The notes under the pieces: model-generated
The model's input: only the letters and a program-made list of their open reading frames with translations
Told to the model about the DNA's origin: nothing
The model's database searches: none
DNA from: an uncultured Caryophanales bacterium
Lineage (GTDB): Bacteria > Bacillota_I > Bacilli_A > RF39 > UBA660
Reading direction: 5' to 3'
DNA: 39,025 nt
Assembly (NCBI GenBank): GCA_946412015.1
Contig: CAMKGA010000001.1
Coordinates: forward strand, 65,041 to 104,065
Position numbers and translations under genes: made by a program
Part shown: one piece after another, positions 1 to 39,025 of the stretch
How the letters are laid out: the number at the start of each line of letters is the position of its first letter
Position numbering within the stretch: the first letter of the stretch is position 1

Positions 1-333
1 AGTTCCATCAAATACGTAATCAGTACTAATATATACTATTTTAGCACCTACCATCTTGGCTGCATCAGCCATGTTTTTAGCTCCTAAATAATTTACTTTC
101 TCACATGCTTCTTGCATATCTTCTGCACCATCTACATTAGTCCATGCAGCATTATGAAAAATAACATCTGGTTTTATTTCATTTACTTTAGCCATTACTT
201 GATCTCTATTAGTAATATCCATATCATTAATATCCATAGGATATATATCACTATCAGATACATTTCTATTTTTTAGTTCACGCACAACATCATATCCTAA
301 TTGCCCTTTATAACCTGTTACTAAATATTTCAT
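1..333 (-). CDS. rfbD: dTDP-4-dehydrorhamnose reductase, N-terminal part (runs off left edge)
   Basis: Not in the ORF track; I translated it by hand. The frame is open from the ATG at 333 to the window edge (about 111 residues). It starts MKYLVTGYKGQLGYD, a Rossmann NAD(P)-binding loop, followed by HNAAWTNVDGAE and YISTDYVFDG, which are hallmarks of RfbD/RmlD. The family reduces dTDP-4-dehydro-L-rhamnose to dTDP-L-rhamnose, the last step of that pathway, in the cytoplasm. Its ATG shares one base with the rfbC stop (TAATG), so the two are translationally coupled. The conserved YxxxK catalytic pair lies beyond the window. rfbB may follow outside; it is not seen here. Confidence 0.93.
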   Translation of the reverse strand, partial: MKYLVTGYKGQLGYDVVRELKNRNVSDSDIYPMDINDMDITNRDQVMAKVNEIKPDVIFHNAAWTNVDGAEDMQEACEKVNYLGAKNMADAAKMVGAKIVYISTDYVFDGT

Positions 334-917
334 TAATTTCTCTCCTTATATGTAAAATATTTTGGACTCTTTGATAATACTAAATGTTTTTGATCTTTTT
401 CTGATAATAATGGTTTATCAATACCATATTCTTTAAACATATCATCCCATGGAATATTTAATTCAGGATCATTCCATAAAATTCCTGCCTCTTTATCTGG
501 AGCATAATCATTATCAATTAAATATTGAAAAATAGTATTATCCTCTAAACTTATAAATCCGTGAGCAAATCCACGTGGTACAAATAATTGACGATTATTA
601 TCTGGTGTTAATAATACACTTGTATATTTACCATATGTAGGAGAACCTACTCTTATATCTACAACAACATCAATTGCTTTACCGTTTATAACTTCAACAA
701 TTTTAGCTTGACATTTAGGATCTTTTTGGAAGTGTAATCCTCTAACAACTCCTTTTGAGCTTTTAGAACGATTAGCCTGTACTACTCGTTCAAATTTAAT
801 ATTATTTTCATCATAATCACTTTGAATAAAGTATGGTGAAAAATATCCTCTATCATCACCAAATCTATTTGGTTCAATAATATAACAATCTTTAAGCTCT
901 GTTTCAATAATTTTCAT
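333..917 (-). CDS. rfbC: dTDP-4-dehydrorhamnose 3,5-epimerase
   Basis: A 194-residue RmlC-type cupin epimerase, which converts dTDP-4-keto-6-deoxyglucose to dTDP-4-keto-L-rhamnose. Visible signatures are RGLHFQ (the family's catalytic His) near residue 60, KxVEVINGKAIDVVVDIR, the Y-G-K-Y segment and FVPRGFAHGF near residue 115. Length is near the family norm (about 180-190). It lies between rfbA (1-nt gap) and rfbD (1-nt overlap), so the three are one operon for activated rhamnose, probably for a cell-wall polysaccharide. Confidence 0.95.
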   Translation of the reverse strand: MKIIETELKDCYIIEPNRFGDDRGYFSPYFIQSDYDENNIKFERVVQANRSKSSKGVVRGLHFQKDPKCQAKIVEVINGKAIDVVVDIRVGSPTYGKYTSVLLTPDNNRQLFVPRGFAHGFISLEDNTIFQYLIDNDYAPDKEAGILWNDPELNIPWDDMFKEYGIDKPLLSEKDQKHLVLSKSPKYFTYKERN

Positions 918-918
918 T

Positions 919-1806
919 TTATTTCCTCTTCTCTACTAATTTATGTAAAAACTGCCCATATTTATTCTTTTTCATAACTTTCGCACTTTCACTTAATTGC
1001 TCTTTTGATAACCACTTATTTTTATATGCAATAGCCTCAGGACAACAGATAATTTTATCTTTGTTCTTTTCAATAGAGCGAATCATGTTTGCTGCATCAA
1101 TTAAACTATCAAATGTCCCTGTATCAAACCACGTATATCCATCGCCAAGCAAACACGCTTTAAGTTTCCCTTGTGCTAGATATTGAGCATTTAAGCTTGT
1201 TATTTCTAACTCACCACGAGCAGATGGCCTTACTAGTGCAGCCTCATCACTTACGCCTTTAGGATAAAAATAAAGCCCTGTAATTGCATAATCAGATTTA
1301 GGTTGTTCTGGTTTTTCTTCAACACTTACAACATATGTACCTGATTCTGATTCATCAATTTCCATAATTCCAAATCTTTCTGGATCTTTTACTTGATATC
1401 CAAAAATAGTAGCCTTACCATTTTTGGCATTATCAATTGCTTCATTTAATAATTTTTCAAATTCATTTCCATAGAAAATATTATCTCCTAAAATCATTGC
1501 ACAATCATCATCTCCTATAAAATCACGACCAAGTAAAAATGCTTGAGCAAGTCCATCTGGAGAAGGTTGAATAACATAAGATAAATTGACTCCTAGTTTT
1601 TTACCATCTTCAAGCAATCTTTTAAAACTAGGTTGATCTTCCTTAGTAGTAATAATTAATATATCCCTAATTCCTGCTTGCATTAATACAGAAAGTGGAT
1701 AATAAATCATCGGCTTATCATATACTGGAACTAATTGTTTACTAATAGCCTTAGTAATGGGGTATAATCTTGTTCCTGAACCCCCTGCTAATATAATACC
1801 TTTCAT
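919..1806 (-). CDS. rfbA: glucose-1-phosphate thymidylyltransferase
   Basis: A 295-residue RmlA nucleotidyltransferase that makes dTDP-glucose from dTTP and glucose 1-phosphate. The N-terminus carries the sugar-nucleotide pyrophosphorylase signature MKGIILAGGSGTRLYP, then KQLVPVYDKPMIYYP, MILGDNIFYG, VEEKPEQPKSDYAITGLYFY and TWFDTGTFDSL, all typical of RmlA. Full length. First gene of the rfbA-C-D operon, with GGAGG a few bases before the ATG and its own promoter in the short gap after the tagO-like gene. Confidence 0.96.
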   Translation of the reverse strand: MKGIILAGGSGTRLYPITKAISKQLVPVYDKPMIYYPLSVLMQAGIRDILIITTKEDQPSFKRLLEDGKKLGVNLSYVIQPSPDGLAQAFLLGRDFIGDDDCAMILGDNIFYGNEFEKLLNEAIDNAKNGKATIFGYQVKDPERFGIMEIDESESGTYVVSVEEKPEQPKSDYAITGLYFYPKGVSDEAALVRPSARGELEITSLNAQYLAQGKLKACLLGDGYTWFDTGTFDSLIDAANMIRSIEKNKDKIICCPEAIAYKNKWLSKEQLSESAKVMKKNKYGQFLHKLVEKRK

Positions 1807-1822
1807 AAATCCTCCTAAATAA

Positions 1823-1851
1823 ATTTTAACATATCTTTCATTTATAGTAAA
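1823..1851 (-). promoter_or_regulatory. sigma-A promoter of the rfb operon
   Basis: On the minus strand: -35 TTTACT (1851-1846), 17-nt spacer, extended -10 TGT-TAAAAT (TAAAAT at 1828-1823). The predicted start, near 1816, is only about 10 nt before the rfbA ATG. Placed right after the stop of the tagO-like gene, so rfb need not depend on read-through. Confidence 0.7.
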
Positions 1852-1853
1852 GT

Positions 1854-2897
1854 TTACTGTCTTTTATTTCTCACACTTCTTTCAAATATTACATCAGTTT
1901 TAAAAACTAATACAATAAATATAATCATTAATACACCATATATAATCATTCCAACTTTTTGATCTATTAAAGAATAAATTATAGAAGCAATTGAAAATAG
2001 AAATGTAACTATATATATTGTAATAACAGTTTGTCTCTGTGAAAAATTCCTTTTTAAAAGTTGATGATGTATATGACTTTTATCTGGAGTTGCAAAGCTC
2101 TCACCCTTTAATTTTCTTCTTATTATTGCGAATACTGTATCAAATATAGGAACTGCAAGTATAAAAAATGGAATTATTATCGCACTCATCATTGTACTTT
2201 TAAAACCTAATAATGTAATTACTGCAATCATTAAACCTAAAAACATTGATCCAGAATCTCCCATAAATATTTTTGCTGGATAAAAATTATGGAATAAAAA
2301 TCCTAATGTTGATCCAAACATTATAAATGTAAGGGCTGTTGCAAGTGCAAATTGTCCTTTTATTACTGCAATTATTCCAATTGTTAAAAAGAATATTGAT
2401 GAAATTCCTCCAGCAAGTCCGTCCATACCATCAATTAAATTCATACAGTTAATACATCCTAAAATAAATAAAATTGTAATTGGATAGGAAAATATTCCAA
2501 AATCTAAATAGAAACCAAAAAAGCTTACATCTTTTAATAATAATCCCCCATATAGTACAACAATCAAACTAGCTACTATTTGACCTAATAATTTATATCT
2601 TGCTTTAATAGAGTTTATATCATCAATCATTCCTACAATAAGAAGTACAAAGCTTCCAATAAGAATAGAATTCATTAAATAAGTATGATTTCCAAATAAC
2701 ATATACCCTATTAAAAATCCTGAAAATATTCCGAGTCCACCAAGACGTGGCATTGGTTTTTTATGAATTTTCCTTTCATTTGGAATATCTAAAGCATTAA
2801 TATGAAATGCTATTTTTTTTATAATTGGTATAAATAATCCTACAAAAATCATTGGAATAATAATCATTATTAAAATCGAATATAACTCACTATTCAC
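1854..2897 (-). CDS. tagO: undecaprenyl-phosphate sugar-1-phosphate transferase (TagO/WecA family)
   Basis: A polytopic membrane enzyme that moves a sugar phosphate, usually GlcNAc-1-P, from UDP-sugar onto undecaprenyl phosphate, starting teichoic acid or other wall polysaccharide synthesis. Signatures: DIPNERKIHKKPMPRLGG after the first membrane segment, NLIDGMDGLAGG, the Asp-rich AKIFMGDSGS loop, PIFDTVFAIIRR and the late SHIHHQLL motif. About ten hydrophobic segments. The ORF track begins at 2942, but a consensus promoter lies inside that stretch; a GTG at 2897 (VNSELYS...) preceded by GGTGG is the likely start, giving 347 residues. The neighbouring rhamnose genes fit a wall-polysaccharide role. 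Confidence 0.9.
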   Translation of the reverse strand: MNSELYSILIMIIIPMIFVGLFIPIIKKIAFHINALDIPNERKIHKKPMPRLGGLGIFSGFLIGYMLFGNHTYLMNSILIGSFVLLIVGMIDDINSIKARYKLLGQIVASLIVVLYGGLLLKDVSFFGFYLDFGIFSYPITILFILGCINCMNLIDGMDGLAGGISSIFFLTIGIIAVIKGQFALATALTFIMFGSTLGFLFHNFYPAKIFMGDSGSMFLGLMIAVITLLGFKSTMMSAIIIPFFILAVPIFDTVFAIIRRKLKGESFATPDKSHIHHQLLKRNFSQRQTVITIYIVTFLFSIASIIYSLIDQKVGMIIYGVLMIIFIVLVFKTDVIFERSVRNKRQ

Positions 2898-2913
2898 AAA
2901 TACCACCAACAAC

Positions 2914-2942
2914 ATTATACCATAATTTAATTTCTTGTACAA
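2914..2942 (-). promoter_or_regulatory. sigma-A promoter of the tagO-like gene
   Basis: Minus strand -35 TTGTAC (2942-2937), exactly 17 nt, -10 TATAAT (2919-2914). It overlaps the N-terminal codons proposed by the ORF track, which argues for the GTG start at 2897. Predicted leader about 10 nt. Back-to-back with the plus-strand promoter at 2959-2987. Confidence 0.75.
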
Positions 2943-2958
2943 AATAAATGAGTTTTAT

Positions 2959-2987
2959 TTGTCATAATAATGTTTTTGTGGTAAAAT
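2959..2987 (+). promoter_or_regulatory. divergent sigma-A promoter of the 3.0-5.06 kb gene pair
   Basis: -35 TTGTCA (2959-2964), 17-nt spacer, extended -10 TGG-TAAAAT (TAAAAT 2982-2987). Predicted start near 2994, about 18 nt before the ATG at 3012. The two -35 boxes of the divergent promoters are 16 bp apart. Confidence 0.75.
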
Positions 2988-3011
2988 ACATCATATATTT
3001 TGGAGGGGATT

Positions 3012-4388
3012 ATGAATAAAAAAGAATTTTATAACGAATATAAAAAAATGTATGAATATAAATATGGTGATGTAGAAAATGATAACATGTTTTATAGTTT
3101 TATATATGAAATAGAAGACATTAATAAACCTAATATACTTGACATTATACATGATAAGATATATATAAATATATCTATTTTAAAAGATATATTAATAGAT
3201 GAGGTATTAAATGAAATTAATAATATATATAAAATAAAGTTTAAATATGAAGATATTTCTAATACATTAGATAAAAGTATTAATAATATTATAAAATCAC
3301 TAAAATTAGATAATTATAATTTAAATGTTAAAAATAATACTAATATAATAACTGACAATATAAAAGAAGAATTAAAACCTGTTATATACGATGTTCTAGC
3401 AACCAATACAACTTTAGATGATTATAATTTATTACCGGTTAGTAAAGCTATATTAAGTAATAAAGGATATGATACTCACTATATATTTAAAAATACAGCT
3501 TTATTTTTAATAACTTTAAAAAAAGCGTGCTATAACAAAAAATATATAATTGATGATATTTTAAATAATTTTAATTTATCAGATGAATATATTAAATCAA
3601 AACAATATAGATTAAAATGGTATCAAGAAAAGACAAAAAATAAATTAAAACTTACTAAAGATGTTATAGTTAATGATCCAAACGGAAGTATAATAATACT
3701 AAATAAGAAAAAAAATAACTTTTATATCGGACTTACAACAGATGTATATCTAAAAAACAATGAAATTATAGAGCCAAAAATTGCTTTAATTATGGATTTG
3801 AATGGAAATATATATACTATAGATGAATTTAATAAAATGGTTAGTGAAGATAAACAAATAGTCTTTGATAGTATTGAGGATTTAATTATTTATATTGGAA
3901 AAAATATAAGTACACTTAATGATAATAAAGATATTTGTATATATAATATTAAAGACTCTTTAAAAAAATCTTTAGTTAATGCAGGCTTATATACATTTTC
4001 TTTTTCTGTATCATACTTAATACTTAAGCTAATTACTGATAATCCCAAAATTGGTATAATAGCAGGAATAAATATAGGTTTCTTTATTGGAAGAGAAATA
4101 ACCGATCACATTACAGGCAAAAAATTTATAATACCTAATCTTATAAATTACATTAAATATAATAATACAATAAAAAATGAAACCAAAATAGCTACTGAAT
4201 TAGATAAATTAAGAATTGATAGTACAATAATATCTGATTATATAAATAAATTACTTGATGAAGATAAAATATCTTTAGAAAATTTAAAAAATTTAAAAAA
4301 TTATATAAATAATGATTTAATTTATGGTATACTTAATAAAGAAGATACATCTATCTTTGATAACAATAAAAAACTAGTATTAGAATAA
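3012..4388 (+). CDS. unrecognised protein with a membrane hairpin
   Basis: I do not recognise a family. The ATG at 3012 (MNKKEFYNEY) has GGAGGGG four bases upstream; the track's TTG at 3000 lies before the RBS and is less likely. The 458-residue product is rich in Asn, Ile, Lys and Asp with no signal peptide. Around residues 325-370 are two hydrophobic stretches, NAGLYTFSFSVSYLILKLI and a Gly-rich KIGIIAGINIGFFIGREI, which look like a membrane hairpin, followed by a charged helical tail. It is cotranscribed with the next gene (17-nt gap), also a membrane protein, so both may act at the inner face of the membrane. Confidence 0.8.
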   Translation: MNKKEFYNEYKKMYEYKYGDVENDNMFYSFIYEIEDINKPNILDIIHDKIYINISILKDILIDEVLNEINNIYKIKFKYEDISNTLDKSINNIIKSLKLDNYNLNVKNNTNIITDNIKEELKPVIYDVLATNTTLDDYNLLPVSKAILSNKGYDTHYIFKNTALFLITLKKACYNKKYIIDDILNNFNLSDEYIKSKQYRLKWYQEKTKNKLKLTKDVIVNDPNGSIIILNKKKNNFYIGLTTDVYLKNNEIIEPKIALIMDLNGNIYTIDEFNKMVSEDKQIVFDSIEDLIIYIGKNISTLNDNKDICIYNIKDSLKKSLVNAGLYTFSFSVSYLILKLITDNPKIGIIAGINIGFFIGREITDHITGKKFIIPNLINYIKYNNTIKNETKIATELDKLRIDSTIISDYINKLLDEDKISLENLKNLKNYINNDLIYGILNKEDTSIFDNNKKLVLE

Positions 4389-4405
4389 GTAGTAAAGAGG
4401 TGGCT

Positions 4406-5059
4406 ATGAAAAGTAAAGAAAGATATATTGACCTTTCTGATATAAAAGACGATGACTTAGATAAAACAGGATCATTTACAGATTTAATGTCAAGATCAGA
4501 ATTAAAAAGAAGAGAAAGAAAGAAAGAAGAAACTCAAGAATTAAAAGAATTATTAAATATTGATGATGAAGTAGATAAAAAGAAAAAGAAAAAAATACTA
4601 AAAGAAGAAAAAAAATTAGAAAAAAAGGCAAAAAAAGAGATAAAAGAAGAAATAGAAAATAATACTATAGAAGAAGATGAAGATTTAAAAAATTTAAGTA
4701 AAACACAAAAATTACTTGATTTAACTAATGAAATAAAATTGTCTATGCTGAATAATGTAGATGAGAATATTAAAGAAGAAAAAAAGAAATTTAGAATTGG
4801 TAATTTAATATTTATGGATCTTTTAATCATTATTTCTCTTGCTTATTATATATATTCTATTTTGTTTACTAATGTTCAACAAAATCAATTATATATTTTA
4901 ATTGGTGGTATTATAATTCTAGTTATGATTATGCTATTTTGTATCTCTGCAGTTACAAGTAAAAAAGTATCTACATTCTTTTCAATAATAAATTATTTAG
5001 TATTTATAGCATTTATACTATTTAACTTAACTTTAGTTCTTGGAATAATTAGTATTTAA
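4406..5059 (+). CDS. charged coiled-coil protein with three C-terminal membrane segments
   Basis: No family recognised. The ATG at 4406 (MKSKERYIDLSD) follows AAAGAGG; the track's GTG at 4400 overlaps that RBS. About 217 residues. Residues 1-125 are soluble, Lys/Glu-rich and likely coiled coil (runs such as DKKKKKKILKEEKKLEKK). Residues 130-217 form three hydrophobic segments (LIFMDLLIIISLAYYIY, LYILIGGIIILVMIMLF, IINYLVFIAFILFNLTLVL). Second gene of a two-gene operon, ended by a shared bidirectional terminator. Role unknown. Confidence 0.8.
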   Translation: MKSKERYIDLSDIKDDDLDKTGSFTDLMSRSELKRRERKKEETQELKELLNIDDEVDKKKKKKILKEEKKLEKKAKKEIKEEIENNTIEEDEDLKNLSKTQKLLDLTNEIKLSMLNNVDENIKEEKKKFRIGNLIFMDLLIIISLAYYIYSILFTNVQQNQLYILIGGIIILVMIMLFCISAVTSKKVSTFFSIINYLVFIAFILFNLTLVLGIISI

Positions 5060-5060
5060 A

Positions 5061-5098
5061 AAAAAGATTACAACCATTAATTTTGGTGTAATCTTTTT
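5061..5098. terminator. bidirectional terminator between convergent genes
   Basis: AAAAAGATTACA (5061-5072) pairs with TGTAATCTTTTT (5087-5098) around a 14-nt loop, with A- and T-runs on both sides, so it can serve both strands. It covers the last codons (LHQN) and stop of the minus-strand gene. Confidence 0.75.
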
Positions 5099-6396
5099 AT
5101 TTTAGTTATTAATACAAGCATAAATAACATAAGCATTAAAATAGCTGTTGAAAGTATTACTACTGTTATTATATATTTGTTATTCAATATAGATAGATTT
5201 TCTAAGTCTTTTGTTTCATATCTTTGTAATGTTTTATCCTTAGAATCATATCTATAAAACCCAATATCTCCATTATTAACATTCATTCCATATACTAAGT
5301 AAAAATCACTTTTTTTCTTTGTTTTATATGCATTAACCTTTGTTCCATTTATATCTATTTTTACCTTTTTAAAACCATTAGGAACATTTTTGGGCGTTGT
5401 ATAATATAATTTAATACTATTAAATGTAATCTCATTATAAATGGAATATGACTTAGTATTAGGATTATATACATATAGTCTTATATTTCCTTTAGAATCT
5501 TTTAATCCTACTAATATATATCCTGTTATGTCGTTATAAAGAGCTGGAACTTTTTTAGAATCAATATCTGCTTCTATTGGCGTAAAATTATCAGGTGCAG
5601 TTAATTGTTCTACTTTTTTAACAACCGTATATTCTTTTTTTCCAACTTTAACTTTAATTGGATCAATATCTTTTACATTAATAAGTAATGTATAAACTCT
5701 TTCATTGCCATTTTCAGCAATAACTGTTATTTTTATATTGTTAATTCCATCAGTAAGTTTAATATTACCTGCACCTATTACATTTGCTTTATCACTACTT
5801 GCAGTAGCATTTATATTAACACTCGTTGTATCTTCATCAACATCAAGACTATATTCTAATTTTTCTTTATCAAATTCAATATTATATCCTTCGACACTTA
5901 AACTAGATAAATAGTTATCAGAACTATTTTCCTTATTAATATCTACTACTTCATTTTTATAATCATATGATTGATTATTTTTTTTATTAGAATTACCATT
6001 ATTATTTGATTGATTATTATTTCTTGTAGGTTCAACTACTTTTATAGTAATTGATTTACTAGTTGTATAATCTTGTTCATTACCAGGATCCATCGTAGTT
6101 GCTGAAATTGGTGTTACTGTTATTACTGCAGTTCCTGCTTTTTTAGCTGTAAAACTAGCAGTAAAATATCCATTTTCAACCCAATCTGTTTGTAAGGCTC
6201 CATCAACTACAGATGTATCACTAGAGCTAACTTTAAATTTACCTTCAATACTATTTAAATTAACCGAAATAGTTATTCTATCTTGAACATTAACTGTAGT
6301 AGCACTTGCACTAACACTCATTGATGCTGCAAAAATATGCATTTTAAAACACATACAAGATAAGAATATAGTTATAAATAATAATATTTTTTTCAT
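5077..6396 (-). CDS. exported cadherin-like beta-sandwich protein, membrane anchored
   Basis: 439 residues. Residues 1-24 form a signal peptide (MKKILLFITIFLSCMCF...FAAS). Residues 25-118 are an Ig-like/BIG2-type strand-rich domain ending TSKSITIKVVEP, then an Asn-rich linker. About 160-240 is a cadherin-like beta-sandwich repeat (YLSSLSVEGYNIEF ... NGNERVYTLLINV). The C-terminus has one membrane segment (about 405-432) and a short basic tail. No LPxTG-like motif is seen. It follows the glucosaminidase gene by 8 nt and shares its cadherin-like domain type, so the two probably act together at the cell surface. Binding partner unknown. Confidence 0.82.
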   Translation of the reverse strand: MKKILLFITIFLSCMCFKMHIFAASMSVSASATTVNVQDRITISVNLNSIEGKFKVSSSDTSVVDGALQTDWVENGYFTASFTAKKAGTAVITVTPISATTMDPGNEQDYTTSKSITIKVVEPTRNNNQSNNNGNSNKKNNQSYDYKNEVVDINKENSSDNYLSSLSVEGYNIEFDKEKLEYSLDVDEDTTSVNINATASSDKANVIGAGNIKLTDGINNIKITVIAENGNERVYTLLINVKDIDPIKVKVGKKEYTVVKKVEQLTAPDNFTPIEADIDSKKVPALYNDITGYILVGLKDSKGNIRLYVYNPNTKSYSIYNEITFNSIKLYYTTPKNVPNGFKKVKIDINGTKVNAYKTKKKSDFYLVYGMNVNNGDIGFYRYDSKDKTLQRYETKDLENLSILNNKYIITVVILSTAILMLMLFMLVLITKIKRLHQN

Positions 6397-6404
6397 TTAA
6401 TCAC

Positions 6405-8453
6405 CTATTGTTCTATTGTTGACCTTGAAAGTACAACATTTTTTAATTTACCATAATCTGCTGCTGTTACACTTTTACTATGATTTACATCAGATGCTTC
6501 AATTTGTTCATCGTTTAAACTAATACTACCTAATACATAATTCTTTACTTTAGCATAATCTACAGCAGTAATTTTTCCGTCTCCATTAACATCGCCATAT
6601 AAAATAGTTTTTAATGTTTTTTCTTCACTATTTGTTTTTATAGTAACACTATATCCTGTTTTAATTATGCCATCTGTAATAGTATTACCATTATTATCTT
6701 TTATAGTAACTAAAATACTACTATCTAACTTATTCCTGATTTGAGATACATTAGAATTAATGCTAAAGCCCATTAAATATAACGCATTATTTTTTATATT
6801 AGCATTATTAAGTGCATCCATAACACTTAGCTTATTATCGTCTTTTATATCTTCTTTAGGCTCTCTAATAACATTAATTGTATATACCCTCTCATCTCCA
6901 TTTTGAGCTGTTACTTTAATATTTACTTTAGTATTATCACTAGTTAAGCTAACATATCCTGTACCACTTACTTTTGCACTGTTATTAACCAAAGATGCTG
7001 AAATAGTTATACTATCAATATTGCTTTTTACATAGTAATTATAATTAGTTACTCCCCCATCAAACGAAGTAATATTATCTCCATTAATACTTAATGATTT
7101 TAAATAATTATTAGGATTTCCTGTATTAGGTAAGCTAGTTTCATCAGGCATATTTTTATATACAGGTATATAAAATACAAACTCTGAATTAAGTATATTA
7201 GAATCGTTATATGATTTATAAACGGAATTACCTTCTAGCATTGGTGCTTGAATATTAGTCTGATATTGATGAGAGAAATATCCATCATTACCTACAACAT
7301 CCCATTTTTTAAAATAAATTGTATTCTGCCCTATATTAATATAATTCTTTCCAATCCATTTAGCTCCACCACGAATTGCTTTATCCATACTATTCCATGG
7401 TCTATCATATGAACTTTGAGTATATCCACTACCCGTTGCCCAATAAAGGCCATTATAAACTGGGTTAGAACCACTAGTAGCACCTATATTATAAGGATTA
7501 TAAATACCAGAATAACTATTACCATTATATGTAAATGCTTTACCGCTCACAGCAGTTGTTGCATAGCTTCTTCCTCCAACTTCTTGTTTTGATAAAGAAG
7601 CAAGATATACAGGACTTACATTTGATTCTTCGGCTGCTGTTATAAACGAAGATGAGTAATTATTTAAATAATCTCCATTTAGTAACCTTTGAACAACTTC
7701 TAATTTTTGTAAATCTTTCTCATAAGATAATGCCTCAAATTGAAAGATATACATATCTATTAAAAAATTTCTTGGATCCATATAATAAGCAATGGTTTTA
7801 TCATTTGCTTGATACCAAGTACTACCATCAAATGCTTTAAATGTATCGTTATAATAATTATAAGATCCACTCCAAGTATTTAAATAACCAACATTATTAT
7901 ATCCATCAACAACTTCTATTAAACTATTACCAAGTACATTTTCACGACTTACTGCATAATTGAAATCTATATCAGTATTTATTGCTTTAAAAGTCCATTT
8001 AGGATGTGCTTGTTTTAAAATTGATAACTTTGAAAAATAACTTTCTGGAAATCCAGCATTTCTAAATTCTTCTTTATAAGATTCTTCTACATATCCATCT
8101 CTTTTAAGATTGCTATTACAGAAATATCCAGTATATACTTTAGATGGATTATTTTGAAATGAATAATTTACTTTTACATATTCAGTATCACAGCGTGATT
8201 TATCAGATGATGGATATTTTTCTCCTTCTATAACTGTTACAATATCTCCAGTATCAAGCCATACAACCCCTGGTACATATGAATTAAAATTAGTATTACT
8301 ATAAAAACATTTTCCTGTGGATGTAGATTTTAATTCACACTTAGTCCCATCAGTAATTAATACTGTTGCCTTATAGTCTGCTTTAACTATTTTATTAAAA
8401 CTAAATAATGTAATAAATATAAATAAAACATATATCATATTTCTTTTATTCAT
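6405..8453 (-). CDS. exported endo-beta-N-acetylglucosaminidase with cadherin-like and dockerin domains
   Basis: The start is set at the ATG 8453 (MNKRNMIYVLF) after AGGTGG; the track's longer N-terminus has no RBS and contains the promoter. About 682 residues: signal peptide; an SH3b-like region (ATVLITDGTKC...); a glucosaminidase (LytD/LytB-like) domain around 130-420 with SKQEVGGRSYATTAVSG and GIYNPYNIGA, cleaving peptidoglycan glycan strands; a cadherin-like beta sandwich around 455-540; and a type I dockerin at the C-terminus with two Ca-binding repeats (DVNGDGKITAVDYAKVKNYVL and DVNHSKSVTAADYGKLKNVVL). A dockerin on an autolysin is unusual and implies a cohesin partner. Operon with the gene downstream. 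Confidence 0.85.
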   Translation of the reverse strand: MNKRNMIYVLFIFITLFSFNKIVKADYKATVLITDGTKCELKSTSTGKCFYSNTNFNSYVPGVVWLDTGDIVTVIEGEKYPSSDKSRCDTEYVKVNYSFQNNPSKVYTGYFCNSNLKRDGYVEESYKEEFRNAGFPESYFSKLSILKQAHPKWTFKAINTDIDFNYAVSRENVLGNSLIEVVDGYNNVGYLNTWSGSYNYYNDTFKAFDGSTWYQANDKTIAYYMDPRNFLIDMYIFQFEALSYEKDLQKLEVVQRLLNGDYLNNYSSSFITAAEESNVSPVYLASLSKQEVGGRSYATTAVSGKAFTYNGNSYSGIYNPYNIGATSGSNPVYNGLYWATGSGYTQSSYDRPWNSMDKAIRGGAKWIGKNYINIGQNTIYFKKWDVVGNDGYFSHQYQTNIQAPMLEGNSVYKSYNDSNILNSEFVFYIPVYKNMPDETSLPNTGNPNNYLKSLSINGDNITSFDGGVTNYNYYVKSNIDSITISASLVNNSAKVSGTGYVSLTSDNTKVNIKVTAQNGDERVYTINVIREPKEDIKDDNKLSVMDALNNANIKNNALYLMGFSINSNVSQIRNKLDSSILVTIKDNNGNTITDGIIKTGYSVTIKTNSEEKTLKTILYGDVNGDGKITAVDYAKVKNYVLGSISLNDEQIEASDVNHSKSVTAADYGKLKNVVLSRSTIEQ

Positions 8454-8475
8454 ACAACCACCTACTATCATGATA

Positions 8476-8484
8476 ATTATATCA
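8476..8484 (-). promoter_or_regulatory. extended -10 promoter of the glucosaminidase operon
   Basis: Minus strand TGA-TATAAT (8484-8476), a perfect extended -10. No good -35 is seen 17 nt upstream. Predicted leader about 16 nt to the ATG at 8453. Confidence 0.55.
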
Positions 8485-8510
8485 AAAATATCTAAATAAA
8501 TAAAGTCATA

Positions 8511-8543
8511 AAAACATAAAAAAACTTTGCAAAAGCAAAGTTT
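8511..8543 (-). terminator. intrinsic terminator of the RDD/YugP operon
   Basis: Minus strand hairpin AAACTTTGC-TTTT-GCAAAGTTT (9-bp stem, 8522-8543) followed by a T-run. It overlaps the stop codon of the zinc-peptidase gene. Confidence 0.75.
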
Positions 8544-9225
8544 AATCTCTATCACGTGCAATTAGTACTAGTCTTAATATTTGAAGTATAGCAGATAGTA
8601 CTGATGCAACATATGTCATAGCAGCAGCTGTTAACATTTTTCTTGCACCTCTTACCTCATCATTATCTACTATATTATACTCTTTTATTTTCTTTAACGC
8701 CCTGCTTGATGCATTAAACTCAACAGGTAGTGTTATTATTTGAAATAACAAAATTACACATTCTAATATTATTCCTATCCATAATAAATTGGTATAAGCA
8801 AATATTATTCCAATTAAAACAGCTAAATATCCTGCGTATGAAGAAAAATTAACTAAAGGAATAAGCATAGATCTTATACGTAAAAATGCATAATTATTCT
8901 TATCCTGCAAAGCATGCCCACATTCATGGGACGCAACAGCAATAGCTGCAATACTTACTCCATTATAAATTTCACTAGATAGTCTAACTGTCTTTCTTCT
9001 TGGGTCATAATGATCAGTTAAATGTCCACCTGTTTCAACAACATATACATGATCAAGACCATTTTTCGATAAAATCTCTCGAGCCACCTCAGCTCCAGTT
9101 ATTCCCTTTTTATTTTTTATTCTTTTATACTTACTATAATTAATACTAATAAGTCCTTGAGCTATTAATGAAATAGCAAGTGCAAGAAGTATTAATCCAT
9201 AATGTGAAAAATAGTAATAATACAT
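8542..9225 (-). CDS. yugP: YugP-type membrane zinc metallopeptidase
   Basis: 227 residues, near the usual size for the zinc-dependent peptidase family 2 (YugP). An N-terminal membrane segment (LILLALAISLIAQGL) precedes GITGAEVAREIL. The zinc motif HECGH lies in VASHECGHALQD near residue 100, preceded by the DPRRKTVRLS segment typical of the family. Three more hydrophobic segments follow (YLAVLIGIIFAYTN, IGIILECVILLF, MTYVASVLSAILQIL). Substrates are not established. Its ATG overlaps the stop of the RDD gene by one base (TAATG), so both are made together. Confidence 0.9.
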   Translation of the reverse strand: MYYYYFSHYGLILLALAISLIAQGLISINYSKYKRIKNKKGITGAEVAREILSKNGLDHVYVVETGGHLTDHYDPRRKTVRLSSEIYNGVSIAAIAVASHECGHALQDKNNYAFLRIRSMLIPLVNFSSYAGYLAVLIGIIFAYTNLLWIGIILECVILLFQIITLPVEFNASSRALKKIKEYNIVDNDEVRGARKMLTAAAMTYVASVLSAILQILRLVLIARDRD

Positions 9226-10136
9226 TATAATTCCTCTTTCTTATTCTTTTTATTTTTATTATTAGTTGTCTTTTTCTTATTTGTAGTATTCTTTTTATTA
9301 TTAGTTTTCTTTTCTTTTTTATCTTTAACTTCTTCTATTTCAGCTTCTATTATTTTCTCTTCTTTACTAATAGTTTTCTCTATTTTTTTACTATTTAATC
9401 CAGCCTCATCATCTTTTTTCTCTACTTCTTCATTATTTTCAATTATATTGCCTAATGCATCTAATTCAACAACCTTAGTAGATGCTATATAATCATGTAA
9501 ACCTCTATTATCTTTTGTCATAAATATCATAATTAAAATAATAAATTCTACTATTGACTGAGCATTACTAACAATATAACTTGCGTTATAAAAATCACCA
9601 GCATTAAATATATATACAAATGTAACTAATAATATATTAGCAATTATTCCATTTAATATTATGCATCTTAAAATAAAATTAAGAATATTTAATTTACCTT
9701 CTTTATTTTTTACTACTCTAATTTTCATTAGTTTTTTACCAAGCGTTTGTCCATTCATAAAATATTGTAAAATACCAAAATACAATATTACAACACACAT
9801 AGACATTATGGTTGCAAAAGTAGAAGTCTTAGATAATTTATAATTATATTTTTGTATATCCTTAGCGTATTCTTTTTTATAATTATCTAATTTCTCTTTA
9901 GCTTTTTTATATTCACTTTTTTTAATTTTGTCTTTATCATATTGTTTTTTTATTTTGTTAAATTTAGCTTCTTCTTTTTCATATTTTTTTACAATTTCAC
10001 TATACTCTTTTGATGCTTTATCATGTTTTGTTAATTGAAAATTAATTTGTTTAATATTAGTTAAAGCAAAAACGATTGCTGTTACTAAAAACATATCAAG
10101 CATATATGCAACTAATCTTTTAAAATTTTTACTCAT
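9225..10136 (-). CDS. RDD-family membrane protein with coiled-coil insert
   Basis: Start chosen at ATG 10136 (MSKNFKRLVAYMLD) after TAGGAGATGA; the track start at 10205 lies upstream of the promoter. About 303 residues. The RDD domain is split: KRLVAYMLDMFLVTAIVF, then roughly 70 charged residues predicted as coiled coil (KASKEYSEIVKKYEKEEAK...), then GQTLGKKLMKIRVV and TKDNRGLHDYIASTKVV with more membrane segments. A Lys/Asn-rich tail (KKNTTNKKKTTNNKN) closes the protein. RDD proteins are poorly defined membrane proteins, some ion transporters. The long insert between the first and second membrane segments is unusual. Confidence 0.85.
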   Translation of the reverse strand: MSKNFKRLVAYMLDMFLVTAIVFALTNIKQINFQLTKHDKASKEYSEIVKKYEKEEAKFNKIKKQYDKDKIKKSEYKKAKEKLDNYKKEYAKDIQKYNYKLSKTSTFATIMSMCVVILYFGILQYFMNGQTLGKKLMKIRVVKNKEGKLNILNFILRCIILNGIIANILLVTFVYIFNAGDFYNASYIVSNAQSIVEFIILIMIFMTKDNRGLHDYIASTKVVELDALGNIIENNEEVEKKDDEAGLNSKKIEKTISKEEKIIEAEIEEVKDKKEKKTNNKKNTTNKKKTTNNKNKKNKKEEL

Positions 10137-10155
10137 AAAATCATCTCCTATAAAA

Positions 10156-10164
10156 ACTATACCA
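10156..10164 (-). promoter_or_regulatory. extended -10 promoter of the RDD/YugP operon
   Basis: Minus strand TGG-TATAGT (10164-10156), an extended -10 without a clear -35. Predicted leader about 13 nt before the ATG at 10136. Confidence 0.5.
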
Positions 10165-10193
10165 TATTTCAAAAATAAAATAAATAAAATTGA

Positions 10194-10217
10194 TAAAAAA
10201 ATCAAGTAATACTTGAC
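10194..10217 (-). terminator. intrinsic terminator after alaS
   Basis: Minus strand TCAAGT-ATT-ACTTGA (10216-10202) followed by seven T's. It lies directly after the alaS stop at 10222. Confidence 0.75.
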
Positions 10218-10221
10218 TTAA

Positions 10222-11976
10222 TTATTCTAAAATAGCTTTTATTCTTCTAACACCAGCACTGCTAGCTTCTTCTTTTTTTATTTTAAAATGACCTAATTCA
10301 TTTGTATTTTTAACGTGCGGTCCACCACAAATTTCCATAGAAACATCTCCAATTTTATATACATTAACAATATCTGGATATTTATCTATAAATTCATGTT
10401 CTGCTCCTATTTCAACTGCTTTTTGCTTTGGCATTTCTTCTTTGGTTACCTCAAGACCCTCACTAATCCATTCATTTACTAATGCTTCTACTTTTTCTTT
10501 TTCTTCTACAGTTAATTTATGATCACATGAAAAGTCAAAACGCATTCTTTCAGATGTAATATTAGAACCTTTTTGATGACAATCAGGTGATACCACAACT
10601 TTTAATGCAGCATTAAGTAAGTGTGTTGCAGTATGATATTTAGTTTCAATCTCTCCATTTGATGCAAGTCCACCTTTAAACTTTCCTGCTGATGCAGTTC
10701 TAGATAATTCTTGATGCTTTTTAAATTTTTCATTAAACCCATCAACATCAACAGTAAGATTATTATCATTTGCAAGTTCAACTGTAAGCTCAATTGGGAA
10801 ACCATATGTATCATATAATCTAAATGCAACATTTGCATCTATCTTATTTCCTTCAATATTTCTTATTGCCTTTTCAAATTCTCTAAGACCTTTTTCTAAT
10901 GTTCTATTAAATTTAATTTTTTCCTCTTTTAATACATTTAATACAACAGTCTTATTATCTTCTAATTCTTTGTAATATTTCTTATATTTATCAATAATAA
11001 CATTAGCAATAGCACATTCAAAATCACTATTAATATCTATTTCTAGTTTTTTAGCATGTCTTATTGCTCTTCTAATTAATCTTCTTAAAATATATCCTTG
11101 ATCAGTATTACTTGGTTTAATTGAAGCATAATCTGCAGATATAAATACAGCGGTTCTAATATGATCTGCTATAATACGCATGCTAGTCTCATTACCTTCA
11201 TACTTTTTATTTGATACTTCTTCAATTTTCTTAATTACATCAATCCAAATACTAGATAGATAATTATCATCTTTTCCCTCTAGTACTGCTTGCGTTCTTT
11301 CGACACCCATACCTGTATCTACATTCTTAAAAGGAAGACTATCAAATGTATTATCAGGATTATGCATATATTGCATAAATACATTATTCCATATTTCTAC
11401 CCAATTTTCATCTTCTGGATCAAATATATCAGGAATATCTCCATCGTGTCTATAGTAAAATATTTCTGTATCAGGTCCACATGGTCCTGTTAATTCCATA
11501 TTTGGCCACCAGTTATTATTCTCATCCATATAAGCTATATGGCCTTTTGTTATACCAAGCTTTTCCCATAAACTTGCAGAAAAACTATCTGCAGAAACTA
11601 AATCGTTTCCTCTAAATACAGTAACAGCAAGTTTTTCACTTGGTATTTTTAAGACTTCTGTTAAAAATTCAAAACTCCAAGTAATACTTTCCTCTTTAAA
11701 ATAATCACCTAAACTCCAGTTACCTAGCATTTCAAAAAATGTATGATGAGTTTTATCTCCAACCTCATCTAAATCATTAGTACGAATACATTTTTGATAA
11801 TCACATAGTCTAGTTCCTAAAGGATGTTTTTCACCTTTTAAATAAGGTATTAACGGTTGCATACCAGCTGTATTAAACAATACCGATGGATCATTTTCCG
11901 GTACAACAGGACTAGATGGTATCTGAACATGTCCTTTACTCACAAAAAAATCTATATATGCATCTTTTAAATTCAT
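10222..11976 (-). CDS. alaS: alanine--tRNA ligase, short form lacking the C-terminal domain
   Basis: 584 residues against about 870 for ordinary bacterial AlaRS. The class II catalytic core is intact (MNLKDAYIDFFVSKGH, LFNTAGMQPLIPYLKG, HHTFFEMLGNWSLGDYFK, GPCGPDTEIFY, GMGVERTQAVLEG), followed by the tRNA-recognition helices (RRLIRRAIRHAKKL). An editing domain follows with zinc/catalytic HTATH near residue 447 and CGGPH near 550. The ordinary linker barrel before the editing domain seems absent and the C-Ala dimerisation region is missing: the protein stops at RRIKAILE. No frameshift or remnant coding follows; a terminator does. So this looks like a natural compact form. Coupled to the kinase gene by an ATGA overlap. 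Confidence 0.9.
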   Translation of the reverse strand: MNLKDAYIDFFVSKGHVQIPSSPVVPENDPSVLFNTAGMQPLIPYLKGEKHPLGTRLCDYQKCIRTNDLDEVGDKTHHTFFEMLGNWSLGDYFKEESITWSFEFLTEVLKIPSEKLAVTVFRGNDLVSADSFSASLWEKLGITKGHIAYMDENNNWWPNMELTGPCGPDTEIFYYRHDGDIPDIFDPEDENWVEIWNNVFMQYMHNPDNTFDSLPFKNVDTGMGVERTQAVLEGKDDNYLSSIWIDVIKKIEEVSNKKYEGNETSMRIIADHIRTAVFISADYASIKPSNTDQGYILRRLIRRAIRHAKKLEIDINSDFECAIANVIIDKYKKYYKELEDNKTVVLNVLKEEKIKFNRTLEKGLREFEKAIRNIEGNKIDANVAFRLYDTYGFPIELTVELANDNNLTVDVDGFNEKFKKHQELSRTASAGKFKGGLASNGEIETKYHTATHLLNAALKVVVSPDCHQKGSNITSERMRFDFSCDHKLTVEEKEKVEALVNEWISEGLEVTKEEMPKQKAVEIGAEHEFIDKYPDIVNVYKIGDVSMEICGGPHVKNTNELGHFKIKKEEASSAGVRRIKAILE

Positions 11977-12506
11977 TTTATCACCTTCATTAATTCATTA
12001 AATTTTTCTTTTAAATCATCTATAGTACCATCATTTATAATCTCATAATCAAAATTATGGTAATTATCTAAATTAGTTTCTGTAAAATCATTCTTTTCAC
12101 TTTCAGAAAGTCCATTATCAAAATTAGGTCTTGTTATTCTTATAGTTATTACATTTTCAAAACTATTTTTAATGGTTTCAACCTCATCTATGGCTCTAGC
12201 ATCCGAAATAGTTATAACATCAAAATAATTACTATATACTTTAATATCATTAACCATTCTTTTTACTAAAAATAATGGATCTATTTTTTCGCGTAATATC
12301 TTAACCCCGATTTCTTGAAGTAAATAACGAGGCTTATCAGTCTCATCACCATCCCAATTAGCTATTTTTTTAGCATATTCTTTTATGTATGATGAAAATT
12401 GTAAATTTATACTCTTTATATTTTTACTTTTATAATACGATCTAATCATCGAACAAAATGTATCTTTTCCTTGTCTTGCTTTACCACCAATTACAAATAT
12501 TTTCAT
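11973..12506 (-). CDS. P-loop nucleotide kinase, deoxynucleoside-monophosphate-kinase-like
   Basis: 177 residues. The Walker A motif is at the very N-terminus (GGKARQGKDTF), followed by SSYIKEYAKKIANW, LLQEIGVKILREKIDPLFLV and DVITISDARAIDEVE, where the last Asp-Ala-Arg resembles the LID/Walker B region of phage-type dNMP kinases and of dephospho-CoA-kinase relatives. It probably phosphorylates a nucleoside monophosphate, but the substrate cannot be read from sequence. ATGA overlaps on both sides (with the transporter upstream and alaS downstream) show tight coupling and prove that TGA is a stop here. Confidence 0.75.
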   Translation of the reverse strand: MKIFVIGGKARQGKDTFCSMIRSYYKSKNIKSINLQFSSYIKEYAKKIANWDGDETDKPRYLLQEIGVKILREKIDPLFLVKRMVNDIKVYSNYFDVITISDARAIDEVETIKNSFENVITIRITRPNFDNGLSESEKNDFTETNLDNYHNFDYEIINDGTIDDLKEKFNELMKVIK

Positions 12507-13687
12507 TCTTCCTCCAATATTTTCTTTTCATTATTATTAAAAATATGAATTTTAGAATCAATAAACTCTATTATTACTTTACCTACACTAATTATAGGAG
12601 TAGATAAAAGCATACCTACTATACCAAAAAAGTGTCCAAATATTAAGAGCCCTACGATAATTGTTACTGGATGAAGTTTAGTAGTCTTACTCATTACAAT
12701 TGGTGACATTATATTACCTTCTAATGCTTGAATAATAACTATTGATAATGTTACACCAATACCAACTCCCATACCTTGTGAAAATGCAACAAGAATAGCA
12801 GGAAATCCACCTATATAAGGCCCAGCATAAGGTATTACGTTCATTAAAGCACAGAATAGTGCGAATAGTATTGGAGACTTTAAACCTATTAAAGCAAAGG
12901 CAATAGAACATGCAATAAATATAATTGTCGCATCAAAAAGTGCACCATTTACATACCCTCTTAATGCTTTTGCAATTTTACCAGTTATCTCTTTAGTAGA
13001 TTTCTGAAACTTGCTTGGCACAAATATCATTAAAGAATCTCCGACATTGTTAAATCCAAGTAATAAGAAGAAACCAATAATCAACCCTATTAAAAAAGTT
13101 CCCGCGCCTGATATAAACCCTCTTACAACACCTACTATATGATTAGGCAAGTTATTATAAATCCCGTTAGCATACCCCTCAGCTGCATCAATAATCTTAT
13201 CCTTTAACTCAGATACATTAATTGCATCTATGTTATTAAAATGATCAAGCACCTTATCAATAATAGACTCAATATTAGATATTATCTTAGGAACTAACTG
13301 CGATAAGTCAGATATTTGATTATAAGCAAGAGGAATAATACTATTTAGTATAAGAAATATAACTGCAAGCAATACTACATAAGAAAGTGATACACCAATT
13401 ATTCTTCTTACTTTCTTTTTTTCTAAATAATTAACAATTGGATTTAAAAGCCAAGCAATTACAATACCAATAAAAAGTGGAGTTAATATCTTTAATATAT
13501 TAACCAGTATATTAAATACACTAAGTTCTTTACATACTCTAACACAAATGTAAATAGATAAAACTATAATTAATATTAAAAATATTCCTAATATTTTTTT
13601 ACCTATTTTTAAAATATCATTTAAATCCTGATAATTAAGTTTTCTCTTCCTAGTAATATTTTCTTTTATTTCTTTTAATCTTTGCAT
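12503..13687 (-). CDS. AI-2E family membrane transporter/permease
   Basis: The ATG at 13687 (MQRLKEIKENI) is preceded by GGAAGGAG; the track's ATG at 13702 lies before the RBS. 394 residues, with the typical layout of the family once called UPF0118/PerM: paired N-terminal membrane helices, a long soluble helical stretch (about 120-200), then VVRGFISGAGTFLIGLIIGFFLL and the Gly/Pro-rich core FALFCALMNVIPYAGPYIGGFPAILVAF with ALEGNIMSPIV. Members export small molecules or act as Na/H antiporters; the cargo is unknown. First gene of a three-gene operon with the kinase and alaS. Confidence 0.88.
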   Translation of the reverse strand: MQRLKEIKENITRKRKLNYQDLNDILKIGKKILGIFLILIIVLSIYICVRVCKELSVFNILVNILKILTPLFIGIVIAWLLNPIVNYLEKKKVRRIIGVSLSYVVLLAVIFLILNSIIPLAYNQISDLSQLVPKIISNIESIIDKVLDHFNNIDAINVSELKDKIIDAAEGYANGIYNNLPNHIVGVVRGFISGAGTFLIGLIIGFFLLLGFNNVGDSLMIFVPSKFQKSTKEITGKIAKALRGYVNGALFDATIIFIACSIAFALIGLKSPILFALFCALMNVIPYAGPYIGGFPAILVAFSQGMGVGIGVTLSIVIIQALEGNIMSPIVMSKTTKLHPVTIIVGLLIFGHFFGIVGMLLSTPIISVGKVIIEFIDSKIHIFNNNEKKILEEE

Positions 13688-13904
13688 AAGCGCTCCTTCC
13701 ACATAATAATAATTATGTTATTATTATAATATTGAATAATTTTTTATATCTATCTATAAGTTTCTCAACTAAAGTAATTATATATCATGGTAATTAAAAA
13801 AACAAGTTTTAATTTTGTATCGACAGTAAATAAACTTTTTATTTTTAAAAAATTATAAAAATAGTTAATTAAATATTTCAAACAAAATGTAAAATCTGAA
13901 AAAT

Positions 13905-13948
13905 AAAAATTACCAAGATAATACTATTAATTATACTGGTAATTTTTT
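13905..13948 (-). terminator. long hairpin terminator at the end of the accessory gene cluster
   Basis: Minus strand AAAAATTACCA ... TGGTAATTTTT (arms at 13948-13937 and 13915-13905) with an inner ATAAT/ATTAT pairing, followed by TATTTTT. It marks the downstream end of the minus-strand island genes. The rest of the 13703-13904 gap is very AT-rich and holds a further GGTAATT motif near 13788, but nothing else I can name. Confidence 0.55.
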
Positions 13949-14462
13949 ACTTGCAATTTTTATTATAATTTTCATACTTATTTTTTATAGTTAACATTTT
14001 CTGCAATTCTTCATCTAGTGATATAACATAACCATATAAACTACTATTTCCTTGTTTCCTTTTTAATAATTCAAATAATTCATGAGATATTTTTTTAAAT
14101 GATTCATACTGCATCAAATCAGCAACTACTAAATTATCTTCAGCTTTAGGAAACCTATTTGAATTATAATTAAGTAAAATTTCATTAAATTCATTAAGTT
14201 TATTTTTTAAAGATATATATAATTTTTTGTCTTTTTTAAATGACTGTAAAAAACTATTTTCTAACTCATTAATTAAATTATTTATATTCTTATTCTCACG
14301 AATAATATTAATTAATAATTCACCAAAAGTTCCTGGTAAATCTATATGAGCATTATAAATCTTATTTCTACTCATACATTCTAATAATTCTTTTTCTCTG
14401 TAAATAAAATCAATTCGCACAAGAGCATTTTCATATTCTTCCCTTGTTATATTCTTTTTCAT
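13947..14462 (-). CDS. unrecognised helical protein of the accessory island
   Basis: 171 residues, no recognised domain. Almost entirely helix-forming and charged (REEYENALVRIDFIYREKELLE; NINNLINELENSFLQSFKKDKK). No signal peptide, membrane segment or cysteine cluster that suggests catalysis. Last gene of the minus-strand island before the transporter operon; about 100 bp of AT-rich sequence separates it from the next gene upstream, so it may have its own promoter. Function unknown. Confidence 0.65.
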   Translation of the reverse strand: MKKNITREEYENALVRIDFIYREKELLECMSRNKIYNAHIDLPGTFGELLINIIRENKNINNLINELENSFLQSFKKDKKLYISLKNKLNEFNEILLNYNSNRFPKAEDNLVVADLMQYESFKKISHELFELLKRKQGNSSLYGYVISLDEELQKMLTIKNKYENYNKNCK

Positions 14463-14568
14463 TTCATCATTTCAATAGGTATTTAACAATTTTTATTATA
14501 CCAATTGCCTACTCCTTTCATTATTTATAGTTCAAATAATTTGTTTAAAACCAACAAATAAATTATTT

Positions 14569-15246
14569 CTATCTATAAAACACTTTATCTACTACTCCCA
14601 CTACTTGTTCATAATCTTTTATTTGTCCTTTATAACGTTCTAGTTCTTTTTTATAATCTTCTAGTTCTTTTTTATAATACGCTATTTCTCTTTTACTCTT
14701 CATTAGTCCTATTTGATTCCTATGAGCCCTTTCTATTCTTCTTTCTTTAAACGCTTTTTGTTCCCTACTAACATTAAAGTAGGAATAAGCATAATTAATC
14801 ATTTCTGGCATTTCACTAGAAAGTATCATATTTATATTACTATCATTTATTATTCCTTCATGATACATCATTAATTTAAAGCTTTCTAAATTATATGCCG
14901 AATTTATTTTACAAGTTGCAAAATAATCTTTACCATCTACTTGAATTTTTTCTCCATTATTACACCATTTTTCACGTGAAGTTAAAATTGTAGAAAGATA
15001 TATAGCAACATTATTAGTATCTACTCCACAATATATATCTAGGTAATTGTAATTAGGAACAATTTCATTTCTATAATTCGTCTTTTTAAATAATCCAACT
15101 TTATCATCATCATATAAACATATATATATATTTTCAGTATCTATTACTTTATCACTCACTATTTTTATTTTATCATTTCCACTTGCATTATTATATTTAT
15201 CAACAAGTATATTAATTTTATTTAAAATACTCTCCTTATTATCCAT
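14569..15246 (-). CDS. unrecognised protein with C-terminal coiled coil
   Basis: The first track ATG (15255) overlaps the RBS AAGGAGG; the ATG at 15246 (MDNKESILNKIN) is the likelier start, giving 225 residues. Residues 1-150 are a mixed alpha/beta region (NIYICLYDDDKVGLF, VAIYLSTILTSREKWC), and 165-220 are a clear coiled coil with repeated YKKELEDYKKELERYK. No known motif found. Same orientation and close spacing as its island neighbours (27 nt to the gene upstream), so probably cotranscribed. Confidence 0.65.
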   Translation of the reverse strand: MDNKESILNKINILVDKYNNASGNDKIKIVSDKVIDTENIYICLYDDDKVGLFKKTNYRNEIVPNYNYLDIYCGVDTNNVAIYLSTILTSREKWCNNGEKIQVDGKDYFATCKINSAYNLESFKLMMYHEGIINDSNINMILSSEMPEMINYAYSYFNVSREQKAFKERRIERAHRNQIGLMKSKREIAYYKKELEDYKKELERYKGQIKDYEQVVGVVDKVFYR

Positions 15247-15273
15247 ACCGTACATCCTCCTTAATATATGTTA

Positions 15274-15780
15274 TTATCTTTTCTTATACCAAACTTTATC
15301 AAACTCTTTCATAATCTTTCTGTTTCTATCATCAATTTTAGCATAAATGTCATTTTCAAATACAACGCCTTTATCTCTAAATATATTGTAAAGCTCTCTT
15401 ATATGACCTTGATGATACTTCCAAGTTAACTCTCTAGAATATATAATTCTAGAATGATTATATGCACCACAATCGTAGCCATCACAATCACATACTGAAT
15501 AAAATACTCCAATTTCTCCTTCTTTATAATCTCTTATAACATCATGTCTTGAAGCAAAATTACGATAATATGCCAGCATAGAACTTTTACTTATTTCAAT
15601 ATTATTATCATTACAATAGTTTTCAAGTTCATCTTTAGTATCAAAACTCACGCCATGAACTCTATATAATACCATCTCAGGCATTTCTTTTAATAAATAT
15701 ATGTTTTTAGATTCATTATACATAGAATTTTTGATAAATTCTAATATACCTTTTAAGTAGTTTTTATTATTCATAAACAC
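15274..15780 (-). CDS. unrecognised island protein with Cys-rich patch
   Basis: 168 residues. The GTG at 15780 has GGAGA about six bases upstream; an ATG two codons later (15774) is an equal alternative. The notable segment is YSVCDCDGYDCGAYNHSRIIYSRE around residues 95-118, three cysteines in a short Asp/Gly-rich stretch, which could bind a metal or be purely structural. The rest is mixed helix and strand with no recognised fold. No export signal. Part of the run of small unknown genes. Confidence 0.62.
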   Translation of the reverse strand: MFMNNKNYLKGILEFIKNSMYNESKNIYLLKEMPEMVLYRVHGVSFDTKDELENYCNDNNIEISKSSMLAYYRNFASRHDVIRDYKEGEIGVFYSVCDCDGYDCGAYNHSRIIYSRELTWKYHQGHIRELYNIFRDKGVVFENDIYAKIDDRNRKIMKEFDKVWYKKR

Positions 15781-15821
15781 CTATATTCTCCACTATTTTA
15801 CAACACTCTCTACCTTTTGTA

Positions 15822-16310
15822 TTAATTTTTTATTTTATAATACTTTTTAACACTATTTTCTTCTTTTATAAACTTATTTTTTTCAATAAAATCTACTAAT
15901 TCATTAACATTTACTTCACTTTGTTTAGGATATAGAATTTTGTTAGATTCTACATTCCAATCCTTTCTCAAATTTTCTTTATACCAAAACCATACCATTC
16001 TAAAAATCGTTTGTTTTAAATCCCTTTCTGGTATTCTAGCATTATCTTCTACATATTCTTTATCTAAAACAATTGTAAATTGATTATTTTCTTCTGATAT
16101 TAACATTTCTTTTATATTATAGTTAATATATAAATCTTTTACATAAACTACTTTGCCACCTACAAAGTTTACAAAATCGATACAACTATTTATATCTTTT
16201 GGATTATATTTTTTTCCTGTTTTTTCCTCATAAAGTTTAATTTGGCCATCTGCAACATCTTCAATAAATACTCTTGTTTTAGCATCTAACCAAGTTTTCT
16301 TATCCTTCAT
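15822..16310 (-). CDS. ImmA/IrrE-like protein without the HExxH zinc motif (tentative)
   Basis: 162 residues. The pattern CIDFVNFVGGKVVYV followed by a strand FTIVLDKEYV and a helix resembles the order of the ImmA/IrrE metallopeptidase fold (I..ia..lG..v, then a strand, then T-I-A-H-E-x-x-H). In the place of HExxH this protein reads TIFRMVWFWY, so it cannot bind zinc in the usual way. Assignment rests on pattern only, not on a search. RBS AGAAGG precedes the ATG. A second, clearer case is the gene at 17760. Confidence 0.45.
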   Translation of the reverse strand: MKDKKTWLDAKTRVFIEDVADGQIKLYEEKTGKKYNPKDINSCIDFVNFVGGKVVYVKDLYINYNIKEMLISEENNQFTIVLDKEYVEDNARIPERDLKQTIFRMVWFWYKENLRKDWNVESNKILYPKQSEVNVNELVDFIEKNKFIKEENSVKKYYKIKN

Positions 16311-16349
16311 AGTAACCTTCTTTCTATTAATTCTACTCTTTATATATTG

Positions 16350-16895
16350 CTACTTATTATCTCTTATCTTAAGTACTTTTTCAACAGCTTTCTCTTGATT
16401 TTCAATTATGCAAGTTTCAAAAAATATATCCCTTACATAATCATACAAATCTTTACGTGATCCGAGAGTTTTCGACATTATTATATTATTATTTTTTTCA
16501 AATTCTTCACGTTCGTTAATTGGTACTTCTATACCAGCATATGAATGATGCTTTTCGATATCTACATATTTACTATAATGAGCGTTAGGATCATGATAAT
16601 TAGTAATATAACAATCATTACCAACTTCATAATAAGTTCCAAAATATACATAAATACCATTACTTGTTTTAATATTCATTCTCTCAATAACTTTATCCAT
16701 AAGAGCTTTATCATTTGCATTAATAATAGACTCATCTTCAAATTCTTCTATTTTCTCTAAAACAGATAAATATGTTTTAACAATATCATTATTATCTAAC
16801 TCTTTTTTTAATGACATTAAATTATTTAACTCATCTCTATTATCTATTAATTTTTTATATCCTTCTTTTAATTGTTCTAATTCATTACTATTCAT
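16350..16895 (-). CDS. unrecognised island protein
   Basis: 181 residues; RBS AGGGTGA lies before MNSNELEQL. The N-terminal 75 residues are helical and charged (EQLKEGYKKLIDNRDEL; YLSVLEKIEEFEDE). The middle is strand-rich with aromatic residues (GIYVYFGTYYEVGNDCYITNYHD). The C-terminal third is helical (LYDYVRDIFFETCIIENQEKAVEKVLKI). No catalytic signature found. It is 16 nt from the NYN-like gene upstream, which suggests one transcript. Confidence 0.62.
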   Translation of the reverse strand: MNSNELEQLKEGYKKLIDNRDELNNLMSLKKELDNNDIVKTYLSVLEKIEEFEDESIINANDKALMDKVIERMNIKTSNGIYVYFGTYYEVGNDCYITNYHDPNAHYSKYVDIEKHHSYAGIEVPINEREEFEKNNNIIMSKTLGSRKDLYDYVRDIFFETCIIENQEKAVEKVLKIRDNK

Positions 16896-16911
16896 AATTT
16901 CACCCTACCAA

Positions 16912-17739
16912 TTATAATTGTTTCTTTTTTACTTTAGATGGATTTACAGATGCTACTAACTCATCACCTTCATAAAAATCAAACTTATTATTATAGCCAC
17001 CAAAAAGTGCACCAACACCCTTATAATTTCTTTCTATAGTTTTAAAATCTTCATTACCATCTTTAAAATATTTATTTAATTTATTCATTTGTTTTAATAC
17101 TAAATCTCTATTATATGGAATTGCATCTTTAAATGAATTGACATCCTTCAAATTAATTTCGTATACATTATCACGATCAAACCATGATTTATAAATTAAA
17201 TGTAAATCACGACATCTATTATCAGAAGTGATATATATAATATTATTTAATCCATTTTTCTCATACAATAAATTTAAATATTCAGCTATACTCATATTGT
17301 ATGATTTAATTCTTTCGTATGCTATAATTGCTGGTGGCCAGTATTCTGGCATATCTACTTTAGATGTTTCATATCTTACATAATCGTTTTCACAAAATGG
17401 TTTTTGCAATACATATTCTACTTTATTCGGATTATATTCGTCAACATTACAAACCCCATATGCAAATTTAATATTTAAATTATTGTTTAATTTATTTAAT
17501 AGAAGCTGATAAAATATAAAATGTTGAAGCCCTTTTGATGTTGTAACCATTATACCAACATCATCTAAATTTCTAATATTTCTATATTCTTCTAATTTAC
17601 TATACAAATTTTGAGTAAAGTCTTTTGTTCCTTTTAGAATTTCAAATTTTCTTTCATCTATATCAAAACATCTTATATTTCCAATTAAATTATCAGCATC
17701 TATAATAAATAAATCCATATTGTTTTTTTGTTTTTTCAT
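16912..17739 (-). CDS. possible NYN/PIN-like domain protein
   Basis: 275 residues behind a strong RBS (GGGGGAG). The N-terminus MDLFIIDADNLIGNIR has a hydrophobic strand ending in Asp, as in the first acidic motif of NYN/PIN ribonuclease-like folds. Around residue 170, NIIYITSDNRCRDLHLIYKSW resembles the later motif, where a strand leads into a conserved (S/T)xDxD-like loop and helix. The other acidic positions are not obvious, so this stays a guess; a protein of unknown fold is the alternative. Lies between two unknown island genes with short gaps. Confidence 0.4.
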   Translation of the reverse strand: MKKQKNNMDLFIIDADNLIGNIRCFDIDERKFEILKGTKDFTQNLYSKLEEYRNIRNLDDVGIMVTTSKGLQHFIFYQLLLNKLNNNLNIKFAYGVCNVDEYNPNKVEYVLQKPFCENDYVRYETSKVDMPEYWPPAIIAYERIKSYNMSIAEYLNLLYEKNGLNNIIYITSDNRCRDLHLIYKSWFDRDNVYEINLKDVNSFKDAIPYNRDLVLKQMNKLNKYFKDGNEDFKTIERNYKGVGALFGGYNNKFDFYEGDELVASVNPSKVKKKQL

Positions 17740-17759
17740 TTATTATACTCCCCCTACTA

Positions 17760-18305
17760 TTAATGCCATTTACCCAGATCTTCACCACGAGTTAATACTT
17801 TCATATAACCAGTACCAAAATCTTTAGCCATCTCAATACAATCAAATTTACCATCATTAGTCGTATTTTCAACCATACTTTTATCATATAAATTTTCTGG
17901 CATTAAAAATCCTCTTGCAAACAAAAGTATTTTATCATAAGATATTCCATATTTTTTTAATGCTTGAATTAATCCATTATCCGATATATTAATCATAAAA
18001 TCATCTGTTAATTTATCACCATCAAAGAATGGAATACCAAGAGCAGTTAAAATAGTAATTGACTCATCTTCTTTCTTAATATCATTCCCAATACAAATAT
18101 CAAAACTTGTTCCATTATTAATAATTTTAAAATATGAATTACTGCTTTCATCTTTAAATAAATTCCCACCAAAATAATTTACTATATTCTTTAATGTTTC
18201 AAATTCTAATTTTCTTGCATTATCATCTATTACTTCACTATCAACACAACGCTTTCTTGATAAATTTGCTACCTTTGAAACATAATATTGTTCACTTTTT
18301 GTCAT
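17760..18305 (-). CDS. ImmA/IrrE-like protein with lost zinc motif
   Basis: 181 residues. The frame FETLKNIVNYFGGNLF, a strand FDICIGNDI, then TILTALGIPFFDG, then a late LLFARGFLMPENLYD matches the ImmA/IrrE layout, whose core normally reads TIAHELGHYFLHG and later FAxxLLMPxxxF. Here His-Glu-Leu-Gly-His has become Thr-Ala-Leu-Gly-Ile, so all three zinc-site residues are gone while the surrounding hydrophobic frame remains. ImmA/IrrE enzymes cleave or control repressors; an inactive version could be a regulator or immunity-type binder. RBS GGGAAGA. The family call is by eye. Confidence 0.5.
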   Translation of the reverse strand: MTKSEQYYVSKVANLSRKRCVDSEVIDDNARKLEFETLKNIVNYFGGNLFKDESSNSYFKIINNGTSFDICIGNDIKKEDESITILTALGIPFFDGDKLTDDFMINISDNGLIQALKKYGISYDKILLFARGFLMPENLYDKSMVENTTNDGKFDCIEMAKDFGTGYMKVLTRGEDLGKWH

Positions 18306-18320
18306 AATATCTTCCCTTTC

Positions 18321-18647
18321 CTATTTTAAATCTTTTCTTATACTAGACTTTGATTTTTTTAAAACTTTATAATATTCATCAGGCGAAGTATATCTAGTTT
18401 CATGAGTATCTATAAATCCATTAGTTTCTTCCATCATTATATGTGAAGAATTATTTTTCTTTTCTTCATGCCTATCTTTTAAACTAGTATCTTTTAATAA
18501 TTCATTTAATCTTTTTAAATAATTTGATTCATAACTAATACCATTAATTGAAAAATTATTTATTGTTGGTTCATCTAAAATAACATCATCATATTTAAAT
18601 GTTGTTGGCACATTATTAAGGTCTACTTGACGCAATGGAACAAACAT
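18321..18647 (-). CDS. small unrecognised island protein, possibly 5'-frameshifted
   Basis: 108 residues (MFVPLRQVDLNNVPTTFKYDD...). No RBS stands before the ATG at 18647. A good AGGTGAT lies near 18719, followed by a frame reading KIVRKLSYQEFYKK, and a one-base shift at the A-run near 18675 would join it to ISDEVLNNMFVPLRQ of this ORF. So the gene may begin at 18718 and be broken or slip there. The remainder is hydrophilic, with no domain recognised. Confidence 0.45.
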   Translation of the reverse strand: MFVPLRQVDLNNVPTTFKYDDVILDEPTINNFSINGISYESNYLKRLNELLKDTSLKDRHEEKKNNSSHIMMEETNGFIDTHETRYTSPDEYYKVLKKSKSSIRKDLK

Positions 18648-18728
18648 ATTATTTAAAACTTCATCAGATATTTTTTATAAAATTCCTGATATGATAATTT
18701 TCTAACTATTTTTATCACCTATCTATAT

Positions 18729-19508
18729 TTATTTCTTATCATTATTAGGACTTAAAACTTTTTGTTTTGGTAAATCTTTATTCTCAGTTTCTATTATGCT
18801 TTCTTTTAAATCTTGCTCCATACGAAGTCTTTTTTCTTCTTCTTCAATAAATTTTATAATGTTACCTGTGTCTGCAAAATTCTTTTCAACTATATCTTTT
18901 GTATTTTTAAAAATATAATCACTTAAATCATTGTAAAAATTATAAAGAGTTAATGCCTCATCAAAAAGTGGCTTTTTAATATTATTATTGCATACTTTAT
19001 GAAATTCCATAGAATAAAATACTTCTAATTTAATTAAATCTTCAGCAATCTTTCCTAATATTAATGCATCAACAAAATCACTTATATTCTTTTCATTTTT
19101 TAAAAAATTACTAATTAATTTTTTAGATTCTGGATAATTACGATCAAAATCAAAAAATATTTTAATTCTTTGTTCTGTATCATGAATTTTATCTACATAT
19201 TTACCAATTTTTAATGATTTATAATCAATTCTTCCACCTACATATTTTTCTAATTGATAAGTAACTATTTCAGGATGATCAACCATTTTCCATATTTCTG
19301 ACATATCTGTTCCAACACGTTGTCTTGCATTCATTCTATGTTTAACTTTTACATACTCATTTAAAATTTTTACTTTTTCACAAAATTTATCATAATTATC
19401 AAATTTGTATCTTTGTGCTATTTCATGCTTTTTTAATTTTTCTCTTTCTAAATAATCTTTATCTTTATGTACATGCCCAAAATGAGCTTTAAAATATTCT
19501 TCAAACAT
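18729..19508 (-). CDS. unrecognised helical island protein
   Basis: 259 residues, no family recognised. Mostly amphipathic helix, Lys/Glu-rich: KLKKHEIAQRYKFDNYDKFCEKV near the N-terminus, IFFDFDRNYPESKKLISNFLK in the middle, and a charged tail EEEEKRLRMEQDLKESIIE. No membrane segment. Its first residues (MFEEYFKAHFGHVHKDKDY) contain several His and Asp but no known metal motif. It follows the DUF1653 gene by 29 nt and is read in the same direction, so probably one operon. Confidence 0.62.
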   Translation of the reverse strand: MFEEYFKAHFGHVHKDKDYLEREKLKKHEIAQRYKFDNYDKFCEKVKILNEYVKVKHRMNARQRVGTDMSEIWKMVDHPEIVTYQLEKYVGGRIDYKSLKIGKYVDKIHDTEQRIKIFFDFDRNYPESKKLISNFLKNEKNISDFVDALILGKIAEDLIKLEVFYSMEFHKVCNNNIKKPLFDEALTLYNFYNDLSDYIFKNTKDIVEKNFADTGNIIKFIEEEEKRLRMEQDLKESIIETENKDLPKQKVLSPNNDKK

Positions 19509-19537
19509 AACTAAAATCGTCCTTTCTTATAATTTAG

Positions 19538-19783
19538 CTATTTTACAACACTTTCTATTTCTTGCAATTCAAATCTATATTTCTGTGTAACGTTAGGATA
19601 CTTATCATGATCTACTTCTGATAAAAACATATCAAGTGGTCTAATCCACAGGCTACCATCACCATATAACCTTCTATATACAACATATTTTTCTTTTGTT
19701 TCTGAATGTGTTGCAACATCCTCTACTAAATAATTATCACCTTTAAAATGTTTATATATTCTATTTATTTTAATCTCTCTCAT
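19538..19783 (-). CDS. DUF1653 family protein
   Basis: 81 residues. The pattern [11 protein letters not shown], then [19 protein letters not shown], then [14 protein letters not shown] is the recognisable DUF1653 core, a small beta-barrel-like domain of unknown function common in Bacillota and often near mobile genes. RBS AGGAG five bases before the ATG. The RBS lies right after the stop of the rhuM C-terminal remnant, so rhuM and this gene were probably adjacent in one transcript before rhuM was split. Confidence 0.8.
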
Positions 19784-19795
19784 ACTAACTCCTAA

Positions 19796-20083
19796 CTATT
19801 TTTTTATATCTAACAAAAATTTAACAAATTCAGATTCAGCTTTATCACATGCAATTTTATGTCATATCTTAACAGCATCTTGCAAAATTTCTCTATCTGT
19901 TAATTTTAAAAATTCATCTAATCTTTTTACCCAATCTTCCATTGTCATTGGAATATGCCTTTTTGCTCTATCTTCTGCTAAATCAAGATATGCCGTAACA
20001 ATTCTTCTTAATGAGTACAACTCATCTTCATTTAAATAATTTTTTGCAACTAATACATCACTTTTTATAATTTTTCCATTAGG
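19796..20083 (-). pseudogene. rhuM: C-terminal part of rhuM, split from its N-terminal part
   Basis: From PNGKIIKSDVLVAKNYLNEDEL through RRIVTAYLDLAEDRAKR and IPMTMEDWVKRLDEFLK to DREILQDAVKI this is the conserved C-terminal section of RhuM-family proteins. An in-frame TGA at 19862 interrupts it; the frame then continues HKIACDKAESEFVKF, also RhuM-like, to a TAG at 19796. In the present arrangement it is translated only as the tail of the upstream recombinase remnant. The N-terminal half sits about 4.9 kb away at 24972-25358. Confidence 0.75.
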
Positions 20084-20677
20084 AACTAATGACACGGATT
20101 TATCATCGTTAATATCATATACATAATCAGTTCCTATTTTTAGGATAAACCTAACAACATTAGAATTTATACTTTTATCTTCACATTTTTCTCCAACAAT
20201 AATCTTCTCAACTAAATTATTAAAGATATTTTCATCAAATTCTTTAATTTCATTTTTTAACATTCCAATCTTTTTATTTATTTCTTTTTCCTTTGATAAA
20301 TAAACATCAACATGTTTTTCTCTAAGTAATCTTATATATTTTAAGGTATCAAGTGTATTTCGAGCAAACCCAGATATAGACTTAGCGATAATAATATCAA
20401 TTTTGCCATTAATTGCATCATCAATCATTTTAGTAAACTCTACTCTATTTTTTACTTGTGTACCACTGATTCCTTCATCAGCATAAACACCTACAAAATC
20501 CCAGCTAGAATTAGATTTTATCATTTTAGAATAATGCTTAATTTGTGAATTATAACTTGTTTGTTGTTCTTCTGAGTCTGTACTTACTCTCGCATAAGCA
20601 CAAACTTTCTTCTTTAAATTATTAACGATTTCATCTTCAGTTTTGAGATTAGCTTTAATAATCTCAACTTGTGCCAT
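19862..20677 (-). pseudogene. large serine recombinase remnant: internal deletion, fused to RhuM tail
   Basis: Start at ATG 20677 (MAQVEIIKAN) after AGAGAGG. Residues 24-125 are a serine recombinase catalytic domain (VCAYARVSTDSEEQQTS with the nucleophilic Ser; YADEGISGTQVKNR; NTLDTLKYIRLLREK). The frame then jumps straight to the C-terminal coiled part (SKEKEINKKIGMLKNEIKEFDENIF), so roughly 250 or more residues, including the zinc-ribbon DNA-binding region, are missing without loss of frame. The family's SISRFARNT reads SISGFARNT here, losing one active-site Arg. From about residue 198 onward the protein is RhuM sequence. Almost certainly inactive for recombination; a truncated DNA-binding product cannot be excluded. 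Confidence 0.85.
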
Positions 20678-20877
20678 TATACCTCTCTTTCTAAAATATT
20701 TGACAATCAATATCTGATATACCCCATAAATAATTATAACTTATTTTTTTATAATAAAATACACTTTTTACTAAAATTATTTAATTTTTTATAATTGAAT
20801 AAATAATATTGCTTGCCATATATATCAAATATTATACCTATTATACACTCTTGACATGGCATATACTAGTGCATGAG

Positions 20878-20921
20878 TTGGGTAAATCTTGGGTAAAAAC
20901 TGAGTAAAAGTTGGGTATTTT
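20878..20921. repeat. four 11-bp phased repeats upstream of the recombinase
   Basis: TTGGGTAAATC, TTGGGTAAAAA, CTGAGTAAAAG and TTGGGTATTTT follow one another with an exact 11-bp period, one per DNA turn. They lie in the 20711-20999 gap between the recombinase and primase-helicase genes. Next to them are a TTGACA at 20851 and, on the minus strand, two TATAAT boxes (about 20830-20846) that could drive the recombinase gene. The layout looks like binding sites for a repeated-contact regulator or replication protein. Confidence 0.6.
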
Positions 20922-20999
20922 TTGTATAAGCACCGATGTTTAATGATTTATTAAATAAATACCTTAGTATTAAATACAAAACTATTCTATATACTTATT

Positions 21000-23361
21000 T
21001 TATATATTCATTACTTGCTGACTTGGTTCATTAATTATTTCATAACCCATATTATTATAAATTTTTTTACGCTTTAAAAACATATTACGAGTTTTAGCAA
21101 AATTATCATCTACATAATCATATATTAATATTTCTTTTTTAGTGCTATTTTTTCGATGTAATCTTCCTGCATATTGAGTTAAACGTGTATTACCAGAAAT
21201 TGGCATAGTTAAAAATAATACATCTAACGATGAATCATCAAAACCTTCACCAATATATGCACCTGTTGCTATAATAATTTTGTTTTTCTTATTTTTATCA
21301 ATTTGGTCCATTAATTCGTCATACTTCTTTAAAATCTTTTTACCAATTCCACCATAATATTTAAAAGTATTGCTAGTAAATTCTGATAATTTATTATAAA
21401 TATAATCTAAATGTTCTAATCTTTCTGTTAAAACAAGTATGTTTTTACCTTTATCAAATTCTTTTTTTACATCAGAAATTATCTTTTCACTTCTTAGTAT
21501 ATCTTTTGCAATAAAATCATTAATCTCATTTAATTCATAATTATCTATTTTAGGATCAACAAAATTTAGATGACTTTGTTTCACTATTACCTTCATTGGA
21601 ACATTCAACTCTTTATTAAATTTTAAAGTATCTACTCTATATCTAATATCACCACATTGCATTTTGATAATAGGAGTATGTCCATTTTCTCTTTCTGATG
21701 TTGCAGAAATTCCGTAAACATATTTAGCGTTACCTGTATTTATGGCCTGTTCAAATGTATATGCTGCAGTATGATGACACTCATCAATAATAATCATTCC
21801 ATAATTTTTAGCAATATCTAATACATTACCATTATTCCAAATAGATTTGATACTAGCTACATCTATTTCATTAGTAATACTCTTCTTTTTACTACTTATT
21901 TCACCAACTTCATCAATATTTAAAAACTCTTTTATTCTATTTTTCCACTGAGTTAATAACTGTAGTTTATTAACTAATATTAAAGTATTAACTTTACGTT
22001 CTTCTATCAGTTTATATCCTATAACAGTTTTTCCAAAAGCTGTAGGCGCACATAATATACCATTATCATATTTCATTAGTTTAGAAAGAGCAATATCTTG
22101 ATTATCACGTAACTTTCCATTAAACTGAACATCAATCTTTTTACCTTTATTTCTTTTATCCTTTTTTCTTATTTTTATTCCGTTTTCTTTGCATAATATT
22201 TCTAAATATTCAAATGTTCCTCGTGGTAACTTTAAATATTTATCATCTTCCTTACTACAATTAATGACCATAGGAATATTATAAACTGACATTCTAAGTC
22301 TCTGTTTTTTATAAAATTCTGGATTAGCAAATGTTGCTAATCTTCTAAAACTATTAATAACAGATGCGCTTAAATTAGCTTTATCAATATAAACCATATC
22401 ATTAAGTATGACATCAATACTTTTAGGATAATCAATATTATTAATTTTTTTATCAGATATTTCTTGTTTTAAATCTTCTACTTCATGACCTATATCAATA
22501 GTTTTATTAGAAAGTTTTTTTATCAATTGAAAAATTTCCTCTTCAGTTAATTTATGTGTGTTTTTTAAATATGACATTGGGTGTCTTATTGTAATAAAAT
22601 TTCTATCAATAAAAACCGAATTTCCATATTTACTTGGTTCAGTTTGATATGGTAAAGCAATTAAATTGCCATAACCACCTTTAGGAAGATAATCTTGATT
22701 TGGAAACATTCTATCAAATGATGAAATAGAAATATTACTAACTTCCATTGTTTTCGATAATAATAAACTACCTAATTTACGAGCTGTAAGAGCTTTTATA
22801 TTCTTTTCAAAGAATATCCAAATATGAATCCCACTACCTGATCTACTTTTTTCTAAAACGATTGGAATATCATAATCATCACATACGCTAGAAAATGCCA
22901 AAACCTCACTTTTTATATCCTTATCATTATTTTTATCATCAAAATCAAAAGCAAAAAAAATAACAAGTATCATCTGCAAGTAAAGGATATATACCTATTG
23001 TTTTATTATTACATAGATGCTTATATATTATATCTTTTGTTAGAGGAATATTTTCTCTATATTTACAGTTTTTACACTTTTTACCCATAGTTTTATTACA
23101 AACACCCTGTCGCCATTCATTTTTACATGCTGGTTGATAATACTTATTATCTTTATTAATTGATAAATAAGGATATACATCATCGCAACCTTTAAAATAA
23201 TCCATAAATATAGAAACTTTTTCATCAAAACTAAGAGTTTTTAAATTTTCATTTTCTTTTTCTTCATCAAGATGCTTTTCTAATTCTTGTATTTCGTTCT
23301 CTAACTTTTTAATTAATGACTTTTTACTATCAATTTGCCTTTTTATCTCTTCAACATTCAT
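21000..23361 (-). pseudogene. TOTE-type primase-helicase, split by a +1 frameshift in a T8 run
   Basis: Two track ORFs (22945-23361 and 21000-22979) are one gene. Order: N-terminal coiled coil (ENEIQELEKHLDEE); FKGCDDVYPYLS and Cys cluster PACKNEWRQGVC / KCKNCKY; an archaeo-eukaryotic primase domain (LLADDTCYFF | AFDFDDK, SRSGSGIHIWIFFE, FPNQDYLPKGGYGNLIALP); then an SF2 helicase with APTAFGKT, IIIDECHH, SAT and QYAGRLHR. With seven instead of eight T's at 22953-22960 the frame is continuous, 786 residues, and CYFF runs into the catalytic DFD. As assembled, the first ORF ends after CYFFCF. Could be a mutation, an assembly error, or slippage. Follows abiEii by 2 nt. TOTE systems are predicted biological-conflict modules. 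Confidence 0.85.
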
Positions 23362-23363
23362 GG

Positions 23364-24179
23364 TTATACCTCGATTAATTCTAATGATGATAAATAATCT
23401 ATAATACTATTTATAACATCATCTACCGGCATTTCAAGCCAGTTGTTTCTTGCCATATTAATCCTTCTTTTAAATCTGTTATTAGATAAAACATCCCCTA
23501 TACTTTCTTTAACTTCATTTATTGTTCTTTCTTCAACCATACTATCCTTAAAAACAATTTTATCTAGATATGATAAAAACCGAATTTTATCAAAACTATG
23601 AATATTTACTAAATAATATACATCAAAAATATCCTTATATCTTGTAGAAACTATTCCAAATCTAAGTAATGATTTTATCTTTTCAACACATATTTGTTCC
23701 ATCGAATTGGCAAGTAATAAAACTGTTTCTGAATCTGCATTCAAATCAAAACATAATTCATCTTGTTCAATATTAGTATCTTTATGTATACCTATATCTA
23801 GTTTAGTAGAAAACGTATTTCCGTGATTATCTGATATATCTATAATAACTCTTTTCCCATCATAATCCTGGTGATGTAATTTTTGTATTGAGTTAACAAT
23901 TTTTATTTTAACTTCATCATCATTAAGTTTTTTGATAAATTCTACAATTGCAGAATCTTCTAATGAATATCTGATAAAATCTAAATCAATGTCTTGAGTA
24001 GCACGACGTTTATCTTTAGATATAGCCATCATTGCTAACCCACCTTTAATTGTAATATTTTTATTTAAATCAGATTTACTAATCTGTCTTAATATAATAT
24101 CTTGACAAGTCTTAGCCATAGCATTTGCTCCTGAATATCCCGAAGATACATAATTAGTTAAAATAGTATTTAGATTCAT
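23364..24179 (-). CDS. abiEii: AbiEii/AbiGii-type nucleotidyltransferase toxin
   Basis: 271 residues of the DUF1814-like nucleotidyltransferase family. Visible: ITIKGGLAMMAIS (motif I) and RRATQDIDLDF (the metal-binding D-x-D) in the first 75 residues; then KLDIGIHKD, VEKIKSLLRFGIVSTRYKDIFDVYYL, and a C-terminal helical part. Family members are toxins of type IV AbiE systems that cause abortive infection or growth arrest, in studied relatives by adding nucleotides to tRNA. One-base overlap (TAATG) with the antitoxin gene, and 2 nt from the primase-helicase, so all three are one operon. No lesion seen. Confidence 0.88.
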   Translation of the reverse strand: MNLNTILTNYVSSGYSGANAMAKTCQDIILRQISKSDLNKNITIKGGLAMMAISKDKRRATQDIDLDFIRYSLEDSAIVEFIKKLNDDEVKIKIVNSIQKLHHQDYDGKRVIIDISDNHGNTFSTKLDIGIHKDTNIEQDELCFDLNADSETVLLLANSMEQICVEKIKSLLRFGIVSTRYKDIFDVYYLVNIHSFDKIRFLSYLDKIVFKDSMVEERTINEVKESIGDVLSNNRFKRRINMARNNWLEMPVDDVINSIIDYLSSLELIEV

Positions 24180-24721
24180 TAAAAAACCTCTTTCATTATT
24201 ACATCATATAAATAATCTTCAATAGCATACTTGCTTATATATTCAGAAATTTTTTTTATATTTAATTCATCTTTAATTTCTCTATAATTATTTATTATTT
24301 CTTTATAATAATCAAATCCTATTGCCTTCTCATTTCTAATTAATTCAATCAACATTCTTTCCTTATCATATATATTTATTTCTGCTCCATTTACTTTTAT
24401 AGTAGTTTTTCCAATATCAAAAAACTTATCTTGATAATATATAACTTTAATTCGATCATCACTAATTTTAGTGCTATCTCTTTTTATAGCAAGATATTCT
24501 TTATCTGGAATAACATCTGTTAAATTATGATAATAAAAAGCACTATTCATCGTAAATACAGCATCAGGATATTTTTTCGTTATTACTTCTAAGTAATTAA
24601 CATTTAAGCAATCACTATAGATACCTTTTTCCACTTTAATTATCTTTCCTTCATTTATCATTTTTTTAATTTTATCATTCGATTTATATTTTTTTCTTAA
24701 TTCTTTATATAGATATATCAA
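24179..24721 (-). CDS. abiEi: AbiEi-type antitoxin/transcriptional regulator
   Basis: The track starts at GTG 24730, but that codon lies in the RBS GAGGTGA; a TTG at 24721 with five-base spacing is the likelier start (about 180 residues). The N-terminus is a winged-helix domain typical of AbiEi (ELRKKYKSNDKIKKMINEGKIIKVEKGIYS), then a C-terminal alpha/beta region with FTMNSAFYYHNLTDVIP, DRIKVIYY and IYDKERMLIELIR, all as in this antitoxin family. Known AbiEi proteins counter the AbiEii toxin and repress their own operon through inverted repeats; a fitting perfect inverted repeat lies in the promoter here. Confidence 0.86.
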   Translation of the reverse strand: MIYLYKELRKKYKSNDKIKKMINEGKIIKVEKGIYSDCLNVNYLEVITKKYPDAVFTMNSAFYYHNLTDVIPDKEYLAIKRDSTKISDDRIKVIYYQDKFFDIGKTTIKVNGAEINIYDKERMLIELIRNEKAIGFDYYKEIINNYREIKDELNIKKISEYISKYAIEDYLYDVIMKEVF

Positions 24722-24741
24722 ACAAATCACCTCACAAAAAA

Positions 24742-24794
24742 ATATTAACCTAATTTACCACAAAAGTCAAGCACATGTGGTAAATTAGGTTAAT
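24742..24794 (-). promoter_or_regulatory. abiE-primase operon promoter inside a perfect inverted repeat (operator)
   Basis: Minus strand -35 TTGACT (24770-24765), 17-nt spacer, -10 TAATAT (24747-24742). An 18-bp perfect inverted repeat TTAACCTAATTTACCACA / TGTGGTAAATTAGGTTAA (24745-24762 and 24776-24793; 19 bp with one more pair) brackets the -35, one arm filling the spacer between -35 and -10. This is the expected place for AbiEi autorepression. Confidence 0.8.
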
Positions 24795-24819
24795 TATTAT
24801 ATACTTTCTACATTATACA

Positions 24820-24963
24820 TCATATTACTGGTGACATAACAGATATTAAAACAATATAATCATTATCATAATCTTTGTTTTTTGTTTCTTCTAATTTAAT
24901 ATTTTTATTTCTAATTTTCCCTTTAAAATAAAGCAAATCTATAATTTTTAACTGTCGTGTCAT
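24820..24963 (-). other. 47-codon open frame of doubtful status
   Basis: ATGACACGACAG... to TGA at 24820, reading MTRQLKIIDLLYFKGKIRNKN ... LISVMSPVI. It starts at the inverted 8-mer of the element end and has no RBS. The composition is protein-like in the first half, so it may be the 3' remnant of a former element gene. I recognise nothing in it. Confidence 0.25.
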
Positions 24964-24971
24964 AATGAACA

Positions 24972-25358
24972 AACTAGCCAATTTGTTAAACCCATATGTT
25001 CTTTATTTGCAGCAGCTTTATTATTATCTACTTTAAATCCGATAGCAATTATCATTTGAAGATTATAATGTACAACATTTCTTGAAATATTGCGATTATC
25101 CTTTTTTTAACTATTCGAAATTTTCGAATAGTTAAATCTTCATTCAATTCATTTTCATTATAAATTTTTTAATATGATAATTTATAGTATTTGTTTCAAC
25201 ATTATAAAGAGTTGCTAACATCTTTTAAGTTAGCCATATATCCTCATCTTCATATCTTACTTCAACAGATTCTTTATCATCCCCTGTTAAAGCAACAAAT
25301 GTTAAATACTCTGCTGTAATTGACCTAATAGTTATATTCTTCTTTTTAATTTAATCAT
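24972..25358 (-). pseudogene. rhuM: N-terminal half of rhuM, decayed
   Basis: Hand translation in three frames gives a clear RhuM N-terminal half: ITAEYLTFVALTGDDKESVEVRYEDEDIWLT, then a TAA where the family has Gln, KMLATLYNVETNTINYHIKK, a -1 shift in an A-run, NELNEDLTIRKFRIV, another shift, then NRNISRNVVHYNLQMIIAIGFKVDN, and finally KEHMGLTNW. The start codon region is also lost (AGGAG is present near 25361). RhuM is a widespread virulence/Fic-associated family of unclear function. Its missing C-terminal part is at 19796-20083, across the inserted element. Confidence 0.8.
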
Positions 25359-25401
25359 CTCCTAGTTGTTAGATTAAATTACATAAAATATATATTAGTC
25401 T

Positions 25402-25433
25402 TTAAAAAAAAACGACTTACACACTCATTAAGT
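25402..25433 (-). terminator. intrinsic terminator after frr
   Basis: Minus strand GACTTA-ATGAGTGTG-TAAGTC followed by a G and nine T's. The stem covers the last codons (LMSV) and stop of frr. Confidence 0.7.
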
Positions 25434-25959
25434 CTTTTTCTTTCTCTTTAAATTTTTCATCAACTATTTTATTATATTTATTAATTAATTCTTGAACATC
25501 TTCTTGACCGTTTTTTATATCATCTTCAGGTATTTCTAATTTTTTTATATCATTATTAGCATCCTGTCGAATATTTCTTAAAGCAATTCTGCAATCTTCT
25601 GCACAAGTTTTAGCTTGTTTTACATATTCACGACGAGTCTCTTCTGTAAGTGCAGGAATATTTAAAATTATTACCTCACCATTATTATTTGGAGTAAGCC
25701 CTATATTTGCCTCATATATTCCCTTTTCAATTGCAGATAGACTACTTCTATCAAATGGTTTAATATGCATGCTGCGTGCCTCAGGTACAGATATAGTTGC
25801 AAGTTGTTTTAAAGGTGTTGGAACACCATAATAATTAACCATTACGCTATCTAATATTGCAGGGTTAGCTCTACCTGCTCTAATATTATTAAATCTTTTT
25901 TCTAAAGCCTCTATTGATTTTTCCATTTCAAGTTCTGTATTCATTAATATATCATCCAT
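25417..25959 (-). CDS. frr: ribosome recycling factor
   Basis: 180 residues, close to the family norm of 185. Typical RRF segments: MEKSIEALEKRFNNIRAGRANPAILDSVMVNYYGVPTPLKQLA, SMHIKPFDRSSLSAIEKGI, LTEETRREYVKQAK and LRNIRQDANNDIKKLE. With EF-G it splits post-termination ribosomes. Last gene of a proS-fic-frr operon (2-nt gap to fic; RBS GGAGAA lies in the fic stop region). It lacks its usual neighbour pyrH in this window. Confidence 0.96.
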   Translation of the reverse strand: MDDILMNTELEMEKSIEALEKRFNNIRAGRANPAILDSVMVNYYGVPTPLKQLATISVPEARSMHIKPFDRSSLSAIEKGIYEANIGLTPNNNGEVIILNIPALTEETRREYVKQAKTCAEDCRIALRNIRQDANNDIKKLEIPEDDIKNGQEDVQELINKYNKIVDEKFKEKEKDLMSV

Positions 25960-25961
25960 AA

Positions 25962-26618
25962 TTATTCTCCTATTCCATCTATACAGTTTTCTATAATAAA
26001 TTTCTTTAATTTAGAATTATCATTAGTCTCATAATACTCTATTAAATGAGTAAAATAAGTACCAATTAAATCTACTGGTACATTTATAATACCAAGGCCA
26101 TTTCTAATAAACTCTTTATTTGCAACAAGATTTGCAACTCTTTTGTTGCCATCTTGAAACATTTGGCTTTTCTGTATCCAGCAAAATAAGTTTATAGCCA
26201 TATCTTGCTTATCAGAGTTATTTAAAATATCATTTAATTCTTTATTATAATCACACTCACTAGGTAACTTAGGTTTCCAGGATGTTCCAGTAATTCCAAC
26301 ACCATGTTCTCTAAACTCACCTAATGGATTAACATTCTGACCCTTACATATTTCAAAATGAATCTTTTTTATATAATCTATAGTTAAATCTTCATCTACA
26401 GTATCAATAATATACTCCCAAGCATCCTTCAATCCTTTTAATTTGAGTATATTATCTATAGATATATGACCATTATTTACATTATTGTAAAAATCTACAG
26501 TATCAGCAAATGTAACAGCAATTCCTTCAAGATTAGCGCTTTTATAAATATTATCAATTATTTTTCTCTTTGCAAAAAATATATTGTCTTCTTTAGTCAT
26601 ATTATATAATCTATTCAT
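25962..26618 (-). CDS. Fic/DOC-family protein with altered catalytic motif
   Basis: 218 residues. The Fic fold is recognisable: FREHGVGITGTSWKPKLP (the beta-hairpin/flap region), then INLFCWIQKSQMFQDGNKRVANLVAN, the Fic motif. The usual H-x-F-x-D-G-N-(G/K)-R has Gln in place of the catalytic His (QMFQDGNKR), so AMP- or phospho-transfer by the standard mechanism looks unlikely, though this may be a subfamily trait. It lies between proS and frr with gaps of 7 and 2 nt, thus coexpressed with two translation genes. Target unknown. Confidence 0.82.
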   Translation of the reverse strand: MNRLYNMTKEDNIFFAKRKIIDNIYKSANLEGIAVTFADTVDFYNNVNNGHISIDNILKLKGLKDAWEYIIDTVDEDLTIDYIKKIHFEICKGQNVNPLGEFREHGVGITGTSWKPKLPSECDYNKELNDILNNSDKQDMAINLFCWIQKSQMFQDGNKRVANLVANKEFIRNGLGIINVPVDLIGTYFTHLIEYYETNDNSKLKKFIIENCIDGIGE

Positions 26619-26625
26619 ACTTCAC

Positions 26626-28053
26626 CTAATACTGTATACCCCAAATCACATTGTGTTTTGCATTTTTTCCACAACATACACATTTACCTGTAATAAAGCT
26701 ATCATCTGTAATACATCTAGATTTACATCCTTTTATCTCTTTTATTTTTTCTTCACATTCTTTTTTACCACACCAATCAGCTTTAATAAATCCTGGTTGT
26801 TTATTTAAAATATCTTCCATTTCCTTTAAATTAGTTGCTTCAAATGTTAATTCATCTCTTCTTTTTAAAGCTCTATTATACATATCTTTTTGAATAGTAT
26901 CTAAAAGATTACTTACATATTTAACATAATCGATATTACTATCTACAACCATTTTTTCTCTTGTATCACGACGTGCGATTGTAACTTTATTATCTTTTAA
27001 ATCACGAGCACCTATTTCAATTCTAACAGGTATTCCATTAACCTCAGCCTCAGCAAATTTAAATCCAGGTGATTTATCAGTTAAATCTATATAACAAGTA
27101 ATATCGTTCTTGTTTAATTCATCTTTAATCTTATTTGATAAGTCATAAACCATATCATCACTACCAATAGGTACAATAACAACTTGTTTAGGAGCAATTC
27201 TAGGTGGTAAGACAAGGCCATAATCATCACTGTGAACCATAATTAATCCACCAATCATTCTATTACTTGTTCCCCAGGATGTTTGGTATGCATACTCTTC
27301 TTTATTATCTTTATTTGCAAATTTTATATTATAAGCTTCACTAAACTTTTGACCAAAATAATGACTTGTTCCCGCTTGTAGTGCAACACCATTATACATT
27401 AAAGCTTCATTAGTTAAAGTATACTCAGCTCCAGCAAATTTTTCTTTTTCAGTCTTCATTCCTGTGATAGATGGAATTGCAAGTATCTCATGATGAAACC
27501 ATTTATATACATCCATCATTCTTTTTGTTTCTTCTTCTGCTTCTTTTTTAGTAGCATGTATAGTATGACCTTCTTGCCAAAATATTTCTCTACTTCTTAA
27601 AAATGGGCGTGTTTCTTTTTCCCATCTTAAAACACTACACCACTGATTAAATAAGCAAGGTAGATCTTTATAACTTCTAACGTGAGTCGCATAGTAATCA
27701 CTAAACATAGTCTCACTAGTAGGTCTTATGCATAATCTTTCCTCTAACTTTTTAGAACCACCATGAGTAACCCATGCTACCTCTGGAGCAAATCCATTAA
27801 CTAGCTCTCCTTCTTTTTTTAACATATTTTCAGGAATTAAAAGAGGCATAGCCACATTAACATGTCCTAATTCCTTAAACTTTTTATCTAATATTTGTTG
27901 CATTTTTTCCCATATTGCATATCCATTAGGTTCCATAACAGTACAACCTTTAACAGATGAATAAGCACATAATCTAGCTGCATGAACTATATCAGTATAC
28001 CATGCTGCAAAATCTTCATCTCTTTTTGTTATTTTTTTATTTTGAGCGTTCAT
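26626..28053 (-). CDS. proS: prolyl-tRNA synthetase, archaeal/eukaryotic type
   Basis: 475 residues, the short ProS class without the bacterial insertion editing domain. Class II motifs: GYAIWEKMQQILDKKFKELGHVNVAMPLLIP, CIRPTSETMFSDYYATHVRSYKDLPCLFNQWCSVLRWE, RPFLRSREIFWQEGHTIH, LQAGTSHYFGQKFSEAYNI and TSWGTSNRMIGGLIMVHSDD. The anticodon-binding domain (PKQVVIVPIG) precedes a C-terminal Cys-rich zinc-like domain (CGKKECEEKI, CVCCGKNAKHNVIWGIQY), as in this class. It makes Pro-tRNA. First gene of the operon, RBS GGAGGAG. Confidence 0.95.
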   Translation of the reverse strand: MNAQNKKITKRDEDFAAWYTDIVHAARLCAYSSVKGCTVMEPNGYAIWEKMQQILDKKFKELGHVNVAMPLLIPENMLKKEGELVNGFAPEVAWVTHGGSKKLEERLCIRPTSETMFSDYYATHVRSYKDLPCLFNQWCSVLRWEKETRPFLRSREIFWQEGHTIHATKKEAEEETKRMMDVYKWFHHEILAIPSITGMKTEKEKFAGAEYTLTNEALMYNGVALQAGTSHYFGQKFSEAYNIKFANKDNKEEYAYQTSWGTSNRMIGGLIMVHSDDYGLVLPPRIAPKQVVIVPIGSDDMVYDLSNKIKDELNKNDITCYIDLTDKSPGFKFAEAEVNGIPVRIEIGARDLKDNKVTIARRDTREKMVVDSNIDYVKYVSNLLDTIQKDMYNRALKRRDELTFEATNLKEMEDILNKQPGFIKADWCGKKECEEKIKEIKGCKSRCITDDSFITGKCVCCGKNAKHNVIWGIQY

Positions 28054-28076
28054 ATTCTCCTCCTCAAACTATATAA

Positions 28077-28105
28077 ATTATATAATAAATATAATAAAAT
28101 GTAAA
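28077..28105 (-). promoter_or_regulatory. sigma-A promoter of the proS-fic-frr operon
   Basis: Minus strand -35 TTTACA (28105-28100), 17-nt spacer, -10 TATAAT (28082-28077). Predicted leader about 17 nt to the ATG at 28053. Confidence 0.75.
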
Positions 28106-28113
28106 TTGTTTTA

Positions 28114-28136
28114 AGAAAAAAGAAGCATCGCTTCTT
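28114..28136 (-). terminator. intrinsic terminator after the truncated surface-protein gene
   Basis: Minus strand AAGAAGC-GAT-GCTTCTT (28136-28120) followed by a T-run. It lies between the surface-protein gene and the proS promoter. Confidence 0.75.
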
Positions 28137-28163
28137 TAAAATTTTTAACTAATTTATTTTTAT

Positions 28164-29490
28164 TTATATATTCTTTTTTCTAATAATTGTTTTTATACAT
28201 AGTATAATCAATATTATTCCACATACACTTCCAATAGTAATTAAAACGTACTTAATTATATTATCACTTGTATTAGGATTATTACTAATACTCTTTATTT
28301 CATTTTTACTTACAACATTAAACTTAGTTGTAGCCTCTCCATTACTAAACACTACTTTTAAAGTATGTTCTTTATCATCTAAACTATCTAAATAACTACT
28401 GTTTAACTCTATTATAGTACTACCCTCTTTAGATGAAAAATCACTATCACTTAATAATTTATCATCAACATATACTTTACCACCATCTTTAAAATAACTA
28501 TAATCTGCATCTATTTTAAATATTAATGGTTTATTACTCTTCTTAGTATAAGTTTTTTTATCACCACTTAAAAACTTATAAAGCTTATCTCCTACATACT
28601 TAACAAGAATAGTATATCCATCTTTCTGATTACCTGTAATATCATATGCATAATCATTATTATCTTTAACACTAACCTTATATACAGCCTCTTTAGGATT
28701 ACTATTATAATCCGGATCAAGGTTTAAATCATTTAAATATAAATCAGTAAATGAGTATTTCCAATTATTTTTATCATTAACCTTAACTGTTTTAATATTA
28801 GCTTCATTTTCTGTATATAATGTAAGTTCTAAATCATTTGGTTTTTTATAAATATTATCTTCAAATACAACATTTACATCTACATTATAATCTAACTTCT
28901 TAGCATTATATTTATAGTTTAAAGTATATATATTATCATTTTTATCAACTGTATAATCATATCCTTCTACCCTAGTATTTGAGCTAAGTGAGTACTCAGC
29001 AGGTTTACTAAAATCAGGTTTATCATTAACAATTAAATAAGGATAAAGATTCGCAGAAAACTTCCAATTAGATGTTTTATATTCAAATCCATCTGGAGTA
29101 GATAAATAGCTTTCTTCTCTTGCCGGCATAATCTGAATTGATCTATGAAATGAATCATCTTGATTGCTTAATGTATATTGCAATATCCAAGGACGAAGAC
29201 CATCTCTATTATCAGCATCATCAAATGCAACATTAAAATCATAAAATCTTTTAGCATTCGCAATTATTATAATAGTACCCTCATTATATAAAACATCATA
29301 GTGTTCTTCTTTATAATTATATCTTGAATAATCATCACGAGAATAATAATTTTCTGGAAGATTATTAACACCATAAAAACTATACTCAGTCTCCATTTTT
29401 ATATTACTAATCCTTAGTCCATCAAATCTAACTACACAATCCCAGATATCTGGATTAGATGTAGTATCACAATTATCTTTAGAATTATAA
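28164..29490 (-). pseudogene. surface protein with Cna-B-like region, N-terminus removed at an IS
   Basis: The track begins at ATG 29396, but the frame is open further upstream to the IS edge (YNSKDNCDTTSNPDIWDCVV...), with no RBS or signal peptide, so this is the C-terminal part of a larger gene. Contents: strand-rich adhesin-like sequence (IQIMPAREESYLSTPDG), a Cna-B-like unit (LELTLYTENEANIKTVKV, WKYSFTDLYLNDLN), and a C-terminal sorting-type end: NNPNTSD, a hydrophobic segment, then RKK. NPNTS resembles an NPxTx sortase motif. The missing N-terminus is not found on the far side of the IS, which points to an IS-linked deletion. Confidence 0.75.
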
Positions 29491-29502
29491 CCGGACAGTT
29501 TT
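29485..29502 (+). repeat. left terminal inverted repeat of the IS
   Basis: TTATAACCGGACAGTTTT, exact reverse complement of the right end at 30951-30968. Confidence 0.85.
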
Positions 29503-29508
29503 TCATTT

Positions 29509-29546
29509 AGAAAGGACTCGAGGATTTATATTCCCGAGTCCTTTCT
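29509..29546. terminator. strong hairpin at the left IS end
   Basis: AGAAAGGACTCG (29509-29520) pairs perfectly with CGAGTCCTTTCT (29535-29546) over a 14-nt loop. It stands before the transposase promoter, the position of IS hairpins that stop incoming transcripts or hide the start region. Confidence 0.6.
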
Positions 29547-29575
29547 TTGCTTATACGGCATTTTTCTGCTAAAAT
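29547..29575 (+). promoter_or_regulatory. transposase promoter
   Basis: -35 TTGCTT (29547-29552), 17-nt spacer, -10 TAAAAT (29570-29575). The -35 lies immediately after the hairpin. RBS-like AAAGCAGG precedes the ATG at 29614. Confidence 0.6.
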
Positions 29576-29613
29576 ATAGTTATAACAAAAAATAATAGAA
29601 AGCAGGTAGCCGT

Positions 29614-30771
29614 ATGAATAAAATATATAATACTCAAGAAAAAATTGCAACTAAATTAAAGAATTTTTTATTAGAATGTTTTGGTAATATTAGAAAAACT
29701 CAACTTAAAATCATTCCTTATATTGTTATTGGTATGATTTTAGCTGGTTCTACTGTTGCATCCGATATCGCAATGAAATTAAAGGATAGCTTTTCACTAA
29801 TACAACATGACTCTATTATCAAAAGAATAAAAAGATTCTTTATAAATAAATTATTTAATCCTTATGCCTTTTACGATAAGGTTATTAGATATGTTTTTTT
29901 AAACTATACTGTAAAGCATGAGGATAAACGTGTTCATATCATTTTTGACCATATGTTCTCTCACGATAATTATACTGTTTTTATGATTACTATGAGAATT
30001 GGAAAACAAGGTATACCTTTATGGTTTAGATGTTATAAGGGAAAAGATGATCCTAAAGCATTCGATGAGGAAATGTTAAAAAAAGGAATCTCCTATGCAT
30101 CATCGTTATTTCCAGCTGATTATGACCTAATTTTCCTTGCCGATAGATGGTTCAATTCTACTTCACTTCTTGATTACATTGATTCTTTAGGAAGAACCTA
30201 TGTTGTCAGACTAAAAGGAAATATAAGATGTTATGTTTATGATAAAAAAGAAGGTCATAAAATTTGGACAACCACCGGTAATTTATATGCTTATGAGAAT
30301 AAATCAGCATTTTACAATGATATTGAAATCACTAACAACCAATTTAAAACAAATATCACAGTAAACAAAAAGAAAGGCGTTAAAGAGCCATGAATTATTG
30401 CCACAAACGGAGATACTAAAAGAGCTATTAAGGATTATGGCTATCACTTTGGTAGTATTGAAACACTATTTAAAAATCAAAAATCTAATGGTTTATATTT
30501 AGAATCGACTGTAAAAGCTGATATTAAATATTTTGAATCAATGTATACTATGGCTTGCTTTTCTGTACTTTTTCTTACAATATATGGAGCAGATTATACT
30601 AAAAACTCTAACTGTTATAAAGGAGTTAAAGTAACTACTCATAAAAATATCAATGGCACTAAAACACGAGTTATGTCTTTATTTAGTATAGGATTAATGT
30701 TATTTAATAAAGCAATTAATTCCCTGAAATACATTCGGATACCTTTTACACTAAAATTATACGATACCTAA
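29614..30771 (+). pseudogene. IS4-family transposase with in-frame TGA
   Basis: The track shows 259 residues ending at a TGA (30391-30393) and a second ORF from 30541; both are one 385-codon frame. DDE features: first Asp in HIIFDHMFSHD, second in LIFLADRWFNS, and the Glu in the IS4-like signature Y-x-x-R/F-x-x-IE-x-x-F-x-x-x-K, here YHFGSIETLFKNQKSNG, which lies after the TGA. The stop interrupts KEP(TGA)IIATNGD, where a Trp (TGG) fits. The N-terminal product lacks the catalytic Glu, so this copy is dead unless TGA is read through; TGA is a real stop in this genome. Confidence 0.85.
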
Positions 30772-30872
30772 ATACTCACTTATACAATTGATGAATGTTT
30801 TAAAATTTCAAAGTCTGAATTCTTTTTGTTGTGTGCATTTTTTAACACAGCATGCATTATTAATAAAATAAG

Positions 30873-30917
30873 CCGTGAATATCGTCAACTGCTGGACGAA
30901 TATATTCACGGTTTTTA
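30873..30917 (+). terminator. terminator at the right IS end
   Basis: CCGTGAATAT (30873-30882) pairs with ATATTCACGG (30902-30911), with an inner CGTC/GACG stem, then TTTTT. It follows the transposase frame inside the IS. Confidence 0.75.
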
Positions 30918-30950
30918 TATCATTTATTCCTTATATTTCAACTATTTTAT

Positions 30951-30968
30951 AAAACTGTCCGGTTATAA
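30951..30968 (-). repeat. right terminal inverted repeat of the IS
   Basis: AAAACTGTCCGGTTATAA, exact reverse complement of 29485-29502. Confidence 0.85.
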
Positions 30969-30995
30969 GTCGCTAAGAGTATTTAGACTATCAGT

Positions 30996-31994
30996 CTAAT
31001 TTCCTGCACTAGATATTAGAGATTTAGAAATAGTTATAACTGGTCGCACAACCCCATATTCGTCGTAGACGTGGTAGCGGTAGGGCAAGTCATAGGTGTT
31101 AACGTACCAAACACTATTCGACACACTATTTCTTGGACTAGAAGTCCAATACCAAGAATTAATGTGTAACCAACTTGGTGCTTCTGCTGATTTAGAACAA
31201 TATCCTGATTGTATACAAGAATCACTATAACCTAGACTTTTCAAATCTTCTAAAGTAATTAATCTTGCATCACTTGCGGCTGGGGCTTTAGCAGTTTTCC
31301 ATGCATCTACTACATATTTTACTTCTGATGATGCATAATCTTTTTTACATCCATCATATACCCGAGTATTATTTACATATCCGCAAGTTTCACTTGAATA
31401 ATATGCCATGCCACCATAGCCATTTTTATCATATGCAGTTCCTACTGAACCAACTGTATATCTGTTTACATGTCCTGCGCCATACTCGTTTACTTCTGCA
31501 ACCTTTAATGGTTCTGCTTTTAGAAGTGTTACTGTAGATTCTTTTGCTCCTGAATCTTTAATTACATAATAATTAATATTATTATATGTTACTTGATTAC
31601 CTATAGTATAAGCAGTATAAGTAGGTGTTTTATCACTTCCATATTTATAATCTCCTGTACTTCTACCTGCTACTGTACATCCTGCAAGATATACTGATGA
31701 ATCAGGATTGATTTGTGTTGTTTCACATACTACTTGATTACCTGAGTATTCTATTGTTAATTGTGATACTTCTGTTGGAAATTTACCTGTATCTAGTAGG
31801 TAACCTGCGATTGCTAGTTCAACAGATCTACCATATACATCAACTGATCTTTTATCTGCAGATATTCTTACCTTTCTAATTATATTCATAACAAGTGGTG
31901 TCACTATAAGAGCAATGATTGCCATAATTACTAATACAGCAATAAGCTCTATTAATGTAAAACCTTTACCTCTTTTTAAAAATTTCTTTTCCAT
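30996..31994 (-). CDS. type IV prepilin-like exported protein
   Basis: 332 residues. A basic leader MEKKFLKRGKG is followed by the prepilin peptidase/N-methylation motif FTLIELIAVLVIMAIIALIV, so cleavage after Gly11 and Glu at +5 are expected. The mature part has a pilin-like N-terminal helix, a Gly/Tyr/Ser-rich middle with several Cys (CETTQ, AGCTVAG, CGYVNN, CIQSGYCS), and a C-terminal domain with SWYWTSSPRN, VWYVNTYDL and GVVRPVITISKS, which resembles DUF6273-type exported domains. No other pilus or secretion genes lie nearby, so it may be one of several dispersed pseudopilins. RBS AGAGAGG and own promoter. Confidence 0.85.
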   Translation of the reverse strand: MEKKFLKRGKGFTLIELIAVLVIMAIIALIVTPLVMNIIRKVRISADKRSVDVYGRSVELAIAGYLLDTGKFPTEVSQLTIEYSGNQVVCETTQINPDSSVYLAGCTVAGRSTGDYKYGSDKTPTYTAYTIGNQVTYNNINYYVIKDSGAKESTVTLLKAEPLKVAEVNEYGAGHVNRYTVGSVGTAYDKNGYGGMAYYSSETCGYVNNTRVYDGCKKDYASSEVKYVVDAWKTAKAPAASDARLITLEDLKSLGYSDSCIQSGYCSKSAEAPSWLHINSWYWTSSPRNSVSNSVWYVNTYDLPYRYHVYDEYGVVRPVITISKSLISSAGN

Positions 31995-32036
31995 AATAAC
32001 CTTATCCTCTCTAAGATAGTTCTCCTATCTATAGAA

Positions 32037-32065
32037 ATAATATCATGGTTTTATGCTCTTGTAAA
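32037..32065 (-). promoter_or_regulatory. prepilin promoter with a hairpin leader
   Basis: Minus strand -35 TTTACA (32065-32060), 17-nt spacer, extended -10 TGA-TATTAT (TATTAT 32042-32037). The leader of about 36 nt contains a small hairpin AGATAG-GAGAA-CTATCT upstream of the RBS, longer than other leaders in this window. Confidence 0.7.
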
Positions 32066-32097
32066 CCGAATTTTGTCGAATTTTCGATTTTATTTCA

Positions 32098-33858
32098 TTA
32101 TTTATAATTCTCTAAAAAATCATGTAAATTAATACTAACATTATGTGGAAGTATCTTATCTAGTTCGTCAATACTTGCTTCTTTCATTTTATTGATACTA
32201 CGATATTTCTTAAGTAATTCTGTCTTTCTTTTTTCACCAATACCTTCGATATTATCAAGTACACTAGATAGACTTCCTTTAGATCTAATTTGTCTATGAT
32301 AATTAATTGTAAAATTATGTACTTCGTCTTGCATTCTTTCAAGTAAATAAAATAGATTACTTCTTTTATCTATATCAATTTCTTCTATTGGATCAAATGC
32401 AAGTAGTTTACTTGTAGCATGGTGATCATCTTTTTTTAAACCTACTACTGGTATATCAAGATTAAGTGAGTTTATTACATCTCTTGCTACATTAATCTGC
32501 CCAACACCACCATCTACGATTATTAGATTAGGTTTAACTAAATTATCAGAAAGCACTCTAAAGTATCTACGATATATTACTTCTCTCATAGTATTATAAT
32601 CATCATTTTTATCTATACTTATCTTAAACTTACGATAATCATTTTTAGAAGGCATTCCTTCTTTAAATACAACCATACCTGATACATTATAATTACCAAA
32701 TAGATGAGCATTATCAAATATTTCTATTCTATCTAATATATCTAATTTTAAAATATTTCTTAATTCTTCATTTGCATCTATTGTTCTTTTTTCATCTTTT
32801 TTAATTAGTTCAAATTTTTCATTAAGGGCTATTTTAGCATTATTATTAGCCATATTAACAAGTTTTAGTTTTTCTCCTTTTTTAGGTGTTTTAACTGATA
32901 TTCCTAAATATTGTTCTAATAGATTATTATCTACTATATTTGGAACTAATATTTCTTTTGGTTTAATTATTCCTTTATCATAGAAATTAGCAATATATCT
33001 TGTTAATTCTTCTTCTGTTGTTTCTATTAAAGGAAAAATCTTAAAATGACGTTCTAATATTTTAGAATTTCTAATAAAAAATACTTGTATACTAATATAA
33101 CCTTTATCAGTATAATATCCAAATATATCTCTATTTGTATTATCTTTTAATTCTACTTTTTGACGAGTTAATGTAACTTTTATATAATCAAGTAAGTTTT
33201 TATATTCTAATGCTTTTTCATAGTGCATTAATCCTGCTTCTTTTTCCATCTCTATTTTTAGCTTATTACATAAATTAGTATCATCACCATTTAAAAACTT
33301 GATTATTTCACTTTTCATATTTTCTATTTTCTGTTTATCTACATCATATACACAGTATCCTAAACACTGCCCTATATGGTAATAAAGGCATGGCTTTTTC
33401 GGGTATGTTCTACATTTTCTTAAAGGGTATACTCTATTTAATAAATTAACAGTTCCTCTTGCTGCTGTTACATTAGGATATGGTCCATATAAATTTTTCT
33501 TACTTTTTTTTCTATTTATATTTCTAACTACTTTTAAAGTAGGAACTATATCATCTGTAAGTTCTATATAAGGATAACTCTTATCATCTCGAAGTAAAAT
33601 ATTGTATTTAGGATCATATTTTTTTATTAAATTATTTTCAAGTATTAATGATTCTACTTCGCTTTCTACAACTATATATTCAAAGTCTACTATTTCACTT
33701 ACTAATTTAGCAGTTTTACCATAATGTTTACCTCTAAAATAAGAATTTACTCTATTTTTTAAATTCTTGGCTTTACCAACATATATAATTACATTATCTT
33801 TATTTTTCATTAAATAACATCCTGGCATGCTAGGAAGTAATAATAACTTATCATGCAT
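32098..33858 (-). CDS. uvrC: excinuclease ABC subunit C
   Basis: 586 residues, full length. Order: GIY-YIG nuclease (MPGCYLMKNKDNVIIYVGKAKNLKNR), the Cys motif region (YPLRKCRTYPKKPCLYYHIGQC), a UVR domain around 200-235 (KIEMEKEAGLMHYEKALEYKN), an RNase H-like endonuclease part (DILDRIEIFDNAHLFG; LIIVDGGVGQINVA) and a C-terminal helix-hairpin-helix (DNIEGIGEKRKTELLKKYRS). It makes the dual incisions in nucleotide excision repair. It follows the HipA-like gene by 19 nt and is probably cotranscribed with it. Confidence 0.96.
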   Translation of the reverse strand: MHDKLLLLPSMPGCYLMKNKDNVIIYVGKAKNLKNRVNSYFRGKHYGKTAKLVSEIVDFEYIVVESEVESLILENNLIKKYDPKYNILLRDDKSYPYIELTDDIVPTLKVVRNINRKKSKKNLYGPYPNVTAARGTVNLLNRVYPLRKCRTYPKKPCLYYHIGQCLGYCVYDVDKQKIENMKSEIIKFLNGDDTNLCNKLKIEMEKEAGLMHYEKALEYKNLLDYIKVTLTRQKVELKDNTNRDIFGYYTDKGYISIQVFFIRNSKILERHFKIFPLIETTEEELTRYIANFYDKGIIKPKEILVPNIVDNNLLEQYLGISVKTPKKGEKLKLVNMANNNAKIALNEKFELIKKDEKRTIDANEELRNILKLDILDRIEIFDNAHLFGNYNVSGMVVFKEGMPSKNDYRKFKISIDKNDDYNTMREVIYRRYFRVLSDNLVKPNLIIVDGGVGQINVARDVINSLNLDIPVVGLKKDDHHATSKLLAFDPIEEIDIDKRSNLFYLLERMQDEVHNFTINYHRQIRSKGSLSSVLDNIEGIGEKRKTELLKKYRSINKMKEASIDELDKILPHNVSINLHDFLENYK

Positions 33859-33877
33859 AGTATCACCCTATTTTCTA

Positions 33878-34750
33878 TTATATTTTTTTTGATACATTTT
33901 TATATATTGCTTTTAAATCAGCAAGGCGTGTGTTAATTACCTTATTTACCCAAAACTTTACTTCATAAGGTACATCTATCTTGTTTATCATTTCTACTGT
34001 TTCAATTGCTTTATCAACATCTATAGCATCAAATGATTCTAATATTTGCATGCATACATCACTATATTTTTCTGCAAATACTTTAAATTCTTCTAAAAAG
34101 CTTAAATTTTCAGTTTTTTTAGATAGGTGCAATTGATTATTAACACCGTCTGTAAAAGAATAGATGTCATATCCTCTATATAGCATAGGAATCATGTTAT
34201 TAATATTTTTATTGAGTTGACACATAGAAGAATTATCGTAATCTGGTGACAACTTTAATCCTTCTGGTGTTTTTATAAAAGATATATTAGTAGAATTTTT
34301 ATCACTTTCAAGTATCAAACCATAAAACGCCCATCGTTTCATAAGCTCATTCGATAATATTTCTACATTAATATTTCCATCATATGTCCATGCAGCCTCA
34401 ATTATATTTAAAATACTACTATCTTTGACATCATAATTAATATTATTTTCGTTAAATAATATTTGAATATATTCTCTTAATTTATCACTTGTCATAATTA
34501 AATCTTCACTTTTTAAAAAGTTAGTGGTAATAACCCCTAACCTACCTGGCATAACTGCTGCTTCATAGTGGGCCATTTCAATACCTGCTTGAATGCCTAA
34601 CTGTTCAGCAATTAATTCAGCGTAAGATTCATAATTAACTACTCCATATTTAAATATATATTTTTTTCCATCTTTTTTAAGACCTATTTTAGGTTTACGG
34701 CCTCTATATTTTTCATCTAGTATTTCGTAACTATCATCTATATTAATCAT
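33878..34750 (-). CDS. HipA-like kinase-fold protein
   Basis: 290 residues. GLKKDGKKYIFKYGVVNYESYAELIAEQLGI near the N-terminus matches the substrate/ATP-binding start of HipA-like kinases. GRLGVITTNFL follows. The region MKRWAFYGLILESDKNSTNISF (about 145-165) corresponds to the HipA catalytic loop (N-x-D-x-H-x-x-N), and KLSPDYDNSSM to its metal-binding DFD-like segment; the match is imperfect, so activity is uncertain. No HipB-like antitoxin stands beside it. RBS GAGGAG and a consensus promoter drive it together with uvrC. Confidence 0.72.
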   Translation of the reverse strand: MINIDDSYEILDEKYRGRKPKIGLKKDGKKYIFKYGVVNYESYAELIAEQLGIQAGIEMAHYEAAVMPGRLGVITTNFLKSEDLIMTSDKLREYIQILFNENNINYDVKDSSILNIIEAAWTYDGNINVEILSNELMKRWAFYGLILESDKNSTNISFIKTPEGLKLSPDYDNSSMCQLNKNINNMIPMLYRGYDIYSFTDGVNNQLHLSKKTENLSFLEEFKVFAEKYSDVCMQILESFDAIDVDKAIETVEMINKIDVPYEVKFWVNKVINTRLADLKAIYKNVSKKI

Positions 34751-34769
34751 ATTAATCTCCTCAATTTGT

Positions 34770-34797
34770 ATTATACATTATACAAAAATTATGTCAA
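34770..34797 (-). promoter_or_regulatory. sigma-A promoter of the HipA-like/uvrC operon
   Basis: Minus strand perfect -35 TTGACA (34797-34792), 16-nt spacer, perfect -10 TATAAT (34775-34770). A second TATAAT overlaps the spacer (34782-34777). Predicted leader about 13 nt. Confidence 0.8.
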
Positions 34798-34800
34798 ATT

Positions 34801-34820
34801 AAAAACGTGATTATTCACGC
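34801..34820 (-). terminator. short terminator after the decayed exported-protein gene
   Basis: Minus strand CGTGA-ATAA-TCACG followed by T5. Stem of only 5 bp; it includes the TGA stop of the remnant. Confidence 0.5.
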
Positions 34821-35643
34821 ATTAATTTTTTTTATTTTTATAACAATATATCTTGTGCCTTTATAAATAATTATATCTCCAATATAATAGTCATTGCTTT
34901 CAATAGTATTATTATATACATATCTTTTTTCTTTCGTTATAAGAGATACTTTATTTTTCTTTATTGTTACAACTGGGTTTGTCAAAGCCAATTCTGTCAC
35001 ATTCTTGTTTAATATTTTATCAAAATTAAGTATATATAACATATTACCATCATCAGAAGGACTCATTGTCTAAGAGTTGTAATAAATATTTTTCAACCAT
35101 TTTGGACTTAAAGAAGTTTTAAAATAGCCACCTATTGATGGGGTTGGAGTTTGATATTCAAAATATAAAGAATTAGTTATTTCATCAATATTAAGAATCC
35201 TTGCTCCATAACCATATTTATCAACTGATATATCTGAAGAGTCAATATTATCTGTAGCCCACCCATCTAATATTTCTTTTATAAATGAAAATTTATAATC
35301 TAAATTACAACCTGAATTTATAAATTCTCCACTATCCATATTACAGTTACTAGATTTATAATATGGTACCTGTCCTAAAGCGTCACTATTATATAAACTA
35401 TTCGTCGTTAATGTATTTTCATATAAAGTCGAAAAGGAATAAATCTCATCTCCACCATATTTCTTTATATCTTCCATTAATAGAGGTCTATCTTTAATCA
35501 AAGTATATGAATCGTCATTAACTGATACAACATTAAAAAAATATCTTTATATTTAACTTAATCACCCTGAATAATTTCGTCTGCATATATTTTATTTAAT
35601 GATATAAAAAACAAAACTAACATAAAAAATATTTTTTCATCAT
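34815..35643 (-). pseudogene. exported protein gene, broken by at least three lesions
   Basis: Two track ORFs plus upstream sequence form one former gene. Behind an intact promoter and a GGTGAT RBS, the pieces read: signal peptide (MMKK, frame break, FVLVLFFISLNKIYADEI-like), a TAA after IIQGD, VKYKDIFF, another frame break, DDSYTLIKDRPLLMEDIKKYGG ... SPKWLKNIYYNS, an in-frame TAG at about 35067, then TMSPSDDGN ... ALTNPVVTIKKN to a TGA. NS-(stop)-TMSP parallels SWYWTSSP of the prepilin-like gene, so the TAG probably replaced Trp (TGG), and NPVVTI parallels RPVITI. Related exported-domain protein, function unknown. Confidence 0.72.
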
Positions 35644-35670
35644 ACAATCACCATTTATCCTATATTGATA

Positions 35671-35698
35671 ATTATACAACAAAAAACATTTCAATCAA
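35671..35698 (-). promoter_or_regulatory. promoter of the decayed exported-protein gene
   Basis: Minus strand -35 TTGATT (35698-35693), 16-nt spacer, -10 TATAAT (35676-35671). It is still intact, so the decay is probably recent. Confidence 0.6.
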
Positions 35699-35706
35699 TT
35701 GTTAGT

Positions 35707-37254
35707 TTATACAATCTTTTCAAATACTTTTATTCCATCTACTGCAGCAGACATAATTCCACCTGCATAACCAGCACCCTCACCTACTGGATATATCCCC
35801 ATTATATTAGATTCAAAAGAATCATTTCTAATAATTCTAACTGGTGATGATGTACGTGATTCTACTGCAGCTATTACTGCATCATCATGCGCAAAACCTG
35901 CAATTTTTTTATCAAAATAATCTATTCCTTCTTTTAGAGAATTACATATTTCTAAAGGGAGTATATCATTTATATTAGCAAATGTAGTACTACCTTTAAA
36001 TATTGGTTTAATACTTTTTAATTCATGAGAAACTTTATTATTTTTAAAATCTTTATATAACTGAATTGGTATATTACCTTTACCAACTTTGTAAGCTATG
36101 CTTTCTAATTTCTCCTGGTATTCCATACCAGAAAATATATTATCACCATAATCTTTATTATTAACTGTAACAATAACTGCACTATTAGCAATACCACTAT
36201 CTCTTTTATAATTACTCATACCATTAATTGCTAGCATATTATCTTTACTTGATGCATTTACTACATATCCACCTGGGCACATACAAAATGTATACACTCC
36301 TCTATTATAAGAAGATTTGTAAGTTAATTTATATGATGCAGTTAAATCATCTTTACCATACTGACTTTTATTAATCATACTTTGCTTATGCATAATACGT
36401 ATTCCTACTGCAAATGGTTTAGATTCCATTTTTATTCCTTTTTTATATAACATTTTAAATGTATCTCTAGCACTATGTCCTAAAGCAAGTACTAAAGTAT
36501 CACACTTAATTTCATCTTTATCATTAACTACTATACTATTTACTTTATTATTATTTAAAATAATATCAGTAAGTTTGGTATTATATTTAATAACTCCTCC
36601 CATTTTTATTATTTCTCTTCTAATATTTATAATAACATTTCTTAAGATATCAGTACCAATATGTGGTTTTGTATCATATAATATTTCTTCAGGAGCACCA
36701 AATTTGACAAAAGTTTCAAGTACTAATTTTATTCTTCCTTCTTTATCTTTTATCAGTGTGTTTAATTTTCCATCTGAAAAAGTTCCTGCTCCACCTTCAC
36801 CAAATTGAATATTAGAATCAGTATTTAAAATGCCAGTTGAAAAAAACTTTTCAACTGTTTTAACTCTATCTTCTACTTTTTCTCCTCTCTCTATAATAGT
36901 TACTTTATATCCATATTTTAATAACATATATGAGGCAAATAAACCAGCTGGACCCATGCCAACAACAATAATACTTTTATTACTATTTTTATTATTAGGT
37001 TCAAATTTATAATTTTCTATAGGCGTTTTTAAAATATCTTTATCTTTATTATTTTTTAATATTTTAGCTTCATCTTTTAACTTTACATCAATCTCATATA
37101 TATAATATAAATCTGGTTTATATCTTGCATCAATACTTCTTTTATTAATCTTATAATCTATCAATTCATCACTTTTTATTTTTAATCTAGATAATATTTT
37201 ATCTTTAATATTATTACTATCTATATTAACTTTTATCTGTCTTATTCTTATCAT
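35707..37254 (-). CDS. FAD-dependent dehydrogenase (COG2509-type)
   Basis: 515 residues. An N-terminal extension of about 90 residues (MIRIRQIKVNIDSN...) precedes the dinucleotide-binding motif IIVVGMGPAGLFASYML with the acidic end IIERG. Then come FGEGGAGTFSDGKLNTLIKD, KPHIGTDILRNVI, LVLALGHSARDTF, YTFCMCPGGYVVNASS and a C-terminal GIYPVGEGAGYAGGIMSAAVDGI, all typical of this uncharacterised flavoprotein family. Substrate unknown. Its start overlaps the end of the other flavoprotein gene by 29 bp, so they are coexpressed. Confidence 0.88.
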   Translation of the reverse strand: MIRIRQIKVNIDSNNIKDKILSRLKIKSDELIDYKINKRSIDARYKPDLYYIYEIDVKLKDEAKILKNNKDKDILKTPIENYKFEPNNKNSNKSIIVVGMGPAGLFASYMLLKYGYKVTIIERGEKVEDRVKTVEKFFSTGILNTDSNIQFGEGGAGTFSDGKLNTLIKDKEGRIKLVLETFVKFGAPEEILYDTKPHIGTDILRNVIINIRREIIKMGGVIKYNTKLTDIILNNNKVNSIVVNDKDEIKCDTLVLALGHSARDTFKMLYKKGIKMESKPFAVGIRIMHKQSMINKSQYGKDDLTASYKLTYKSSYNRGVYTFCMCPGGYVVNASSKDNMLAINGMSNYKRDSGIANSAVIVTVNNKDYGDNIFSGMEYQEKLESIAYKVGKGNIPIQLYKDFKNNKVSHELKSIKPIFKGSTTFANINDILPLEICNSLKEGIDYFDKKIAGFAHDDAVIAAVESRTSSPVRIIRNDSFESNIMGIYPVGEGAGYAGGIMSAAVDGIKVFEKIV

Positions 37255-38437
37255 TTAAATCCTTTCCTGCAAGCATACCTGTAATCCATGCAAACCCTAA
37301 ATTATATCCACCGCACTTTCCATCTACATCTATTAATTCACCTGTAATATATAAGTTCTTTTTTATTAATGATTCCATAGTATTAGGATTAATCTCAGTA
37401 ATAGCTACTCCTCCACTACATACTTGAGCATTTTTAAATCCCTTAGTATCTATTATTTCAAATTCATAATCTGTAATTATTTTATTTAATTTAGACTTAG
37501 TTTTATCACTTAAATTATCCCATTTATCATTATATTTAATATTACATATATCAAGCAAACTATTAGATAATTTATAATTCATAATGCCATCAAATAATTC
37601 TGATATTGTTCTATTTTTTATTTTTTTATTTCTTTTATCCATATAACTTAAAAAATTATCAATCCAAGGTACAAAGTTAATATGAATTATTTCTTTTTTA
37701 TTTAAATATAATCCTCTTGCTGCTTTAGTACTTAATTGAAATACACATATTCCACTAATACCATAATCAGTTAATTGTACCTCACCACTACTACTATTTA
37801 TTAATTTTTTATCTTCATATAAGGTTAGATTAGCATCAATTCTAACACCACTCGCACTTTTTAAAGGATTAGTTGCTACTAATTGTACTAATCCAGGTAC
37901 AACAGGATTAATCGTATGATTAAAATTTTTAAGTATTTCATAACCTATACTTTTTTCTTTATAGTATGCATGGGATCCCATTGATAAAATAACAGAGTCT
38001 GATTTATAATTGCCATTATTAGTTTTTATAACATAGCCGTTATTATAACTAATATCATAAACATTAGTATCAGTTATTATATTAACTCCTCTAATACTAG
38101 CTTCTTTAGTTAGTGATTCTAAAACACTTATACTTTGATTAGACATAGGATAATAGTATCCATTTTTTATATTCGGAACAATACCAATTTTATCAAAAAA
38201 ATTAAGTATTTCATCTTGATTATTTTTATTAATGATACTTTTTAATATATCACTTTCTGTATTAAAATGCTTAATAGTAAAATCACTATTAAAATAATTA
38301 CATTTACCATTTCCTGATACTAATATTTTACGACCACATTTACTATTTTTTTCAAGAAGAATAACATCATTATTTAAACTTGCATAAATAGCTGCAACAA
38401 GACCCGATGCACCTCCACCTATAACAATTACTTTCAT
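37226..38437 (-). CDS. HI0933/YhiN-type NAD(P)/FAD-dependent oxidoreductase
   Basis: Start at ATG 38437 (MKVIVIGGGASG) after GGTGGTGAT; the track's GTG at 38452 lies before this. 403 residues. Rossmann motif VIVIGGGASGLVAAIYAS, then CGRKILVSGNGKCNYFN, YYPMSNQSISVL, LSMGSHAY, LVPGLVQLV-like VVPGLVQLVA, SGGVAITEINPNTMESL and the C-terminal VDGKCGGYNLGFAWITG, all family hallmarks. Related proteins (BaiN) have been assigned to reductive steps on bile acids; that substrate is not implied here. First gene of a two-flavoprotein operon. Confidence 0.88.
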   Translation of the reverse strand: MKVIVIGGGASGLVAAIYASLNNDVILLEKNSKCGRKILVSGNGKCNYFNSDFTIKHFNTESDILKSIINKNNQDEILNFFDKIGIVPNIKNGYYYPMSNQSISVLESLTKEASIRGVNIITDTNVYDISYNNGYVIKTNNGNYKSDSVILSMGSHAYYKEKSIGYEILKNFNHTINPVVPGLVQLVATNPLKSASGVRIDANLTLYEDKKLINSSSGEVQLTDYGISGICVFQLSTKAARGLYLNKKEIIHINFVPWIDNFLSYMDKRNKKIKNRTISELFDGIMNYKLSNSLLDICNIKYNDKWDNLSDKTKSKLNKIITDYEFEIIDTKGFKNAQVCSGGVAITEINPNTMESLIKKNLYITGELIDVDGKCGGYNLGFAWITGMLAGKDLNDKNKTDKS

Positions 38438-38460
38438 AAAAATCACCACCAATTTAGTAA

Positions 38461-38489
38461 ATTATATCATTTAAAAATAATTAATACAA
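38461..38489 (-). promoter_or_regulatory. sigma-A promoter of the flavoprotein operon
   Basis: Minus strand -35 TTGTAT (38489-38484), 17-nt spacer, extended -10 TGA-TATAAT (TATAAT 38466-38461). Predicted leader about 17 nt to the ATG at 38437. Confidence 0.75.
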
Positions 38490-38510
38490 TTATCTTATAT
38501 TTTATTTAAA

Positions 38511-38533
38511 ATAAAAACGCAACTATTGTTGCG
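38511..38533 (-). terminator. intrinsic terminator after the Rpn-type gene
   Basis: Minus strand CGCAAC-AATA-GTTGCG (38533-38518) followed by TTTTT. It sits between the Rpn-type stop and the flavoprotein promoter. Confidence 0.75.
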
Positions 38534-38543
38534 CTACAAAATT

Positions 38544-39025
38544 TTAAAGATTTTCTATCTCTTTTTTAGATAATCCAGTAATTTTTATAATTGTTTCTAT
38601 AGGGAAATTTTCTTCTAACATTTTTTTTGCATCTTCTAACTTACCTTGTTCAATTCCTTGCTTTAGTCCTTGTTTTAGTCCTTGTTTCAGTCCTCTTGCT
38701 ATACCTTCTTCAAGACCTTCTTCGATATATCCATTTCTAAGTTTAATTCTATCTTCTTCGTCTGTAAATAATTGATGAAATTTATTATCTTTATTAAGAC
38801 TATCTATATCGTTAACTATTTTATCCATATAATCATCATCCTTAATATTCAATAAATCTTCTTTTTCCATTCCTACTATTAGTATATCTTTATACTTATT
38901 ATAGTATTCCTTTGATTTATTTTTATTATACCATTCGTATATAAAATAATCAACATTTATATCGATAGTCTCAGGATAAACGCATGAGAAATTATGCGTT
39001 TTTTGTGTTATTATATATATAAAGG
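38544..39025 (-). CDS. Rpn-family PD-(D/E)XK nuclease/putative transposase, C-terminal part (runs off right edge)
   Basis: The track starts at an internal ATG (38870), but the frame is open to the window edge (THNFSCVYPETIDINVDYFIYEWYNKNKSKEYYNKYKDI...), so the true start lies outside. What is seen is the family's C-terminal region: a YKDILIVGMEKEDLL segment, LFTDEEDRIKLRN, a Gly-Lys-Gln repeat tail (GLKQGLKQGLKQGIEQGK) and the ending MLEENFPIETIIKITGLSKKEIENL, which is the hallmark of Rpn/PDDEXK transposase tails. The nuclease core is not in the window. These proteins promote RecA-independent recombination in E. coli. Confidence 0.78.
   Translation of the reverse strand, partial: FIYIITQKTHNFSCVYPETIDINVDYFIYEWYNKNKSKEYYNKYKDILIVGMEKEDLLNIKDDDYMDKIVNDIDSLNKDNKFHQLFTDEEDRIKLRNGYIEEGLEEGIARGLKQGLKQGLKQGIEQGKLEDAKKMLEENFPIETIIKITGLSKKEIENL
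38644..38691. repeat. 12-bp tandem repeat encoding the GLKQ tail
   Basis: CCTTGTTCAATT, CCTTGCTTTAGT, CCTTGTTTTAGT and CCTTGTTTCAGT follow one another with a 12-bp period, so copy-number change keeps the frame and alters the number of Gly-(Leu/Ile)-(Lys/Glu)-Gln units. Confidence 0.7.

Follow-up and report, generated by a model that had tools for sequence, protein, structure and literature searches.

A repeatedly formed abiEi-abiEii-TOTE primase-helicase operon in uncultured gut Bacilli

The three-gene operon

The window analysed here is a stretch of 39,025 nt from an uncultured Caryophanales bacterium, and forms part of contig 1 of a 57-contig, 1.69-Mb genome (a draft metagenome assembly). 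Scans of the window for open reading frames (ORFs) and with Pfam and PADLOC placed three genes on the minus strand in the order abiEi, abiEii and TOTE primase-helicase, with a 1-nt overlap between the first two and a 2-nt gap between the second and the third. As its operator the unit has a perfect inverted repeat (24744..24794, minus strand), the 19-bp arms of which stand 13 nt apart, identified by a repeat search against shuffled sequence; the longest arms in 20 shuffles of the operator region measured 9. A TTGACT-17-TAATAT promoter (24742..24770, minus strand) lies across this operator and is the only recognisable promoter of the unit. A similar promoter was present at the same place 5' of abiEi in most of the linked abiE loci and in many of the free ones. 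The tight operon proposed in the initial annotation, with its three genes, its overlap, its gap and its promoter embedded in an operator, was confirmed, with the qualification that the third gene is not a single open frame (see below).

The first gene, abiEi (24179..24730, minus strand), encodes the predicted antitoxin and repressor of the AbiE pair (183 aa) and was recognised by PADLOC (AbiEi, 1e-64), while the Pfam scan of the window abiEi gave no match. The AbiEi profile matched 6y8q, the solved structure of Streptococcus agalactiae AbiEi, at 7e-12. The start codon is uncertain; the annotated GTG falls partly within the likely ribosome-binding site, and translation may therefore begin three codons further downstream. 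The second gene, abiEii (23364..24179, minus strand), encodes a predicted DUF1814 nucleotidyltransferase (NTase) toxin of 271 aa (PADLOC AbiEii, 5e-98; Pfam PF08843, 4e-18), and the AbiEii profile matched chain B of 9hlo (AbiGII) at 5e-12. Both of the motifs defined for the AbiEii toxin family, hG[G/S]-x15-DhD and +DxxD (PMC3985639), are carried by the window protein, as hGG-x15-DhD (GG-x15-DxD) and K182-D183-x2-D186, and their key residues were invariant in an alignment of 12 sequences. The adjacency of abiEi and abiEii in one operon and the position of the promoter inside an upstream inverted-repeat operator are those of an AbiE type IV system.

The TOTE primase-helicase

The third gene (23361-21000, minus strand) matched PF22548 (AEP-TOTE), ResIII and Helicase_C in Pfam. 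An AEP-TOTE domain followed by a superfamily 2 (SF2) helicase is the arrangement of TOTE primase-helicases (PF22548), the AEP domain of which is named by Pfam after 'TOTE conflict systems'. The reading frame is not intact in the window copy. ORFs and Pfam matches divide the gene into a 5' piece, with a coiled coil and the first part of the AEP domain (22945..23361, minus strand), and a 3' piece, with the rest of the AEP domain and an XPB-like SF2 helicase (21000..22979, minus strand; also supported by the predicted fold). The break lies inside the AEP domain, at a run of eight T (22953..22960, minus strand), where the sister copy L060 is open. This copy, from another assembly, is 97% identical at the nucleotide level over 3985 bp and holds a single open frame of 786 aa. 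A programmed frameshift is unlikely, because at this position the intact relatives in the alignment read through in a single frame and L060 has no break. Codon comparison of the 3' piece with L060 gave a dN/dS of ~0.11, which points to purifying selection until recently, and the break is therefore either young or an assembly error. With a single assembly to go by, it may stem from an error in sequencing or assembling the T run. The window copy appears to be decaying, with an intact abiE pair, a broken primase-helicase frame and a dead surrounding element.

The structure of the primase-helicase was predicted from 24 homologues (mean pLDDT 85.5, pTM 0.72). The predicted AEP domain resembled the CRISPR-associated Prim-Pol (CAPP, 7nqd), with a TM of 0.84 over the CAPP chain at 28% identity, and the helicase part resembled XPB and RadD in the predicted fold and also in the sequence search. 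The models of CRISPR-associated Prim-Pol matched the primase-helicase in part only. A Prim-Pol model matched the N-terminal part of a UG10-type defence reverse transcriptase at L042:1313-3793. No functional study of TOTE primase-helicases was found in the literature searched, the coverage of which was incomplete for subscription papers and bioRxiv preprints.

Distribution of the pairing

A collection of 84,980 species was scanned and yielded 191 relatives, of which the best 80 were read; the genomes were draft metagenome assemblies, and the family databases were dated from 2023 (PADLOC) to 2026. The abiEi-abiEii-TOTE order was observed in ~20 loci among these best 80 of 191 relatives, near-identical copies not being independent, and the hosts were uncultured gut Bacilli (Bacilli, Tenericutes, Bacillales and Erysipelotrichaceae). 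In the main groups, the gap between abiEii and TOTE ranged from -11 to +5 nt, with L062 as the exception (+43), and the order and tight spacing were kept in every trio of the scan. With the layout near abiEii conserved in the ~20 loci, the neighbours of close homologues are not random, as the initial annotation had expected them to be in a chance juxtaposition.

An AEP-TOTE domain was found in 20 of 241 genomes of the order to which the window belongs. In the wider phylum, TOTE was above the cut-off in 22 of 392 sampled genomes, and 20 loci were read; in one of them, L257, TOTE is directly preceded, across a gap of 65 nt, by DUF6577 and AbiEii genes that form an NTase toxin-antitoxin pair. In L091, another type of AbiE was observed 177 nt downstream of TOTE. 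No abiE was present beside the Bacillaceae, Cloacimonadota or Treponema TOTE genes in the scan loci read, nor in the annotations of four plasmid TOTE loci, where TOTE stands alone. That the unit is confined to one lineage is rejected by L062 (Erysipelotrichaceae) and L257 (another family); the adjacency thus extends beyond one lineage, but not to the Bacillaceae and plasmid TOTE loci read. Pairing counts are approximate, since some of the 'abiE-less' TOTE loci (L058, L064 and L048) are cut by contig ends.

Among the tight neighbours of 103 TOTE loci, counted by cluster, abiEii was found 19 times, a SLFN_AlbA_2/HATPase_c_4 protein 8 times and the family X540 4 times, and the remaining close neighbours were mostly singletons. 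TOTE therefore has several recurrent tight partners. The SLFN_AlbA_2/HATPase_c_4 proteins stand directly behind abiE-less TOTE genes (L061:6261-7958; L075:8312-9988; L078:8395-10065, by homology; L073:8451-9911). X540 is a family of ~540 aa that overlaps or adjoins TOTE genes in several lineages (L058:2486-4135, L093:8321-9922, L063:6486-7645, L085:2414-4072 and L262:481-2088), with no Pfam match in the members scanned (L058, L093 and L063) and no PADLOC match in L058 and L093. Type I restriction, AbiLi and PDC-S02 were observed as defence-type neighbours of TOTE units.

Independent origins and separable modules

The AU test rejected one common origin for the AbiEii proteins linked to TOTE (p = 7e-8), also when L062 was left out (p = 0.004). 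In the tree, the abiE of L062, from an Erysipelotrichaceae genome, is of separate origin and nested among free abiE. Its operator is of the GTCGGGTA type of the free abiE pairs L165-L167, and not of the TGTGGTA type; the operator travels with abiE. L257, from another family, holds an NTase toxin-antitoxin pair of a different kind, and L085 and L088 combine a clade-A AbiEii with a TOTE whose clade otherwise lacks abiE. The abiE-TOTE pairing arose at least three times, and five pairings are likely.

Chance juxtaposition of two genes common in genomic islands is a very improbable reading of these data. Both genes do occur near other defence genes, and several of the trio copies are near-identical and hence not independent. 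Against this stand the several independent origins with tight spacing, the rank of abiEii as the commonest tight neighbour of TOTE genes and the purifying selection on the trio genes (dN/dS of about 0.08-0.29 for TOTE and abiE, whole genes). Chance adjacency was rejected on the neighbour clusters and on the AU test against a single origin.

The two modules were also found apart. About 60 loci of this abiE subfamily were present in 385 genomes, and none of 37 free abiE pairs had a same-strand ORF of at least 100 aa within 28 nt downstream. The majority of TOTE loci have no abiE, and the majority of abiE pairs have no TOTE. An intact TOTE with an abiE remnant was observed in L047, and clade-A abiE without TOTE in L157 and L158. 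Loss or exchange can thus affect one module and leave the other in place.

Mobility and insertion site

L053 and L094 were 99.8% identical over 4128 bp, and L086, L087 and L092 were 99.5-99.8% identical over ~4.09 kb, in both cases with different flanks. In related species the trio moves between species as a compact cassette of ~4.1 kb. Both ends of the cassette carry CCCCCTGAA followed by a small hairpin, and in L053, L055, L066, L086, L087, L090 and L092 this core flanks the trio on both sides. The core with its hairpin was found in 51 of 241 genomes, and a control pattern in none. Four tyrosine-integrase genes that were read lie 124-140 bp from such a core, and in L090 the integrase gene starts 95 bp beyond the right core of the trio, in tandem. 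Cis-mobilizable elements (CIMEs) accrete next to integrase elements (PMC5704250). In the relatives, flanking attL and attR sites with no integrase between them were observed, as in a CIME, and the cassettes between CCCCCTGAA cores fit cis-mobilizable elements accreted beside integrase elements, with putative excision.

The window copy does not have these ends, and its reading as a CCCCCTGAA-ended cassette was rejected, as there is no core anywhere in the window. It sits between the two parts of an interrupted rhuM gene and adjoins the remains of a serine recombinase gene. The 3' fragment of rhuM (19814..20080, minus strand; profile positions 157-245) lies downstream of the unit, and the 5' fragment (25011..25124, minus strand; profile positions 5-42, below the family cut-off) upstream. 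The large serine recombinase (19862..20710, minus strand; ORFs and Pfam) retains an N-terminal resolvase domain, is missing its middle and is fused to the 3' end of rhuM. Elsewhere in the window, a Fic/DOC-family gene (25962-26618), a PADLOC candidate (PDC-S04), lies between frr-like (25417) and prolyl-tRNA synthetase-like (26626) genes, both named from their translations. A transposase-like ORF at 29614-30393, assigned from its translation, is encoded on the plus strand, unlike its neighbours.

A conserved, undescribed small RNA gene of ~100 nt was observed upstream of the CCCCCTGAA core in L195, L199 (1430-1534), L204, L222, L224 and other loci. It has a promoter of its own and comprises two hairpins, a stretch rich in C and a terminator, and the terminator is the attachment site of the tyrosine-integrase elements and the trio cassettes. 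The central hairpin covaries strongly, with two-sided changes in 7 of 9 pairs, and no Rfam family matches the small RNA as such.

A DUF1016/YhcG nuclease gene (PADLOC PDC-S02) was found in L028 (5297-6298) on a separate stretch between two CCCCCTGAA cores, directly before a trio cassette; this arrangement suggests arrays of cassettes. A phage origin of TOTE was rejected, as phage records match the helicase half only and the scan of viral contigs gave no full-length TOTE.

Possible function of the unit

The reading that we slightly favour is that of two autonomous modules, joined for shared control by AbiEi and for retention, with TOTE as the cargo. AbiE autoregulates, gives phage resistance and stabilises mobile elements (PMC3985639; PMC11062541). 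In the cassette, AbiEi would repress its own promoter and so keep the primase-helicase low, and the primase-helicase and the toxin would rise together when AbiEi falls, for instance during takeover of the host or soon after the arrival of the cassette in a new cell. AbiE would slow growth and punish loss of the cassette, and the cargo would act on foreign nucleic acid through unwinding, together with priming or copying of strands; an action on foreign DNA is suggested by the family label and the neighbourhood of the primase-helicase. The modules would not form one obligate complex.

A physical partnership could explain the recurrent tight pairing equally well. In a single composite defence machine, the primase-helicase would sense or process invading DNA and directly release or activate AbiEii, after which growth stops. 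This is rather unlikely, in spite of the independent recurrence of the pairing in one tight operon and of the abiE-less TOTE genes with SLFN-AlbA or X540 instead, which resemble a core with exchangeable effectors. Each module occurs mostly without the other, one module has been lost while the other stayed open, and in the case that has been studied AbiE is a type IV system whose components do not interact (PMC3985639). Given the independence of the two modules, co-control with retention is the likelier of the two readings. The helicase as a sensor or effector guarded by the AbiE pair, one proposal of the initial annotation, thus found no support, the modules being usually apart and lost or exchanged singly. 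Its alternative, that AbiE addiction holds the helicase in place, fits better once shared control is added, and the addiction itself would be as described above.

The recurrent partners leave some room for a wider idea, that TOTE might be the constant core of an undescribed modular class of defence in gut Bacilli, in which the core switches on an exchangeable effector of the same operon. Just as tentatively, the effector would be a Schlafen/AlbA-ATPase protein, X540 or an NTase toxin-antitoxin pair, either AbiE or a different one.

A role outside defence is improbable; here the primase-helicase would replicate or repair the excised cassette and AbiE would prevent its loss from the cell. In favour of it, priming and unwinding belong to replication, the trio is compact and mobile, and TOTE genes were found on plasmids and, next to genes for AlpA and inovirus Gp2, in a region that resembles a satellite. 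However, SF2 helicases of the XPB/RadD type are repair-like rather than replicative, and the phage and viral-contig results given above also speak against this role.

The unit offers a concrete case, selected for repeatedly, in which the promoter of a toxin-antitoxin pair seems to govern a further candidate defence gene, and the place of the toxin-antitoxin pair as addiction, switch or effector becomes directly testable. The loci also show candidate partners of TOTE primase-helicases, and a mobile-cassette route for the exchange of such units among gut bacteria.

Comparison with known systems

Neither a description of an abiE-TOTE trio nor a paper with the phrase 'TOTE conflict systems' was found in the literature searched, which did not include most subscription papers or any bioRxiv preprints, and the trio may be new. 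As in CIMEs, the trio cassette of the relatives lies between two copies of the attachment core with no integrase inside, and in L090 an integrase element is directly beside it; unlike CIMEs, the window copy is without attachment-core ends, and excision in the relatives is putative. The CAPP (7nqd) is alike in the predicted fold of its AEP domain, and differs in its second domain; in a non-systematic look at the surroundings, no CRISPR system was noticed next to the unit. The TOTE conflict-system primase-helicases (PF22548, annotated as 'DEAD/DEAH box helicase family protein') share the AEP domain followed by an XPB-like helicase. Plasmid homologues in E. coli, Acinetobacter and Sinorhizobium are 38-39% identical over 94% of the length, but the plasmid copies for which the annotation was read stand alone, without abiE. 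With the AbiE type IV systems of Streptococcus agalactiae and Lactococcus, the unit shares the bicistronic abiEi-abiEii arrangement, the promoter set within an inverted repeat close to the start, the DUF1814 motifs and the link to mobile elements. The known systems consist of two genes, whereas the present unit has a third gene fixed downstream of the one promoter.
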